Assembly: GCA_904424815.1 (NCBI GenBank)
Contig: CAJGBI010000002.1
Coordinates: 372,001-436,000 of the forward strand
Direction: 5' to 3'
DNA from: Puniceicoccaceae bacterium Marseille-Q1082
GTDB lineage: Bacteria; Verrucomicrobiota; Verrucomicrobiia; Opitutales; Intestinicryptomonadaceae
Length of the DNA stretch: 64,000 bases
Shown piece by piece: positions 1 through 64,000 of this stretch. Within the stretch, counting starts at the first letter, position 1. The number at the start of each line of letters is the position of its first letter. Made by a program: the position numbers and the translations under genes. The notes under the pieces were generated by a model. That model was not told where the DNA came from. It did not search any database and saw nothing but the letters and a program-made list of their open reading frames with translations.

Positions 1-1545
1 TTAAAATGTTTTTCCCGTTGCGGATGTTTTCTCGCCCCGCTCTGGTTTTGGGCGTTGCCGGCGCAGGCGGTCGACCTTGAAGGCGCTTTAACGTCGGATT
101 CGGCCCTTCCCGCGGATATTACCGTCCCCTCTTTCTATACCTTAAACGGGGAGGCATATTCCGGAGAAATCGATTCTTTTACAAATATCGCCATAAGCTG
201 TTCATTATCCGAGGTGCCCTCTGATTATACCATAACGAGAGCGCCCTCCTCTCTCTCCGCCGGAAATTTGACTTACAACATAGTTGATTTGCCCGAGAAT
301 TTTTGGGATAAAAACTTGCTGGAAATTTCCGGAAGCCGAACTATTTCTGTTGAAAACTTGACTGTCAATTTGCGGGATACGAAGACCTCCCAGCCGGTTT
401 TGGGTTTTCAAATAGGATCGGGCGCGACATTGGAAACGCGCGGCGATTTTTTATTTTTCGACGCGCGGAGCTCCGAGCGTTGGTATATGACGCGCGTAGC
501 ATTTCGCGGCAGCGGAAATGTGAAAATCGGCGGCGATTTTACAATAGATTCGCAAGTTCCCAATCCTTCGGCGCATAATCTTAATTCGGCATCTTTATAC
601 GTCTATACTCGGACCTTTTCGGTCGGCGGAGTTTTGACTGTCAAAAATTCAAACGGAGACTATAATATACTTCAACTTTCTTCGTCGGAGTCCGGCACGT
701 TCACCCGCTCATTGGGCGGTTTGCAGATAACGCAAAGGGGAATGATACAGCTTGCAGGGAATGCGTCCGCCGTGAACACTACCGAGCTGATTCTCACAAA
801 CTCCGGAACGAGCGAGTACATCGGCGGGCTTTTGACAATAGATTCCGCCGGAGAACTTGCGGACAACAAGCTGAATGTGCGAATGACGGCAAACGACGCC
901 GCCAACGGCCGCCAGATTATGAGGTTTACGCAGACGCAGGGATGGTCTATGAGCACCGGAGTTTTTTCCGATTCCCCCAACGCGCTGAACGAAGTCGAGG
1001 TGAGCGCCGGCAGGCTCGATCTGGGAATGTACGGCGGAATGAAGGGCGGCAGGCTCATGATAATGGGCTACAACAGACCTTCCGAAGCGGTGTTCAGCGC
1101 GACGGGGACTGCGGCGGACACGGAAATCGGCAGGGTGGTATTCGATACCATGTCGTTCTACCGCGGAACGGTGGTTTTCGACCTCGCGGAAACCGACGGC
1201 GACTTCATACAGGTGGACGGAGCCATGACGAAAGTCTCCGGAGCCTCTCCGTTGGTGCTCGAAATGAACGTCTCCGCCTACGATTTGCAGGCGTGGATAG
1301 AGGCCTCCGAACGCGACGAATGGAATGCGGATTTGATGTCGTTTGCAACAGAGGGCAGCAACGTTTCCGCCGACGACTTCACCCTGAAACTCCAGGACGG
1401 AATCACAGGCAAGATAACTATATCCGAGCTGGACGGCATTTCGACAATCACCGCAAACCTTTCGATTGTCCCCGAACCGGCGGCAGTGGCGGCGGCGATA
1501 GGGCTTGCCGCGCTCGCGTTCGCCGCGCGCCGCAGGCGCGGATAG
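1..1545 (+). CDS. PEP-CTERM surface protein (5' end outside window)
   Basis: The reading frame is open back to base 1. The first 22 codons read as the end of a signal peptide (FLAPLWFWALPAQA, cleavage before VDLEG), so the true start lies just outside the window; the TTG at 55 is not a convincing start. The body is rich in Ser, Thr and Gly with beta-strand-like repeats (NLTVNLRDT, GDFTIDSQ, GVLTVKNS), as in autotransporter-like beta-helical surface proteins. The C-terminus has the PEP-CTERM signal: VPEP, a hydrophobic helix (AAVAAAIGLAALAFAA) and RRRRG. In known systems this signal sends the protein to an exosortase and the cell surface. No catalytic motif was recognised. A hairpin terminator follows. 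Confidence 0.85.
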   Translation, partial: LKCFSRCGCFLAPLWFWALPAQAVDLEGALTSDSALPADITVPSFYTLNGEAYSGEIDSFTNIAISCSLSEVPSDYTITRAPSSLSAGNLTYNIVDLPENFWDKNLLEISGSRTISVENLTVNLRDTKTSQPVLGFQIGSGATLETRGDFLFFDARSSERWYMTRVAFRGSGNVKIGGDFTIDSQVPNPSAHNLNSASLYVYTRTFSVGGVLTVKNSNGDYNILQLSSSESGTFTRSLGGLQITQRGMIQLAGNASAVNTTELILTNSGTSEYIGGLLTIDSAGELADNKLNVRMTANDAANGRQIMRFTQTQGWSMSTGVFSDSPNALNEVEVSAGRLDLGMYGGMKGGRLMIMGYNRPSEAVFSATGTAADTEIGRVVFDTMSFYRGTVVFDLAETDGDFIQVDGAMTKVSGASPLVLEMNVSAYDLQAWIEASERDEWNADLMSFATEGSNVSADDFTLKLQDGITGKITISELDGISTITANLSIVPEPAAVAAAIGLAALAFAARRRRG

Positions 1546-2052
1546 GCGGTTTAAATTTTCGGCTTTAAGGCGGTTCCGATGGGGCCGCCTTTTAATTTTA
1601 TCGGAAGGCGGGCGCGAAAGCTTTTGGGAATAGGGGAATTGCGACGGCAAAGGCAAGAAACGGAAAAATTTGGCGGGATAGGAAAACGCGCGAAGGCAAG
1701 GCGTTATTGGCCGGTTTATGGCAAATGCGCGAGATGAAAATACGCGCGGGATTGCTTTTTGCGCAATAATTGAGAGAAATATTTTTAAATTTTAGGAAAA
1801 TTTCGCAAACATCCGAATGGCGCCGGATGTAGGATGCGTCCGACCGCCGCGGAGAGGCTGCGCAAAAGCATTCCGGCGCGCATGTGCGGCGCAATGCGGC
1901 CGGTGTAATATTTGCGTATTATTAGCGGCATGTTAAAAAAAGGCTTGATTTACGCGAAAAAAAATCAAAACATAATGGAGAATTGGCTGGGTATATTCTC
2001 ATTAAAAAGTATTCCCGCCGGTTCCCAAACCAAAACAAACTACAAATAAGAT
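1546..2052. other. Intergenic region upstream of the porin
   Basis: This stretch of about 500 bases has no gene I can support. It holds the terminator at 1565-1593 and an AT-rich leader before the porin from about 1920. A weak promoter-like pair is TTGATT at 1945-1950 and CATAAT at 1971-1976, but the 20-base spacer is long. The minus-strand open frame across the middle has no recognisable protein features. Confidence 0.5.
1565..1593 (+). terminator. Rho-independent terminator after the PEP-CTERM gene
   Basis: The 7-bp stem aaggcgg (1567-1573) pairs with ccgcctt (1585-1591) and is followed by T residues. It lies 21 bases past the stop codon of the upstream gene. Confidence 0.65.
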
Positions 2053-3294
2053 ATGAAAAAAGTAATCATCAGCTTACTCGTAGCGGGCGCGGTCGCAGCC
2101 GCCAACGCTCAGGACAAAGCGCTTCTTGAAACGCTCGTCAAGAAGGGAATGCTCACTCAGCAGGAAGCCGCGCAGATCGCCAAGGATTCCGTGGCGGTGA
2201 CTCCCGCAACCAAGTCGACGAAGTCCATCAAGATTTTCGGCGGCGCTCAGGGCTGGTACTCATGGGGAAAGAACAGCGTGAAAAGCGGTTCCGAGGCTTT
2301 TGGACAGCAGAACGGCTTTACCCTCCGCTATGTGAAACTCGGCATTGAAGCCGACGTGGGCGGCGGATGGAGCGCGGAAGTCGTCACCGACTTCGGCACG
2401 GAAGGCGCAAGCAAGAATTACCTCGACAAGGTAGTCGCCTCCAAGAAGATCGACCTCGACTACATCAACGGCACCCTCCAGCTCGGCCTCCGCAAGGTGA
2501 ACATGGGCTACGAACAAAATATGGACGACTTCGGCCAGCTCGCGGTCGAACGTTCGGTTGCCACTTATTTCTTCACCCGCTATGACGGCAAGAACTTTGG
2601 TTCGCGCACGGTCGGCGTGTTCTGGGACGGCAACATCACCCAGGTCGACGGCCTCTACTACGGCGCGGCGGTGACTTCCGGCGTTTCCGAAGGCGGCGTG
2701 GACAATTATATCACCGAAGCTCAGGACAGCTCCGCCCTCAGCTTCTGGGCCAATATGGGCTATAAGAATGTCGCAGACGTCAAGGGCGAAACGCTCTCCT
2801 ACGATATCGGCGTTAACTTCGGCTACGCTCCCCAGGGCATGAATGACGACATACGCTACACCAAGAAGGGCAGCGTATGGGGCATCAACCCCTATGCCAC
2901 TCTCAACTGGCGCGGGCTCACCCTCATCGGCGAATTCTTCCTCCAGCAGGCTGAAGACTACACCCCCAGACGCAACGGCGTTGGCCGCACTCCGATGGGC
3001 GCGAACTTCACCGCCGCCTACAAAATGGACATCGGCGAATGGGGCGCGATCGAACCCGTGTTCCGCGGCTCCTATGTCTCCACGAACGGCATGGGTCTGT
3101 ACTCCGCTTACAGCGGCGACAATCTCGAAAACATAAACCAGGCGATGACTTTCTACGGCGGCGTCAACTGGTATGCCACGACCGCGGTCAAGACCTCCCT
3201 CGGCTACGAATTCGCCTACTACGACCAGGGCGACGCGTCCGTCGAACGCGTGTACGGCAACACCGTCTGGGCGCAGGTTCAGGTTCTCTTCTAA
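2053..3294 (+). CDS. Outer-membrane porin, OprP/OprO-like
   Basis: A 413-residue beta-barrel porin, expected to form a diffusion channel for anions or small solutes in the outer membrane. It begins with a clear signal peptide (MKKVIISLLVAGAVAAANAQ). A short helical segment follows with repeated Leu/Lys/Gln (LLETLVKKGMLTQQEAAQ), as in porins with a periplasmic coiled stalk. The rest is alternating aromatic and polar strands ending in VQVLF, the C-terminal Phe typical of barrels recognised by the BAM machinery. The pattern (GFTLRYVKLGIEADVGGGWSAE, then LRKVNMGYEQ) fits the phosphate-selective porin family (Porin_O_P). Specificity for phosphate is not shown. It stands alone with its own terminator, and no good Shine-Dalgarno site is visible. 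Confidence 0.85.
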   Translation: MKKVIISLLVAGAVAAANAQDKALLETLVKKGMLTQQEAAQIAKDSVAVTPATKSTKSIKIFGGAQGWYSWGKNSVKSGSEAFGQQNGFTLRYVKLGIEADVGGGWSAEVVTDFGTEGASKNYLDKVVASKKIDLDYINGTLQLGLRKVNMGYEQNMDDFGQLAVERSVATYFFTRYDGKNFGSRTVGVFWDGNITQVDGLYYGAAVTSGVSEGGVDNYITEAQDSSALSFWANMGYKNVADVKGETLSYDIGVNFGYAPQGMNDDIRYTKKGSVWGINPYATLNWRGLTLIGEFFLQQAEDYTPRRNGVGRTPMGANFTAAYKMDIGEWGAIEPVFRGSYVSTNGMGLYSAYSGDNLENINQAMTFYGGVNWYATTAVKTSLGYEFAYYDQGDASVERVYGNTVWAQVQVLF

Positions 3295-3313
3295 TCGGGG
3301 AAACGATAAACGC

Positions 3314-3349
3314 AAAAAAAGAGCCAAACGCAAGTTTGGCTCTTTTTTT
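3314..3349. terminator. Bidirectional-type terminator after the porin
   Basis: A 9-bp perfect stem, gagccaaac (3321-3329) with gtttggctc (3334-3342), is flanked by seven A on the left and seven T on the right. It could stop transcription from either side. Confidence 0.85.
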
Positions 3350-3810
3350 ATGCGCGCAAAAATGCGCCGAAGGATTCCATTTCAGAAACTTGCCGGATTT
3401 TCTCCGAAAGCGCGTTTTGCCCGATTTCTCCCGTCGGGTATATTCCGGCAATTGATTTACCGTCCCGCGCCAAGAGCGGTATTTGCGTTCCATGCCGGCA
3501 AATTATCTATTGCGGGAAGTCGCAATCGCGCGAGGTTTTCATTATATAATAAAGCTTTCTTTCTGGGGGGTAAGTCATTTTCTTGATTTCGGCGCGCGCC
3601 GCATTTTTTCTCGCATGCCGGTTGCGGGAGCTTGCGGCTTGGTCTGCATTTGCGTTCAATCGTTTTAGTGTGGCTTGTTCTTCTGTCTGTGCGGTAGCGT
3701 GATTAAAAAATGTTGCCGTTTCCGGCGTCCGAAAGCGGCGTTGCGCGCTGTGTTTTGAATGGTGGAAAACGATTGACATTGTTTGCATTGCGGATAATCT
3801 ATATCTCGTC
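3350..3810. other. Intergenic region with promoter-like TTGACA
   Basis: About 460 bases without a supportable gene. Near its right end TTGACA (3773-3778) is followed 16 bases later by TAATCT (3795-3800), a plausible promoter for the decayed surface-protein gene that starts at 3811. The antisense frame through here has no protein-like features. Confidence 0.45.
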
Positions 3811-4410
3811 ATGAGAGAATTTTTTCTGTTTTCGTTATACCCGCTATTTGCCTTGGCCGCTTTCGCCCAGAATGGGGCGTATGTCGACTTGTATTCGACC
3901 AAGGATTTTTCGACGCAAATGTGGTCGGACGGCAACACCTCGTATTTCAAATACCAGTGGGAGGACGAGGAAAGGCAAAAGAGCTGGTGGCAAACGGAGG
4001 ACGGAACCCCTACGATACCAGACGCAAACAACAATCTGTGGATAATAGCCGACACCTCGAGCCAAACCGGCATTGTCTCCGGATACGGAAATGTCCCCCT
4101 CGAAATCCACGACCTGAATTATGTCCTGAAAGCGGGCACGCCCGGCTTCGACCTAATCGGGGGCGCGGATTTAAATATAAACATGACCGGAGACCTCAAC
4201 ATTACGCTCGAAGAGTCGTACGCAAACTGGAATCCCGTGAACCTGAATATCGCAATTGGGGGCAACAGCGATACGCAGGTTGGCAACACCTACCATGTGT
4301 ACGGCGACATGAATGTCGAAAACAAGGCGTCGTGAAGCGACATCCACCAGCAGAGTTTGAAGCTTACGGTGCGGAATCATTACATTTCTTCTCAAATACA
4401 TTCTTCGAGC
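3811..4410 (+). pseudogene. Truncated secreted surface-protein gene, interrupted by a stop and a repeat element
   Basis: The gene starts with a signal peptide (MREFFLFSLYPLFALAAFA, then QNGAYVDLYS) and continues as a beta-rich secreted protein with runs such as DLNINMTGDLNITLEE, in the style of the PEP-CTERM proteins in this window. A TGA at 4333-4335 stops it after 174 residues. The same frame stays open past the stop for another 25 codons (SDIHQQSLKLTVRNHYIS and on) up to base 4410, where the stem-loop repeat begins. No C-terminal sorting signal remains. The simplest reading is a surface-protein gene that lost its 3' part to the repeat and also has a nonsense change. A short functional secreted protein is less likely. 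Confidence 0.65.
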
Positions 4411-4700
4411 GGCGGCAGGGCCGCTTCCATTGAAGGGGCTGACGCCCCTTACGAAGATTGGCTTCGCCAATGCTTCTATCCCCTCCCCATTCCCAACAAA
4501 AAACGAACCTCCCACATGAGAGGTTCGTACACACTTCCGGAGTTCATTCCGAAAAACCCCAGTTCCCCGATTTGGCGTAATGATTTTGGATGAAGAGCGA
4601 GTATAGGGAAGCCGCCAAGGGCGCGTGGCGTATTCGACATACGCGAGCGGTCTTGGCGGCTTCCCTAACGGAGCTATTCGCCAAAAGCATTCGCCAAATC
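4411..4700. repeat. Stem-loop repeat, copy 1 (chain of hairpins with a terminal inverted repeat)
   Basis: The left part (4411-4568) is a chain of short hairpins: gcggc/gccgc, aaggggc/gcccctt, attggc/gccaat and acgaacctc/gaggttcgt. The right part (4569-4700) is one large imperfect palindrome. It opens with gatttggcg and closes with cgccaaatc, has a perfect 15-bp arm agggaagccgccaag (4605-4619) with cttggcggcttccct (4652-4666), and has the apex gcgtat/atacgc (4628-4644). The left part recurs almost unchanged at 59875 and 60280. The right edge touches the stop codon of the GH50-like gene (TAA on the minus strand, 4701-4703). No transposase is encoded, so this is a non-autonomous or regulatory element. 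Confidence 0.85.
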
Positions 4701-6815
4701 TTATTCGCCGAATCTCAGGCGGTACATCTTTCTGCTCATTTCGTTCATCGCGGCGGCCATATCGTATTTGGGGGTGTCGCAAATGTCTACGAAACCGAGG
4801 GCGCCGTTTTCGCCGTCGAATCTGCCGGTTGTATACTGGTCGGTGTACTGGAACCAGTGGGCGCCTATTATCATCGGATTTTTTACGGCGTCTTTCAGAT
4901 AGCTTTTCATAGATTTGGTGCGCTCCGCAGAGGAAGGTTTCGGGCGCAAACTCCCCCAGAAATTGCCCCTGTCGCCCGATCCGAAATGAAATTCCCCGAT
5001 GAGCACGGGTTTGTCGGCAATGCCGTCCACCAGCTTTTCTTTGACATCGTTCGGAGAGTCCCGGTAAATGTTGAAAGTCACGACATCGCAATTATCAAAG
5101 GCGGATTTTATCACAATCGGATTGAGCCAGCCGAAACCGAAGCGGCAGCCGAGGTACAGGGCGTCGGGAGAAGCCGACTTCACCGCGTCGCGGCACGCGG
5201 TAAAATAGGCGTCGGTAATAACCTTTTCGATGGCGGCGAAGTCCTCCTGCGCGGCGGGAACCGTCGTGTCAAAGTCCTTGCGGGCGAGGAAGTCGTCCCA
5301 ATCCTTGTAGTCGGACTTCCACGCGGCGTTGAGCGCGGAAATGTCGGAATACTTCTTTTTGAGCATGTCGCGGAAGGCGATTTTGCTGTGCTGCTCTGCC
5401 GGGCAGCTGAGCAGCGCGCGGCCTATCAGCCCGACTTTCCCCTGCCACGGGAGCTCGTTGTCAACGAAAGCGCCAATGCAGTAGGGCGAATTCAGCAGGT
5501 CGGCTTTCTTAGCGGCGTTTTGCTTCGTGATTTTCGCGAAATCCGGATGGAGGTAGTCGGGGAATTTCGTCCAAAAGAGGTCGAGTTTGAGGTTCTTGTT
5601 TTCGGGCGCCAGATACGCGGGGCGGCCGCTTCCCAGGGTCACGCTGAAAGGAATGTTTGCGCCGTTCATCAGGCGCTCGTCGCTCCACGCGCCGGAGGAG
5701 TTTACGCCCCATGCGTTGAGGCGCCCCCGAATCAGGGCGACTTTGTCGTCCTGGGACATTTCCCCGTATTTTTTATACATGTTGCGGGCGTTGAAATTCA
5801 TCGCCTTCATCGGCCCGCTGTGCTCCCCCTTTTTCGTGTCGTAGAAGCGCGCGCCGCCCCAGACATACTTGGGGTCGATTTTCTCGAAATAGTTTTCCCT
5901 GCCGGTCACAATGGTGGCGCCGCTCGCGCCGTTGGCGTTCACGCAGTCTATGCCCAGCGACCAGAACGGGTAGCCGTCGGGGTCGCGGAATGTCCACTTG
6001 CCGCCTATTTTGTCGAGCCTGAAGCGTCCGGTGCCCTCGGCTTTGAGGGCGTCGTTCGCATACCCGCCCCACTTGCTGCGGTGGGGAATCTTGGCGAGCT
6101 TGGCGTTGAATTCCGCCTCCTTTTTCTTCTGGGCTTCAAAGTCGGCGTCGGAATGGATTTTGTCCGGCCAGTCGCGGTGCTTGAACTGCCCGTATTCGTC
6201 GATAAACGGAAAAAATTTATCCTTTGGAATCAAGTATATCGGGTCGTCCGCCTTGGCGAATACGGAATTGTTGGGCAGAAATTTCATGCCCGTAAAATAC
6301 TCTTTGGCGTTGTCGAGCCACGAGTTCGGAAAGTAGGATATTTCAATGTCGTCCACGGCGATTTCGCTGCCGCCGGCGGATGTGACAGACACGTAGGCCT
6401 TTTTGCCCTCGGGAATGGCGGCGCGCAAAGACACCTGCCCGCGCGTCCCCTTTTTGCCGGAAAACGTCACCTCAGCGCATCTCTTGTCAGTCTCGACAAG
6501 CACGAAATTCATTCCCCCACCCAAAATGACGTAGGAAAACTTTACGACGGCGGTCTTGCCGCCCTCAATGCCGGAGGCCGGAAATTTCATAGAAAGCGGC
6601 CACTTTCTTTGGGTTTGGCCGATTGTGCTAACCCTGAGCGACTTTCCGGTTCCGGCTCTCGCCTCGCGGGAGTCGTCCAGCTTGAAGTCTCCAAAAGTGC
6701 TTATTTCCTCAAACGCGTTTCCGGAATCGAAATTTTCCGAAAAACACTTCTCCGCCGCATACGCTCCCGACGCGGCAAGAGACGCCCCCATGACAAATGC
6801 GTAAAACCGTTTCAT
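4701..6815 (-). CDS. Exported GH50-like (beta-agarase family) glycoside hydrolase
   Basis: A 704-residue secreted enzyme with signal peptide MKRFYAFVMGASLAASGAYA. Residues about 22-160 form a beta-sandwich, probably a carbohydrate-binding-like domain (GGGMNFVLVETDKR to SEIAVDDIEI). The remainder is a TIM barrel with the family-typical GKWTFRDPDGYPFWSLGIDCV (272-292). The candidate acid/base is Glu454 in GAFVDNELPW and the candidate nucleophile is Glu608 in VLIGEFHFG, the placement expected of clan GH-A enzymes such as GH50 and GH42. GH50 members cleave agarose-type beta-galactans; the actual substrate here is not proven. The next gene upstream on the same strand, 67 bases away, is an MFS transporter. 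The stop codon directly abuts the stem-loop repeat. Confidence 0.75.
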   Translation of the reverse strand: MKRFYAFVMGASLAASGAYAAEKCFSENFDSGNAFEEISTFGDFKLDDSREARAGTGKSLRVSTIGQTQRKWPLSMKFPASGIEGGKTAVVKFSYVILGGGMNFVLVETDKRCAEVTFSGKKGTRGQVSLRAAIPEGKKAYVSVTSAGGSEIAVDDIEISYFPNSWLDNAKEYFTGMKFLPNNSVFAKADDPIYLIPKDKFFPFIDEYGQFKHRDWPDKIHSDADFEAQKKKEAEFNAKLAKIPHRSKWGGYANDALKAEGTGRFRLDKIGGKWTFRDPDGYPFWSLGIDCVNANGASGATIVTGRENYFEKIDPKYVWGGARFYDTKKGEHSGPMKAMNFNARNMYKKYGEMSQDDKVALIRGRLNAWGVNSSGAWSDERLMNGANIPFSVTLGSGRPAYLAPENKNLKLDLFWTKFPDYLHPDFAKITKQNAAKKADLLNSPYCIGAFVDNELPWQGKVGLIGRALLSCPAEQHSKIAFRDMLKKKYSDISALNAAWKSDYKDWDDFLARKDFDTTVPAAQEDFAAIEKVITDAYFTACRDAVKSASPDALYLGCRFGFGWLNPIVIKSAFDNCDVVTFNIYRDSPNDVKEKLVDGIADKPVLIGEFHFGSGDRGNFWGSLRPKPSSAERTKSMKSYLKDAVKNPMIIGAHWFQYTDQYTTGRFDGENGALGFVDICDTPKYDMAAAMNEMSRKMYRLRFGE

Positions 6816-6882
6816 AAAAAACGGTTAAATCCAAAAAAACAGCCGTGTCAAACGCAATCGTTTGCGGCACGGAAAACAGCGC

Positions 6883-8121
6883 CTATATCGACGCCCGCGC
6901 GCGGGCGGACAGCGCGAGCGACGCCGCGCAAAGCGCGAGGCACACGGCAATGCAAAACTCGTCCGCAAGCCCCGCCAACAGCCCGCAAAGCGCGAGCCCT
7001 ACGCCCATCGTAAGCCCCCACAGCGACGACAGAACGCTCAAAACCCACCCCCGCCTGCCCTCCGGCGCGCTTTCGGAAAATATCGCAAGCGTCACGAAAT
7101 ACGAAAGCGCAAATCCGCCCGCCTGCATGGGCGGTATCGCCCACATCGCCCAATAATTTTCCGAAACGAGCGGCAGCGCGACCGTCGCGACACCGACGGC
7201 GAGGCTCGCCACCAACGCCTTCGGCGCGCTCGCCCTGCGCAGCAGCATGGGGCCGAAAAACGCGAACACCGCCCCTGAAAACACTCCCTCGACGGACAGA
7301 AACGCCGCAATCTCGCGCGCGGAAAACCCGCTTTTGGACTCGAGGACGAGTGGAACCGCCGCGAAAAACGCCCCCGCTCCGACCTGGTTCAGGCAGAATA
7401 TCGAAACGAGCGTCCGCGACCTCTTTGACTTCGCCAGAAGCACTATGTCGCGCAGGCCGCCGAACCAGTCCATTCGAGACAGCTCGGACTTCGCGACCCT
7501 CGCGGAGCCAGGCATTGAAAAGGAGAGGGCGAATGCGGCGAGCGCAAAAAGGGCCGCCGTTATGAAAAACGGCAGGCTCCAAGTAAACGCCGAGGCACTC
7601 TCGTCTATAAAGAGCGCGGCGAACGCCGGCCCGAGCATCAGCCCGAGGCTCATGGCGAGCAATGTTGCCCCGAGGTAAAAATTTTTCTGGTTTTTGCCCG
7701 AACACCGCTCGAGAAGCGCCGCCTGTATAGTTCCGTCGACGCCGGCGGTTACTCCGACGGCGACGCGCCCGAGCGCCAGCAGCCAGACGCTCAGAAATTC
7801 CATTGCAAGCCCCTGCGCCGCGCACCCCAAAACGGCGCCGCAGAGTGTCGCGATCAGAACCGCTTTGCGCCCGATGGAATCCGAGAGAGAACCGATAATG
7901 GGCGCGCAGAAAAAGAGCGCGACGGGATACACCGACAGCACGAACCCGTACGCGAGCTTGCGAGCGGAGTCCGAAAACCCCGGCAGCATGTCGTGCGCGG
8001 CGGAGGACGCCTCTACCAGAGTCGGAACCAGAACGGGTATGACCATGCTCTCGCAAATCATGTGAAATGCGAGTATGCCCAGAAGCGGCGCGGAAAACCA
8101 AAGCGAAATGCGTTTTGACAT
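6883..8121 (-). CDS. MFS transporter, drug/sugar efflux-like
   Basis: About 12 hydrophobic segments make this a major facilitator superfamily permease of the inner membrane. The loop after TM2 has the family signature (FCAPIIGSLSDSIGRKAVL). I chose the ATG at 8121 (MSKRISLWFSAPLLG); an ATG at 8154 would add 11 residues without membrane character. The overall pattern resembles TetA/Bcr-type proton antiporters, but MFS members close to carbohydrate genes often move sugars, and nothing in the sequence settles the substrate. It lies upstream of, and in the same direction as, the GH50-like gene, so it may import the products of that enzyme. Confidence 0.8.
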   Translation of the reverse strand: MSKRISLWFSAPLLGILAFHMICESMVIPVLVPTLVEASSAAHDMLPGFSDSARKLAYGFVLSVYPVALFFCAPIIGSLSDSIGRKAVLIATLCGAVLGCAAQGLAMEFLSVWLLALGRVAVGVTAGVDGTIQAALLERCSGKNQKNFYLGATLLAMSLGLMLGPAFAALFIDESASAFTWSLPFFITAALFALAAFALSFSMPGSARVAKSELSRMDWFGGLRDIVLLAKSKRSRTLVSIFCLNQVGAGAFFAAVPLVLESKSGFSAREIAAFLSVEGVFSGAVFAFFGPMLLRRASAPKALVASLAVGVATVALPLVSENYWAMWAIPPMQAGGFALSYFVTLAIFSESAPEGRRGWVLSVLSSLWGLTMGVGLALCGLLAGLADEFCIAVCLALCAASLALSARARASI

Positions 8122-8285
8122 GGCAGCCTGCGCGCGAAACGCGCGATAATGCATATAGACATCCGCCGCGGCGGTTTTTCAAGGGAAATCTTAGCGCCCC
8201 GCGCCGAAACGCGCGCCAGTTTACTGTTAACTATATTTTCCTCACAATGCCTTTGACGCGCCGGACGTTTTCGGGAAAATCGCTT

Positions 8286-8316
8286 TTGTCAAAACATTGC
8301 CAACCCGAGCTAAAAT
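8286..8316 (+). promoter_or_regulatory. Promoter-like pair before the first xylanase
   Basis: TTGTCA (8286-8291) and TAAAAT (8311-8316) are separated by 19 bases and lie directly ahead of the ATG at 8321. If real, the leader is nearly absent. The long spacer makes this tentative. Confidence 0.35.
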
Positions 8317-8320
8317 ACAT

Positions 8321-9853
8321 ATGAAATTCTTGAAAAAACTGTCCATCGCCGCCGCGGCCGCGGCGTCCGCAACGGCGCTCGCCGCCCCGACTTTCCCGAA
8401 GTCGGAGGCCGAAGACGCCGACAAGATAATGAGCAAGGAGTACTGGGCCATTTGGAACCCGGACGTCCAGAAGAAAATCGACGAAAACATCGAGAAAAAC
8501 CGCAAGGCCGACGCCGTGATAAACCTCGGCGAGCCCGCCGCCGGAGGGGACGTGAAAGTCGAGCAGATAAAGCACGACTTCATATTCGGCGCGCACATCT
8601 TCAACTTCAACCAGCTCGGAACCCCCGAGCGCAACAAAAAGTACAGGGATCTTTACGGCTCGCTCTTCAATTCCGCCACGGTCGCGCTCTACTGGAAGAA
8701 GCTCGAAATGCAGCCCAACCGCCCGCGCTTTGCGGAGGAATACTGGGACACGGAGGAGTGGTGGAACGGCTGCGAAAACCCGAAATCCCAGCCCCACTGG
8801 CGCAGGCCCGCGCCCGACCCCGTGGTGAAATTCCTTAACGAAAAGGGGGTCCGCGTGCACGGGCACCCGCTCGTGTGGGGCAACCAGACGTGGCACTATC
8901 CCGAATGGATTTTCCCGCTCATGACGAAAGGGGAAAAGGAAGCCTACAACAACCTTCCCAAAGACGGCAGATACGGCCTCGACAAAAAGAGCCTCCAAAA
9001 AATATCGCAGGAGGAAGCCGACAGACTCTTCGGGGGCATCGGGCAGAAAATCGCGGACCTCTACGAAAAGCGCGTCGCCGAAATCGCCGAGAGGTACGCC
9101 GGCAAAATCGACAGCTTCGACGTGGTGAACGAGTCCGCCACCGACTTCGCCGCCGGAGTGATGGTTCCAGGCTCCAAGGTCACGCGCAGCAGGTACGGAA
9201 TAATGCAGGGCGACTACGCCTTCCACGCCTTCAACATCGCCCAGAAGCGCCTGCCCGAAAACACCCTCTTCAACATAAACGACTACAAGACCGACAAGGA
9301 CTATGTCGCCCAAATAAAAGACCTCCAAAAGCGCGGAGCGCGCATAGACATCGCGGGAATGCAGATGCACCTCTTCAACCCGAAGGAATCCGCCAACATC
9401 GCCGCGGGCAAAAAAATCCAGACGCCCGACAAAATCTTCGGCAGCATGGACACCGTCGCGAAAACCGGACTGCCCATCCACATGAGCGAAATCACCGTGA
9501 CGGCTCCCGGCACCTCCAAGAGGGACTGGGACGTGCAGGCGGTGATAGCGCAAAACCTCTACCGCGCGTGGTTCAGCCACCCGAACGCCATGGGCATAAC
9601 GTGGTGGAATGTCGTGGACGACTGCGGCGCGCCTGGCGAGCCATCGTACTCCGGCATATTCACGCGCGACATGCAGCCCAAGTCGGCGTTCTACGCGCTC
9701 GACAACCTCATAAACAAAGAGTGGAAGACCAATCTCACGGTAAAGCCCGACGCCGACGGGAAAATCTCGTTCCGCGGGTTCAGGGGAACCTACAAGATTT
9801 CGTGGAAGGACAAATACGGCAGAGACCGCCAAATGCTCTACCATTTGAAATAA
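8321..9853 (+). CDS. GH10 endo-1,4-beta-xylanase, copy 1
   Basis: A secreted xylan-degrading enzyme of 510 residues. The ATG at 8321 is preferred because it gives a clean signal peptide (MKFLKKLSIAAAAAASATALA). The GH10 barrel shows the acid/base Glu271 in FDVVNES and the nucleophile Glu390 in IHMSEIT, with HGHPLVWG (180-187) and GITWWNVVD (425-433) also typical. A short N-terminal beta region (VINLGEPAAGGDVKVEQ) before the barrel fits GH10 proteins with a small fused module. It is followed by two terminators and then by a close paralogue at 9973. Near-identical DNA blocks are shared by the two copies at both ends but not in the middle. Confidence 0.93.
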   Translation: MKFLKKLSIAAAAAASATALAAPTFPKSEAEDADKIMSKEYWAIWNPDVQKKIDENIEKNRKADAVINLGEPAAGGDVKVEQIKHDFIFGAHIFNFNQLGTPERNKKYRDLYGSLFNSATVALYWKKLEMQPNRPRFAEEYWDTEEWWNGCENPKSQPHWRRPAPDPVVKFLNEKGVRVHGHPLVWGNQTWHYPEWIFPLMTKGEKEAYNNLPKDGRYGLDKKSLQKISQEEADRLFGGIGQKIADLYEKRVAEIAERYAGKIDSFDVVNESATDFAAGVMVPGSKVTRSRYGIMQGDYAFHAFNIAQKRLPENTLFNINDYKTDKDYVAQIKDLQKRGARIDIAGMQMHLFNPKESANIAAGKKIQTPDKIFGSMDTVAKTGLPIHMSEITVTAPGTSKRDWDVQAVIAQNLYRAWFSHPNAMGITWWNVVDDCGAPGEPSYSGIFTRDMQPKSAFYALDNLINKEWKTNLTVKPDADGKISFRGFRGTYKISWKDKYGRDRQMLYHLK

Positions 9854-9859
9854 GCATGC

Positions 9860-9930
9860 CGCCGCCCTCCGCAAAGGGGCGGCGTTTTCCGCACGGCAAA
9901 ACCGCGCCGCAGAATAGGCGGCGCGGTTTT
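9860..9930 (+). terminator. Double hairpin terminator after xylanase copy 1
   Basis: The first hairpin is cgccgccc (9860-9867) with gggcggcg (9877-9884) and four T. The second is a perfect 13-bp stem, aaaaccgcgccgc (9898-9910) with gcggcgcggtttt (9918-9930). The second arm works in both directions. Confidence 0.7.
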
Positions 9931-9972
9931 GAAATTCCGCCCCGTAAAAAAAATTAAAATCCGAAAACCGCA

Positions 9973-11520
9973 ATGAAACCGCTTGCCGCCCTCGCGCTCC
10001 TGTCCGCAGCCGCGTTGGTTTCGCCGTTCGCGCGCCAATACGCGCTCGCCGAAGCCGAAATAAAAATCCCGAAATCGCGGGAAGACGACGCGCGCAAAAT
10101 AGTGTCCCCCGAATATTGGGACGAATGGACGCCCGAACTCCGGCGGAAGATGGACGCCGACATCGAGAAATACCGCAAGGCCGACGCCGTTATAAACCTC
10201 GGCGAGCCCGCCGCCGGAGGGGACGTGAAAGTCGAGCAGATAAAGCACGACTTCATATTCGGCGCGCACATCTTCAACTTCAACCAGCTCGGAACCCCCG
10301 AGCGCAACAGAAAGTACAGGGATCTCTACGGCTCGCTCTTCAATTCCGCCACAATAGGATTTTATTGGAGCGACTTTGAAACCCAGCCCGGCCGCCCGCG
10401 CTTCGCGGAGGAATATTGGGACACGGAGGAGTGGTGGAACAACTGCAAAAATCCGCAGGAGCAGCGCCATTGGCGCAGGCCGGCGACGGATCCCGTTGTG
10501 GAATTTTGCAACAAAAAGGGAATCCGCGCGCACGGGCATCCGCTCGTGTGGACGGGTTTCTTTCCGTGGTGGATATACCTCGAAGAAATCCCGAAGGAAA
10601 AGCTCGAACTCTACCGCAAAATAAACCTGCCCAAAAAGAAAAACCCGAAGCTCAAACCCTTCTGGGATCTCGCGCAGGAGGACGCCGAAAAGATGTTTGC
10701 GGACGTCGGGGAGAAAATCGCCGAACTCTCCGAAAGGCGCGCGATGCAAATCGCGCGGAGGTACGGGGACAGGGTGCAGAGCTGGGACGTCGTAAACGAG
10801 GCGCAGAAGGACTACATCCGCGGAGTCCTTATCCCGGGAACGAAAGTTGCGCGCAGCCACATAGGGCTAATGCAGGGCGACTACGCTTTCCACGCCTTCA
10901 ACATCGCCCAAAAATATTTTCCGACGGGCGCCGTCCTCAACATCAACGACTACATCTGCGGCGAGAAATACGCAGAGCAGATAAAAGGCCTGCAAAAGCG
11001 CGGCGCGCGAATCGACGTCGCGGGCGTCCAGGAGCACGTATTCAACTACCCCGAACCGAAAAAAATAATGTCGGGCGAAAAATTCATATCCCCGGGCGAC
11101 CTCCGCAAAAGGCTGGACGCAACCGCAAAAACGGGGCTTAAAATACACGTCAGCGAAGTGACCATAACAGGCGACGACGACTCCCCCGAATCGCGCGCGC
11201 GGCAGGCTCTCTACGCCGAAAACCAGTACCGGCTGTGGTTCAGCCACCCGAACGCCATGGGCATAACGTGGTGGAATGTCGTGGACGGCTGCGGCATACG
11301 CGGAGAGCCCTCGTATTCGGGCATATTCACGCGCGACATGCGGCCCAAGCCGGCGTTCTACGCGCTCGACAACCTCATAAACAAAGAGTGGAAGACCAAT
11401 CTCACGGTAAAGCCCGACGCCGGCGGGAAAATCTCGTTCCGCGGGTTCAGGGGAACCTACAAGATTTCGTGGAAGGACAAATACGGAAGAGACCGCCAAA
11501 TGCTCTACCACTTAAAATGA
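9973..11520 (+). CDS. GH10 endo-1,4-beta-xylanase, copy 2
   Basis: Paralogue of the preceding xylanase, 515 residues, with an N-terminal signal (MKPLAALALLSAAALVSPFA). The acid/base is Glu276 in WDVVNEA and the nucleophile Glu395 in IHVSEVT, so it should be active. The middle differs: WTGFFPWWIYLEEIPKEK replaces the copy-1 substrate loop after HGHPLVW, which suggests a different subsite shape. The N-terminal block (GEPAAGGDVKVEQIKHDF) and the last 50 or so residues are nearly or fully identical to copy 1 and nearly identical in DNA. It is 28 bases ahead of the beta-helix gene and probably co-transcribed with it. Confidence 0.93.
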   Translation: MKPLAALALLSAAALVSPFARQYALAEAEIKIPKSREDDARKIVSPEYWDEWTPELRRKMDADIEKYRKADAVINLGEPAAGGDVKVEQIKHDFIFGAHIFNFNQLGTPERNRKYRDLYGSLFNSATIGFYWSDFETQPGRPRFAEEYWDTEEWWNNCKNPQEQRHWRRPATDPVVEFCNKKGIRAHGHPLVWTGFFPWWIYLEEIPKEKLELYRKINLPKKKNPKLKPFWDLAQEDAEKMFADVGEKIAELSERRAMQIARRYGDRVQSWDVVNEAQKDYIRGVLIPGTKVARSHIGLMQGDYAFHAFNIAQKYFPTGAVLNINDYICGEKYAEQIKGLQKRGARIDVAGVQEHVFNYPEPKKIMSGEKFISPGDLRKRLDATAKTGLKIHVSEVTITGDDDSPESRARQALYAENQYRLWFSHPNAMGITWWNVVDGCGIRGEPSYSGIFTRDMRPKPAFYALDNLINKEWKTNLTVKPDAGGKISFRGFRGTYKISWKDKYGRDRQMLYHLK

Positions 11521-11563
11521 CGAACCCCAAAAAAACGCTCGAAAAGAAATGTCCGCCGCGCGA

Positions 11564-12985
11564 ATGAAGAAAATATCCGCAAAAATCCTCCTGCTTATGT
11601 GCGCCGCAACCGCGTCGGCGGCCGGCAGAGACGTGTACGTGTCGTCTTCCGAGGGCGACGACTCCAACGACGGCTCCGCCAATGCGCCGCTGCGCACCAT
11701 CGCCGCCGCCCCGCGCGAAAACGTCAACCTGTTCCTCAAGCGCGGAGACGTGTTTTACGAAACGCTTTCCAATTTCAAAAACTCGAAAATCGGCGCGTAC
11801 GGCGAGGGCGCAAAGCCAAAGCTGTGCGGATTCAAGATTCTGAAAAACAAGGGCGCGTGGAAGAGGTCCGGCGACGGCCTCTGGGAACTCGACCTCACGG
11901 CGGACGCCGATTTTGCGGGCTATAAGGGCGACAAGCGCCAAAAGAACTCCGCGCGCATAGCAAACAATATCGGCGCGATTTACGACGCGAAAAACGACAG
12001 GCTTTACGGCGTTCTCGCAAAGGAGAAGTCAGGCATAAAAAACGACGGAGATTTCTGGGTGTCCGACGGTAAGCCCCGCCCGAACGGCCTTCCGAAAAAC
12101 GACGCCTTCACGAAGCTCTATTTCAAGTGGGGCAAAAACCCGTCGGAATCGTTCGACGCGCCGGCGTTTATGACGCACTCGTTCGGGATACGCGCCGCGC
12201 GGAACTGCGAGTTTGAAAATATCGCCATCACGGGCTTCGGCGCGCACGGCGTCGCGCTGGCGTGGAACTGCAAATTCAGAAACTTGGACATCGACCTCAT
12301 CGGCGGAAGCCTGCTGCTAACCTACCCCAGATGGGTTCGATTCGGCAACGGGGTGGAATTTTGGATGTCAAAGGATCCCTGCAACGGCAACCTCGTGGAG
12401 AACTGCTCCATTTCGCGAACGTACGACTGCGGCGCGACGATTCAGGGCTATACCTCAAAGGATTTCCGCCCCAGGGACATCAGGTTTATCGGCAACAGGT
12501 TTCTGCGCTGCCGCCAGGCTTTCGAGCACTGGACAAACCCCTTGGACGGAACCGAAACCGTTTTTGAAAACTGCGAATTTTCAAACAACAAATGTTTCGA
12601 CTCCGGCGTCAGCGAATTCGGGACAAAGGGCGAGAACAACACCGCCATCCTCTCGTACGAACGCCTCCCGATCAAGGGGCTTTCCATAAAAAACAACGTG
12701 TCGTGGGGCGCGCCGGTATGCTATTCGTCGGGCGGAAACGTCGCGGAGTTCAGAAACAACACGTTTTACGTCTACAAAGACTCGTACCTGTATTTCCAGC
12801 CGAACCCGCGAGAGAAAATCCCCGCGCGCGGCGACGCCGACATCGCGGCGTTAAAGCGCAAGCTCGGCGGCGACGCCGGCGAAATAATCCTGGCGGACAG
12901 GGCGGACGCCGCGTTCCGCGAAAAAGTCATAGACGGGCATTTCGCCGACATGAAGCCCGCCATAAAAAAATTCGACGCCAAGTGA
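11564..12985 (+). CDS. Secreted right-handed beta-helix protein, polysaccharide lyase-like
   Basis: The preferred start is the ATG at 11564, which gives a signal peptide (MKKISAKILLLMCAATASA); an upstream ATG at 11549 adds five residues. The mature start GRDVYVSSSEGDDSNDGSANAPLRTI is the usual opening of parallel beta-helix proteins (DUF1565/pectate-lyase-like). Further in are stacked turns such as RNCEFENIAITGFGAHGV, KFRNLDIDLIGGS and GNLVENCSISRTYDCGA. No catalytic triad can be assigned. It follows xylanase copy 2 in the same direction, so a role on xylan side chains or another plant polysaccharide is a reasonable inference. Confidence 0.7.
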   Translation: MKKISAKILLLMCAATASAAGRDVYVSSSEGDDSNDGSANAPLRTIAAAPRENVNLFLKRGDVFYETLSNFKNSKIGAYGEGAKPKLCGFKILKNKGAWKRSGDGLWELDLTADADFAGYKGDKRQKNSARIANNIGAIYDAKNDRLYGVLAKEKSGIKNDGDFWVSDGKPRPNGLPKNDAFTKLYFKWGKNPSESFDAPAFMTHSFGIRAARNCEFENIAITGFGAHGVALAWNCKFRNLDIDLIGGSLLLTYPRWVRFGNGVEFWMSKDPCNGNLVENCSISRTYDCGATIQGYTSKDFRPRDIRFIGNRFLRCRQAFEHWTNPLDGTETVFENCEFSNNKCFDSGVSEFGTKGENNTAILSYERLPIKGLSIKNNVSWGAPVCYSSGGNVAEFRNNTFYVYKDSYLYFQPNPREKIPARGDADIAALKRKLGGDAGEIILADRADAAFREKVIDGHFADMKPAIKKFDAK

Positions 12986-13027
12986 GGCGGCCGGATATTT
13001 CCCGAATTTTTTCCGAAGCGCAAAATA

Positions 13028-14110
13028 TTACGCGGCGCCCGCCGCCGGCGGACGCCAGAATTTCCTTATGTGGCGCGACAAATCGGCCTCGGGGTCGAGG
13101 GCGGTTTTGCCGAAAATCCAGTCGGCGAAATGGCGGGCAAAATACGGGGAGAGCGCAAACCCCTTTGAGCCGAATCCGTTGAACGACATCAGCGCGCCGC
13201 ATGCGGGGTGCGCGCCCAAATGCGGGCGCGTGGTGGCGGTGCACGGGCGGACTCCCGCGCCGCGGCCCGCTACTTCGGCGGAAACCGCGCGCCCGAATAT
13301 GCCAGGCAGCGCCCCCATCAGCTCCGCCCCCGCGCCCTCCGTCGGCAGGCAGTCGAGCCTTTCGCGATCCCACGTGGAGCCCATTCGGAAAGTTTCGCCG
13401 CCCGTTTTCATAATCCATTTGCCGCGGTGAATTATGTGCTCAGGCAGCGGCTCGGGTGATTTCAGCTCGAGAATTTCGCCCTTCGCGGGGCGGTACGGCA
13501 GCCACGAAAAATACGGGTTTTCAACCGCGCGCCAGCCCTCGCAGAAGATTATCCCCCTAAACGCCCTCCCCGCGTACGAGCGGGCGCGCGCGTCGAGCTT
13601 GGAGAAGTCGAACTTTTCCGTACGCAGCATTCCGCGCGACAAAAAGTATTCGCGAAACGCCGACATCACGGCAGGCGGCTCAACCCACGCGGAACGCCCG
13701 ATGAAGCGCGCGCCGAAAGAGTCGTTCAGGCCGCCGAAAGAGCCGGGCGGGACGGGATCGGAAATGAACTCCGCGTATTCGGGATCTTCCGCGCGGCCGC
13801 GCCAGAGTTCGGCCTCTTCGGGCGACCTGCACAGCTGGAGGATTTTGCGGTCGTGAAAAAACCTTTTGCCGAGCCGCGCCTCGAGAGACCTGTAAAACTC
13901 CCTCGCGCGCGGATGGGCTGCGGAGCTGCGCCAGCTCTTGACGAGCCTCTTGCCGGTTATCGGGTTTATGACGCCCGCGGCGACCAGGCATGCGGCGGAT
14001 TCCCACCCGTCGTCGACGATTTCCACGCGCGCGCCCCTGTCGGCGAGCTCGAGCGCGAGGCACGAGCCCGCTATGCCCTGCCCGACCACTATAAAGCCGG
14101 CTTCGCGCAT
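13028..14110 (-). CDS. FAD-dependent oxidoreductase, DAO family
   Basis: A soluble flavoprotein of about 360 residues. The N-terminus has the Rossmann FAD motif VVGQGIAGSCLALELADRG with an acidic end (VEIVDDG). Near the C-terminus come RPCTATTRPHLG and FNGFGSKGFALSPYFA, as in the D-amino-acid oxidase/glycine-oxidase fold used by amino-acid dehydrogenases and MnmC-type enzymes. The ATG at 14110 is chosen because it directly precedes the FAD motif and overlaps the ruvB stop as TAATG, so translation is probably coupled. Substrate unknown. It is convergent with the beta-helix gene, with about 40 bases between them. Confidence 0.75.
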   Translation of the reverse strand: MREAGFIVVGQGIAGSCLALELADRGARVEIVDDGWESAACLVAAGVINPITGKRLVKSWRSSAAHPRAREFYRSLEARLGKRFFHDRKILQLCRSPEEAELWRGRAEDPEYAEFISDPVPPGSFGGLNDSFGARFIGRSAWVEPPAVMSAFREYFLSRGMLRTEKFDFSKLDARARSYAGRAFRGIIFCEGWRAVENPYFSWLPYRPAKGEILELKSPEPLPEHIIHRGKWIMKTGGETFRMGSTWDRERLDCLPTEGAGAELMGALPGIFGRAVSAEVAGRGAGVRPCTATTRPHLGAHPACGALMSFNGFGSKGFALSPYFARHFADWIFGKTALDPEADLSRHIRKFWRPPAAGAA

Positions 14111-15132
14111 TAAAAGAGCTTCCCCTGCGCGCCGCCCGACTGCAACCCGAGAGCCTCCCAAGCCTTTTCCGTCATGACCCTTCCCTGGGGCGTGCGGCGG
14201 ATGAAGCCCTCCTGAATCAGATAGGGCTCGTGAACCTCTTCGAGGGTGTCGGGCTCCTCGTTGACCGCCACGGCGATGGTCCCCATTCCGACGGGCCCGC
14301 CGTTGTAGTTTTGCGCCATGGCGCGCAACATGCGCTTGTCCATCTCGTCGAGGCCGTTTGAGTCGATTTCAAGGAGCTCGAGGGCGTCCACGGCGCACTT
14401 GCGCGTGATTTTGCCGTCGGCGCGCTCCTGCGCGTAGTCGCGCACAAAGCGCACGAGGTTGTTGACGATTCTCGGGGTGCCGCGCGCGCGGCGGGCGATT
14501 TCCTCCGCCCCGCCCGCGTCGATCGGGACTTCGAGCAGCCCGCAGGTGCGCTCCACTATCGCGACCAGATCTTTGCGCGAATAGTAGTCGAGGCGCGTTT
14601 GGAGCGTGAAGCGGCTGCGCAGCGGCGAAGTCAGAAGCCCCGTGCGGGTCGTCGCCCCGATGAGCGTGAATTTCGGCACGTTCAGCCGCACGCTGCGCGC
14701 GTTGGGCCCCTGGTCTATCATTATGTCGATTCTGAAATCCTCCATCGCCCCGTACAGGAACTCCTCCACGGTGCGGGATATGCGGTGGATTTCGTCGATG
14801 AACAATATGTCGCCCTCCTGCAAGTTGGTGAGCAGCCCCGCGAGGTCGGACGCCTTTTCGATGACGGGGCCGGAAGTCACGCGGATCTGCGCGCCCATCT
14901 CGTTTGCGAGAATGAACGCGAGCGTCGTCTTGCCGAGCCCGGGCGGGCCGTGGAGGAGTATGTGGCTGAGCGCGTCCCCCCTTCGGCGGGCGGCGCCCAC
15001 CATGACTTTCAGCCGCTCGACCGTCTTGGGCTGCCCCGTGAACGAATCGAACCCCGACGGGCGCAAAGACGCGTCAATGTCGTCCTCCCTGCGCTCGAGA
15101 GCCTCGCGAATGTAGTCGGCGCCCTTTTCCAT
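14110..15132 (-). CDS. ruvB: Holliday junction branch migration helicase RuvB
   Basis: RuvB is the AAA+ motor that, with RuvA, drives branch migration of Holliday junctions. At 340 residues it has the usual length. Visible motifs are Walker A (GPPGLGKTT), Walker B (ILFIDEIHR), sensor 1 ([20 protein letters not shown]) and the C-terminal winged helix ([17 protein letters not shown]). It is divergent from recF with 59 bases between the starts and overlaps the downstream FAD gene by one base. ruvA and ruvC are not in this window. Confidence 0.97.
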
Positions 15133-15191
15133 GTCTCAATATTCTTTACAAATTATCCGTTAAATAGGACGCTACACCGTATCGGGATTTT

Positions 15192-16271
15192 GTGAAGATA
15201 AAATTTGCCAGGCTTCAAAATTTCAGGAACGTCGCGTTCGCGGAAATCGACCTCGACGCGGACTCGGTGTGGATCTGCGGGGCCAACGCCCAGGGCAAGA
15301 CCAACCTGCTCGAAGCCCTCGGGCTGCTCGCCGCGGCGAGGTCTTTCCGGACTTCCGACATCTCCGCTCTCGTAAAAAAGGGCGAAAAGAGCGCGGCCGC
15401 GCTCTTCGGGGCGCGGACGGAAGAAGCGGGGGATTCGGAAATCCTCATAGAAATTTCAAAGACCCGCAAAATATCGGTGGACGGCGCGGAAATCGGCAGG
15501 CTCGGAGACTTCATAGGCCGCTTCCCCGCCCTGCCTATGACCTCCGAGGACGTGAAAATCCTGCGGGGCTCCCCCGAGACGCGGCGGCGGGACGTAGACA
15601 TGTTCATATCGGGAATCGACCCCGAATACTTCGACGCGCTCAGGCGCTACCACTCAGCGCTCGGGCACCGCAACGCCCTGCTGCGCGCCGAAGAGACCGC
15701 CGACGAGCTTTACAGCCCGTTTGAAATCCAGATGGCGCGCGCTGCGGAGACGGTCTCGCAAAAGCGGCGCGAGAGGCTAGCGCAGATGGCGCAGATCGCC
15801 GGCGAGCGGTACGCGCGGCTCGCGCGCGGAAACGGGGAGGGCGCGGAAATAGAGATGAAGCCCTCGTCGGAGGCGGAGGGCTGCGAAGATTTCCGCGAGA
15901 TGCTCGCGCGGGAGCGCGCCGGAGACATCGAGAGGCGCGCGACCCGCAAGGGCCCACACCGCGACGACTTTCCCGTGCGCATAGGCGGGCTAGACGCAAA
16001 AACCTACGCCTCGGAGGGGCAGCAGAGGTCGGCGGCGCTTGCCATAAAGCTCGCGCAATTCGAGATATTCAAGGCTGAAAAGGGAACCGAGCCCGCGATA
16101 CTTTGCGACGACATTCTCGGCGAGCTCGACGCCGCGCGCCGCGCCGCATTCTGGGAATGCGTGCCGCCCTCGGCGCAGGTCATATCCACCGCCACTTCAG
16201 ACGCTCCCGACTGCGCCGCGCGGAAATCATGGAAAACCGTGCGGGTCGAAAACGGCAAATACTTTTCCTGA
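15192..16271 (+). CDS. recF: DNA replication and repair protein RecF
   Basis: RecF is an SMC-like ATPase that acts with RecO and RecR to load RecA at gaps. The 359-residue protein opens with a GTG and reads LQNFRNVAFAEIDL, the family start. Walker A is GANAQGKTN, the ABC-type signature region is SEGQQRSAALAIKLAQF and Walker B is PAILCDDILGELD. The usual YFDALRRYHSALGHRNALL segment is present. In many bacteria recF sits between dnaN and gyrB; here it is next to ruvB instead and continues directly into a methyltransferase gene one base after its stop. Confidence 0.95.
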   Translation: MKIKFARLQNFRNVAFAEIDLDADSVWICGANAQGKTNLLEALGLLAAARSFRTSDISALVKKGEKSAAALFGARTEEAGDSEILIEISKTRKISVDGAEIGRLGDFIGRFPALPMTSEDVKILRGSPETRRRDVDMFISGIDPEYFDALRRYHSALGHRNALLRAEETADELYSPFEIQMARAAETVSQKRRERLAQMAQIAGERYARLARGNGEGAEIEMKPSSEAEGCEDFREMLARERAGDIERRATRKGPHRDDFPVRIGGLDAKTYASEGQQRSAALAIKLAQFEIFKAEKGTEPAILCDDILGELDAARRAAFWECVPPSAQVISTATSDAPDCAARKSWKTVRVENGKYFS

Positions 16272-16272
16272 A

Positions 16273-17262
16273 ATGCAAAACCTCTCCGGAATCTTCGAAG
16301 GCCCCGTCTGGGAAAAGCTCGCGAAAACCGCCAACGGGCGCGCAATAGGCTACGGAGAATTCGTAGGCGCCGCGCTGTTCGACGCCCAATACGGGTACTA
16401 CGCAAAGCCCAAAACGCGCGTAGGCTACGGCGGCGCCGACTTCTACACGTCGGCCTCGCTCAAAGAGGGGGTATTTTCCGCCCTCGTGGAATCCTCCGCA
16501 AAAAACATGCTGCGCTCCGCGGGGGAAAACCCCGAAGAATACGAATTTTACGAGATCGGCGCGGAGCCCGGTTCGCAGATCGTAAAGGGCTCGAAAACCG
16601 CGCGGTTAGGGGAAAAAATACGGATTCCGGCGCGCGCAATCGCAATATCCAACGAGCTTCTCGACGCGCGGCCGTTCGAGAGGTTCGCCTTCCGCGGAGG
16701 CAAGTGGCGCAAGAGGGTTCTGGAAATATCCGGCGCGGGCGGCGGGAAAGTCCGCGCGAGAGAGTCCGAAGCGGATCCCTCGGAAGAGGAGCTCGCCCAC
16801 ATATCCAAATACTTCTTCGCCGCGTCGGTCGAGGGGTTTTCGCTCGACATATCCTTCGACGCGCTGCGGCTCTTCGGGGAGATCTGCGGCGCGGAGTGGC
16901 GCGGGGTTTTGCTTTTCGCCGACTATTTCAGGACGGCGGCTGAAATATGCGAGCTCCCGCTTGGCACCGCGCGCGCCTACAAGAGCCACCGCGCATTCTC
17001 CGACATCCTCGCGGAGGCGGGGGAGCGCGACATCACGCACTCTCCCTGCGCCGGCCCGCTGTTGGACACGGCAAAAAAATGCGGCTTCAAAACTTTTCCG
17101 CTTATGGGGCAGGAGAGGTTTTTTATGAAAAACGCGGAGGGCGAAATCGCATCAATCGCCTCCTCGCCCGACCCGTTCGACCCAAAAAAGCGCGAGCTCG
17201 CCCAGCTCCTGTCCCCCGCGCACATGGGGGCGGCTTTCAGAATCCTCGCCTGCCTGCGCTAA
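16273..17262 (+). CDS. SAM-dependent methyltransferase, MidA family
   Basis: A 329-residue protein of the MidA/DUF185 group. Typical features are the N-terminal GYGEFVGAALFDAQYGYYAKP, a glycine-rich SAM site (EFYEIGAEPGSQIVKGS), AISNELLDARPFERF, the loop used by this family, and FADYF. In mitochondria MidA/NDUFAF7 methylates an arginine of a complex I subunit; bacterial targets are mostly unknown. The ATG is one base after the recF stop, so the two are co-transcribed. Its stop overlaps the stop of the convergent FAD gene (TAA at 17260-17262 on plus, TAG on minus). Confidence 0.8.
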   Translation: MQNLSGIFEGPVWEKLAKTANGRAIGYGEFVGAALFDAQYGYYAKPKTRVGYGGADFYTSASLKEGVFSALVESSAKNMLRSAGENPEEYEFYEIGAEPGSQIVKGSKTARLGEKIRIPARAIAISNELLDARPFERFAFRGGKWRKRVLEISGAGGGKVRARESEADPSEEELAHISKYFFAASVEGFSLDISFDALRLFGEICGAEWRGVLLFADYFRTAAEICELPLGTARAYKSHRAFSDILAEAGERDITHSPCAGPLLDTAKKCGFKTFPLMGQERFFMKNAEGEIASIASSPDPFDPKKRELAQLLSPAHMGAAFRILACLR

Positions 17263-18617
17263 GACGCCGCGAGCGAATGGGGCGTCCGCCCCTCGGAGAC
17301 GAGCCTTGCCGCCTCCCTCCCCGCCGAAAACCCCATATCCACGGCGTTGCCCGTCACGCGGTAGCTCGCGTGGGCGATTCTGTCGCCGCTTATGCAGCGG
17401 CCCGCCATCATCAGGCGGTCAACGTCGCGGCAGACGAGCGCGCGCATAGGAATGTCGTAGGGCCTGGTCGAAATGTTTTTTATGGTCTTTTGCCTGTTCG
17501 ACTCCTTGTCCGGAGCGTGGATATCAACGCCGAAAGTGGCGCGGGTGGCGGCGTCGGCGTGGCGCGCCCCGCCGACGGCGTCGTCGAGGCTGACGCGGTA
17601 GAGCCCCCTGACGCGCCTGCCCTCCCGCATTCCGATCTGCTCGCACGTGGCGATGATGCGCACGTTGCGCCACGGGGAATCCGTGCGCGCGAGCGCCTCC
17701 GCCATCTTGAACACCTCCCGCCGCGCCTCCACGGTCGCCCGCGTGATGTCGGCGGCGCTGTCGCACCTCACGCCGTACTGGTGGTTGAACATCATCAGCA
17801 ATATGTTTCCGCCGAGGTGGAATAGGGTCGGCATGTGGTACGACGGGTCTATGCCGACGTCCAGCAGGTCTTTCAAATTCAGCTTGGTCGCCTTAACGTG
17901 CCCGTTGAGGCCTTCCTTTTTGTAGGCGGTGATCCTGTCGGCGAGCTTGTCCACATCCTCAACGCGCACTATCGCGTTGAACGAGCACGGCTGCAGCGCG
18001 CCGTCGCCCTCCGAGCCCATCTCGAAAGACGCCCCCGCGCGGGCGCAGACGTCCCCGTCGCCCGTGCAGTCTATGAAAATTTTGGCGCCCCACGCCTGCC
18101 TGCCGGACTTCGACTCGGTAAGCAGCGTTTTCATCTCACCGCCGGCAACGTGCGCGCCGACGCAGTTCGTGAAGTACAAGAGGTCTGCGCCCGCCTCCGA
18201 AGCCATGTCCTCCAAGACGATTTTCATTGCGTCGGGCTCGTAGACAAAATCCTTCCAATCGCCGCCGTGCCGCGCGCCGCGCGCGTCGAGCCTGTCCGTT
18301 ATCTCGCGGCAGATTCCGCCGTTTTTGAAGTCGAACACCCACGAGAGCTGGCCGCGCGTCCAAGTGCCGCCAAGGCATCCGCCCGACTCGACGACGAGCG
18401 TCTTCATCCCCGAGCGCGCCGCCCCTATCGCCGCCCCTATTCCCGCGGGGCCTCCGCCGCACACTATTATGTCGTAATCCGAATTCAACGGCACGGATCT
18501 GGCTGGCTCGCGAAATTCCCCGGGCTTTCCCGCGGGAGTTTCCCCGAACGCGGGCTTCGCCAAAGAAGCGGCACCTATCGCCGACAGCGCATTTTTTATA
18601 AAATCTCTCCTGAACAT
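17259..18617 (-). CDS. Tat-exported FAD-dependent oxidoreductase (PF12831 type)
   Basis: The ATG at 18617 gives a twin-arginine signal (FRRDFIKNALSAIGAASLAKPAFG), so the enzyme should be exported folded with its cofactor. The FAD motif is DIIVCGGGPAGIGAAIGAARSG (about residues 49-70), followed by GGCLGGTWT. Later come FIDCTGDGDVCARAGA and DRLMMAGRCISGDRIAHASYRV near the C-terminus. This is the FAD_oxidored family common in Planctomycetes and Verrucomicrobia; the substrate is unknown. The much longer open frame that runs upstream to 19256 is antisense read-through and not part of the gene. Confidence 0.82.
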   Translation of the reverse strand: MFRRDFIKNALSAIGAASLAKPAFGETPAGKPGEFREPARSVPLNSDYDIIVCGGGPAGIGAAIGAARSGMKTLVVESGGCLGGTWTRGQLSWVFDFKNGGICREITDRLDARGARHGGDWKDFVYEPDAMKIVLEDMASEAGADLLYFTNCVGAHVAGGEMKTLLTESKSGRQAWGAKIFIDCTGDGDVCARAGASFEMGSEGDGALQPCSFNAIVRVEDVDKLADRITAYKKEGLNGHVKATKLNLKDLLDVGIDPSYHMPTLFHLGGNILLMMFNHQYGVRCDSAADITRATVEARREVFKMAEALARTDSPWRNVRIIATCEQIGMREGRRVRGLYRVSLDDAVGGARHADAATRATFGVDIHAPDKESNRQKTIKNISTRPYDIPMRALVCRDVDRLMMAGRCISGDRIAHASYRVTGNAVDMGFSAGREAARLVSEGRTPHSLAAS

Positions 18618-18711
18618 AAAATCTACAATAACATATAATAAAATGCCGCAACAAGCCCAAAAAATCTCCGAAAAATCGGGATTGCCCGCAAGCTTTCCCC
18701 CGCCCGCGCGC

Positions 18712-18743
18712 AAAAAAAGAGGGGGAAAATCCCCCCCCCCTCC
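18712..18743 (-). terminator. Terminator downstream of the P-type ATPase, with a C10 tract
   Basis: Read on the minus strand, a run of G, the loop ATTTT and CCCCC are followed by TC and seven T. On the plus strand the same site is seven A, GAGGGGG, AAAAT and ten C. It lies 24 bases past the ATPase stop. Confidence 0.6.
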
Positions 18744-18766
18744 AAAATAAATACCCTTGGCGCCCT

Positions 18767-20905
18767 TTACGCGCCTCCGGAAGGTTTCCGCCCGAGCAGA
18801 CGCGCGGAATTGGCCACCACGCACACCGACGACGCATTGTGAATCAGCGCCCCGACGACGGGGTTTATTATCCCGAAAAACGCGAGGACGACCGACGTCA
18901 GGTTGAGCGATATCGAAAAGATTATGTTGGCCTTTATGGTGCGCATCGTCGCGCGGGAGAGGTCGACGGCATGGGGAATCGCCGTCAGATCCGAACCGGC
19001 TATGGAGATCTGCGCCGACTCTATCGCGATGTCGTTTTTGAGCGACGCCACCGCTATCGACGAATCCGCCTGCGCGAGCGCCGGAGCGTCGTTCACGCCG
19101 TCGCCTATCATGCAGACTTTCCGCCCTTCGCGCTGGGCCGCCGATATGATCTCGAGCTTCTGCGCGGGCAACACCGGCGCGTAGACTTTCGGAATGGAAA
19201 CCGCCCCCGCGATCTTTTCGGCGGCCGCGCGGTTGTCTCCGCTGATTATGGCGCACTCTATGCCCATGCGCCCGAGCTCCTCGACCGCCGCCTTCGCCGT
19301 CTGCCTCGGCGTGTCGGATATTCCAAAGACCGCGGCGTCCGCCCCGTCGATTTTCATCGCGACGGCGGTAAGCCCAGCGCCTTTGAATTTCTCGGCGGCG
19401 GCGCTGCCGGGCGACGGCTTTTCGAGCGACACTTTTCTATCCCCGAAAACCGCCTCTACGCCCACTCCCACGAGCGAATTGGTGGAATCCGGAGCTTTCG
19501 CGGGCGCTATGCCCGCGGCGAACTCGAAAATCGCCCTGCCTATCGGGTGCTCGGAGCGCATTTCCGCGCCCCCCGCGAGCGACGCGATCTCCTCCCTTTC
19601 AAACCCGCCGGAGGTCTCGAAAGTCTCGACGCGCATCCTGGCCTCGGTGAGAGTGCCGGTCTTGTCGAAAAACGCCTTGGTTATTCCGGCGAGAGTCTCG
19701 AGAGCCTCGCCGCTCTTCACGAGTATGCCGCGCTTGGCGGCGTTGCCGAGCCCCGCCGCTATCGCCGTCGGCGTGGCGAGCACGAACGCGCACGGGCAGA
19801 ACACCACGAGTATCGTGACCCCCCTTATTGCCGACTCTATCCAGCTCGTCCCGAGCAGCGCGTGCGACAGGAAGAACACGACTACCGCGGCCGCTATCGC
19901 CGACGGTATAACCCACGCCGCCCATCTGTCCGCGGCGCGGGAGATCGGCGCCTTCTTTCCGGCGGCCTCCTCCACGAGCCGCGCGAGCTTCGACATCTCG
20001 GAATCCCCCGCGTCTTTGACGGCGACGGCTTCTACATACCCCGTGAGGTTCGCCGTGCCCGCATAAACCAGGTCTCCGGCCGACTTCTCCACGGGCACGC
20101 TCTCGCCCGTTATGGAAGATTCGTCCGCGCTCGTCGAGCCGCTTTCGATTCTCGCGTCCACGGGGAATATCGAGTGCGCCTTCACGCACACCGTCTGGCC
20201 TTTCCTTATTTCGCCGGCGGGGATCTCCTCCTCCCTTCCGTCGGTTTTTACCGTGGCCGTCTTCGGCAGAAGCTTCGCGAGAGACTCTATCCCCATGCGC
20301 GACTTCCTGACCGTGCGCTCTTCAAGCCACTCGCCGAGCGACATCAGAAACGCGATTTCGGCCGCCACGAATATGTAGCTGCCGTGCCCGTGCCCCGCCC
20401 CGTGCTCGAGGCCTAAAAAGTCGGCGATTTGGAGCGCGAACGCCCCCGCCATCGCAAGGCTCACCAAAAGCGGGCTCGTTATCTTGCGCTCTATAAAAAA
20501 GGATCTTCCCGCCGCGCGGAAGATCGGCGCGGCGCAGAGTATGACCGCCACCCACGCAGGGTCTGTCAGCGGATAGAGCGGCAAGTTTTCGGGGTATTCG
20601 CCCGCAAGAAAACTCAGGGCGACCGCCGCCGCCGAAATCCACAGCTTCAACCCGTGGCGGGAATCCCCTCCGCCGCCCGAGGAACAGCAGCCCGCGCCGC
20701 CTTTTTTGCCGGAATGGCAGCAGCAGTGCCCCCCGCCCTTTCCGCCCGAGCCGCCGCGCTCTTTTCCCGCATGGCAGCGGCATTCACCGCCGCCTCGCGC
20801 TCCGGAAGCTTCGGGTTCCGAGTGGCAACAGCGCCCGCGCCGTTCTTCGCCGCCGTTTTCATTGTCCTGACGGCGGCATCCGCCTTCGCAATTTTCGTCT
20901 TTCAT
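18767..20905 (-). CDS. Heavy-metal (copper-type) P1B ATPase with Cys/His-rich N-terminus
   Basis: An inner-membrane metal exporter of 712 residues. Residues 1-80 hold eleven Cys and four His in CC, CCC and CHC-like clusters separated by Gly, in place of the usual folded HMA domain. The ATPase core is complete: actuator TGES (266-269), transmembrane CPC (370-372), DKTGT with the phosphorylated Asp414, and GDGVNDAP. A short GHGHG loop (171-175) sits between membrane helices. The last helices read SISLNLTS and IHNASSVCVV, unlike the textbook Cu or Zn signatures. The csoR-like gene is 7 bases upstream with a CsoR-type operator ahead of it, so Cu(I) is the best guess. Confidence 0.88.
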   Translation of the reverse strand: MKDENCEGGCRRQDNENGGEERRGRCCHSEPEASGARGGGECRCHAGKERGGSGGKGGGHCCCHSGKKGGAGCCSSGGGGDSRHGLKLWISAAAVALSFLAGEYPENLPLYPLTDPAWVAVILCAAPIFRAAGRSFFIERKITSPLLVSLAMAGAFALQIADFLGLEHGAGHGHGSYIFVAAEIAFLMSLGEWLEERTVRKSRMGIESLAKLLPKTATVKTDGREEEIPAGEIRKGQTVCVKAHSIFPVDARIESGSTSADESSITGESVPVEKSAGDLVYAGTANLTGYVEAVAVKDAGDSEMSKLARLVEEAAGKKAPISRAADRWAAWVIPSAIAAAVVVFFLSHALLGTSWIESAIRGVTILVVFCPCAFVLATPTAIAAGLGNAAKRGILVKSGEALETLAGITKAFFDKTGTLTEARMRVETFETSGGFEREEIASLAGGAEMRSEHPIGRAIFEFAAGIAPAKAPDSTNSLVGVGVEAVFGDRKVSLEKPSPGSAAAEKFKGAGLTAVAMKIDGADAAVFGISDTPRQTAKAAVEELGRMGIECAIISGDNRAAAEKIAGAVSIPKVYAPVLPAQKLEIISAAQREGRKVCMIGDGVNDAPALAQADSSIAVASLKNDIAIESAQISIAGSDLTAIPHAVDLSRATMRTIKANIIFSISLNLTSVVLAFFGIINPVVGALIHNASSVCVVANSARLLGRKPSGGA

Positions 20906-20912
20906 GGCTTCG

Positions 20913-21179
20913 TCACTTCAAAGTTTTGAAAAAGTCCGCGAGCTCGTCCACGAGCTTGGCGTCCCTCTTGTCCATCGCCGCCGATATGCACCCGTTCAGG
21001 TGGTCCGTCACGATTTTCGTGAGCAGGCCTTTGAGGGCGCCGGAAGCGGAGTTTATCAGGCGCATGAGCTCGACGCACGGGGCGTCGCGGTCAACCATCT
21101 TTTCGAGCGTTTTCATCTGCCCCTCTATGCGCTTTATGCGCGAGACGAGCCTTTTCTTTTCTTCCTGCGTTCTGGTCAC
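20913..21179 (-). CDS. csoR: CsoR-family copper-sensing repressor
   Basis: An 88-residue all-helical DUF156 repressor. The GTG at 21179 is chosen because AAAGGA lies 8 bases ahead of it and the protein then begins at the conserved TRTQEEKKRLVSRIKRIEGQ; starting at the ATG 45 bases upstream would run through the operator. The metal site is Cys35, His60, Cys64 (CVELMR, DHLNGC), the pattern of CsoR Cu(I) sensors, which leave DNA when copper binds. FrmR and RcnR relatives lack the second Cys of this pattern. It is the first gene of a two-gene operon with the P-type ATPase. Confidence 0.88.
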   Translation of the reverse strand: MTRTQEEKKRLVSRIKRIEGQMKTLEKMVDRDAPCVELMRLINSASGALKGLLTKIVTDHLNGCISAAMDKRDAKLVDELADFFKTLK

Positions 21180-21200
21180 GGAATTTTCCTTTCTCAAAAT

Positions 21201-21222
21201 ATAGGGTATACCCCTATACCCC
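21201..21222. promoter_or_regulatory. CsoR-type operator
   Basis: The palindrome ATAGGGTATACCCCTAT (21201-21217), followed by ACCCC, matches the G/C-run plus TA pattern of known CsoR operators. It lies about 22 bases upstream of the csoR GTG and is placed to give copper-relieved autoregulation of csoR and the ATPase. It might also affect the divergent FAD gene, whose start is about 100 bases away. Confidence 0.75.
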
Positions 21223-21326
21223 ATTCATCGAATTGCAAGAAGTTTTTTTAAAAATTTTCCGCCGCGACGATTTCGCTTTACAGCGGTACGCGCGCGCTTT
21301 ACTCATATTTGGAAAACATTTGCACA

Positions 21327-23300
21327 ATGGGAACGGAAAACGGCAAAAACAAAATGGGGCGCCGTGGGTTTCTCGCGGCGTCGGCGGCTTCGCTCTTCGG
21401 GTATTCGGCGATAATAAAGGCGCCGCAGGTTCTGGCGCGCCCGCTGCCAACCGACGACAATTCGCGCAGGCTGGCGAGCCTCCAGCCAGACTCCGCCCCG
21501 GGCTCGGCGGAGGGCGAAAAGCTCATGCGCAGGGCGGATTTGAAGTGCGACGTACTCGTCGCCGGCGGCGGGCTCGCGGGAATCGCGGCGGCCCTCAGCG
21601 CTGCGCGGGCGGGCAAAAAGGTCATACTCGTGCAGGACAGGTCGAGGCTCGGGGGAAATTCGAGCAGCGAGATAAAAATGCACCCGCTCGGGGTCAACCC
21701 GCACGTCACCGGCTGGCGCGAAGGCGGCATAATAGAGGAGTTGAAGCTCGAAAACGCCGCGCACAACCCGCAGCTTGCGTGGGAGATGTGGGACTTCGTC
21801 CTATACGACAAGTGCGTCACCGAGCCCAACCTCACCCTTATGCTCGACTCCACCCTATACCGCGCCGAGACCGACGGGCGGAAGGTGAAGGCGGTTTGGG
21901 TGCGCTCCGACACCGCGCGCAACATTTACAGGATAGAGGCGGAAATATTCGTGGACTCCACGGGGGACTCGCGGTTGGCGATGGAGGCGGGCGCGGAGGT
22001 CATGAGCGGGCGCGAGGGCTCAAAAAAATTCGGGGAGTCGTTGGCAGACTACGACGAAATCGGCACACGCCAGGGCTCGACCCTCATGATAACTATGCGC
22101 AAGCACGACAAGCCCGTGCCGTTCACCGCGCCGTCATGGGCGAAAAAGATGACTCCGGAGCTGATGAAGTTCAGGGACATCAGCGGCGACGGGCTGTACT
22201 ACGGCTACTGGTGGGTAGAGCTCGGCGGCGTCTACGACGCCATACGCGACAACGAAATGCTGCGCTTCGAGCTGCTCGCAATAGTCATGGGCGTCTGGGA
22301 CTACATGAAAAACAGCGGCAAGTACGAAGGCGTCGAGAACATCGCCCTCGAGACAATCGGAATGGTTCCGGGCCGGCGCGACACCTACCGCGTAGTCGGC
22401 GAAAAAATCCTCACCCAGCATGACATCGAGGGCAAGTGGCGCGACTTTGACGACTCCATAGCGGTCGGCGGATGGACGCTCGACGACCACCCCGCAAAGG
22501 GCTTTTACGCCTCCGACAAACACCCGTGCAGGCAGGAGTGGAAAACCAATTTTTACAACATACCATTCTCCGCAACCTACGCGAGGGACTTCGACAACCT
22601 CTTCATGGCGGGCCGCAACATAAGCTGCTCGCATGTCGCGTTCTGCTCAACGCGCGTGATGTCCACATGCGCGGCGGTCGGGCAGGCGGTCGGAACGGCC
22701 GCCGCCATATGCGTCGGCGAGGGCGTGACGCCCGCGGCGCTGCGCGCAAACCCAAAGCTCTTGAAGCGCCTGCAACAGGAACTGCTGCGCAACGACCAGA
22801 CCATAATAGGAATCAAGAACGAAGACCCCGCCGACCTCGCGAGGGCCGCAAAGGCGAGCGCGTCGTCGAGCGCGTGGGGGACATCGCCCGAAAACGTCCT
22901 CACGGGCGTCACGCTCGACGGGCCGAAAGAGAACAAAAACAAGTGGGTGGCGGAGGCCTCCGGCAAGCCGTGGCTGCGCCTGGACTGGCCTTCCCCAAAA
23001 AAGGTTTCCCAAATCAGGCTCACTTTCGAGCCCGGGTGGACGCCCCTTTCCCAGAGCGGCTCGAACTACCTGCTGTCCTCTATGGTGCGCGCGCCTCAGC
23101 CGAAGCTCGTGCGCGACTACGACATCGTCGGAATCCTCGAAGACGGCTCGGAGAGAAAGCTCGCAGAAGTCCGCGGCAACTACCAGAAGCTGCGCGCGCA
23201 CAAGTTCGCCCCCGCGACTGTAAAGGGCGTGCGCGTCGACTTCCTCGCCACAAACGGCGACAAGATGGTATACGTTAAGGAAATCCGCGCCGAGGCGTAG
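21327..23300 (+). CDS. Tat-exported FAD oxidoreductase with C-terminal beta-sandwich
   Basis: The start is set at the ATG at 21327; the TTG at 21309 is less likely. A twin-arginine signal (GRRGFLAASAASLFGYS) precedes the FAD site CDVLVAGGGLAGIAAALSAARAG. The middle shows GGNSSSEIKMHPLG, FVDSTGDSRLAMEAGA and DNLFMAGRNISCSHVAF, as in the PF12831 family. The last 130 or so residues (from about 530) look like a discoidin-type binding domain (KPWLRLDWPSPKKVSQIRLTF). Possible substrates are carbohydrates or their derivatives, by analogy with similar exported flavoproteins; unproven. It is divergent from the copper operon. Confidence 0.8.
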   Translation: MGTENGKNKMGRRGFLAASAASLFGYSAIIKAPQVLARPLPTDDNSRRLASLQPDSAPGSAEGEKLMRRADLKCDVLVAGGGLAGIAAALSAARAGKKVILVQDRSRLGGNSSSEIKMHPLGVNPHVTGWREGGIIEELKLENAAHNPQLAWEMWDFVLYDKCVTEPNLTLMLDSTLYRAETDGRKVKAVWVRSDTARNIYRIEAEIFVDSTGDSRLAMEAGAEVMSGREGSKKFGESLADYDEIGTRQGSTLMITMRKHDKPVPFTAPSWAKKMTPELMKFRDISGDGLYYGYWWVELGGVYDAIRDNEMLRFELLAIVMGVWDYMKNSGKYEGVENIALETIGMVPGRRDTYRVVGEKILTQHDIEGKWRDFDDSIAVGGWTLDDHPAKGFYASDKHPCRQEWKTNFYNIPFSATYARDFDNLFMAGRNISCSHVAFCSTRVMSTCAAVGQAVGTAAAICVGEGVTPAALRANPKLLKRLQQELLRNDQTIIGIKNEDPADLARAAKASASSSAWGTSPENVLTGVTLDGPKENKNKWVAEASGKPWLRLDWPSPKKVSQIRLTFEPGWTPLSQSGSNYLLSSMVRAPQPKLVRDYDIVGILEDGSERKLAEVRGNYQKLRAHKFAPATVKGVRVDFLATNGDKMVYVKEIRAEA

Positions 23301-23622
23301 GGCGCATGCTCAAAAAAATCCGCCGCCCCAAAACGGCGCGGCGGCCGCGCTGACGGACGCAAACGCATCATAAGGGGAGGGCTCCGATCGCGCCCTGCCC
23401 GCCTCCCAAAACGGTGGCTTTTCCCCTATCTTCGCATTGCGGGCCTTCCGAATCGGGAAGTCCGCGGCGTTCTCCGCGGGATAAAATCCGCCGCACGAAT
23501 TCGTATATCAAGGCGCGGACCGCCGTGGGAAATCCGTTTCGCCGTGCGCCTAAGAAGCGGCGGCCCGAGATTTGGCGCCTCCGAATGCTGCGATTCAACC
23601 CGGAATGCGGCGCCGGAAAATT
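23301..23622. other. Intergenic region between FAD gene and zinc-ribbon gene
   Basis: No gene supported. The only structure seen is the possible minus-strand terminator at 23312-23344. The remainder is GC-rich with no clear promoter. Confidence 0.4.
23312..23344 (-). terminator. Possible minus-strand terminator
   Basis: The stem ccgccgc (23320-23326) pairs with gcggcgg (23338-23344). The A run at 23312-23318 becomes a U run in a minus-strand transcript. It is far (about 280 bases) from the zinc-ribbon gene it would serve. Confidence 0.4.
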
Positions 23623-24012
23623 TCATTCCGCGCGCAGAAGGCGCTTGAAAAATCCGTCGTCGCAAAACTTTTCGTCGGGAAGGTAGAGAAAGCAGAAACA
23701 GCCGTCGCAAACGCCTATGTTTTTGTTTTTTTCGAGGTATTCGATTTCGTCTGCGGGGACGGCGGCGCCGCACGAGGAGCACCTGCCGTTTTCCACGGCG
23801 GCGATTCCGGGGGTTCCGCCAGCCTCCAGCCTGTCGAAATGCGAGAGCGCAAACGACGGTATCTGCCTGCGGTTTTCGATGATGAAGCCGCGGAGGACCT
23901 GGACATCCTCCGGCGAGGCAAGGGGCGACTCCGAAAGGCGGCGCGCCTCGCGTATCCGCAACAACCTCAAAATAATGTCCTCCGTATGCTTCACGAATTT
24001 ATACGGAAGCAC
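23623..24012 (-). CDS. Small C4 zinc-ribbon protein
   Basis: A 129-residue protein whose C-terminal half carries a four-cysteine ribbon: CSSCG (about residues 78-82) and CDGC (about 102-105), then FCFLYLPDEKFCDD. This resembles the last domain of the C4-type zinc-ribbon family (PF02591), where the second knuckle is followed by a LYL segment. That family normally has a long N-terminal coiled coil and about 240 residues; here the N-terminal part is short and helical (TEDIILRLLRIREARRL). It is divergent from dnaE by 107 bases. The role is unknown; nucleic-acid binding is possible. Confidence 0.65.
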   Translation of the reverse strand: MLPYKFVKHTEDIILRLLRIREARRLSESPLASPEDVQVLRGFIIENRRQIPSFALSHFDRLEAGGTPGIAAVENGRCSSCGAAVPADEIEYLEKNKNIGVCDGCFCFLYLPDEKFCDDGFFKRLLRAE

Positions 24013-24119
24013 ATTGTCAAACCTTTTGCAATGTTTTTCGGAACGGCAACCCCCTTTTTTTCGGGGCCGGGGCGTTTTTATTTGACGGGCCGGCGGAACG
24101 TCGGGTTAGAATTTGGGGC

Positions 24120-27100
24120 ATGTCAAACTTCGTACACCTGCATGTGCACACAGACTATTCCGTACTCGACGGATGCGCCAAAGTCCCCGTTCTGATAGAC
24201 AGGGTAAAGGAGCTCGGAATGCCCGCCGTCGCCATCACCGACCACGGGAACATGTGCGGGGCGATCGACTTTTACCAGGCCGCAAACAAGGCGGGCGTCA
24301 AGCCGATAATCGGCATGGAGGCTTACTACATAAACGGCTACACCCTCGGCGACGACATCAGGGAACTCATAAAATCGCAGCGCGATAGGGAAAAATCCGA
24401 CGACATCGACGGAATCGAGAGCGACCCTTCGATGCTCAAGCCCGAAAACTACCCCAAGTACCAGATACACCACAAGACGCTGCTGGCAAAAAACTACGAG
24501 GGCTTTTTGAACCTCGCAAAGCTCACGAGCGAATCCTACGCGCGCGGGTTTTACCGCAAGCCGCGCATAGACTTCGAGACCCTCGCGAAATACTCCAAGG
24601 GCATAATCGCCCTGAGCGGCTGCATAAACGGGGTCGCGTCGCAGTACCTGCTCTACTCCGACTACGAAAAGGCGCGGGAGGCGACGGCAAAGTTCCTCGA
24701 CATATTCGGGCGCGAAAACTATTACATCGAAGTCCAAAACCACTTCATGGCGGCGGACAAAAAGGTAATCCCCGGGCTGGTGAAGCTCGCGCGGGAATTC
24801 GGCTTGAAAATAGTGGCGACCAACGACAGCCACTATGTCTACAAAAAGGACGCCTCGGCGCACGACGCCATGCTGTGCATAAACACGGGCTCGCTCGTCT
24901 CGGACGAAAACCGGATGCGCTATCCCAACAACGAGTTCTACATCAAGAGCCGCGAGGAGATGGAAACGCTGTTTCCCGACCTGCCTGAGGCGCTCGACAA
25001 CACCGTGGAACTCGCCGAGAGGGTGGACATAAAAATTCCGATAGGCGAAAACCACTACCCGCGCTACGAACAGCCCGCCGACATAAAATACGACCGCGAC
25101 GAGGCGAACTTCAACCGCATTCTCGACCTATACGTCACAAAGAAAAACGAGGTTCTGAAACAGAACGGCAGGGAGGCCGACTTCGCGCTCTCCGACGAAG
25201 CCCGCCGCGGGCTCATGAAGAACGGGCTGCTGCTCTTCGACCTCGCCAAGAAGGGGATGATGAAGCGCTACGGGGTGGATTACGACCATCCGGAAGCGTA
25301 CGTCCCAAAGCCCGGGGAATCCGCCGACCGCGCGCAGATGCTGCGCGACAAGCTCGACTACGAGCTCTCGATAATAGTCGGCGCGGGGTTCGTGGACTAT
25401 TTTCTGATAGTCTACGAATTCATAAACTGGGCGCGCGAGCGCGGCATTCCCGTAGGCCCCGGGCGCGGAAGCGGCGCGGGATGCATGATAGCGTACCTGA
25501 TAAAAATCACGGACATCGAGCCCATACGCTTCAACCTGCTCTTCGAGAGAATGCTCTCTCTCGAGCGCGTCTCGCCGCCGGACTTCGACGTAGACTTCTG
25601 CGAGCGCCGCAGGCAGCTCGTGATAGAGCACGTGCGCGAAAAGTACGGCGCGGACAGGGTCGCCAACATCGTCACCTACGGCAAGCTCGGCGCAAAGGCC
25701 GTCGTGCGCGACCTCGCGCGGGTGAACGGAATCCCCTTTGACCGCGCAAACGCCATAGCGAAAATGGTGCCCGACGAGCTGAAAATGACCCTCAAAAAGG
25801 CGGTCGAAATGTCAGCCGAGCTGCGCGGGGAAATCGAGCGCGACCCCGAAGTAAGGCACATTTTCGAGGAGGGCGAAGTCATAGAGGGAATGATACGCCA
25901 GCTCGGCAAGCACGCCTGCGGCATAATCATAGGCGACCAGAAGCTCGACAACGTCGTCCCCATGATGACGCAGGAAGGCACGCTCACCACGCAGTTCGCC
26001 AAGACGCCCGTTGAGGAGCTCGGGCTGCTCAAAGCCGACTTCCTCGGCCTCAAAACCCTCACCATAATTTCCGACGCCCAGGACAACGTTAGGCGCACGC
26101 GCTCCAACGGCTTCGACATCGAGGAGGTCGCCCTCGAAGACCCCGCGACTTTCAGGCTGCTCAACAGCGGCGTGACGGTCGGCGTATTCCAGCTTGAAAG
26201 CGAGGGAATGCAAAATCTCTGCCGGCGCATAGGGCTTAGCTCGTTCGAGGAGATAATCGCCCTCATCGCCCTCTACCGCCCCGGGCCGATGCAGTTCATC
26301 GACCAGTTCATAGAGGCGAAGAAAGACCCCTCCAAAATGCACGTCCCGCACCCGCTGCTCAAAGACCTCGTGAAGGAGACCTACGGGGTTCTCGTCTACC
26401 AGGAGCAGGTCATGATGGCCGCGCGCATAATCGCCGGCTACACGCTCGGCGAGGCCGACATACTGCGGCGCGCCATGGGCAAGAAAAAGCCGGAAGTCAT
26501 GGCGAAGCAAAAGGCGGTGTTCGTAAAAAAGGCAAAAGAGTTCAACAATATGGACGCCCCCGAAGCCGAGGCGATTTTCGCCGTCCTCGAAAAGTTCGCC
26601 CAATACGGCTTCAACAAGTCCCACTCCGCCGCCTACGCGATGCTCAGCTACCGCACCGCGTACCTCAAAGCCAACTACCCCGTGGAGTTCATGGCGGCAC
26701 TGCTGTCGAGCGAGCTCGGCAACATGGACAAAATCTCGAAATTTGTGGAGGCGTGCGAGGGCATAAACATAAAAGTGCTCGGCCCCGACGTGAACGTCTC
26801 CCGCGAGATGTTCACGCCCATAATCGACCCGTCCTGGAAGCCTTCGGAAGACGCCGACAACATGTTCGAAAAGAGCCCCGGCTCGATACGCTTCGGCCTG
26901 GCGGCGATCAAGGGCATCGGCGACGCCGCGGCGGCCGCCATAGTGCGCGAGCGCGACGCCAACGGGCCGTTCGCCGACATATTCGACTTCCTCCGCCGCG
27001 TCGGAATGAAAAACATAAACAGGCGCGTGGTCGAAAACCTCATACTCGCGGGCGGATTCGACTCTTTCGGGGCGGACCGCGGGCACCTGATTGGCTCGCT

Positions 27101-27962
27101 CGACGCCATACTCAACCACGCGCAGGAACTCGAAAAGGACATGGCCTCCGGACAGGCCAACATGTTCGACCTGCTCGACATGGGAGCCTCGCAAACAGAG
27201 GGCGGCGCCAACAACATAGTGGACACAAACAAGCCGCCAATGTCCGTCGGCGAAAAGCTCCGCCACGAAAAGGAGCTGCTGAGCTTCTACGTCTCAGGGC
27301 ACCCGATGTCCGAATACGCGGGCTTTGACGATGCCCTCGACGACATTCCCTCCCCCGACGCCGCGAGGCGCGTCAAGAAACTGCCGTTCAGGGCGTGCGG
27401 GGTAGTCTCAAACATCGTAAAGCGCCTCACAAAAAAGGACAACAAGCCGTGGTGCTACTTCACGCTTTCGGGGAGGTCGGCGGCGAAAGTATGGCAGATT
27501 AACGTCTTCCCCGCCGCCTACGAAACGTGCGCCGACAAGTTCCGCGAGGGCGACTGCGTGTGCGTGACGGGCGACTGCCGCTCCGACGAAAGCGGCGAAA
27601 CGCGCTTCACGTGCTCGTCGATAGAGCCGATGGAAAGCGCGATTGCGGGCTTCTGCAATTCGGTGGAATGGCTGATAGACCCGTATGCGCTCGCCGACAG
27701 GTTCGTGAAAATCCTCTCCAACTTCGCGCGCGGCGACGGCGAGGGCAGCGACATAAACCACAAGATAAGGGTGAGGGTCGGCAGCGACGAATTCGTCGAG
27801 ATGTCGGACAGAGGAATGGCGAAGACGCGCTTTTCCGCGCCGGCGTTCAAAAGGCTGCGCTCCGAGCCCGCCGTGCTCGCGTTCAAGGCGCACGCGCACC
27901 CAATCCCCCTCCCCGAGCCGAAGTGGAAAGTCGGCGGAAAGCGCGGGGCGTTCCGCAGATAG
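24120..27962 (+). CDS. dnaE: DNA polymerase III subunit alpha (DnaE)
   Basis: The replicative polymerase catalytic subunit, 1280 residues. The N-terminal PHP domain opens with FVHLHVHTDYSVLDG and keeps AITDHGNMCG. The palm has PVGPGRGSGAGCMIAYL and the catalytic PDFDVDFCERRR, and later come KHACGIIIGD and the helix-hairpin-helix region GIGDAAAAAIVRER. An OB-fold region lies at about 1070-1160 (FRACGVVSNIVKRLTKKDNKPW). The length is slightly above the usual 1160, mainly through a longer C-terminus. A weak promoter-like pair TTGACG and TAGAAT with a 19-base spacer lies just ahead of the ATG. Confidence 0.97.
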   Translation: MSNFVHLHVHTDYSVLDGCAKVPVLIDRVKELGMPAVAITDHGNMCGAIDFYQAANKAGVKPIIGMEAYYINGYTLGDDIRELIKSQRDREKSDDIDGIESDPSMLKPENYPKYQIHHKTLLAKNYEGFLNLAKLTSESYARGFYRKPRIDFETLAKYSKGIIALSGCINGVASQYLLYSDYEKAREATAKFLDIFGRENYYIEVQNHFMAADKKVIPGLVKLAREFGLKIVATNDSHYVYKKDASAHDAMLCINTGSLVSDENRMRYPNNEFYIKSREEMETLFPDLPEALDNTVELAERVDIKIPIGENHYPRYEQPADIKYDRDEANFNRILDLYVTKKNEVLKQNGREADFALSDEARRGLMKNGLLLFDLAKKGMMKRYGVDYDHPEAYVPKPGESADRAQMLRDKLDYELSIIVGAGFVDYFLIVYEFINWARERGIPVGPGRGSGAGCMIAYLIKITDIEPIRFNLLFERMLSLERVSPPDFDVDFCERRRQLVIEHVREKYGADRVANIVTYGKLGAKAVVRDLARVNGIPFDRANAIAKMVPDELKMTLKKAVEMSAELRGEIERDPEVRHIFEEGEVIEGMIRQLGKHACGIIIGDQKLDNVVPMMTQEGTLTTQFAKTPVEELGLLKADFLGLKTLTIISDAQDNVRRTRSNGFDIEEVALEDPATFRLLNSGVTVGVFQLESEGMQNLCRRIGLSSFEEIIALIALYRPGPMQFIDQFIEAKKDPSKMHVPHPLLKDLVKETYGVLVYQEQVMMAARIIAGYTLGEADILRRAMGKKKPEVMAKQKAVFVKKAKEFNNMDAPEAEAIFAVLEKFAQYGFNKSHSAAYAMLSYRTAYLKANYPVEFMAALLSSELGNMDKISKFVEACEGINIKVLGPDVNVSREMFTPIIDPSWKPSEDADNMFEKSPGSIRFGLAAIKGIGDAAAAAIVRERDANGPFADIFDFLRRVGMKNINRRVVENLILAGGFDSFGADRGHLIGSLDAILNHAQELEKDMASGQANMFDLLDMGASQTEGGANNIVDTNKPPMSVGEKLRHEKELLSFYVSGHPMSEYAGFDDALDDIPSPDAARRVKKLPFRACGVVSNIVKRLTKKDNKPWCYFTLSGRSAAKVWQINVFPAAYETCADKFREGDCVCVTGDCRSDESGETRFTCSSIEPMESAIAGFCNSVEWLIDPYALADRFVKILSNFARGDGEGSDINHKIRVRVGSDEFVEMSDRGMAKTRFSAPAFKRLRSEPAVLAFKAHAHPIPLPEPKWKVGGKRGAFRR

Positions 27963-28026
27963 CCGCAAAAACCCGCAGAGAAAAAAATTCTCGCAACGCG
28001 CGCGCCGCCCCCCTATCTTCGCGAAA

Positions 28027-29415
28027 ATGGCAAGGTTTGTCGCAACCGCCGCGGCGCTGACATTCGCGTGCGCCGCCTACGGGGCTTCGCGCGTGTACGA
28101 ATACTCTCCGGACGCGCCGCGCTCGGAGAGATTTTCGCTTTCCGTGGACGGGAAGGACTGCCTCGTATATCCGGCGGGCGGAGCGGGAGACGTCGCCCCG
28201 TTCGACGTCGACGGGGGCGCGAGGCTGCGCGTCAAATACTTTGAGGACATAAAAACCGCGTCCGTCCGCCCGCTCTCCAAAAACGTGAAATTTGAAAAGT
28301 CCGGCGCGCGCGAAATCGAATTTTCCATAGACGGCCCGTGCAGGCTCGCGGTTGAAATCAACGGCAGGGAACGCCCGCTATTCGTGTTCGCAAACCCTCC
28401 CGCAAATCCGCCGGCAAAAAGGGCGAACTCCGTCGTATTCCGCGCGGGGGAAATCTACGACGTTGGGCTCGACAAAAAAATAGCCTCCGACACCTCGGTT
28501 GTCGTGGAGGGCGGCGCGATAGTCTACGGCACCTTCGCAGCCGGCGACCCCGAAACCGCCGACCCCACCCGCAACATTTCGCTTTCGGGCAACGGCATAA
28601 TATCCGGCGAAACCATACCCCGCCCGCAGGAGAGGCGCGAAATCACTTTTCTGAAAACGAAGTCGCTCGAAGTGTCCGGAATAACCGTGGTGCACCCGAC
28701 GAACTGGGCTATCGCGCTCTTCGCGTGCGAAGGCGTAAAAATCGACAACGTAAAGGTCGTCAGCGACAGCCCGCGCGACGACGGGATAGACCTCGTTTCC
28801 TGCAAAAACGCGGCAGTCGAAAACTGCTTCCTGCGCACAAGGGACGACTGCATAGCGGTAAAGGCGGGAGTTGACTACGGGGGGATAAAATTCTTTGAAA
28901 CGGGCATCGACGCCTCGTCGGAAAACATCCTCGTCAAAAACTGCTCAATATGGAACGGGATATGGGGCAACGCCCTCGAAATCGGCTTCGAGACGCGCGG
29001 GGACGAAATCAAAAACGTGTCGTTTGAAAACATCGACATTCTGCGCGCGCTCGGCGCGGGCGGAGACGAGGGGGTTTTGACCATACACAACGGCGACCGC
29101 GCAAAAATTTCAAATATCCTATACAAAGACATCCGCGCGGAGGAGGCGGAGGGCTGCGCCGTAAACATCCGCGTTCTGCATTCCAGATATTCGAGGGACA
29201 AAGAGCGCGGCAGCGTCTCGGGCGTGCGGTTTGAAAACGTGTCAATGCGCTCCGAAAAGCCGCTTAAAATAAAAATAGAGGGCTACGGCAAAAATTCCGC
29301 CGTAGAAAATGTGGTTTTTGACAATTTTTCGATAAACTCCGCGCCCTTGAAAGCCGGCGACATTCCGCCGTCCGAATTTGCGAAAAATATCTCCGCGCCG
29401 GCGGGGCGACCTTAA
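28027..29415 (+). CDS. Secreted GH28-like (polygalacturonase family) beta-helix enzyme
   Basis: A 462-residue secreted protein with signal MARFVATAAALTFACAAYGA. The N-terminal 120 residues form a beta-domain and the rest is a right-handed beta-helix. It keeps the GH28 core: SPRDDGIDLVSCKNAAVENC with Asp251, 252 and 255, and RTRDDCIAVK with Asp273 and 274. The His-containing GHG loop of classical polygalacturonases is replaced by GIWGNALEIG, as in more distant exo-acting members. Pectin or rhamnogalacturonan fragments are likely substrates, though not proven. The gene directly follows dnaE, with the EF-hand-like gene 21 bases downstream. Confidence 0.75.
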   Translation: MARFVATAAALTFACAAYGASRVYEYSPDAPRSERFSLSVDGKDCLVYPAGGAGDVAPFDVDGGARLRVKYFEDIKTASVRPLSKNVKFEKSGAREIEFSIDGPCRLAVEINGRERPLFVFANPPANPPAKRANSVVFRAGEIYDVGLDKKIASDTSVVVEGGAIVYGTFAAGDPETADPTRNISLSGNGIISGETIPRPQERREITFLKTKSLEVSGITVVHPTNWAIALFACEGVKIDNVKVVSDSPRDDGIDLVSCKNAAVENCFLRTRDDCIAVKAGVDYGGIKFFETGIDASSENILVKNCSIWNGIWGNALEIGFETRGDEIKNVSFENIDILRALGAGGDEGVLTIHNGDRAKISNILYKDIRAEEAEGCAVNIRVLHSRYSRDKERGSVSGVRFENVSMRSEKPLKIKIEGYGKNSAVENVVFDNFSINSAPLKAGDIPPSEFAKNISAPAGRP

Positions 29416-29436
29416 AAATCCGAAACCGTAAAAAAT

Positions 29437-31629
29437 ATGAACCAGAAAAACTCCGGAACGCGCAAGTGGAAATTTTTCAGGGCGGGCGGAACCTTCCAGC
29501 CCTCGATAGAGACAGGCGCCGACATCGCGGCCATAGGCGGGCTCGACATGAAGCTGTGGGCGGCGCTCAGCTGCCCCGCGCGCGGCCTGTTCTTCGACCA
29601 GAAAACCCTCGACTTTATCGACGCCGATTCCGACGGGCGCATAAGGCGCGACGACATCGTTGCCGCCTGCCGCTGGGCGTGCTCCGCCCTCAAAAATCCG
29701 GACGCGCTGACGGAGGGCTCGGATTCCCTGAAACTCTCGGACATCGACGAATCCTCCGAAACCGGAGCGCGGCTCTTGGGCTGCGCGCGGGAGATTCTGG
29801 AAAATATCGGAAGAAAGGGCGGCGGCTCCATATCGGTCTCCGACTTCGACGACAGGGAAAAAATATTCGCGGGCACGCCGTTCAACGCAGACGGGATAAT
29901 CACCGCCCTCTCTTGCGGGGAAGACGCGGAGCTCGCAAACGCGCTCGCCGCGGTGGTCGCCGCGTGCGGGGCGAAAGCCGACCGCTCGGGGCTCGGCGGC
30001 GCGGACGCGGAGGCCGTTGAAAAATTCTTCGCGCTCAGGGACGAATTTTTGAAGTGGGAAGCCGCTCCGAAATCCGACCCGTCCATATTGCCGCTCGGCG
30101 GCGGCACGGAGAAAGCCTACGCCGCGCTCTCCGCCATAGCGGGAAAAATCGACGATTATTTCGCGCGCGCGGCGGTGGCGGCGTTCGACCCCGCCGCAGA
30201 GGCCGCGGTCGGCGTGCGCGTTTCGCAGATAGAGGAAATCTTCGCGTCGGCGCAAAACGGCGCGGATTCCGCCGAGAAGCTAAGAGCCCTGCCGCTCGCG
30301 AAAATTTCCGGAGGCGGCCTGCCGCTCGGCGGCGCGGCAAATCCCGCATTTTCCTCCGAGCTGAAAGACTTTGCCGAACTCTGCGCCGCGCCGGTTCTCG
30401 GGAAGCCCGCAACGGTTCTCTCCCGTGGCGACTGGGAAAAAATCAAGTCCGCCTTCGCGCCCTACGCGGCGTGGGAGGCCGCGCGCCCCGACAACGCCGT
30501 CGCCGCCCTCGGCGCGGAGGCGCTCGGAAAAATTCCCGAAAGCGCGCGGGAAAAACTGCTCGGGCTAATAGCGAAAGACGCAGCCACTTGCGGGCACGCC
30601 GGCAACGTGGACGACCTCGAAAAGCTCGTCCGCCTCAACAAAAACCTCGCCGAGCTGCTTCGCAACTTCGTGAACTTCGGAGCGTTTTACAACGGCGAAA
30701 ACGAAGCCATATTCCAGTACGGGCGCCTGTTCATCGACAGCCGCGACTGCGGGCTATGCATAAAAGTGGAGGATGCCGCGTCGCACTCCGCGCTGGCAGC
30801 GTCGAGCTACGGATACCTTCTGTACTGCGCGTGCAGGCGCAAGGGGGAGCCCGACATCTGCATTGTCGCGGTCGTGACGGCGGGGGATTCCGACAATCTC
30901 GCCGTCGGGCGCAACGGGGTGTTTTACGACAGGTTCGGGCGCGACTGGGACGCGACGGTCGTCAAGATAGTCCAGAACCCCATCGGGCTCGGGCAGGCGT
31001 TCTGGTCGCCCTACAAGCGCATCGTGAAGTGGGCGAGCGAACAGATAGCCAAGCGCGCGTCCGCCGCGGACGCCAAGGCAATCGGCGGGCTGGAAGCTGC
31101 CGCCCAGTCTCCGAAAACGGAGGTTAAAAAGATAGACGTGGGAACAGTCGCCGCGTTGGGGGTGGCGGTCGGCGGCATAACGACCGCTTTCGGAATGGTT
31201 CTCGACGCGTTTTTCAGCCTCGGGTACTGGATACCGCTGGGAATAGTCGGGATGGTTCTCGCCATTTCCGTGCCGTCGATGATAGTGGCGGGCCTCAAAC
31301 TCCGAATGAGGTCGCTCGCCCCGATTCTGGACGCCAACGGCTGGGCGGTAAACTGCAAGGCCTCCGTCAGCGCGCTCTTCGGCAGCCGCCTGACGCGGCT
31401 GGCGAACGCCGCTCTCGCTGCGGGGGCAAAGCCGAAATTCGGGAAAGTTAAAATATTTTTCGCGGCGGCGGCCGCCGCCGCAATATGCGCGCTTGCCGCG
31501 TGGTGCGGCGGCGCGCTCGAAAGGCCGTTCGGAATGCCCGCGCCCAAATGGTCGCCATTCGCGCCAAAGGCGGGGGCGCCCGCTGCGGAGCGCCCCGCGC
31601 CGGAACGCGCGGGCGCCGACGCAAAATAG
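29437..31629 (+). CDS. Large EF-hand-like membrane protein of unknown function
   Basis: I do not recognise the family. The 730-residue protein has no signal peptide. Residues about 53-66 hold DADSDGRIRRDD, a canonical calcium-binding EF-hand loop, and a second acidic segment follows (SVSDFDDREKIF). The middle is Ala/Gly/Leu-rich and helical. Residues about 420-520 are a compact soluble domain (NGENEAIFQYGRLFID, CIVAVVTAGDSDNLAVGRNG). Three hydrophobic helices lie near the C-terminus (VAALGVAVGGITTAFGMVL, LGYWIPLGIVGMVLAI, FFAAAAAAAICALAAW), followed by a Pro/Ala-rich tail. It is 15 bases upstream of the SBF transporter and probably co-transcribed with it. Confidence 0.7.
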   Translation: MNQKNSGTRKWKFFRAGGTFQPSIETGADIAAIGGLDMKLWAALSCPARGLFFDQKTLDFIDADSDGRIRRDDIVAACRWACSALKNPDALTEGSDSLKLSDIDESSETGARLLGCAREILENIGRKGGGSISVSDFDDREKIFAGTPFNADGIITALSCGEDAELANALAAVVAACGAKADRSGLGGADAEAVEKFFALRDEFLKWEAAPKSDPSILPLGGGTEKAYAALSAIAGKIDDYFARAAVAAFDPAAEAAVGVRVSQIEEIFASAQNGADSAEKLRALPLAKISGGGLPLGGAANPAFSSELKDFAELCAAPVLGKPATVLSRGDWEKIKSAFAPYAAWEAARPDNAVAALGAEALGKIPESAREKLLGLIAKDAATCGHAGNVDDLEKLVRLNKNLAELLRNFVNFGAFYNGENEAIFQYGRLFIDSRDCGLCIKVEDAASHSALAASSYGYLLYCACRRKGEPDICIVAVVTAGDSDNLAVGRNGVFYDRFGRDWDATVVKIVQNPIGLGQAFWSPYKRIVKWASEQIAKRASAADAKAIGGLEAAAQSPKTEVKKIDVGTVAALGVAVGGITTAFGMVLDAFFSLGYWIPLGIVGMVLAISVPSMIVAGLKLRMRSLAPILDANGWAVNCKASVSALFGSRLTRLANAALAAGAKPKFGKVKIFFAAAAAAAICALAAWCGGALERPFGMPAPKWSPFAPKAGAPAAERPAPERAGADAK

Positions 31630-31644
31630 CCGGAGGGATACCGC

Positions 31645-32637
31645 ATGGATTTTCTGAAAAAAATAGGGCTCGAGCCCTTCATAATAATGCTGTTCGCCTC
31701 GATTCTCCTCGCGTACATATATCCCCCGCTGGGAATGGAGCGCGAGGCCGGAGTGTCGCTCGGCGACATCGCAAACTGGGGGGTATCCTTCATATTCTTC
31801 TTTTACGGAATGCGGCTCAACCGCGAAAAACTCAAATCGGGGCTCGTAAACGTGCGCCTGCACATTCTCGTCCACGCCTCGACATTCCTGCTGTTTCCGC
31901 TGATAATGCTCGCCGCGATGTGGGCCGGCGGCGCGTTCGGCGCGAAGGGCAACGGCTACTACCTGTGGATGGGCGCCTTTTTTCTGGCAACCCTGCCCTC
32001 AACCGTCTCGTCGTCGGTCGTGATGGTATCGATAGCGGGCGGCAACATGGCCGCCGCTATATTCAACGCGAGCGTCTCCAGCCTGATAGGGGTATTCGTC
32101 ACGCCGCTCTGGATGGGGCTTTTCCTCGAAAACATTGACGGCGCCCACAACCTCGGGGACGTGATTTTGAAGCTCGTCGTGCAGGTTCTCCTCCCCGTCG
32201 TGGCGGGCGGGCTGCTCAACCCAAAATTCGGCCGGTTCGCGGAAAAATACAAAAAAGCCCTGCGCATGTTCGACGAGACTGTCATACTGCTGATTGTCTA
32301 TACCTCGTTCTGCGACTCCTTCCGCAAAAAGATGTTCGAGGGATTCTCCGCCGCCGAAATAATCGAGCTGTCCGCGGCGATGGTCGCCCTGTTCTTCGCC
32401 GCCTACGGAATAATATGGTGCGCCTGCCGCGCCATGAAATTCAACCGCGAAGACGCAATCACCGCGCTGTTCTGCGGCTCGAAAAAATCTCTCGTGCACG
32501 GTTCGGTGATGAGCAAGGTGCTCTTTTCAAATCCGGCGATAATCGGGGTGGTGCTGCTGCCGACAATGCTATACCACGCATACCAGCTCATAATAGTCTC
32601 AATAATCGCAAAGAAAATGGGCGAAAAGCGCGGATAA
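31645..32637 (+). CDS. SBF-like (bile acid:sodium symporter family) transporter
   Basis: An inner-membrane transporter of 330 residues with about ten hydrophobic helices, in the SBF-like/YfeH group. Features include GVSFIFFFYGMRLNREKLKSG after the second helix, FFLATLPSTVSSSVVMVSIAGGN in the crossing region, and CGSKKSLVHGSVMSKVLF in the second half, all matching that family. Bile-acid transport itself is not shown; relatives carry various organic anions. GGAGG lies 9 bases before the ATG, one of the few strong ribosome sites here. Confidence 0.82.
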   Translation: MDFLKKIGLEPFIIMLFASILLAYIYPPLGMEREAGVSLGDIANWGVSFIFFFYGMRLNREKLKSGLVNVRLHILVHASTFLLFPLIMLAAMWAGGAFGAKGNGYYLWMGAFFLATLPSTVSSSVVMVSIAGGNMAAAIFNASVSSLIGVFVTPLWMGLFLENIDGAHNLGDVILKLVVQVLLPVVAGGLLNPKFGRFAEKYKKALRMFDETVILLIVYTSFCDSFRKKMFEGFSAAEIIELSAAMVALFFAAYGIIWCACRAMKFNREDAITALFCGSKKSLVHGSVMSKVLFSNPAIIGVVLLPTMLYHAYQLIIVSIIAKKMGEKRG

Positions 32638-32771
32638 AACCGCGCCGGGGCGTGGCGGCGAATTCCAAAGGCGCTTCCGACAGGCAGGGGGCGCAGGGCG
32701 GAAATCCCCGCGCCCGAAAATTAAAAGGCTTGCGGGCGCCCGCGCTTTGGGCAATACTCGGCTTTCAAATC

Positions 32772-33818
32772 ATGAACGGTTCCAAAAAGATTTTAATACT
32801 CGGGGTCAACGGCTTCATAGGCTCGTCGCTGGCCTGGAAAATCCTGAAAAAGACGAACTGGACGGTCGTCGGCGCGGACCTGGCGTCGAACAAAATCCAA
32901 AACTGCCTCGGGCGCGAGCGGTTTGAATTCCACCAAAAGGACATCGTGAAAGACGCCGAATGGGTCGAGGGGCAGATAGCCGCGTGCGACACCGTCGTGC
33001 CCCTTGTGGCGATAGCCACCCCCGCCCTCTACGTCAAAGACCCCCTGCGCGTATACGGCCTCGACTACGAGGCGAACGCGGACATCGTAAAGAAGTGCGC
33101 AAAGCACGGGAAGCGCATAGTCTTCCCGTCCACCTCCGAAGTGTACGGCATGTGCCCCGACGAGAGGTTTGACGAATGCAAATCCCCGCTCGTGCTCGGG
33201 CCGATAGCCGAGGAGCGCTGGATATACTCCTGCATAAAGCAGATGCTCGACCGCGTGATATGGGCTTACGGGAAGCACGAGGGGCTCAAATTCACGCTTT
33301 TCAGGCCCTTCAATTTCATAGGCCCGAAGCTCGACGACATATCGTCGCCCAAAGAGGGCTCGTCGCGCGTGCTGACGCAGTTCGCGCACAACATAATGAA
33401 CCAAAAGCCCGTGATGCTCGTTGACGGCGGGGCGCAAAAGCGCAGCTTCACCTTCATCGACGACGGCGTCGAGTGCATTTTGAAAATTCTCGAAAACAAG
33501 GACGGATGCGCCGACGGAAAAATATTCAACATCGGCAACCCCGACATGGAGTTCTCCATACGCGAGCTCGCCGAAATGCTCGTCGAACTCTTCGGAGAAT
33601 ATCCGGAATACGCAGAAGCCGCAAAGAAGGCGGTATTGAAGGACATCCCCGCCAGGGAATACTACGGCGAGGGATACGCCGACGTGGCGCGGCGCGTCCC
33701 CTCGATAAAGGCGGCGGAGGAAATCCTCGGCTGGAAGCCGAAAACCGACCTCCGCACGGCCCTCAAACTGACCCTCGACTACCACATTCTGAAAAAGGAC
33801 TACGAGCTGCTCGGCTGA
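32772..33818 (+). CDS. ArnA-dehydrogenase-like UDP-glucuronate decarboxylating enzyme
   Basis: A 348-residue short-chain dehydrogenase/epimerase closely matching the C-terminal half of ArnA. The NAD motif is GVNGFIGSSL and the active-site region PSTSEVYGMCPDE holds the Ser-Glu pair used by ArnA. YSCIKQMLDRVIWAYGKHEGLKFTLFRPFN and GGAQKRSFTFIDDG keep the catalytic Arg. In the known pathway this domain oxidises and decarboxylates UDP-glucuronate to the 4-keto pentose used for aminoarabinose on lipid A. The formyltransferase half of ArnA is absent. Start 32772 is chosen because the upstream open frame has no protein character. The next gene, 21 bases on, is arnD-like. Confidence 0.85.
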   Translation: MNGSKKILILGVNGFIGSSLAWKILKKTNWTVVGADLASNKIQNCLGRERFEFHQKDIVKDAEWVEGQIAACDTVVPLVAIATPALYVKDPLRVYGLDYEANADIVKKCAKHGKRIVFPSTSEVYGMCPDERFDECKSPLVLGPIAEERWIYSCIKQMLDRVIWAYGKHEGLKFTLFRPFNFIGPKLDDISSPKEGSSRVLTQFAHNIMNQKPVMLVDGGAQKRSFTFIDDGVECILKILENKDGCADGKIFNIGNPDMEFSIRELAEMLVELFGEYPEYAEAAKKAVLKDIPAREYYGEGYADVARRVPSIKAAEEILGWKPKTDLRTALKLTLDYHILKKDYELLG

Positions 33819-33839
33819 CGCGCCGGCGGGCTCCCGCGC

Positions 33840-34748
33840 ATGAAACTCGCCATAAAAATAGACGTAGACACATACCGCGGCACGCGGGACGGCGTTCCCG
33901 CGCTCGCGAAGCTGCTCAAAAAGCGCGCCGTTCCGGCGACTTTCCTGTTCTCATTCGGCCCCGACAACACGGGCAAGGCCCTGCGCCGGATTTTCCGGAA
34001 GGGATTTTTGAAAAAATGCCTGCGCTCCAACGTCGCCGGCAACTACGGGATAAGGACGCTGCTGTATGGCACGCTGCTGCCCGCGCCGAAAATCGCGCGC
34101 CTGTGCTCGGCGCAGATGGCGGCGGCCGCAAGCGACGGCTTCGAGTGCGGAATCCACTGCTGGGACCACTTCAAGTGGCAGGACTACCTGTTCGCAATGC
34201 GCGACACCGAAATCGAGGCGGAATTCTCAAATGCGCGCGCGGAATTCGAAAAGGTGTTCGGCGCGGAGGCCAAGTGCTGCGGCGCCCCGGGCTGGCAGAT
34301 TTCCCCCGCCGCGCTCGAAGTCGAAGACGCGGCAAACCTCCTGTACGCCTCCGACGTCCGCGGGGAATTTCCGTTCATACCCAAAATGGGCGGGCGGACT
34401 TTCAAGACAATCCAGATTCCGTCGACACTCCCGACGCTCGACGAAGTTCTCGGGACGGTGAAAATCGGGGAGGTCGCCGAAATGCACTTCGCCGCCATGC
34501 GCGAGCGGGAATACTCGGTGCTTACGGCGCACGCGGAGCTCGAGGGAATGGCGTACCTTGAATGGTTCGACAAATTCATCTCCGAAGCCCGCGGCAGGGG
34601 CGTGGAGTTTTATCCGCTCGAAGCCCGCGCGCGGGAGCTTTCCGCAAACCGGTCGCAGCTGCCCGTCTGCGAAATCGAAATGTCGCCGTTCCCGGGCAGG
34701 AGCGGGCTGCTCGCCGTACAGAAACCCCAAACACAAGCTCCGCGATGA
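33840..34748 (+). CDS. arnD: ArnD-like deformylase (polysaccharide deacetylase family)
   Basis: A 302-residue NodB-fold deacetylase. The start MKLAIKIDVDTYRGTRDGVPAL and the stretch FLFSFGPDNTGKALRRIFR match ArnD closely; metal ligands are expected in IDVDT and GIHCWDHFKWQ. ArnD removes the formyl group from 4-deoxy-4-formamido-L-arabinose carried on undecaprenyl phosphate, at the periplasmic side. It follows the ArnA-dehydrogenase gene, which supports the same pathway. The stop overlaps the Sel1-gene start (ATGA, 34745-34748). Confidence 0.83.
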   Translation: MKLAIKIDVDTYRGTRDGVPALAKLLKKRAVPATFLFSFGPDNTGKALRRIFRKGFLKKCLRSNVAGNYGIRTLLYGTLLPAPKIARLCSAQMAAAASDGFECGIHCWDHFKWQDYLFAMRDTEIEAEFSNARAEFEKVFGAEAKCCGAPGWQISPAALEVEDAANLLYASDVRGEFPFIPKMGGRTFKTIQIPSTLPTLDEVLGTVKIGEVAEMHFAAMREREYSVLTAHAELEGMAYLEWFDKFISEARGRGVEFYPLEARARELSANRSQLPVCEIEMSPFPGRSGLLAVQKPQTQAPR

Positions 34749-35869
34749 AAAAGATTATCCTCGCCCTCGCCATATCGGCGATCTCATCCGCCGCTTTCGC
34801 GGACGGATCCGACATAGAAAAAATAAGGGCCAAAGCCGACTCCGGAGACGCCCAGTCGCAGTTAGCGCTCGGGGTGTTGTACGCCTCGGGACAGGGTGGA
34901 GTGGAAAAAAATCCGGCGCTTGCGCTCGAGTACGTCAAGGCGGCGGCGGAAAGCGGATTTGCGCCCGCGCAGACATTCCTCGGGTGCGCGTACGCCGAGG
35001 GCAAAATCGTCCCGCGAGACATGAACGCCGCCGTGCGCTGGCGCGAGCTCGGCGCCAAAAACGGCTCGCCCGCCGACAAATGGTCGCTCGGCAACGCCTT
35101 CCTCTACGGCTACCTCGTCCCAAAAGACCAGATCAAGGCGGTTTACTGGATAACCCAGTCCGCAAACGAGGGGCATGCGGAGTCAATTTTGAAGCTCGTG
35201 GAAATCTATAAAAACCTCGAAAGGCCCAAAGACGAAAAAATGTGGGCGCGCAAATACGCCCAGCTCGAAATCGCCGCCGCCCAGAAGGGCAACGTCGGCG
35301 CGATGACATCGGTAGCCTCGCAGTACATGAGCGGCAAGGGCGGGCTGGAGCGCAACAGGGCGCAGGCGATCTACTGGTACAAAAAGGCCGCCGACCTCGG
35401 CGGCAGGGAGGCGATGGAAAAAATCGCGCAGATGTACGCCAAGGGCAGGTTCCTGCCGAAAAATCCGGAAAAGGCGCAATTCTATTTTGAAAAGCTCGCG
35501 GCGGAGGACAACGCGTACTGCTTCAAAATCTCGTCGTTTTACGCGGACGGTTCAAACGGATTTCCGCGCGACGACGCGATGTCCACAAAATGGCTCGAGC
35601 GCGGCGCGCAAAACGCCGACGACTCCACCAAGCTCTATGTCGCGTGGCGCTTCTGGAAGGGCTTCGAGACGCCGAAAGACCCCGAAAGGGCGAAGTACTG
35701 GTGCGCGAAAGTCGCGGAAAACGCGCCGAAGGGCGAGGCCGCCGAGCGCGCGATATTCGGGGCGTTCAGGGTAGCCGAAAAGATGGCGGAGGACATCTCC
35801 CAAAACGTTCCCCCTCCCGAAAACTTCGGCAAATACTACGCGCAGCACTCGAGCATAAGGCGCCGCTGA
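34745..35869 (+). CDS. Secreted Sel1-repeat protein
   Basis: A 374-residue protein with signal MKKIILALAISAISSAAFA and at least seven Sel1-type repeats of about 36 residues (for example AQSQLALGVLYASGQGGVEKNPALALEY, then AMTSVASQYMSGKGGLERNRAQAIYWYKKAADLG). Such alpha-helical solenoids bind other proteins in envelope processes. Its start overlaps the arnD stop by four bases (ATGA), so it is coupled to the ArnA/ArnD pair; whether it serves that pathway is an inference. Confidence 0.85.
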   Translation: MKKIILALAISAISSAAFADGSDIEKIRAKADSGDAQSQLALGVLYASGQGGVEKNPALALEYVKAAAESGFAPAQTFLGCAYAEGKIVPRDMNAAVRWRELGAKNGSPADKWSLGNAFLYGYLVPKDQIKAVYWITQSANEGHAESILKLVEIYKNLERPKDEKMWARKYAQLEIAAAQKGNVGAMTSVASQYMSGKGGLERNRAQAIYWYKKAADLGGREAMEKIAQMYAKGRFLPKNPEKAQFYFEKLAAEDNAYCFKISSFYADGSNGFPRDDAMSTKWLERGAQNADDSTKLYVAWRFWKGFETPKDPERAKYWCAKVAENAPKGEAAERAIFGAFRVAEKMAEDISQNVPPPENFGKYYAQHSSIRRR

Positions 35870-35918
35870 GCCGCCGGAAAAAGATCCAGCGAAAACCGGA
35901 GCGGGACGGCAATTTATT

Positions 35919-38255
35919 ATGCGTATGAAAGGAAATATGGGAAAAATAAAAACTCTTCTCCGCGTTCTGGCAATATCCGCGGCGGCTCTCTCGGCCGCGG
36001 CAAAAGCCCCCAACCGCGTCCTCGACGGTTTCTCGGAAACGGGCAAATTCGCAAAGATAGACCTCGCCGCCGCGTCGATTTCGGAGGACATGAAGAGCGC
36101 GCAAATAAGCGCGCCCGAAAACAGGGGCAAAAAAATTATCCTTTCCACAAAGCCGGGCCTTTTGAAGGCGGGCGGCAAATACGTCGCAAAGCTCAAATAC
36201 GCATTGTCGTCGCCCGACCCATCGGCGCTCGCGCACATAAGGCTCTTCGCCCCCGGGGCGCAGCGGCACCTCGGGGCGTCGGCGGGAGAATCCTTCGCGA
36301 AAATGCCGTTTGAAGTCGGCGCGAAAGACGCGAACGCGGCGGTGTCTATCGAAATCTCCGGCCCGCTCGAAGCCTCCATAAGCGGTTTTTCAATAGAGGA
36401 GGGCGACGGCGAAACTTTCATAAGCGCGCGCGGCAACGGCCCGAAATTCGAAGGGGATCTCGGCGGGCTTCCTACGGGCGCGCCCGAATTTTCGATAGAC
36501 CTCCCCGCCCCGAAAAACGGCGCCACGGTCAACGCCGCCGACTACGGCATGGCGGAAGGGAACGAGGATTGCGCCTCCGCCCTCAACAGGGCAATCGCCG
36601 CCTGCAAGGAGAAAAACGCCTCCAAGCTGGTAATCCCCAAGGGGACGTACAAGTTTTTCTCGAACTCAACGGTCAACATAGACGGGTTCACGGACTTTAC
36701 GGTGGACGGCCAGGGTTCCCTCTTCGTCTACCGCCGCGACCGCGGGGGCGCGAATATTTCCGTGACGAACTGCCTGCGCACGAAAATATGCAATTTCAGC
36801 ATGGACTGGGACTGGGATACCGAGCCGCTCGCCGCGATAGTCAAGGCGGTTGAAGTAAAGCGGGACGGGAAGGAGAGCTACGCCGACTTTGAGATAGTCG
36901 ACTACGAAAAATATCCGCTCTACGGGAAGAATGTGCGCGTCGCCAACCTCCAACCGTGGGATGCCGCGGCCGGTGAAATCGGCGTCGAGGGAATGAACGG
37001 CATCGGCTTCGGGTTCAGTCCCGTCGACAAGGGGCCGAGAATCGAATGGCTCGCTCCGAACAAAATCCGAATTTTTTCAGGGCACTGTGCGTACATCGCA
37101 AAGGACAATATCGGCAAATTCTACCGCATGCAGCACTATTATTACGGCATGGGCGGAATGGCGCTCGTAAACAACAGGCATTTCACGATGGAAAACGTGA
37201 ATATCCATTCCTGCAAGGGGCACGGGCTGCTCTGCTCCGGCGGGCAGCAATACTGGCAGCTTATAAACGTAAACATCGTCCCCCGCGCGGGATTCCCCAA
37301 AAACGTCATAACAACAACCGCCGACCACCTGCACTTTGCGCGCTCCAAGGGGTATTTCAAAATGCTCGGCTGCGAATTCTCGCTCGGCTCCGACGACTGC
37401 ATAAACATCCACGACATCACCTCCTTCGGCGTGAAAATCGGCAGGAAGAGCCTGCTGATAAAAACCCGCAGCGCGGCGCTCGAGCCCGGCAACGTCGTCG
37501 AGCTCCGCCACGGCGACTACTCGCCGAGCGGCTTCAAATCGGAAATCGAGCGCGTCGAGAGAAAGGACGGCAAGACAATCGCACACTTCAAGAAAGCGAT
37601 ACCCGAACAGAAGTTCGACGGGTTCGTGCTCTTCAACCGCGTGTACGACTCCAAAAACACGCTGATAAGCGGATGCAAATTCCACGGGAACAGGGCGCGC
37701 GGCCTGCTGATTTTAAGCAGCAACGTTACGATAGAAAACACGCGTTTCAGCCATATCGAGATGGGAGGCATAAAGCTCGAGACGGGCTACACTTTCAACT
37801 TGTGGAGCGAGGGATACGGGGTAAACAACGTCGTTGTGCGCAACTGCGAGTTCGACAGCGTCAACGTATGCGACAGAAAATACCAGGGCAAGGCGCGCGA
37901 CATCTTTATAGGAGCCTACCTGCGCCGCGACCCCTCCTTCGAACAGACGCGCTACCCGATAATCTCGAACGTGCTCTTTGAAAACAACACCTTCAAAAAC
38001 TCGTTCGGGCTGATAGCGCTGATATCTTCGAGCGGCAACGTCACCTTTAAAGACAACACTTTTGAAAACACCGTCAAGCGCATGTCGCCCAATGCGTACA
38101 GGGCGGCGTTTTACGTCAACAATTCCCAAAACGCGCGCATAATAAACAACACTTGGATAGACTCGCCGCTCGTCCCCAATCCCGGCGTCTACTACGACGC
38201 CGACACGGTGGAGGGCCTTGTCGTCAAAGGCAACCGCGTGGCGGAAAAGCCGTAG
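35919..38255 (+). CDS. Secreted beta-helix protein, GH110-like
   Basis: A 778-residue secreted protein. The signal segment is KIKTLLRVLAISAAALSAAA; the ATG at 35919 is used, but the one at 35934, which has AAAGGA just before it, is equally possible. After a beta-sandwich (about 30-180) comes a long right-handed beta-helix: DYGMAEGNEDCASALNRAI opening, GCEFSLGSDDCINIHD, RGLLILSSNVTIENTRFSHI, and NNTFKNS turns. The NIH(D/G) and repeated NNTF patterns resemble GH110 alpha-1,3-galactosidases; no activity can be assigned with certainty. A strong terminator follows. Confidence 0.72.
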   Translation: MRMKGNMGKIKTLLRVLAISAAALSAAAKAPNRVLDGFSETGKFAKIDLAAASISEDMKSAQISAPENRGKKIILSTKPGLLKAGGKYVAKLKYALSSPDPSALAHIRLFAPGAQRHLGASAGESFAKMPFEVGAKDANAAVSIEISGPLEASISGFSIEEGDGETFISARGNGPKFEGDLGGLPTGAPEFSIDLPAPKNGATVNAADYGMAEGNEDCASALNRAIAACKEKNASKLVIPKGTYKFFSNSTVNIDGFTDFTVDGQGSLFVYRRDRGGANISVTNCLRTKICNFSMDWDWDTEPLAAIVKAVEVKRDGKESYADFEIVDYEKYPLYGKNVRVANLQPWDAAAGEIGVEGMNGIGFGFSPVDKGPRIEWLAPNKIRIFSGHCAYIAKDNIGKFYRMQHYYYGMGGMALVNNRHFTMENVNIHSCKGHGLLCSGGQQYWQLINVNIVPRAGFPKNVITTTADHLHFARSKGYFKMLGCEFSLGSDDCINIHDITSFGVKIGRKSLLIKTRSAALEPGNVVELRHGDYSPSGFKSEIERVERKDGKTIAHFKKAIPEQKFDGFVLFNRVYDSKNTLISGCKFHGNRARGLLILSSNVTIENTRFSHIEMGGIKLETGYTFNLWSEGYGVNNVVVRNCEFDSVNVCDRKYQGKARDIFIGAYLRRDPSFEQTRYPIISNVLFENNTFKNSFGLIALISSSGNVTFKDNTFENTVKRMSPNAYRAAFYVNNSQNARIINNTWIDSPLVPNPGVYYDADTVEGLVVKGNRVAEKP

Positions 38256-38276
38256 GCCGCCTCGGGCGGGCAAAAA

Positions 38277-38306
38277 AGGCTTCGGAAATTTCCGAAGCCT
38301 TTTTTT
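38277..38306 (+). terminator. Strong terminator after the GH110-like gene
   Basis: A perfect 10-bp stem, aggcttcgga (38277-38286) with tccgaagcct (38291-38300), has loop aatt, six T after it and six A before it. Confidence 0.85.
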
Positions 38307-38308
38307 GA

Positions 38309-38714
38309 CAAACCGCCCGCGCGAAAAACGCCCCGCTTATCTTTTAAACATGCGTGCGCGCGGCGAGCGCGCCATTTTCCGCGCGGCAGGCAGACACGGG
38401 CAAACTCGATATTCCAATGAGCGCCGCTCTATAAAAAATCCCCGTTCCAACGCCGCTTTAATACATATTCCGCCAGATTTGAAAAACCGCAAACTTCGGC
38501 CAGTCCGCGACGGCGGAAATGGCGCGGAAGAGATAAGCCGCCTATTTGCATTTGCGCCGCGCGCAAACAGATAAACGGCTAATGAAACCCGTAGTGTCCT
38601 TTCCGGCGGCAAGGGGGAATAGGCGCCTTGCAAAGCAATCTCCGCAAGGGGCTTTGCCCCCTTCAATGGCTGGAATGCCTCATGGCCGGCAGGCGCGCCT
38701 CGCGCAGAAATAAA
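38309..38714. other. Intergenic region with a partial stem-loop module
   Basis: No gene is supported between the terminator and the PEP-CTERM pseudogene. The stretch 38630-38705 carries aaggggc/gcccctt and ggcaggcgcgcctcgcgc, which closely resemble 60165-60235 in the repeat tract. The rest is featureless by eye. Confidence 0.5.
38630..38705. repeat. Partial copy of a stem-loop repeat module
   Basis: Contains the hairpin aaggggc-ttt-gcccctt and the string ggcaggcgcgcctcgcgc; the near match at 60165-60235 has agggggc-tt-gccccct and ggcaggcgcgccccgcgc. It lacks the gatttggcg end and the gaggttcgt hairpin of the full element. Confidence 0.55.
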
Positions 38715-40167
38715 CTATCTCTCCCGCCGCGCGGCAAGCAAGAGCGCGAACGCGCCGAGGACGGCCGCAATTGCCGCAGGTTCGGGAACCGTGTACATTA
38801 CTCTCAATATTCTGTCGTCGGGATTGAAATACAAGTCGGCTTTCCATCCGTTGTCCGCAGAAACGTCGATTCCGCGCACGAGGCCGTCGGAATCCGTCTC
38901 GAACCCGAAATTTTCATCTATCACCGCGACTTCGTAAAGAAAGTTGAGCTCGGCGGACGCGGAAATTTCAAATTCCGTTTTCGCGCCCGCCCGTCGGCCG
39001 CGCCGAAATCTCCCGACACAAAAAGCATGGCCCCCTCTGAAAATTCGACGCTCCCGCCGGCGAAAGAAAGCGAATCCGTATAGGCGTTTCCGGAAATCGA
39101 GAGCGTTCCGCTTTCCACGGAAACCGCACCGAACGACTCCTCGTAATTCGATATTCCCAAAACCCCTCCGGACACGACGACCGAGGAAAGCTCCACTCGA
39201 CCCGCATTTATATTCTGCGTTCCGCCTCCTTTTTTATAGAGGGCAAAATTTACGTCGTCCGCCGACATTGCGGCGGAACCGTACCATTCGTTTGCGCCCA
39301 AGCATTTGAGAATGTCGCCGGAATAGGCGCAGTCGGCGGACGCGGCGGAGTTTACGACGAGGTTGGCCTCATATTTGAAATGACGGTCGGTTCCTTCGTA
39401 AGATACGACTGTCGGCGCGCTCACGGCATAGATCGAATTGTTCGCGCCCGAAGAGCGCAACCCGCCGACTTCGACATTTGCGCGCCTCTCCGCGTCGGAA
39501 TAAGATTGGAGGGTCGAAAACCTGTCGGCAACCGGCAATGAAAACACGCTCTCGTTGTTGAACAGGACAAACTGCGACTTATAGTTTCCCGAGGAAACCA
39601 TTGATACGGCGCCGTAGATTTTCGCCGCAGGATTCCCCGCTGCGGATTCTTCGCCCGAGCCCTGAACCGCAAGATTGAGCTGCGCGTTTCCGTAAGTCGC
39701 GTCAATCGAGATGCCGCCGCCCGTCAAGCTTCCGACAGTGAAGGATTTTAGGCCGTCATACCGCGATGTTCCGCCGACGTACAGCTTGGCGTTTCCTCCG
39801 TCGGGATTGCCGCCCACAACGACGCTTCCCGCGACGAATGAAAGATTGCGCGCATATCCGGAGGAGCCGCCGTGCGAAAGGCAACCCCGCAATAGTCGGA
39901 TTTCACGGTCACCGATTTCAGTTCCTGAAAGCCTATCCAGTCAATCGAAACGGTTGATGACGTTCTGTCAAAACGCGAATCGAAAAACAAATCATCGAAA
40001 ACCGTCGGAGTTTTGTTCGCTACGGGGTCGCTGCCGTCAACTCCCCAATTTGTATTAAGCGTGAGATTGCCGGCGCTGTCGCCGGTTCCGATAAAATACA
40101 GATTATCGGCATTCAGGGGCGCGGCGGCAAAACCGGCGCGGGACGGACGCAGAACCCGCCCCGCCAC
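38715..40167 (-). pseudogene. PEP-CTERM surface-protein gene with two frameshifts and a missing start
   Basis: Three adjacent minus-strand frames together make one protein. The N-terminal piece (to about 39880) reads LNADNLYFIGTGDSAGNLTL and ends at SDYCGVAF. The middle piece resumes with SHGGSSGYARNLSFVAGSVVVGG and is beta-rich (GVLGISNYEESFGAVSVESG). The last piece, after a second shift near 38985, reads EFEISASAELNFLYEVAVIDENF and ends with VPEPAAIAAVLGAFALLLAARRER, an intact PEP-CTERM signal. No signal peptide or start codon is present: the recognisable protein begins about 40 bases after the stop of the upstream rubredoxin-ThDP gene. Sequencing errors could explain one shift but hardly two plus the missing start. 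Confidence 0.7.
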
Positions 40168-40169
40168 CG

Positions 40170-42014
40170 CTATGCGGTCGTTATCTCCAAAATCGCGGGG
40201 CCTTCGAGCTGGAAAAATTCCTCCACTTTGGAGTCGAGAGTTTCCGGGTCGTCTGCGCGGACGCCGGAGGTAGAACACAGCTTTGCGAAATCAGCAAAAG
40301 GCGGGTTGTGCAGTTCCGTCTCCCAAACGCGCATGTGGGCGAGCTTCTGTTCCGCGGAAATCTTGGCGAGTTCCGAATTGTTGTAGACCACGCACTTTAT
40401 GTTCATTCCGTATTTTGCGACCGTCGTCCAATCGGCAAGATACTGTCCGAGCCCGCCGTCGCCGACTATCGCCGCGACCGGCCTGCCGAAGAATCCGCCG
40501 TCGGGCTCCTGCGCGGCGCACCACGCGCCGATTGCCGCCGGCAGCCCGAAGCCGATGGAGCCGAGGTACCATGAGCCGATGAAAGTCTGTTCCCTGGCCT
40601 CAAAATACCTCCCGAACGAATAGGCGATATTGCCAACGTCCACCGAAATTATCGCGTCGTCGGGAATGTGCTTTGAGAGCGACTCGGCGACCGCCGCAGG
40701 GTCTATTGCGCCCTTGCGGCTCTTTTCCGCGCGCGCGCGCTTTTCGGCCCTCCACTCCGCCCAGGCCGCCTCGATTTCCGCGCGCGAATCCGCCGACTTG
40801 AACGCCCCCCTAAGGCTGTCCGCAAGCGCCGGCGCGACCTCCGACACGTCGCCCAAAATCGCGGCGTCCACGGGGTATCTGCGTCCTATCGCCGCCGCGT
40901 CGCGGTCTATCTGCACGACCTTCTTGCCCGCAGGGACGGACGTGTGGCGGCTGAACCCGACGCCGAAAGCAATCACGCAATCCGCGCGCGCCATAAACTT
41001 TGCGGCTACCGCCGTGCCGCTAAGCCCCTGCACCCCGCAGGCGAGCGGGTGGGTGTCCGGAATTATCCCCTTTGCGGGGTAGGTCGTGAGAATAGGGCAT
41101 CCGAGCGTCTCGGCGAGCTCCTCCACGCGGTGAGCCGCCCCCCTGCACCCGCGCCCCATGAGCACGACGGGATATTCGGCGTTCGCGATTATCTCGCGGG
41201 CCTCGCGCAGGTCGCTATCGGAGAACGCCGAAGAGGCCTCCGCGGGGGCTTTCCGCGGCTTTCCGGGCGCGTCGCCGCCGTCCGCCGGAAGGGTCTGCAC
41301 GTCGTCGGGCATTATAAGCTGGGCGACGCCGCGCCCGTTCAGGGCGTCGGAACACGCCGCCGACATCAGCCTTCCGAATTTCGCGCCCGGCAGCATTTCG
41401 TACTGCGACGCCGCAGCCGCCGACAGGGCGGCGCGCAGGTTTATGTCCTGAAAAATTTTCAGCCCCATCACCCCCGACGGAACCTGGCCCGTAAGGGCGA
41501 TGGCGGGCGCGGAATCGAGGCTTGCGTCGCACATTCCGGTGAGGAGGTTGGTGGAGCCGGGGCCTGCGATCGTTATGCACGCGGCGGGGCGGCCGGTGAG
41601 CTTTCCGTACGCTGAGCACGCGAAAGCCGCCGCCCCCTCGTGGCGGATTCCCACATAGCGCATTTTCCCGTTTTCAACCTGCCTGCGTATGGCGTCGGCC
41701 ATTCCGAGGTTTGAATGCCCCACCATTCCGAAAACCCATTTGACGCCCCAGTTCGACATGGTTTCGGCGCATACGTCGGACGACGTGCGCGTCCGCGGGG
41801 CCTCGGGCGAAGGCTCGGGGGATTTTTCCGCGAAAGCTTCGGATTTGCCGGAAACGGCGCCCGCCGGAGCCCCATCCGCGCCGCCCTCCGGCTCGAAGAG
41901 GTCTTTGCCGACCCCGCAGACGGGACAGACCCAGCCGTCTGGCAGGCTTTCCCACCCTGCCCCCTCGGCGGCCTCGTCGTACTCGTATCCGCATACCGTG
42001 CATTTGTATTTCAT
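40170..42014 (-). CDS. Rubredoxin-ThDP enzyme fusion (pyruvate oxidase/acetolactate synthase-like)
   Basis: A 614-residue fusion. Residues 1-45 are a rubredoxin with both iron knuckles, CTVCGY (5-10) and CPVCG (30-34). An Ala/Pro/Glu-rich linker (46-80) leads to a complete ThDP enzyme: the N-terminal domain with the cofactor Glu in [20 protein letters not shown], a nucleotide-binding middle domain ([19 protein letters not shown]), and the C-terminal Mg-ThDP motif GDGGLGQ with a downstream [11 protein letters not shown]. This is the POX/AHAS superfamily; oxidase- or decarboxylase-type chemistry on a 2-oxo acid is likely. The rubredoxin suggests electrons pass from the flavin site to rubredoxin partners. 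It stands alone. Confidence 0.85.
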
Positions 42015-42229
42015 ATTGTCCTTTCGATTTGCCTGAAACGATAGGGAAAGCGCGCGGAATTTCGAGCCAATTTTTCAGGGCGGGATTTTGCGGCGCAGGG
42101 CGTAGGCGCGCAAAACGGCGGTTCCGGCGCGCGGGCTGAAAGCCTGCGCGCCCGCGCCGCAATTTAACTGTTAAACTTAAAAATGTTCGCGCGCTCTTGC
42201 AATGGTGCGAAAAAATCCCCATAAACTTG

Positions 42230-44266
42230 ATGCGTATGAGACGCAAAATATTATATTTGTTGTGCGCGGCGCTCGCCGCGGGGGGAATCGAGGCCGCGGA
42301 ATTTTCCGTAAAATCTCCGGACGGCAAACTTGAAGCCAAGCTCGAAGACGGAAAACAGCTCGCGTTTTCCGTGACGGCGGACGGCAAAAAGCTGCTCGAC
42401 CGCGCCGCGATAGGCATGTCGACCGACAGGGGGGAATTCGGCAAAGACGCCTCCGCCAAAGGCTCAAAAACCAGAACCGTGGACGCGCAGATAAAGACGC
42501 GCTTCGGGATTAAAAGTTCGATAAGGGACAATTTCAACGAGGCGCGCGTCGACTTCGGGAGCTACTCGGTGGTCGTGCGCGCGTACGACGACGCGGCGGC
42601 GTACAGGTTCGTATCGAACGGCGGCGGCGGGGAGATGACGGTGAAGTCCGAGACGCTCGTCCTTCCGCTCAAAGACAGCGACAAGGTAATCGCGCACATA
42701 GTGCCTGGAATGAGGACTTCGTTCGAGTCGGTGTTCACGCGCACGACCGCCGGCGGCCTCAAAAAGCTCAAAAAGGGCTCCAACGCCTCGATGCCGTTCA
42801 TATACGAAAAGGACGGCATGAAGGTCGCGCTCGCCGAGTCCGACTGGACGGAATACCCGGGGCTCAGAATCGCCTACCCGCAGGGCGCCGACTCTCCCCG
42901 CGCGCTCTTCGCGCCTGTGCCGAAAAAGCTCGTCCAAAAGGGCAACCAGCTCCAGCCCTCGGAGGTCGAAGACTACATCGCGAAGACGAAGGCCGCGCGG
43001 GAATTCCCGTGGAGGGCGTTTATCGTAGCGCGCCAAGACAAGGATTTGGCCGCCAACGACACCGTGTTCAAGCTCGCCGCCCCGTCGAAAATCGGGGACG
43101 ACTCCTGGATAACCGCCGGCCCGTCGGTCTGGGACTGGTGGGTGAACTGGAACACCGAGGGGGTGGACTTCAAGTGCGGATTCAACGAGGACATGTGCAA
43201 ATACTACGCCGACTTCGCCGCCGAAAACGACATTCCCTACATCACGCTCGACGCGGGCTGGCACATAGGCCGCGAGGGGCTCGGCAAGACGTACCTCGCC
43301 ACCGACGCGCGCACCAAATTCATAGACGAATACAACAAGGACGAAAACTACATAAACGGCAAGCCGCACGTCAACATTCCGGAAGTCGTCGAATACGCGC
43401 ACTCGAAGGGCGTGAAAGTCGTCATATGGTGCCTTAGCAAAGTTCTGTACGCGTATCCCGAAAAGGCGCTCGACCTCTTCAAGAGCTGGGGGGTCGACGG
43501 GCTCAAAATAGATTTCAGCGACCGCGACGACCAGCTGATGATCCGCCATATCGAAAACATCACGAAGCTCGCCGCCGACCGCAAGATGGTCATCGAATGG
43601 CACGGATGCCCCGCCCCGTCGGGACTGCACCGCACCTATCCCAACGCTATCACTTTCGAGGCCGTCCACGGGGCGGAAGTCAACAAGTGGGCCAAGACCG
43701 TCACGCCCTCGCACAATGTCGACCTGATTTTCACGCGAATGCTTCTCGGCCCCATGGACTACACGCCGGGCGGAATGAGAAACTCCAACGAGCGCAGCTT
43801 TAAAATCGTAAAGGACGTCCCGCGGGTCCAGGGCACGCGCGCGCACATGGCGGCGCAATACGTTCTCTTTTACAGCCCGCTGCAAATGATTTCCGACATG
43901 CCGAGCGAATATATGAAAGAGCAGGCGCTTCTGGACTTCATCGCCTCCGTCCCCACGGTTTGGGACGACACGAAAGTCCTCTGCGGAAAGATTGGCGAGT
44001 ACGCCGTAATCGCGCGGCGCAGCGGCGACAAATGGTTCCTCGGCGGCATGTGCGGCGCGGACGGCAAGGACGTTGAAATCGACCTCTCGAAATTCCTGCC
44101 GGAGGGGGAGAAATACCTCGCAAAAATCGTCCGCGACACCGTGAACTCCGACGACCTGCCCGAAGACTATAAAATCGAGACCATGAAGGCGACCTCCGCT
44201 TCAAAGCTGAAAATCTCCATGAAAAGCGGCGGCGGATTCGCGGTAAAATTCATGCCCTACAAATGA
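42230..44266 (+). CDS. Secreted GH97 glycoside hydrolase
   Basis: About 678 residues with signal MRMRRKILYLLCAALAAGGIEAAE; the ATG at 42230 is preferred over 42197, which adds a non-signal prefix. The N-terminal beta-sandwich (about 24-280) and the TIM barrel match GH97: SWITAGPSVWDWWVNWN, YITLDAGWHIGREG, GLKIDFSDRDDQ and VIEWHG with Glu457. The Asp428 in GLKIDF is where retaining GH97 alpha-galactosidases have their nucleophile; inverting alpha-glucosidases lack it. I therefore favour retaining alpha-galactosidase-type action, as an inference. It ends before a strong terminator. Confidence 0.82.
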   Translation: MRMRRKILYLLCAALAAGGIEAAEFSVKSPDGKLEAKLEDGKQLAFSVTADGKKLLDRAAIGMSTDRGEFGKDASAKGSKTRTVDAQIKTRFGIKSSIRDNFNEARVDFGSYSVVVRAYDDAAAYRFVSNGGGGEMTVKSETLVLPLKDSDKVIAHIVPGMRTSFESVFTRTTAGGLKKLKKGSNASMPFIYEKDGMKVALAESDWTEYPGLRIAYPQGADSPRALFAPVPKKLVQKGNQLQPSEVEDYIAKTKAAREFPWRAFIVARQDKDLAANDTVFKLAAPSKIGDDSWITAGPSVWDWWVNWNTEGVDFKCGFNEDMCKYYADFAAENDIPYITLDAGWHIGREGLGKTYLATDARTKFIDEYNKDENYINGKPHVNIPEVVEYAHSKGVKVVIWCLSKVLYAYPEKALDLFKSWGVDGLKIDFSDRDDQLMIRHIENITKLAADRKMVIEWHGCPAPSGLHRTYPNAITFEAVHGAEVNKWAKTVTPSHNVDLIFTRMLLGPMDYTPGGMRNSNERSFKIVKDVPRVQGTRAHMAAQYVLFYSPLQMISDMPSEYMKEQALLDFIASVPTVWDDTKVLCGKIGEYAVIARRSGDKWFLGGMCGADGKDVEIDLSKFLPEGEKYLAKIVRDTVNSDDLPEDYKIETMKATSASKLKISMKSGGGFAVKFMPYK

Positions 44267-44340
44267 GCCCGCGCCCGCCCGCAGTCCGATAAAAACGGCT
44301 CGGGTACGGCAAAAAGGCAAAAACAAAGCTTCGCTCCACA

Positions 44341-44370
44341 AAAAAGCGCGCCAAATGCGGCGCGCTTTTT
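44341..44370. terminator. Bidirectional terminator between GH97 and the pentapeptide gene
   Basis: A perfect 12-bp stem, aaaaagcgcgcc (44341-44352) with ggcgcgcttttt (44359-44370), loop aaatgc. It could serve the plus-strand GH97 gene and, in reverse, the minus-strand surface gene. Confidence 0.8.
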
Positions 44371-44615
44371 GCTGTTAATAATGCCGAAAAAATTATCGTA
44401 AATGCGAAGTCCGGACAGGCAATAAGCTAATATCGATTAGACCGTTCCATAATATTCCTCAAAGGAAAAGACACATTTTTCTCAAATAAAAACCATTTGC
44501 TTTCTTGGCGCATATCCTGCCATTTTCGCAATTTTTTCACCTTTGGGGAAACAGCAAATATATCTGACGGACTTTTTAATATCATCCATCAAAGCGTGAG
44601 TCTCCGTTTACATTT

Positions 44616-46244
44616 TTAATTTTTATAATTTCTATACCTTAACGCCAATCCCAAGGCAAGCGCGCCAATGGCCGCCGCGCAAACGGCGGGTTCGGGAACC
44701 GACACGGTTATCAGCATTTGATTGTTTTCAAGCGCGTAATCCCATTCCCCGAGCCATTCTGAACCGTTTACGTTAAGCAATATCGTTTCTCCCTTTACGA
44801 GTGCGTCCAAACCGGCAATGCTGGCATTTTCCGCAAATTCCATTATTTCAATCTGCAATATGTCCTGCGCGGACAAGTCGGAAACCACGTTAATTTCCAA
44901 AATCGCGCCGTTTTCAAACGCCAGCCCTCCGCCCGAATTTACCTTAAAACTTGTGGATGAATCGGCGTCGGTATTTATGATAATCGAAGAGCCGCTCTTG
45001 ACAGCGAGATCAGCCGCGTTCAAAACCTCCAATTCCGCGCCGCTTTCAAGAGTTAACGCCGCGCCGCCCGAAATTGCCGCCGCTTCGCTTATTTTTGCGC
45101 TTATCATTTCTCCGCCTTCGGAAGCGGGCGTATACTTGCGGATTGAAAAATTGTCGTCAGAGGAAACCATGGAAAAATTTTCAATCCGTCCGTCACTCCA
45201 AATTGTATTTTTTATTTTATATCTTCCAGTCACGCGATTCATACTAATCCACCTTAAATCGCTTCCTGTAAAATCTGCATTCTCTAAGGTAACCCCTGCA
45301 AAACTTCCATTTGCCAGATTGGCATTTGAAAAGTCCGCATTAGTCAGATCTATATTAGTCGATGATTGATATACAGAAATAAAACCTGCATTTGTAAGGT
45401 CTTGACCGGAAAAATTCCAAGCGCGCATATCGTTATTTATTTGAGTATTGGCAAAAACAACACCAGAAAGATTTTTATCTTTATAGCTCTTAGTAGAATA
45501 CAGTTGTTCTTTCGTAAGAACACCGGGAGTATTCGAACCAATTGTTGCGCCATTTATTATCGCATCTGTGAAATTTATAGATGAAATATCGTGAGCAAAG
45601 TTAATATTTGCATTTGTAAGATTTTGCCCAGAAAAATCTAAGTTGGTTAAAGCAAGATATTCAAGGTTAATTCCCGAAAGATCTTTATCTTTATAACTTT
45701 TCGTGGAATATAGCATATCTTTGGTGAATTGTCCGGCAGTTGAGCTGAAATCTGCTCCAGTTATTACAGCATCTGTAAAATTTGCATTATCCAATTTAGA
45801 AAAGCTAAACTTAGCGTTAGTAAGGTCTTGACCGGAAAAATCGCAATTCCTAAAAGAAGAACAATGGGAAAAATCAATTCCCGAAAGATTTTTATCCTTA
45901 TAACTTTTTGTAGAATACAGCTGTTCTTTTGTAAATCCGCTATAATAAAAATTTGCACCATTTATTACGGCGTTCGTAAAATTCGCGCTTGCAAAATCGT
46001 CAGCCATTTCAAAACTTGCGTTCACTAGAATTGCGTTTGTGAAGTTGGCATATTTGTAGCTTACCCCTTTGTTAGAGGATGATGAAAATATTGTGCCGAT
46101 AGCAGTTGTACCCACCCAAGTTGAATATTGACGATCGCTTCCGGCAAAATTTCTTCCGCTCACATCTTGTCCATTATAATTTTCGTCATCTGCATATATA
46201 GTAAGCGCAGAAGAAAATATTATAGCATATAAGAATAATTTCAT
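44616..46244 (-). CDS. Pentapeptide-repeat PEP-CTERM surface protein with 69-residue modules
   Basis: A 542-residue surface protein from the ATG at 46244 (signal MKLFLYAIIFSSALTIYA); an upstream in-frame ATG at 46286 would overlap a -10-like TATAAT (minus strand, 46274-46279). Residues about 65-330 carry pentapeptide repeats of the A(D/N)LXX type (ANFTNA, ADFSNANLANGSF). Within these are three modules that each open with TKEQLYSTKSYKDK-like text at about 104, 173 and 243, a period of 69-70. The C-terminal region is beta-rich and ends with VPEPAVCAAAIGALALGLAL and a basic tail. The DNA is AT-richer than its neighbours. It is divergent from a recombinase gene. Confidence 0.85.
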   Translation of the reverse strand: MKLFLYAIIFSSALTIYADDENYNGQDVSGRNFAGSDRQYSTWVGTTAIGTIFSSSSNKGVSYKYANFTNAILVNASFEMADDFASANFTNAVINGANFYYSGFTKEQLYSTKSYKDKNLSGIDFSHCSSFRNCDFSGQDLTNAKFSFSKLDNANFTDAVITGADFSSTAGQFTKDMLYSTKSYKDKDLSGINLEYLALTNLDFSGQNLTNANINFAHDISSINFTDAIINGATIGSNTPGVLTKEQLYSTKSYKDKNLSGVVFANTQINNDMRAWNFSGQDLTNAGFISVYQSSTNIDLTNADFSNANLANGSFAGVTLENADFTGSDLRWISMNRVTGRYKIKNTIWSDGRIENFSMVSSDDNFSIRKYTPASEGGEMISAKISEAAAISGGAALTLESGAELEVLNAADLAVKSGSSIIINTDADSSTSFKVNSGGGLAFENGAILEINVVSDLSAQDILQIEIMEFAENASIAGLDALVKGETILLNVNGSEWLGEWDYALENNQMLITVSVPEPAVCAAAIGALALGLALRYRNYKN

Positions 46245-46320
46245 TACCGATCTCGTCTGTTCGTTCAGAAGTATTATATTTGTCATCCTAATCCCTTTCC
46301 CTTTTTATTTTGGCAGATGG

Positions 46321-46343
46321 ATACAGTATTGATAATACTGTAT
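46321..46343. promoter_or_regulatory. Palindromic site upstream of the pentapeptide gene (copy 1)
   Basis: The 13-mer GTATTGATAATAC (46326-46338) sits inside a longer palindrome that extends five bases on each side (ATACA and TGTAT). It has 5-bp arms around a central GAT and lies about 42-64 bases upstream of the -10-like TATAAT of the pentapeptide gene. The second copy is at 46504. Confidence 0.6.
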
Positions 46344-46503
46344 GCGTCTAAACGCACATAAGAGATTGATAGGCAATAAGGATTATAAAGTCTTTTCTTT
46401 CGGGAGGCGGTAGAGGGCGGAGAAAATGATACGCCCTTCGGGATATTGATTGCTTAAGAATCAAACACTTCAAAAGTTTTTTTGAAGTTTGGGGTTGACA
46501 TGG

Positions 46504-46516
46504 GTATTATCAATAC
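46504..46516. promoter_or_regulatory. Palindromic site next to the recombinase start (copy 2)
   Basis: GTATTATCAATAC is the reverse complement of the site at 46326. It ends one base before the recombinase ATG at 46518, so a bound protein would cover its ribosome-binding region. Relative to copy 1 it is inverted. Confidence 0.6.
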
Positions 46517-46517
46517 C

Positions 46518-47519
46518 ATGGACAACGAAATTACATCCGCCAAGGAATTGTTGAGGGGTACCGGTATCTCCCTTCTGGACGCCGCGAGGTTTGTCAGGAA
46601 TATTTTGGACTCAAAGCCCGCAGGAAGCAGGGAACCGGACATTTTGTTTTGCTCAAAAGTCGTCGAAACCGGCAGGCGGCACGTCCGCTCGGCGGAAATG
46701 AAGTTTTCCGACGGCTTTGAAATTTACCTCAAATCAAAGGCGCATTTGCGCCCCGATTCCCTCAGGGATATAAGATATTTGGGGAAGCGTCTTATAAAGT
46801 TCAATCCGGAGCTTGCAAAACGCAATTTTTCCGAAATATCGCGCTCGGACTGCGAAGAATGGCTGAACAAAACATTCGCCACCCCTCCGCAATTTAATAA
46901 GGGCAGAAGCTTTCTTCACGCAATATTTGAATTTGCCCTAAAGCGCGAATGGCTTTCTTCAAACCCCGTAAAACTTATAGAAAAGCGGAGGGTAATCGAG
47001 AGGGAGATAAGGCCGTTGACGCTTTCGGAAGCCAGGCGGCTGATGGTCTGCGCAAAGACTTTCGGAGGGCAAAACTGCATGGCGGCTGCGGCGATTTTAT
47101 TGTATGCGGGAATCCGCCCGCGGGAGGTCCGGCGGCTGAAATGGCGCGACATAGACATCGCCGAAAATTCCATAACGGTGCGTTCCGCGTGCTCCAAGAC
47201 GGGAGGGGCGAGGCAGGTCGAAATCTGCCCCGCGCTGAAAGTCTTTTTGGGCGGCGGGCATCCTCCGGAAATTTCCGTCTGCCCTCCGGACTGGCCGAGG
47301 CGCTGGAAGAGAATCCGCGACGGGGCGGGATTCGGGAACGCATGGGTGCAGGACGTGTTGCGGCACACGTACGCGAGCTACCATGCGAAACGCTTCCGCG
47401 ACCTGCCGCGGCTGCAAGCCGACATGGGGCACCGCGATCTCTCCCTCCTGCGCTCCAGATACGTCAACATGCGCGGCATTTCCTCCTCCGACGCATCCGC
47501 GTTTTTTGAAGGCAACTGA
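46518..47519 (+). CDS. Tyrosine recombinase (site-specific integrase)
   Basis: A 333-residue integrase; the ATG at 46518 (MDNEITSAKELLRG) is preferred over the TTG at 46482. The N-terminal SAM-like domain (SDGFEIYLKSKAHLRPDSLRDIRYL) binds the core site. The catalytic residues are all present: Arg in YAGIRPREVRRLKW, Lys in CSKTGGARQ, HxxR-type LRHTYASY, MGHRD, and Tyr in LRSRYVN. It should be active. No phage or integron genes, att site pair or transposon partners lie beside it, so it is a solitary recombinase next to a surface-protein gene, sharing the inverted 13-bp sites. Confidence 0.9.
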   Translation: MDNEITSAKELLRGTGISLLDAARFVRNILDSKPAGSREPDILFCSKVVETGRRHVRSAEMKFSDGFEIYLKSKAHLRPDSLRDIRYLGKRLIKFNPELAKRNFSEISRSDCEEWLNKTFATPPQFNKGRSFLHAIFEFALKREWLSSNPVKLIEKRRVIEREIRPLTLSEARRLMVCAKTFGGQNCMAAAAILLYAGIRPREVRRLKWRDIDIAENSITVRSACSKTGGARQVEICPALKVFLGGGHPPEISVCPPDWPRRWKRIRDGAGFGNAWVQDVLRHTYASYHAKRFRDLPRLQADMGHRDLSLLRSRYVNMRGISSSDASAFFEGN

Positions 47520-47950
47520 TTTTATAATACAAAATCAGCGCGCCCTTTGGAATATTCCGCAAACTTTGCGCAAAACTTATGAAAGCAATCCCGCCGCCCG
47601 ACTTCCGAACAACCCGCAAGCCCTGACGGCCAATGCCGGAAATTTATGAGAAAAAAGCCCACTTTAAAATTCAGGCCGGCGCATATATATTCCAATTTAC
47701 GGCAATCTGCAATCGACCGGAAACAATGAACTGCATTTATAGCTTCGTCTCCATTTCCTCCTCCCGACGCAAAATTTGCGCGCGGCAATATCTACTAAAA
47801 AATTTCAGCGTTTGAAAACCGCTCCAAATTCCGCGCATACACGGCGAAAAAAAAACTTCCAATCCGTCCATGCAATGCGTTCGCGCCTTGCCTTCCCGAC
47901 TGCGGAAATTTTCATACGCGGAATGGGGGACGGCGCGCGGAGCGCAAAAT
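47520..47950. other. Gene-poor region after the recombinase
   Basis: No gene supported across about 430 bases. It is less GC-rich than its surroundings on its left side (47520-47830). I saw no tRNA, attachment site or clear terminator; the open frames here lack protein character. Confidence 0.45.
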
Positions 47951-48430
47951 TTATTTGCCCCGCGCGGTTTCGGCGCGGTTGGCGCCGTCGATTTCCGACA
48001 CTTTTTCGCGCGCGGTTTCGAGAAACCCCCGCAGCTCTTCAAAGCCGTCTGCAAAATTCGCGTCGAGCCACGCGTCCGCCATCGCGCACGCCATGGATTC
48101 GCCCACAATCATTGAGCCCATCGAAATGATATTGGCGTCGTTTATCGCCTTTGCCTTTTGCGCGGCGAAAACGGATTCCACGCACACGGCGCGGACGCCG
48201 CGGATTTTGTTGGCAACAATCGCCATTCCCGCGCCCGTCCCGCAGAATAAAACCGCCCCGTCCGCGCCGCCAGACGCGACCGCCTTCGCGGCGGATTCGG
48301 CGACTTCAAAATACGCCTTGCCCGAATATCCGTCGGCGTCGAGGATTTCCGCCCCGCGCCCGCGCAAATGCCGCTCGACCGCCTTTTTCAAATCGTAGGC
48401 GAAAGGGTCGGCTCCGAGCGCGATTTTCAT
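47951..48430 (-). CDS. rpiB: RpiB/LacAB-family sugar-phosphate isomerase
   Basis: A 159-residue isomerase with the core motif CGTGAGM (catalytic Cys63) and IVANKIRGVRA. RpiB interconverts ribose- and ribulose-5-phosphate; LacAB and tetrose-phosphate isomerases share the fold. Two usual His are missing: the phosphate-side GxDH is ADPF, and the His before NDAN is Ile96 (KAINDAN). This suggests altered substrate use or weaker ring opening. The symbol is therefore a family label. Its start overlaps the prc stop by four bases (ATGA). Confidence 0.75.
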   Translation of the reverse strand: MKIALGADPFAYDLKKAVERHLRGRGAEILDADGYSGKAYFEVAESAAKAVASGGADGAVLFCGTGAGMAIVANKIRGVRAVCVESVFAAQKAKAINDANIISMGSMIVGESMACAMADAWLDANFADGFEELRGFLETAREKVSEIDGANRAETARGK

Positions 48431-50832
48431 TTCGCGACCTCCTCCCCGCCCTTTTCGCCGAGAATTTCAATCCAGTCGGCCATTATGCGCAGCGCCTCGC
48501 GCAACTGGACGTCGAACGCCGGAGGCTCGTCCGAACCGAGCTCCGATTCGAGATCTCCTGCGGGCGCCGCCGAGTCTCCGTCCTTTCCGGGCTCCTTTTC
48601 GCCGTCGGCGTGGGCGTTTTCCTTCGCGCTTTCGAGGAGGATTTCCTCCTTCTTGAAATTGAGTTTGGAAAGCTCCTTTTCCCTCTTTTCCGAAGCGTCG
48701 GCAAACGCCTCGTCGTCGGCGAGCTTCTTCTCGCGCTCGGCGAGGTTTACGCTCCAGTCCTTCGTCTTCCAGCGCGTCTTGACGCGGTCTATCTGCGAGT
48801 TCCAGAAGGCGAATTCGTCCAGCTTTTTCTGGCGGGCCTCAGACTGCTCGGTGAGCTTTTTGATGAGCGCCTCCGCCTGTCCCTCGGGCACGCCGTACCC
48901 CCAGACCTCCTCTATTCTGTCGGGCTCGATGCAGTCCCACTTCATTGCGTAGTCTTTGTACTGCTCGCCGATTTCCATGTAGTCGTAGGGCGAGGGCAAA
49001 ACTATGTCGGAATGAACCCCCTTGACCTGTATGGAATCGCCGTTGGGCGCGTACCACTTTTGGACGGTGACCTTTGCCGCGCTCTTCTGTTCGGGGTCGA
49101 AATTGCCGAGGTTGAGCACTGCCTGAACCGTCCCCTTGCCGTGTGTGCTCTTGTCGCCGACGACAATCGCGCGCTTGTGGTTTTGGAGCGCGCCCGCGAC
49201 AATCTCCGTGGCGGAGGCCGACAGGCGGCTTACCATTATGATGAGGGGGCCGTCCCAGACGAGCTTCGGGTCTTCGTCCCACAGGCGCTCCGTCTTGCCC
49301 GCGGCGTTGCGCACCTGCACCACGGGCCCGCGCTTTATGAAGAGCCCCGCCAGATCCACCGCCTCGGTGAGGAATCCCCCGCCGTTGCGCCGCAAGTCGA
49401 GAATCACGCCCTTGACGCCGAATTTTTTGAGTTTCAGAAGCAGCTCCTCCACGTCCTTTGTGGTGCTGAACCCCTTGGATTCGCCGCTGAATCCGCCCTC
49501 GCCGTAGAACGCCGGCAGGTCGATCACGCCCACGGGCAGCGTTTTGTCGCCCACGGGAACCGTGTACACCTCGGCTTTCGCGAGCTTCGTCGTAAGCTTT
49601 ATTTCGCGGCGGACAAGGGTTATTGTCTTGCGCGCGGACGGGTTCGAGGCCGGCTCTATAAGCAGCCGGACTTTCGTGCCGCTCTTGCCGCGTATCATTC
49701 TGACCGTGTTGCGCAGCTTCATGCCTATCACGTCCACGATTTCGCCGGTCTCCTGCCCCACCCCGAGAATCTTGTCGCCGGGGCTTATCTGCTTGCATTC
49801 CTCGGCGGGGCCGCCGGGCATCAGCTCGGAAATAGTGCAGTAGCCGTCCTTGTCCTGGAGAAGCGCGCCGATGCCCACGAGCGCGTTGCGCACGGAGATG
49901 TCGAACTCTTCGAGATAGTACTCGGACAGGAACGACGAGTGCGGGTCGTAGAGGCGCGAGAGTGTGTTCAGGTAGATCTCCTGGATTTCCATCGCGTCGG
50001 CCTTGCGGTAGTTTTCGATGAGGCGCTCGTACCTGCGCAAAACCTCCTTTTCGGCCTTGGCGAGCTTTTCCTCGAAAGTTTTTGGGGCCTCTTCCTCCTC
50101 CTCGACGACCTCGGCGACCTTTTCCGCCTCCGTTTCCGCGGCTGCGGAATCGCCGTCCGCCGCCTCGGCGCCCTTTCCCTCGGCGGTTTTTTCGGCGGGC
50201 TTCGCCCCATCACGCTTTTCGGCGGATTTTTCGGCGTCGCGCTTCTTGGCGGAATACGAAAGGATTTCATTTACTATGTCGTATTTCAGCCTGTTTTCCC
50301 ATAGGCGGTTGGCGGCCTCCCAGTCCTTGGGCCATTCCTCCTTGCTGCGGTCGGGCCTGAAAGTCGCCTTTTCGGAGAAGTCGAAGGGCTTTTTCATTCT
50401 CTCCCTTATCCATTCGAGGCGCGCGTCGGCGCGGTCGAGAAACTTGTCGTAGATCGAAAACGCCGGCAGCAGCGTGCCCTGGTGGAGCATAACGTCTATC
50501 GAGGGCGAGAAGAAATCCTGAAAATGCTGGACGTCGCCCGCGGTGAAAAACAGCTTGAAGAAGTCGACGTTCTGCATGTACTCGCGTATAAATTCGCGCA
50601 CGTCGAGCTCCGTAATGGGCATTTTAAGGTAGTGGCCCCGCTCCATGCAGTAGACGAGCCACTTTGTCTCGTTGCGCATTTTGACGGGCGTCTGGAGCTG
50701 TACGGGCTTGCGCTTCTGGACGGATTTCGCCGGAGCCGCCTGCGCCTGTTCAGCCGGATATGCCGGCGCGCAGAAAACCGCGGCCGCCGCGAGCGCGAAT
50801 GCCGACGACGACAGTTTTATCAAATTCATCAT
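48427..50832 (-). CDS. prc: Tail-specific (C-terminal processing) protease Prc
   Basis: A periplasmic serine protease of 801 residues with signal MMNLIKLSSSAFALAAAAVFCAPAYPA. It has the N-terminal Tsp domain, a PDZ domain (VGIGALLQDKDGYCTISELMPGGPA), and the Ser-Lys dyad in SRLSASATEI and GDKSTHGKGTVQ. A charged, low-complexity insert (about residues 195-250, Lys/Ala/Glu-rich, ending in a Glu run) sits between the N-terminal domain and the PDZ domain. A second charged tail is near the end. It degrades or trims proteins from their C-termini. It overlaps the RpiB-like start and follows the rhomboid gene by 56 bases. Confidence 0.92.
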   Translation of the reverse strand: MMNLIKLSSSAFALAAAAVFCAPAYPAEQAQAAPAKSVQKRKPVQLQTPVKMRNETKWLVYCMERGHYLKMPITELDVREFIREYMQNVDFFKLFFTAGDVQHFQDFFSPSIDVMLHQGTLLPAFSIYDKFLDRADARLEWIRERMKKPFDFSEKATFRPDRSKEEWPKDWEAANRLWENRLKYDIVNEILSYSAKKRDAEKSAEKRDGAKPAEKTAEGKGAEAADGDSAAAETEAEKVAEVVEEEEEAPKTFEEKLAKAEKEVLRRYERLIENYRKADAMEIQEIYLNTLSRLYDPHSSFLSEYYLEEFDISVRNALVGIGALLQDKDGYCTISELMPGGPAEECKQISPGDKILGVGQETGEIVDVIGMKLRNTVRMIRGKSGTKVRLLIEPASNPSARKTITLVRREIKLTTKLAKAEVYTVPVGDKTLPVGVIDLPAFYGEGGFSGESKGFSTTKDVEELLLKLKKFGVKGVILDLRRNGGGFLTEAVDLAGLFIKRGPVVQVRNAAGKTERLWDEDPKLVWDGPLIIMVSRLSASATEIVAGALQNHKRAIVVGDKSTHGKGTVQAVLNLGNFDPEQKSAAKVTVQKWYAPNGDSIQVKGVHSDIVLPSPYDYMEIGEQYKDYAMKWDCIEPDRIEEVWGYGVPEGQAEALIKKLTEQSEARQKKLDEFAFWNSQIDRVKTRWKTKDWSVNLAEREKKLADDEAFADASEKREKELSKLNFKKEEILLESAKENAHADGEKEPGKDGDSAAPAGDLESELGSDEPPAFDVQLREALRIMADWIEILGEKGGEEVAK

Positions 50833-50888
50833 ATGCCAAGAATCGTTGAAAAATTGAGCCTTTTCAAATTAAAAATCTCGCGCCGAGC

Positions 50889-51776
50889 TCACCGTTTCAT
50901 GGCTTTCCGCGCGTCGGCGAGGGTCTGCCTTTCCTCCTCCGTGAGCGAGGCGAACCCTTCCGAGCTTATTTTGTCGAGGATTCTGTCGACCTCCCTCCCA
51001 AGGTCCGAAGAATTGGAAATATTTACGCGGTAAGAGTATTCGGACGCGCTTTTTGTATTTTTTTCGGATTTTCCGGCGGGAATCTTAAACGAAAGTTTGT
51101 CGAGGAACGCAAGCCTCCCGTCCCTTATGGCGCGCGCCGAGAGCAAGCCTACCGCCATTCCGCCCAAGTGCCCCGCGTACGCTATGTCCGAAGCCCCGCC
51201 CGATAGCGTGTAAAGCAGCCCGACGCCCTCCAGGGCGGCTGCGATTTTGAGCATAGTCATCGGCTTCACGGAAACCGGCAGCACGAAGAACAGCAGAAAC
51301 GTCACGGGCGCGGGCGGATAGAGCGCGCAAAAGCACGCGAACACCGCCATAACCGAGGCCGACGCCCCGACCAGCCCGCCCGGGGAGCCGACGGAGAACA
51401 GGAGCCACAACGCCGCCCCCCCCAGCGCGCCGCAAAGGTATACGAACAGAAATTTCCGCGTGCCTATCCACGACTCGAGCGGCTTTCCCATAAAGTAAAG
51501 CGCTATCATATTGAAGGCTATGTGCGCGAGCCCCGCGTGCAGAAACGAATACGTCAACGGCGTCCAAACCCGTCCGGAGGCGAGCCCCGCCCACGAGAGG
51601 TCGAAGAGCGAAAAGAACGTCCCGTAGCCGAAAAACCTGTCTGCGAACGCCCCCGCAACCAACGCGGCGACGTTGAAAAATATCAGCGCCTTGACCGCCG
51701 AAATATTGCCGAAAAAATCCGCAACCGCGCCCCTTCCGCCGCGGCCGCGCATGTAGTCCCTATCGTAAATCGACAT
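50889..51776 (-). CDS. Rhomboid-family intramembrane serine protease
   Basis: A 295-residue membrane protein with six or so helices. It has the HAGLAHIAFNM motif, GLVGASASVMAV with candidate catalytic Ser139 (GASA where GASG is usual), and GHLGGMAVG with His203. These are the Ser-His dyad of rhomboid proteases that cleave within membrane helices. The C-terminal third is soluble (NISNSSDLGREVDRILDKISSEGFASLTEEE), a segment often found on bacterial rhomboids. Same direction as tcdA upstream (33 bases) and prc downstream. Confidence 0.85.
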   Translation of the reverse strand: MSIYDRDYMRGRGGRGAVADFFGNISAVKALIFFNVAALVAGAFADRFFGYGTFFSLFDLSWAGLASGRVWTPLTYSFLHAGLAHIAFNMIALYFMGKPLESWIGTRKFLFVYLCGALGGAALWLLFSVGSPGGLVGASASVMAVFACFCALYPPAPVTFLLFFVLPVSVKPMTMLKIAAALEGVGLLYTLSGGASDIAYAGHLGGMAVGLLSARAIRDGRLAFLDKLSFKIPAGKSEKNTKSASEYSYRVNISNSSDLGREVDRILDKISSEGFASLTEEERQTLADARKAMKR

Positions 51777-51809
51777 TTTATATATTGATATGCAAAAATC
51801 CTGTTATGT

Positions 51810-52535
51810 TCATTTTTCGCCCAAAATTTCGGACAGAGCAAGCCCCGCGAGCCGCAACCCGAAAATCCCCGCCACGACCGCGCAGCTGCCGACGACCTTT
51901 CCGCCGCCGCCCGCGTCCGCCGAAACGTGGGAATACTCCGGCGCGGGCTCGTCGGAAAAAACGCACCGGCACCCGCCGGAATAGCCGAGCTGGCGCAGAA
52001 TTTTGCGGACGCGCGCGGCAACCGGACAGCCGAAAGTTTTCATTATGTCTGCCGACATGACGCGCGACGGGTCGCGGCGGCGCGCCGCCCCCATGCTCGA
52101 AACTATCGCAACACCCGCCTCCGACGCCGCAAATATCAGCGCGGCTTTCGGCGCAATCGAGTCTATCGCGTCCACGACAACCCTGCCTCCGGCGGGATTG
52201 CCTACGGCAGCGCCGGCGTTTTCGGCGCTTATGAACTCCGCGCGGACTTCCACGCGGGCGGCGGGGTTGATGTCCAAAATCCTATCGCGGACGACCTCGG
52301 CCTTTGGCCTTCCCAGCGTCGACGACAGCGCGCAGAGCTGGCGGTTTATGTTGCTCTCCTCCACCGTGTCGAAATCCCAGAGCTCGAACTCCCCGACGCC
52401 CGTCCGCGCGAGAGCCTCCGCCGCGAAGGAGCCCACCGCCCCAACGCCGCAGACGACGGCGCGCGCCGAGGCGATTTTTTCGCACGCGGATTCGCCCAGC
52501 AGTACGGCGGTTCTTGAAAATCTTTCGGGAATCAT
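51810..52535 (-). CDS. tcdA: tRNA threonylcarbamoyladenosine dehydratase TcdA
   Basis: A 241-residue E1-like/ThiF-fold enzyme. It begins with the TcdA start ERFSRTAVLLGESACEKI, followed by the nucleotide motif VCGVGAVGSFAAEALARTGVG, then NINRQLCALSSTLGRPKAEV and VVDAIDSIAPKAALI. In tRNA biology TcdA cyclises t6A37 to ct6A using ATP. Its start overlaps the tatD-like stop (ATGA). A cysteine-rich segment (GGCRCVF) is visible in the last third. Confidence 0.9.
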   Translation of the reverse strand: MIPERFSRTAVLLGESACEKIASARAVVCGVGAVGSFAAEALARTGVGEFELWDFDTVEESNINRQLCALSSTLGRPKAEVVRDRILDINPAARVEVRAEFISAENAGAAVGNPAGGRVVVDAIDSIAPKAALIFAASEAGVAIVSSMGAARRRDPSRVMSADIMKTFGCPVAARVRKILRQLGYSGGCRCVFSDEPAPEYSHVSADAGGGGKVVGSCAVVAGIFGLRLAGLALSEILGEK

Positions 52536-53272
52536 TTCGAATAAAACGAGCGGAAATTTTCAAACGCGGCGTCCGCAATTTCGGCCGCGGACGCGGAGCG
52601 CACGGCCGCAAGCGACGCCGCCGCGTTTTCGAGCGACGCCGCCGAACAGCCGCCGTCGGTCTCCATCATTATCCTGTCGGCGCCGACGCGCGCTGCGCAC
52701 TCCGCGCCGCGGCGCGATGAAAGCTCGCGCACTCCGAAGGAAAAATACGCGCCGAGCTTTTCCAGCGACGCCGCCACCTCCGCCGAGCACGAAGCCGCGT
52801 GGATTAAAAAACCCGCGCCGGAACCGGCGGAAAAAAATCCTCGGAGAATTTCGCACATGGCTCCCCACCCGCCGACGCAATGGATTACGGCGGGAAGCCC
52901 GCGCGCCCTCGCCATCTCGAGCTGCGCGGCAAAAACCCTCTTCTGCATTTCGAGCGGAACCCTTCCGGCTATGCGCGCGTCGAGGCCGATCTCGCCGACC
53001 GCGTCCGCCGACGCCAGCCGCCTATCGAGCTCCGGCAGAAGGGCGGAAAATATCTGTTCCTCCGCAAACCCTACGTCGTCCAGCGCGGAAATTCCGGCGT
53101 CGGGATGAATGCCGTAGACTTTCTTTACGCTCGCGCGCGAAATGCCGTCCAGATCCCCCCATTCGCCCGCGAAGCACGCGCACGCGGCGCAAGCCTCCAC
53201 CCCGGGCGGCGGGAGGGAATCGGGAGAGCCCCCCGAAAGGTGGCAATGGGCGTCTGTCAGCCTTTCGAGCAT
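52532..53272 (-). CDS. TatD-family metal-dependent hydrolase
   Basis: The start at 53272 (MLERLTDAHCHLSGG) is chosen because the HxH metal motif then falls at its usual place near residue 10; the longer upstream frame has no protein character. Other ligand motifs are VGEIGLDAR, VIHCVGGWG, IHAASC and METDGG. TatD proteins are DNases or phosphoesterases. At 246 residues it is slightly short. It overlaps aroB by 16 bases and tcdA by four. Confidence 0.85.
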   Translation of the reverse strand: MLERLTDAHCHLSGGSPDSLPPPGVEACAACACFAGEWGDLDGISRASVKKVYGIHPDAGISALDDVGFAEEQIFSALLPELDRRLASADAVGEIGLDARIAGRVPLEMQKRVFAAQLEMARARGLPAVIHCVGGWGAMCEILRGFFSAGSGAGFLIHAASCSAEVAASLEKLGAYFSFGVRELSSRRGAECAARVGADRIMMETDGGCSAASLENAAASLAAVRSASAAEIADAAFENFRSFYSK

Positions 53273-54348
53273 TGCGATTCGAGGGCGTTTTTCACAAAGT
53301 CGCCGCCGAGCTCCCGTATGTACGAGCGCCCGATTCCGTCGAGCAGCACGAACCGCAATTTTCCGCCGAACGACTTTTTGTCGCGCCTCATGGCGGCCAT
53401 GAGGTCGTCGGCGCGGAGGTTTCGGGGAACGCGCGTCGGGAGGGAGAATTTTTCGAGCAGCGCAAAAATGCGCGCGCAATCACGGGCGGAAAGGGTGCCG
53501 AGCCCCTCCGAAAGGCGCGCCGCAAACGCCATTCCTATCGCGACCGCCTCCCCGTGAACGTACTCGCCGTACCCCGCGCATTTTTCAACCGCGTGCCCGA
53601 GCGTGTGCCCGAAGTTCAGCAACGCCCTGCCGCCCTCCGAAGCGGTCTCGCGCTCGTCGGCGGAAACTATCGAGGCTTTAAGCGCGCAGGAGCGGCGGAC
53701 GGCCTCCGGCAGGTACTCAGAGCCGCATCCGAAATCCCCGCCCCGCCGCTCGAGGTTTGCGAAGAGTTCGGCGTCGCCGAGCGCGCCGCATTTGACGACC
53801 TCCGCGAGCCCCGCGGAAAACTCGCGCGCCGGCAGGGTCGAGAGAAACGAGGTGTCGATGTAGACGGCGCGCGGCTGGTGGAACGCCCCGACAAGGTTTT
53901 TGCCCGCGCTTATGTTTATGCCCGTCTTTCCTCCGACGGAGGAATCGACCATCGAAAGGAGCGTTGTCGGAATCTGCACAAGCCCCACGCCGCGCATGTA
54001 CACCGCCGCTGCGAACCCGGCCAAATCGCCTATGACGCCGCCGCCCCACGCCGCGACGAGCGACTTCCTGTCGAGCCGCGCGTCGGCGAACGCCTCGCAA
54101 AGCCTCTCCAGCTCCGCAAAGCGCTTCGAGCCCTCTCCCCCGCCGACGGGAATTGTGGAAACGCCCGCCTCCGCGAGCCTCTCGGCGCGCTCCGGAAAGA
54201 GCCTCAACACTTCGGCGTCCGCGACGCACGCCGCGCTTCCGCCGGCGCGCACAAACCCGCCAAGCTCGTCTATGGCGAGCCCGAAAGCCCCCCCACCGAT
54301 GTGTATTGGATATGTTCTCTCGCTCAGGCTTACTTTTTGCTCTATCAT
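53257..54348 (-). CDS. aroB: 3-dehydroquinate synthase AroB
   Basis: AroB makes 3-dehydroquinate from DAHP, the second step of the shikimate pathway. The 363-residue protein keeps the NAD and metal motifs: GGEGSKRFAELERL, GGGVIGDLAGFAAAVYMRGVG, QIPTTLLSMVDSSVGGKTGIN, VVKCGAL and LLNFGHTLGHAVE. The ATG at 54348 overlaps the ftsY stop (ATGA). Other shikimate genes are not in the window. Confidence 0.95.
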   Translation of the reverse strand: MIEQKVSLSERTYPIHIGGGAFGLAIDELGGFVRAGGSAACVADAEVLRLFPERAERLAEAGVSTIPVGGGEGSKRFAELERLCEAFADARLDRKSLVAAWGGGVIGDLAGFAAAVYMRGVGLVQIPTTLLSMVDSSVGGKTGINISAGKNLVGAFHQPRAVYIDTSFLSTLPAREFSAGLAEVVKCGALGDAELFANLERRGGDFGCGSEYLPEAVRRSCALKASIVSADERETASEGGRALLNFGHTLGHAVEKCAGYGEYVHGEAVAIGMAFAARLSEGLGTLSARDCARIFALLEKFSLPTRVPRNLRADDLMAAMRRDKKSFGGKLRFVLLDGIGRSYIRELGGDFVKNALESQCSKG

Positions 54349-55262
54349 TGTTCGAGTCCGAACACGCCGTTTGCGTAGGCGCGAATGTTGAATTTTTGCA
54401 GATCCTCCGCCCTCTCGCCGAGGCCGACGTAAAGTATCGGCAGTTTGAGCTCTCGGTAAATGCCCGCGAGCGCCCCGCCCTTGCCCGTGCCGTCGAGCTT
54501 CGTTACGATTATTCCGGTGAGGCCGAAAGACTTGTGGAAAGCGCGCGCCTGCGCTATGCTGTTGGAGCCCAGGCTGGCGTCTATCACGAGCACCGAATTC
54601 TGCGGCGCGGCGGGATCGTTTTTGGCGAGCACCCTGCGGATTTTTGCGAGCTCTCCCATCAGGTTTTCCTTGGTGTGCAGGCGCCCCGCCGTGTCGAGCA
54701 CGAGCCACTTGGCCCCCCCCGCCTTTGCCGCCGCCCAGCAATCCCACGCGGTGGCGGCGGCGTCGGCCCCGTGCGCGCTCTCCACGAGCCTCACTCCGAG
54801 GCGCCGCGCCCATTCGCGGATTTGCTCGTTTGCGGCGGCGCGGAAAGTGTCGCACGCCCCGAGCACCACCCCGCCGCCGGCCCCGAGAATCTTCGCGAGC
54901 TTCGCGGCGGTCGTCGTCTTGCCCGCGCCGTTTACTCCAACCAGGCACACGACGGACGGGTTGGAACCCTCCGCCTCGGCGAGCTCCCCCTCGGCCCCCG
55001 CCAAAATACGCGCCAAAACCTCCGCGCCAATCTCCGCCGCCCGACGCCCGCGCAGCTCTTTATCCCTTTTAAATTCTGACTCTATCGCGGAAACTATGTC
55101 GCGCACGGTGTCGTAGCCGAAGTCGGCCTCCAGAAGCGTCTCCTCTATCAGCTCTATGTCGGCGGGGTCGATTTTTTTGGAAAACAGACCCGCGATTTTC
55201 CCGAGTGCGCCGCCCGCCGTGCGCGCAAGCCCTTCCTTGAAGCGTTTGAAAAGCGACAGCAT
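54345..55262 (-). CDS. ftsY: Signal recognition particle receptor FtsY
   Basis: FtsY docks SRP-bound ribosomes at the membrane. The 305-residue protein lacks the long acidic N-terminal region of E. coli FtsY, as in many bacteria. It keeps the NG domain: GVNGAGKTTT, GACDTFRAAANEQIREW, DTAGRLHT, TKLDGTGKGG and GLGERAEDLQKF. Its ATG shares one base with the nusB stop (TGATG), indicating coupling. Confidence 0.96.
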   Translation of the reverse strand: MLSLFKRFKEGLARTAGGALGKIAGLFSKKIDPADIELIEETLLEADFGYDTVRDIVSAIESEFKRDKELRGRRAAEIGAEVLARILAGAEGELAEAEGSNPSVVCLVGVNGAGKTTTAAKLAKILGAGGGVVLGACDTFRAAANEQIREWARRLGVRLVESAHGADAAATAWDCWAAAKAGGAKWLVLDTAGRLHTKENLMGELAKIRRVLAKNDPAAPQNSVLVIDASLGSNSIAQARAFHKSFGLTGIIVTKLDGTGKGGALAGIYRELKLPILYVGLGERAEDLQKFNIRAYANGVFGLEQ

Positions 55263-55717
55263 CAGCGTTTGAGCGGGGTTCTGAGCGGGCGGGTGAGGCC
55301 GCCCTTGACGTTGTCGAGCACGCCGTTTATAAACCTTTTGGACTCGCCGGTGGAATAGGTTTTGGCAAGGTCTATCGCCTCGTTTATCGAGACTATCGGC
55401 GGGATGTCAGGGCGGAACAGAAGCTCGAAGACCGCCAGCCGCAAAATCGCAAGGTCGACGCGCGCGATTCTGTCCATGCTCCAGTTTTTGGCGCTCTTGG
55501 AAATCGCGGCGTCGATTTCCGCGGAATGCGCCTCCATGCCCTCTATCAGCTCCTCCGCGAAGCCGTAAAATTCGCGCGGCTGCTCCTTGATTTCAAAAAA
55601 CGCGCCGAGCAGCTCGGGCAGCGGAACGTCGCGGTTGGCGTCGCGCATGTACGCCATCTGCATGGCGGCCGCGCGGTTTTCGCGCCGCCCGGGGGTTTTG
55701 CGGTCCGCGGAGTTCAT
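55262..55717 (-). CDS. nusB: Transcription antitermination factor NusB
   Basis: A 151-residue helical protein that binds boxA RNA with NusE/S10. Recognisable text is RRENRAAAMQMAYM, MDRIARVDLAILRLAVFELLF, then IPPIVSINEAIDLAKTYSTGESKRFINGVLDNV, the family signature. The start overlaps ribH by four bases (ATGA); ribH-nusB is a very common pair. Confidence 0.95.
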   Translation of the reverse strand: MNSADRKTPGRRENRAAAMQMAYMRDANRDVPLPELLGAFFEIKEQPREFYGFAEELIEGMEAHSAEIDAAISKSAKNWSMDRIARVDLAILRLAVFELLFRPDIPPIVSINEAIDLAKTYSTGESKRFINGVLDNVKGGLTRPLRTPLKR

Positions 55718-56250
55718 GACGCGTACCCCTTGCCTCCGGATTCGCCTTCCCCAAACTCCGCCTCAGCCTCCTCGAGCTCGTCGAGCAGGAGGGCGGTCTG
55801 CCATGCCATCTCCATCGCCGCCTCCGCGAATTCTTTTCCGCGGGCGATTTCGCCCTTTGTGCGGGCTTCGGCCTGCTCGCGCGTGTTGGCGACGATTATC
55901 CCGTTTATCATCGGAACCGCCGTGGAAAGCGCGACTTTTTGGAGGGCGGCGGCGGTGCTGTGGGCGATTATCTCGTGGTGCGGAGTTTCTCCGCGAACCA
56001 CAACGCCGAGGGCGATTATGGCGTCGTACTGCTCGGTCTGCGCCAAAAGGCTGCATACGTGCGGGAGCTCCGCCGCCCCCGGGACGCGGACGAGCCTTAT
56101 GTTTTCGGCGTCCACCCCGCACCTGTGGAGCGTTCCGACCGCGTCGCGCACGAGCGCGTCCACCAGTTCCTTGTTAAAGCGCGAAGCGGCGATGGCGTAC
56201 CTGTACCCGCTCGCGTCTATTTTGGGCATTTTACCTTTGTCGAGACTCAT
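55714..56250 (-). CDS. ribH: Lumazine synthase RibH
   Basis: 6,7-Dimethyl-8-ribityllumazine synthase, the penultimate step of riboflavin synthesis. The ATG at 56250 gives 178 residues. Motifs are IAASRFNKELVDALVRDAV, VRVPGAAELP, IALGVVVRGETPHHEI and PMINGIIVANTREQA. A short acidic C-terminal tail (LEEAEAEFGEGESGG) is extra. Two bases separate it from the RibBA-like stop upstream. Confidence 0.96.
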   Translation of the reverse strand: MSLDKGKMPKIDASGYRYAIAASRFNKELVDALVRDAVGTLHRCGVDAENIRLVRVPGAAELPHVCSLLAQTEQYDAIIALGVVVRGETPHHEIIAHSTAAALQKVALSTAVPMINGIIVANTREQAEARTKGEIARGKEFAEAAMEMAWQTALLLDELEEAEAEFGEGESGGKGYAS

Positions 56251-56252
56251 TT

Positions 56253-57329
56253 TTAAAGGGGAATTTGTTCGGTTATTTCGAGCCCGTAGCCCTCCGACAG
56301 CGCGTGGCTGCCCGGGTGTGTGGTCAGCAGCCTGATCTTCTTGAAGCCGAGAGCGCGCAGTATCTGCGCGCCCAGCCCGTAGTCGCGGCGGCTCGGGAGC
56401 TCTGGGACGCCGTCGGGGGACACTATTCCGGAATCCTCGCGGCTGATGTAGACGACGGCTCCCGCACCCGCCCTCTCGACCGCCTCCATCGCCCGGGCGA
56501 ACGAATCCGACCCCGACGCGAAAGACGAGTCCGCGAACATGTCGGCGAACACGTTTTCGGAGTGGACGCGCGCGAGTGTCGGCGCCTCCGAAATCTCGCC
56601 TTTCACGAGCGCGAAGTGCGTGCCGCCCGTCGCGGAGCGCAGCCCCGCGAGCCTGAAATCCCCGAAGCGCGTAGAAAACGGCCTCTCGAACACGATTTTG
56701 ACGAGGGTGTCGCGGCGCATTCTGTACTCTATGAGGTCCGCGACGCTCATGAGCTTCATTCCGTGCTTCTTCTTGAACTCCACCAGGTCGGGAATGCGCG
56801 CCATTGCGCCGTCGTCCCTTATGATTTCGCAAATCGCAGCGCACGGGAAGAGCCCCGCAAGCTTTGCCAGGTCGACCGCGGCCTCCGTGTGCCCCGCGCG
56901 CTCCAAAACCCCTCCCGCGCGCGCCCTGAGCGGATTGAGGTGCCCGGGGGTGACAAAGTCCGCCGCGCCCGCGGAGGGGTCCGCCATAAGCCTTATAGTG
57001 CGCGCCCTGTCCGCCGCGCTTATTCCGGTCGTTATGCCGGAGGCGGCGTCCACAGTCACGGTGAAGGCGGTTCCCTTCGCGTCGCGGTTGAGCCGCACCA
57101 TGTCGTCTATTCCGAGCTCAGCGAGCCGCCCGCTCGTCGTCGGAACGCACAAGAGACCGCGCGCGAGCCTTATCATCGTATTCACCGCCTCGGGCGTGAT
57201 CTTCTCGGCGGCGACTATCATGTCGCCCTCGTTCTCGCGCGACTCGTCGTCAGCCACTATGACGATTTTGCCCGCCGCGAAATCGGCGATGCAGTCCTCG
57301 ACGCTGTCGAAAATTTCGCTCTTTTCCAT
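56253..57329 (-). CDS. ribB: DHBP synthase with degenerate GTP cyclohydrolase II domain (RibBA-like)
   Basis: A 358-residue two-domain protein. The N-terminal half is a normal DHBP synthase, converting ribulose-5-phosphate to the C4 unit of riboflavin: DDESRENEGDMIVAAE (27-42), RLNRDAKGTAFTVTVDA, FVTPGHLNPLRARAGG and RAGHTEAAVDLA. The C-terminal half keeps the GCH II fold (TLARVHSEN at 251-259, YGLGAQILRALGFKKIRLLT at 317-336). All three zinc cysteines are replaced, by Asn259, Phe270 and Ser272. GTP cyclohydrolase II activity is therefore unlikely, and another gene must supply it. Confidence 0.93.
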   Translation of the reverse strand: MEKSEIFDSVEDCIADFAAGKIVIVADDESRENEGDMIVAAEKITPEAVNTMIRLARGLLCVPTTSGRLAELGIDDMVRLNRDAKGTAFTVTVDAASGITTGISAADRARTIRLMADPSAGAADFVTPGHLNPLRARAGGVLERAGHTEAAVDLAKLAGLFPCAAICEIIRDDGAMARIPDLVEFKKKHGMKLMSVADLIEYRMRRDTLVKIVFERPFSTRFGDFRLAGLRSATGGTHFALVKGEISEAPTLARVHSENVFADMFADSSFASGSDSFARAMEAVERAGAGAVVYISREDSGIVSPDGVPELPSRRDYGLGAQILRALGFKKIRLLTTHPGSHALSEGYGLEITEQIPL

Positions 57330-57332
57330 ACG

Positions 57333-58067
57333 TTAAAATGCCGGATTTCTCAAAATTTTTTCAATGTCCCGATCCGAAAGAACCCTGCACGCGCCCTCGG
57401 GTATTTTTCTGAGGACGAACGAGCCTATCTGGAACCGCTTCAATTCTTTGACAAAATAGCCCATGACTTCGAACATTCTGCGGATTTCGCGCTTGCGGCC
57501 CTGTTCAAGCCAGACTTCCGCGCGGCGCGAGTCCTCCTCCGAAGAGCCCGCCGACGGATGGGGAATGATTTTGAGGGCTTTCAGCCTCTCGCCCTCCGAA
57601 ACCACGCCGCGCGTGAGCACGGGTATCACCGACGGGTCGAGGGGGCGGTTGAGCAGCACCCGATACCGCTTGATTATCCCCGAAGACGGATGGGTTATCT
57701 TGTTGGCGAGCTCCCCGTCGTTCGTGAGGATCAAAAGCCCCTGCGAGTTTTTGTCGAGCCTGCCGCAGCAGAACAGCTTCATCTTGTCGAAGGGCGGCGG
57801 CAGGAGGCCGAAGACGGTCTTGGCGTCGAACGGGTCGGAATTGGAGCACAAATACCCCTTGGGCTTGTTCATCGCAAGCGTCGTTTTCTCGGAGACGACG
57901 CCCCTTGCCGCCGCGCCGTCAACCTCGACCCTGTCCTTCTCGGGATCCACGTCCTGCCCGATGCGGGCGGGCTCGCCGTTGACCGTCACCGCGCCCTCGA
58001 GTATTTTTTTCTCCGCGGCGCGGCGCGAGCATATGCCGCATTGGGAAATGTACTTCTGTATTCTCAT
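57333..58067 (-). CDS. RsuA/RluB-family rRNA pseudouridine synthase
   Basis: The ATG at 58067 is chosen because MRIQKYISQCGICSRRAAEKKI is the usual S4-domain start; an upstream ATG at 58100 adds 11 residues without motif. The catalytic domain shows MNKPKGYLCSN and GRLDKNSQGLLILTNDG with the catalytic Asp, then REIRRMFEVMGYFVKELKRFQIG. Members modify a single uridine of rRNA; the exact target (RluB, RluE, RluF or RsuA type) cannot be told. It is three bases ahead of the RibBA-like gene. Confidence 0.88.
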   Translation of the reverse strand: MRIQKYISQCGICSRRAAEKKILEGAVTVNGEPARIGQDVDPEKDRVEVDGAAARGVVSEKTTLAMNKPKGYLCSNSDPFDAKTVFGLLPPPFDKMKLFCCGRLDKNSQGLLILTNDGELANKITHPSSGIIKRYRVLLNRPLDPSVIPVLTRGVVSEGERLKALKIIPHPSAGSSEEDSRRAEVWLEQGRKREIRRMFEVMGYFVKELKRFQIGSFVLRKIPEGACRVLSDRDIEKILRNPAF

Positions 58068-58465
58068 AAACAACGCCGGCGCGCCCTGAGCGCCGCCCAT
58101 ATTTTATCCCCGCATATTGCCTTTGCCGCGCGGGAGCTTCAAGCAAAAACGGCGGGAGAAATCCTGCGAAAATTTCGGACGCGCCGCAAGCGGATTTCCC
58201 GAACGCCCGCATTTTATCTTGGATTAAAAAAGGCATCCAACGCCTGCGCCGCCGCGCTTTCCACGGGGCTGGAATTGCGCCGGACACGGACGCAAACAGG
58301 GCGATTCCGGAAACATATTCGCGCCGCGGCAGACGGAAGGCGCGGGGCGCCGGCAGTCCGAACAATGCCGAAAGGGGCGCGCCCTCCGCGAGCAAAAGTC
58401 TTGATTTTCGCGCGCAAACAGCCTATATTTTTTCCCAGTTTAAAACCAAATTAGGAGAAACAAAT
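58068..58465. other. Intergenic region with the nupG-type promoter
   Basis: No gene is supported in the first 330 bases. The last part holds the promoter at 58401-58429. The short frames on either strand lack protein-like text. Confidence 0.5.
58401..58429 (+). promoter_or_regulatory. Promoter of the nucleoside-symporter-type gene
   Basis: TTGATT (58401-58406) and TATATT (58424-58429) are spaced by 17 bases, the standard sigma-70 layout. The start codon is 37 bases downstream, with AGGAG in between. Confidence 0.7.
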
Positions 58466-59719
58466 ATGTCGTTCGCATTAAGATTTAAACTAAGCGCCAT
58501 GATGTTCCTGCAATTCATGCTGGTGGCGGTGTTTTTCGTTCCGCTGGCAGTGTATTTGAAGAGCATACAGGTAGAGGGCGTAATGATCGCCACCATCATG
58601 GCCACTATGGCGTGGGGCGCGATACTTTCGCCGATAGTCGGAATGCTCGCCGACAGGCTCATGAACGCCGAAAAAGTGCTGTTCATACTGAACATACTTG
58701 TGGCGGCCATGCTCGTGGTGTCAGCGACGACCCAAAACCACTATGTGCTGTTCGTCTGCCTGCTCGTCGCCATGTGCGCGTACATGCCGACCTGGGGACT
58801 AACCTCTTCCATAGCGATAACCAACAGCACCCCCGAGGCCTTCCCGCTAATCCGCGTGTTCGGCTCCATCGGATGGGTTTGCGCGGCGGTGTTCGCGATA
58901 ATCGCCAAGTGGAAATTCGACACCACAATCGACGGCACGGCCATACCGTTTTATTGCGGCGCCGGAGTCGCCGTAATCGCGGCGGCCAACGCCCTCCTGC
59001 TCCCCAAGACCGCGCCCGCGGCAAAGGGGCAGCCGATGTCCATCGTGGACGCGCTCGGGCTCAAAGCCTTCTCCATGCTCAAAGATAAGAATACCGCCGT
59101 CATGATGTTCTGCTCCTGCCTGTGGATGGTGGCGTTCTCCATATACTGGCTTTTCTTCTCGATGTACCTCGACTCCGCCCTCAAAGTCAAGGATATCACA
59201 GCAACCATGAATGTTGGGCAGATCTCCGAAATGGCATTTATAGCCCTGTTGCCCGTGGCCATAAAACTCTTCGGATTGAAGCTTACGATGGCGCTCGGCA
59301 TATTTGCGATGGTGTTGCGCTACGCATTCTGCGCATACGCGCTCGACGTCGACGGCCTCTACTGGGGCGCGATTGTGGTGCACGGCATAATCTTCGGATT
59401 CTTCTTCGTGACGGCCCAGATGTACATGGCAAAGAAAGCCCCCAAAGAACTCCAGGCGCAGGCGCAAGGCCTGTTCTTCTGCCTAGCTTTCGGCGTGGCG
59501 CAGATAGTCGGGGCGTACTTCACCAACTGGCTAATAGACATAAATACCGCAACCCTCACTGCGGAATCCGTAAAGCAGACCGCAAACGCCGTCGCGGAAG
59601 TAGTGGCGCAGGCGAGCGTAATAGACTGGAAATCCGTATTCCTCACCGAGACGGCAATCTCCAGCGTCCTGCTCGTAGTGTTCCTGCTATTCTTCAAAAA
59701 CGACGTGAAAGAAGGCTAA
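58466..59719 (+). CDS. Nucleoside:H+ symporter-type MFS transporter
   Basis: A 417-residue, 12-helix permease. The start (FALRFKLSAMMFLQFMLVAVFFVPLAVYLK) and the pattern of YMPTWGLTSSIAITN, FPLIRVFGSIGWV and LYWGAIVVHGIIFGFFFV match the nucleoside H+ symporter (NupG/XapB) group. Uptake of nucleosides is the likely role. AGGAG lies 8 bases before the ATG and a 17-bp-spaced promoter precedes it. A terminator follows 40 bases after the stop. Confidence 0.85.
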   Translation: MSFALRFKLSAMMFLQFMLVAVFFVPLAVYLKSIQVEGVMIATIMATMAWGAILSPIVGMLADRLMNAEKVLFILNILVAAMLVVSATTQNHYVLFVCLLVAMCAYMPTWGLTSSIAITNSTPEAFPLIRVFGSIGWVCAAVFAIIAKWKFDTTIDGTAIPFYCGAGVAVIAAANALLLPKTAPAAKGQPMSIVDALGLKAFSMLKDKNTAVMMFCSCLWMVAFSIYWLFFSMYLDSALKVKDITATMNVGQISEMAFIALLPVAIKLFGLKLTMALGIFAMVLRYAFCAYALDVDGLYWGAIVVHGIIFGFFFVTAQMYMAKKAPKELQAQAQGLFFCLAFGVAQIVGAYFTNWLIDINTATLTAESVKQTANAVAEVVAQASVIDWKSVFLTETAISSVLLVVFLLFFKNDVKEG

Positions 59720-59761
59720 GCCTTCGGCAAAAGGAGGGCAAAACAGTCCGTTTTGTCACAC

Positions 59762-59792
59762 AAAAAAACCCGCCCAATCGGACGGGTTTTTT
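59762..59792 (+). terminator. Terminator after the nucleoside-symporter-type gene
   Basis: aaaacccg pairs with cgggtttt around a small mismatched inner stem (cc/gg), followed by TTTTTTG and TTTTTT. It works mainly rightwards, but the A run also allows the reverse. Confidence 0.75.
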
Positions 59793-59874
59793 GTTTTTTC
59801 CGGAATAATCCCGCGCCGCAATGCGGGCATGAGGCATACCAGCAAGGGCGGCAGTGCCGCCTGCCATAGAAGGG

Positions 59875-60039
59875 GGCGGCAGGGCCGCTTCCATTGAAGG
59901 GGCTGGCGCCCCTTACGAAGATTGGCTTTGCCAATGCTTCTATCCCCTATCCATTCCCAACAAAAAACGAACCTCCTATGAGAGGTTCGTTAACACTTCC
60001 GGAGTTCGTTCTGAAAAACCTCGGGTTCCCGATTTGGCG
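59875..60039. repeat. Stem-loop repeat, copy 2 (core)
   Basis: Starts ggcggcagggccgc and runs through the same chain of hairpins as copy 1 (aaggggc/gcgcccctt, attggc/gccaat, acgaacctc/gaggttcgt) to gatttggcg at 60031-60039. Unlike copies 1 and 3 it is not followed by the matching cgccaaatc end but by different hairpins (60049-60127). Confidence 0.85.
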
Positions 60040-60048
60040 CAATGAAAA

Positions 60049-60127
60049 CGAAAGCTTATTTTATCCGAAGCGCAGCGAGGCTATAAAATAAGGCTTTCGG
60101 GAAGGATAAAATGCGATAGCATTTTAT
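60049..60127. repeat. Two hairpins replacing the terminal palindrome of copy 2
   Basis: The first is cgaaagcttattttat (60049-60064) facing ataaaataaggctttcg (60083-60099), with one bulged base. The second is a perfect pair, ataaaatgc (60106-60114) with gcattttat (60119-60127). They are AT-rich in a GC-rich tract. Confidence 0.7.
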
Positions 60128-60164
60128 TCGGATATATACAAAACTCCATATGCGGAAACTTCGG

Positions 60165-60235
60165 GGGCAGGCGCATTGGCTTTGCCAATCGCCAGGGGGC
60201 TTGCCCCCTCTGCGGCAGGCGCGCCCCGCGCCCGC
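60165..60235. repeat. Second stem-loop module between copies 2 and 3
   Basis: Holds attggc-ttt-gccaat and agggggc-tt-gccccct, then ggcaggcgcgccccgcgc. It matches the partial module at 38630-38705. Confidence 0.55.
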
Positions 60236-60279
60236 CCAGCGCAACCAAGCCAGCGAATCCATTTTGGATGCGGGGCAAG

Positions 60280-60568
60280 GGCGGCAGGGCCGCTTCCATT
60301 GAAGGGGCTGGCGCCCCTTACGAAGATTGGCTTTGCCAATGCTTCTATCCCCTCCCCGTTCCCAAGACAAAACGAACCTCCCACATGAGAGGTTCGTACA
60401 CGCTTCCGGAGTTCGTTATGAAAAACCTCGGGTTCCCGATTTGGCGCAATGATTTTGGATGCGGGGCAAGGCGCGAGGAAAAGCCGCGGCCGAAGCGTAC
60501 TTTTAGTACGCGAGGGTGCGGCTTATTCCGAAGCAACGCAGCCCCGCGCCAAAAGCATTCGCCAAATC
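60280..60568. repeat. Stem-loop repeat, copy 3 (full length)
   Basis: The core at 60280-60437 is nearly identical to copies 1 and 2. The terminal palindrome (60438-60568) opens gatttggcg and closes cgccaaatc like copy 1. Its inner arms differ but still pair: gcggggc (60461-60467) with gccccgc (60541-60547), aagccgc (60481-60487) with gcggctt (60518-60524), and apex gcgtac/gtacgc (60495-60511). The right end overlaps the guaA stop codon (60567-60569). Confidence 0.85.
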
Positions 60569-62105
60569 ATTCCCATTCTATTGTCGCCGGGGGCTTCGAG
60601 GATATGTCGAGGCAGACCCTGTTGACGCCCTTGACTTCGTTTATGATGCGGTTGGAGATTTTTGCGAGAAGCTCGTGGGGGATATGCGCCCAGTCCGCCG
60701 TCATGGCGTCCTGGCTTTCGACGATGCGGAGGGCAATGACGTTGTCGTAGGTGCGCTCGTCGCCCATTACGCCGACGGTATTGACGGGGAGGAACACGGC
60801 GAACGCCTGCCAAACTTTATCGTAATAGCCGCCAGAGCGCATTTCGTCCATGAGTATGGCGTCGGCTTCGCGGAGGATGTCGAGGCGCTTTTTGGTGATG
60901 TCGCCGACGACGCGCACGCCGAGGCCCGGGCCCGGGAACGGATGGCGCCAGAGGACTTCGCGGGACAGGCCGAGCTCGGCTCCGAGCGCGCGGACTTCGT
61001 CTTTGAAGAGCTCGCGGAGAGGTTCGAGAAGCCGGAGCTTCATGCGCTTGGGCAGCCCGCCGACATTGTGGTGGCTCTTGATGAGGGAGGCGGGATTGCC
61101 GGCAATCGGCACGCTTTCGATGACGTCGGGATATAGTGTGCCCTGCGCGAGAAAATCGACTTTGCCGATCGACTTGACGGTCTTGTCAAAAACTTCCACG
61201 AAAGTCTTGCCGATGATTTTGCGTTTGCGCTCGGGGTCGGCGACTCCCGCGAGCCGGCTGAGGAAGAGCCTTTCGGCGCGCACGGTTTTCATGCGCATCT
61301 TGAAGTTGTCCTTGAAGAGCCTTTCGACTTTGGCGCGCTCGTCTTTGCGGAGAAGGCCGTTGTCGACGAACACGCAGGTGAGCCGGTCGCCGACCGCCTT
61401 GTGTATGAGCGCCGCCGCCACCGACGAGTCAACCCCGCCGCTGAGACCGAGGATTACTTTTTTGTCGCCGACCTTTTCGCGAATGTCGGCTATCGCGCGC
61501 TCCACATAGTCGGACATCTTCCAGTCGCCGGTGCAGCCGCAGATTTTATAGAGAAAATTCTTTATGATTTCCATGCCGCGCGGCGTGTGGACGACCTCGG
61601 GGTGGAACTGCATTCCGTAGAAGCGGCGCGACTCGTCCGCCACGAGCGCGTAGGCGGAATTTTCGGTCGTTCCGACCGCCTTGAAGCCCTTTGGGAGCCT
61701 TTCGATTTTGTCGCCGTGCGAGTTCCAGACCTGAATGGGGGATTTTATGCCCGCCAGAAGCTTTCCGCCGCCGTTGAAAGAGAGCGTGCCTAGGCCGTAT
61801 TCGCGCCGCCTGCTGGATACGATTTCGCCGCCGAGCATTTTGCCCATGAGCTGCAATCCATAGCATATTCCGAGCACGGGAACGCCGAGCTCGAAAATTT
61901 TCGGGTCGGGACGCGGGGAGCCCTTCGCAAGGACGCTCGCCGGGCCGCCCGAGAGAATGACGCCGCAGACGCCGCGCTTTTTGAGGTCGGACGCCCTGGT
62001 GTTGAAAGGCATTATTTCGGAATATACGCTGCACTCGCGGATGCGGCGGGCGATGACTTGCGTGTATTGCGAGCCGAAGTCTAAGACTGCTATCTTCTGG
62101 TTCAT
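60567..62105 (-). CDS. guaA: GMP synthase (glutamine-hydrolysing)
   Basis: GuaA converts XMP to GMP. At 512 residues it has the normal length. The glutamine amidotransferase half holds [11 protein letters not shown] (catalytic Cys) and [10 protein letters not shown] (His, Glu). The ATP pyrophosphatase half starts with [19 protein letters not shown]. The C-terminal dimer domain ends [16 protein letters not shown], the invariant GMP synthase terminus. The stop codon overlaps the end of repeat copy 3. Confidence 0.97.
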
Positions 62106-62153
62106 GGCGTTGTCTTGTCTGTTTGGCGGTTGCGGTGTTTCCGGCCGTGCGGC

Positions 62154-62378
62154 CTAAAATTTGAGCTTCGTGTTTTTGTACCCGCACTTCGGGCAAACCG
62201 CCGTCAAATCCGATTCGGAGGACGTGTAGACGGAATCGCAGCGCAGGCAGTGGAAAGTGGACGACTTTGCGAGATGTTCGCGGATATGCTTGCGGCCTAT
62301 CGTATGTATCCACGCCCCCGCGCCCGCGGCGACGAGCGCGGCGGTGATGGCGAAAGCGAAAAAGGCCGGCAGGGTCAT
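62154..62378 (-). CDS. Small membrane-anchored zinc-ribbon protein
   Basis: A 74-residue protein from the ATG at 62378. One N-terminal hydrophobic helix (LPAFFAFAITAALVAAGAGAWI) is followed by a two-knuckle ribbon, CLRC and CPKC, 19 residues apart (HCLRCDSVYTSS to CPKCGYKN). The upstream in-frame extension crosses the rplQ terminator and is not used. The function is unknown; the shape is that of small envelope or redox-associated ribbon proteins. It lies 48 bases upstream of guaA in the same direction. Confidence 0.7.
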   Translation of the reverse strand: MTLPAFFAFAITAALVAAGAGAWIHTIGRKHIREHLAKSSTFHCLRCDSVYTSSESDLTAVCPKCGYKNTKLKF

Positions 62379-62383
62379 TGCTT

Positions 62384-62425
62384 TAAAAACGCAAACGCGC
62401 CCTGGCGGAACGTGGGCGCGTTGCG
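62384..62425 (-). terminator. Terminator after rplQ
   Basis: On the minus strand, cgcaacgcgccc pairs with gggcgcgtttgcg (one bulge) across an 11-base loop, followed by TTTTTA. It lies about 27 bases past the rplQ stop. Confidence 0.75.
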
Positions 62426-62451
62426 GATTTTCAAAAGATTGCCAAAGAGGG

Positions 62452-62994
62452 TTATTCCTTGCTTTCCGCAACCTCGGCGGCCTCGGCCGGCTGTTCCGCG
62501 GCGGGAACTTCGGCCTCGCCGTCCTTCTTGGCGGGAGCTTTTTTGGCGGCGGCTTTCTTGGCCGTTTTCTTTTTGGCAGCCTTCTTGGCGGGAGCTTTTT
62601 TATAGCCCTCGTCGTCCGCCTCGATAAGCTCTATTATCGCCATGTTGGCGGCGTCGCCGACGCGCGGGACGAGCTTGTAGATGCGGGTGTAGCCGCCGTT
62701 GCGTTTCAAAAACTTCTGAACCTTGTCGGCGAAGAGGAAATGAACCGCGCTCTCGTCGCGCACGCGGGCGAGCGCAAGCCTGCGGAAGTGGAGCTTTTTG
62801 GCGGTGTCTTCCGTGGCGGCGGCCTTTTTGGCCAAAGTGATTACCTTTTCGGCGAAGGGACGGAGCGCCTTGGCGTAGCCGAGGGTCGTCTGAATTCTAT
62901 CGTGGCGGAAGAGAGCCGCAGAAAGGGAGGCCATTATGGCCTGGCGATGCTCTTTTTTCACGCCCAACTGGTGTCTGTGTTTGAGGTGACGCAT
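62452..62994 (-). CDS. rplQ: 50S ribosomal protein L17 with Lys/Ala-rich tail
   Basis: Residues 1-120 are a standard L17 (MRHLKHRHQLGVKKEHRQAI, then RRNGGYTRIYKLVPRVGDAANMAIIEL with KR before it). The last 60 residues are an extension of Lys/Ala repeats (APAKKAAKKKTAKKAAAKK) and then an acidic stretch. The protein is 180 residues, against about 120 in most bacteria. It follows rpoA by 21 bases, the usual order at the end of the alpha operon. Confidence 0.96.
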   Translation of the reverse strand: MRHLKHRHQLGVKKEHRQAIMASLSAALFRHDRIQTTLGYAKALRPFAEKVITLAKKAAATEDTAKKLHFRRLALARVRDESAVHFLFADKVQKFLKRNGGYTRIYKLVPRVGDAANMAIIELIEADDEGYKKAPAKKAAKKKTAKKAAAKKAPAKKDGEAEVPAAEQPAEAAEVAESKE

Positions 62995-63015
62995 TTGAAT
63001 TGATTCTTTGTGAAA

Positions 63016-64000
63016 TTAGAGATTTGTCGAGTCGATGAGGCGCTCGTCGATTTTCATGCCGAGCGAAAGACCGAGCTGCTCGAGCTTGCCCTTGATTTCG
63101 TTGAGGGACTTTTTGCCGAAGTTGCGGTACTTGAGCATTTCCTGTTCCGATTTCATGGCGAGCTCGCCGACGGTCGTGATGTTGGCGTTGTTGAGGCAGT
63201 TGGCCGCGCGCACGGAAAGTTCGATTTCGTTGACGCTCATGTTGAGGAGCTTTCTGAGCCTGTTCTGCTCTTCGCTGACCTCCTTGCCGACGGTCTCGAA
63301 TTCGATTTCCTGGTCGTTGACCCTGTCGAAGACGTCGATGTGGTGTTTGAGTATGACGGCGGCGTCTTTGAGGGCTTCGTCGGGGGTTATCCTCCCGTCC
63401 GTCCAGATTTCGAGAGTGAGCTTGTCGAAGTCGGTCATCTGGCCGACGCGGGTGGCGTCAACGGAATACTTGACGAGCTCGATGGGGCTGAAAAGCGAGT
63501 CTATCGCGATAACCCCTATGGGCTGGTCGTCGTACTTGTTTTCGTCGGCGGGCCTCCAGCCGCGGCCGCATGAGATTTCGACCTCGGCGATAAACCTGCG
63601 CTTGGAATCGAGCGTGCATATGACCTGCTCGGGATTGACGATCTGTATGTCCGCGTCGGGCTGTATGTCGGCGGCCGTCACCGCGCCCTGCTTGTCGACG
63701 TCGATCATCAGGCGCTTGCTTTCGCGCAACGCGCTCTTGATCTTAATCTTCTTCAAGTTCAGCACGATGTCGGTGACATCCTCGACGACTCCGTCGATGC
63801 TCTGGAATTCGTGGTCCACCCCGTCGATGCGAATCGAACTAATCGCCGCGCCCTCGATGGAGCTGAGCAGCACGCGGCGGAGCGCGTTGCCGATAGTGTG
63901 GCCGAAGCCCGTCTCAAAGGGCTCCGCCACATACTTTGCGTAGGTGCTTGTCGCGCTCCCCTCGTCCTTGACAAGGCGCTTGGGGAGTTCAAATTTTCCG
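63016..64000 (-). CDS. rpoA: RNA polymerase subunit alpha (5' end outside window)
   Basis: The frame is open to the right edge. Reading in from the edge gives KFELPKRLVKDEGSATSTYAKYVAEPFETGFGHTIGNALRRVLLSSIEGAAI, so the start lies a few codons outside. The N-terminal assembly domain and the C-terminal domain (LRKLLNMSVNEIELSVRAANCLNNANI, KSEQEMLKYRNFGKKSLNEIK) are both complete. The alpha CTD contacts UP elements and activators. rplQ follows at once. Confidence 0.97.
   Translation of the reverse strand, partial: GKFELPKRLVKDEGSATSTYAKYVAEPFETGFGHTIGNALRRVLLSSIEGAAISSIRIDGVDHEFQSIDGVVEDVTDIVLNLKKIKIKSALRESKRLMIDVDKQGAVTAADIQPDADIQIVNPEQVICTLDSKRRFIAEVEISCGRGWRPADENKYDDQPIGVIAIDSLFSPIELVKYSVDATRVGQMTDFDKLTLEIWTDGRITPDEALKDAAVILKHHIDVFDRVNDQEIEFETVGKEVSEEQNRLRKLLNMSVNEIELSVRAANCLNNANITTVGELAMKSEQEMLKYRNFGKKSLNEIKGKLEQLGLSLGMKIDERLIDSTNL

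Follow-up and report, generated by a model that had tools for sequence, protein, structure and literature searches.

The window, the whole 64,000-nucleotide stretch analysed here, comes from Puniceicoccaceae bacterium Marseille-Q1082, whose genome is 2.70 Mb in three contigs (C1, C2 and C3). It carries three copies of a structured repeat, all on the plus strand. Copy 1 consists of a 5′ module (4411..4568), defined by its fold and its recurrence in the genome, and a 132-nt terminal palindrome (4569..4700) with inner arms AGGGAAGCCGCCAAG / CTTGGCGGCTTCCCT. The first-pass annotation had described four small hairpins followed by a large palindrome; the palindrome was recovered, and the small hairpins number five by fold (4411-4425, 4433-4450, 4453-4476, 4503-4528, and 4537-4550). 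A consensus scan marked 4503..4528 on the minus strand as an intrinsic-terminator-like hairpin with a T tail, facing as the neighboring gene reads. This gene (4701..6815, minus strand) has a weak Glyco_hydro_42 match, and its TAA stop (4701-4703) touches the palindrome. Copy 2 (59875..60045; C2:431875-432045) comprises a 5′ module and only the beginning of the opening arm. From 59875, it has its first 173 nt in common with the repeat before a different insert takes over, and it lacks a closing arm. The alternative insert (60046..60279, plus strand) separates copies 2 and 3 and ends in attttggatgcggggcaag, which recurs in copy 3; similar inserts are found at other loci. Copy 3 has a 5′ module (60280..60437), delimited by sequence, BLAST and fold, and a 131-nt terminal palindrome (60438..60568) with another inner-arm family. 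It abuts guaA (60567..62105, minus strand), whose TGA stop (60567-60569, minus-strand reading) takes its GA from element bases 60567-60568. The outer end of both window palindromes touches the stop codon of a neighboring minus-strand gene. The bounds, apex, and swapped inner arms first reported for copies 1 and 3 were correct as quoted. Fold prediction gave z = -9.95 for copy 1 and -6.50 for copy 3 (60280-60568), and equally stable shuffles were 0/200 for each. A lone inverted copy of one small-hairpin module lies at 38636-38669.

BLAST with copy 1 returned 128 pieces in the genome, some of which are self-matches of the palindrome on the opposite strand. At up to three mismatches, 46 sites match the 20-nt closing arm, 31 of them exactly, and a reversed-pattern control has 0; the repeat, which on the first reading might still have proved rare, has many copies. 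Forty-two of the 46 closing arms were examined, the four left out being three-mismatch matches with no copy 1 BLAST piece nearby. C1:1221942, counted among the 42, is unlikely to be an element. Among 39 closing arms first parsed, 32 belong to terminal hairpins of 127-132 nt (28 distinct), six had no opening arm by pattern, and one had a 206-nt span; a covariance model later recovered some closing arms that pattern parsing missed. The hairpin ends are GATTTGGCG/CGCCAAATC. The outer arms and apex are nearly constant across the genome, and in the middle, read by eye, no fewer than five arm families replace one another; a sixth adjoins the gene at C1:1440861. Inner arms are swapped as blocks with pairing retained. 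Many loci are arrays of repeated opening halves in which the closing arm is confined to the final unit, with a period near 170 nt at several loci. No genes were noticed by eye inside the arrays that were read. Contigs C2 and C3 start within or beside element copies (closing arms C2:256-275 and C3:234-253), so the repeat probably breaks assemblies. A second hairpin class, 122 nt with GGCGCGT ends, has four near-identical members within 28 kb (C1:586653, 590499, 605453, and 614586). TTAG precedes each, and the stop ends at 0, -9, -9, and -10 nt, respectively.

Read along the abutting gene, the element starts GATTTGGCGAATGC. A gene stop lies at the outer end in 37 of the 42 closing arms. In 22, a T and the two bases that open the element form the stop (20 TGA, and 2 TAA where the element starts AA). 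A TAA or TAG ends no more than one base from the junction in four, an in-frame eight-residue tail closes with TAG at +27 in eight, and an element-borne TGA at +7 is read in the third frame in three. Gene-end offsets in the 37 are -1, 0, +1, +2, +7 or +27, and a gene end at the same offsets is found for 200 of 20,000 positions drawn at random from the sampled genome (1.0%). These offsets were chosen after seeing the data, so a wider range of -3..+30 was also used, giving 37/42 closing arms versus 1,230/20,000 random positions (6.2%), and 30/42 versus 237/20,000 when ORFs had to reach 300 aa. Automatic gene choice gives 36/42; the 37th junction, fabF, was assigned by hand because the automatic choice took a longer wrong frame. 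The third frame has no early stop of its own. A TGG to TGA change is present in 3/3 third-frame copies and 0/39 others, counts in which a third-frame copy without a close stop would evade assignment, and one similar case occurs in the family genome G018. The base before the element is T in 34/42 copies. The five closing arms off stops are one at truA, whose stop comes 14 nt ahead of the junction, two that lack a clear gene, one near a contig end (C3), and the probable non-element. The first-pass annotation missed both the constancy of the outer arms and the junction at stop codons, which tell more than the inner arms it singled out.

Eight copies place one predicted C-terminal tail on eight unrelated proteins, as DLANAFGE (six), DLANDFGE (one), or ALANAFGE (one), each at the gene's end. 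The tailed proteins include aspartate-semialdehyde dehydrogenase (Asd), CoaD, porphobilinogen synthase (HemB), HisF, SppA, and O-acetylhomoserine sulfhydrylase. The HisF model stops at residue 251 of 259, immediately ahead of the eight-residue tail. C-terminal models for an aldolase and HisG matched through their last positions. The family models for Asd, CoaD, and HemB extend some residues into the tail, which therefore seems to have replaced some native residues. At loci L165, L176, and L186 of G002 and G017, the closing arm is translated as a hydrophobic, Arg-rich C-terminal end, e.g. ALAIAFALMRRR. We take these ends to be PEP-CTERM-like; a Pfam search on L186 gave no match.

Orthologous gene ends in other species mostly lack the hairpin, which is missing in 11/11 relatives at guaA, 15/16 at rplS, and 16/17 at ftsK. 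The guaA protein end is identical in 11/11 relatives with a TAA (6) or TAG (5) stop, and TGA is found in the Marseille-Q1082 genome only. Stops of rplS in 16 relatives are TAA (14) and TAG (2), with 0 TGA, and all three types are used at ftsK in 17 relatives. A model search over all 47 loci placed the hairpin at these genes in the Marseille-Q1082 genome, and elsewhere only at rplS in G018 and ftsK in G015. These two exceptions are different hairpins at different offsets: the G018 hairpin lies three bases past a TAA, and the G015 hairpin provides the last arginine codon and a TAG.

Pairing was assessed in an alignment of 29 distinct hairpins (28 from the Marseille-Q1082 genome and one from G008) using RNAalifold. 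The consensus has 45 pairs, 20 with two-sided changes. Paired cells amount to 97.5%, versus 34-43% with slid partners and 83.6% in shuffles, and the covariation score is 0.402, versus at most 0.094 slid and at most 0.151 shuffled. The shuffle controls are optimistic, with aligned rows that are related to each other. Further pair types show no excess over shuffles (39 versus 40.6; 431/500 shuffles as high). The earlier claim that the palindrome changes in sequence and keeps its pairing is borne out across the 29 hairpins, with two-sided changes well above the slid-partner controls and a hairpin length that is near constant.

The plus strand folds better in 28/28 hairpins of the Marseille-Q1082 genome, 30/36 of G018, and 12/14 others. 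It has G.T pairs rather than A.C oppositions at 75:9, 104:63, and 50:18 in the same three sets. In both counts, the copies within the genome are non-independent and the relatives' orientation was picked by the model, itself derived from plus-strand sequences. The G.T excess and the better plus-strand folding fit a single strand as the folded working form, and RNA and single-stranded DNA are both compatible with it. The part of the first-pass proposal that named a folded single strand is therefore upheld; its further suggestion that this form is selected and arm-to-arm template-switch repair may each account for the pairing. The strand that folds better runs antisense to the gene at whose stop the hairpin sits, and the terminator-like hairpin is oriented with that gene, opposite to the better-folding strand. 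The strands of the four 122-nt second-class hairpins differ almost nothing in folding. A k-turn-like apex, judged by eye, is inconsistent between inner-arm families.

A covariance model was built from the 29 hairpins and used to search other genomes. Among the matches listed, 8/19 family genomes have the hairpin, with 88 matches in the Marseille-Q1082 genome (both strands counted), 68 in G018, 14 in G008, 7 in G017, 4 in G015, 2 in G002, and 1 each in G003 and G012. Twenty stretches of G018, some with two or three of its 68 matches, were sampled and hold 47 matches, of which 36 were used after removal of 8 second-strand duplicates, 2 partial matches, and 1 cut at a contig end. Their closing ends lie -3 to +8 nt from the stop of an ORF of at least 90 aa in 18/36, versus 0/36 for opening ends. 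The G018 element ends are mostly TTTAGG. An order-wide search at 1e-5 found matches in 10/132 genomes spanning five genera and as many families. Outside the family, the matches are weak (~40-48 bits) and 115-128 nt long, and most share an apex motif of the form GAGCGTA...TACGTGA. Beyond the family, 9/13 hairpins are away from a clear stop. In G030, a gene end lies within 5 nt of the hairpin or is joined to it by a short tail in 4/4 cases, and in G033, G048, G049, G079, and G123, 0/9 are at a clear gene end. Related hairpins are present in five families of one order, at stops in the family of Marseille-Q1082 and in G030 and not clearly so in the other four genera read. The outer arms of the four G030 hairpins (L254:1501-1622 among them) vary by locus.

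The closing arm matched eight stretches among GTDB contigs, a set from which records of the Marseille-Q1082 genome may have been excluded. One is the sister-genome copy CASFDK010000027 in the same-genus genome G008, and the remaining seven were taken as chance. One IMG/VR contig matched. Order-wide, the closing-arm pattern at up to two mismatches hit at least 58/372 genomes, nearly all as single scattered matches; these were judged chance, setting aside G007 and G008, which were inspected. Rfam returned nothing credible for the hairpin, either at the gathering threshold for the window and 19 relative loci or at a relaxed threshold for copy 1 and four loci. A literature search, with most subscription papers outside reach, gave no description that was recognized as the same element.

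These data are best explained by a dispersed, MITE-like hairpin element that is moved in trans and lodges at stop codons, a reading to which we assign a probability of roughly 0.62. Many unrelated genes would have received an insertion at their 3′ end, mostly just after the T of the stop. The first bases of the element, in the reading direction of the gene, stand in for the lost stop, as GA after T or through a short in-frame tail to TAG, and the terminator-like hairpin behind the main hairpin faces the host gene. With its stop and terminator-like hairpin supplied by the element, the host gene would acquire a new stop and 3′ UTR, probably along with a new terminator, from which the host may benefit. 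A trans-acting enzyme presumably recognizes the hairpin as a single strand, of DNA or RNA, and the transposition itself would precede expansion of arrays through tandem duplication and arm exchange. The target duplication is undefinable because the left end is modular and varying.

Searches for an autonomous copy or a cognate enzyme found neither. This weighs against the preferred reading, as do the five closing arms off stops, the 18/36 closing ends that fail in G018, the 9/9 hairpins away from a clear gene end in five genomes outside the family, the antisense direction of the better-folding strand, the models that extend into the tail of Asd, CoaD, and HemB, and the further pair types at shuffle level. 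The first-pass annotation had suggested looking for a linked RAYT or IS200/IS605-type transposase, and this search came back empty: Y1 transposases (PF01797) were found in 0/14 genus genomes, including that of Marseille-Q1082, a genus to which G018 does not belong. A control for PF01797 was positive in 5/14 named genomes. The RVT_1 domain is absent from the Marseille-Q1082 genome and 17/18 family relatives, and G018 has two. A bolder version of the reading is that this is a class of mobile hairpins homing to stop codons, for example via mRNA or the terminating ribosome or via single-stranded DNA at gene ends, and carrying replacement stops that spare the host gene. We regard it as less likely than not. 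Hairpins of the same build are present in five or more families of a single order.

The pairing could be a product of mutation rather than selection, with the arms mutually corrected by template switching during replication. Arms do change block-wise, and at L254 of G030 a 29-nt arm repeats the last codons of its host gene perfectly in inverted orientation, hinting at fold-back copying of the target. Pure correction should, however, remove unpaired positions, and by eye the apex, internal loops, and basal mismatch recur across inner-arm families; length is also steady at 115-128 nt in four other families. We consider this account possible but doubtful. Somewhat less probable is that the targeting is only apparent, with random insertion after T and survivors limited to those leaving a whole protein and an early stop. 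It would explain why T precedes 6/8 tail copies, which need none for a stop, as well as 34/42 overall, and why the third-frame copies carry a stop-making change in all three cases. Survival alone nevertheless predicts many intergenic copies off stops, and at most 5/42 are there.

Selection acting on a functional 3′-UTR structure, in which hairpin and terminator stabilize or end the upstream mRNA, stop-codon copies are kept, and recombination spreads them, is unlikely. The concentration of junctions at stops, the terminator-like hairpin facing the abutting gene, and the housekeeping role of many named hosts all agree with it. Against these stand the better folding of the antisense strand and the absence of the hairpin from most guaA, rplS, and ftsK orthologues, and mRNA protection needs no 1-2 nt precision at the stop. 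Target-primed reverse transcription by a retroelement would leave a constant 3′ end at the target and a variable 5′ end, as seen in the constant closing end and variable left end, and the would-be RNA strand is the one that folds better; with no RVT_1 in the Marseille-Q1082 genome or 17/18 family relatives, we consider this very improbable. Group II introns were rejected, with no Rfam match and no RVT_1 in the genome.

The dispersed element is short, hairpin-forming, and has no recognized transposase gene (arrays judged by eye), as MITEs are in general. The nearest kind is the long-hairpin MITEs (ERIC, RPE, RUP, and Correia), which are similar in size and hairpin form; the present family differs in sitting at stops in 37/42, carrying a stop, and lacking TA at the closing end. 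The enterobacterial repetitive intergenic consensus, ERIC or RU-1 (127 bp), is alike in length, long hairpin, and many copies. In one described case, an ERIC repeat apparently removed a gene's normal stop and lengthened the protein (PMC2759123), and ERIC is tabulated with TA termini and a target duplication (PMC2229807). The gene fusions described there are single cases, in contrast to the stop-codon position of the present element, and TA precedes its closing end, the one end scored, in 1/42 only; the comparison is by description, not sequence. Rickettsia palindromic elements (RPE) coexist with coding sequence, in frame inside coding regions. The RPE comparison, also by description rather than sequence, is with palindromic repeats of similar size in a different phylum that lie within genes, whereas the present element is at the gene end and supplies the stop. 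An in-frame product of the RPE type would correspond here to the predicted tail of 8/42 copies, each at a gene's end. RPE are given as 105-146 bp with long stem-loops (PMC2229807).

REPs measure 20-40 bp and bear a GTAG or CGTC tag, and the verrucomicrobial O. terrae is reported to have GTAG repeats (PMC3733652). REP/BIME and REPIN sequences are dispersed extragenic palindromes like the present element. REP/RAYT membership was ruled out by the 127-132 nt length, the ends, and the 0/14 Y1 transposase result, and, with no Rfam match, the earlier view that this is not obviously a REP is sustained. Integron attC sites recombine as folded single strands; their ends are conserved, their middle varies, and they are located after stop codons. 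The present element resembles them in having a folded form, constant ends, a variable middle, and a position after stops. The attC end consensus is RYYYAAC/GTTRRRY; the element differs in lacking these ends by eye and in having no Rfam match.

Gene-end palindromic repeats are usually ascribed to loose tolerance of intergenic DNA. Here, most junctions are exact to a base or two and the element brings the stop codon, and copies inserted in the frame with no early stop bear a stop-making change inside the element. Together with relatives across the order, this makes the way repeats find gene ends, whether guided by translation or replication, testable.

Element orientation is clustered. On C1, 7/8 are minus up to 660 kb and 14/17 are plus from 814 kb; on C2, 9/11 are plus up to 433 kb and 3/3 are minus from 502 kb; and on C3, 2/2 are plus. 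Cluster boundaries were set post hoc, and the counts include C1:895843 and omit the doubtful C1:1221942. GC skew on the genome was too weak for placing an origin or terminus. The clustering looks replichore-like, though unseparated from gene strand bias. Two further repeats lie in the window. At 8394-11501, two neighboring stretches ~1.67 kb apart are 71-91% identical and are likely a tandem gene duplication. At 45380-45934, three internal repeats ~210 nt apart lie within a 556-aa ORF.
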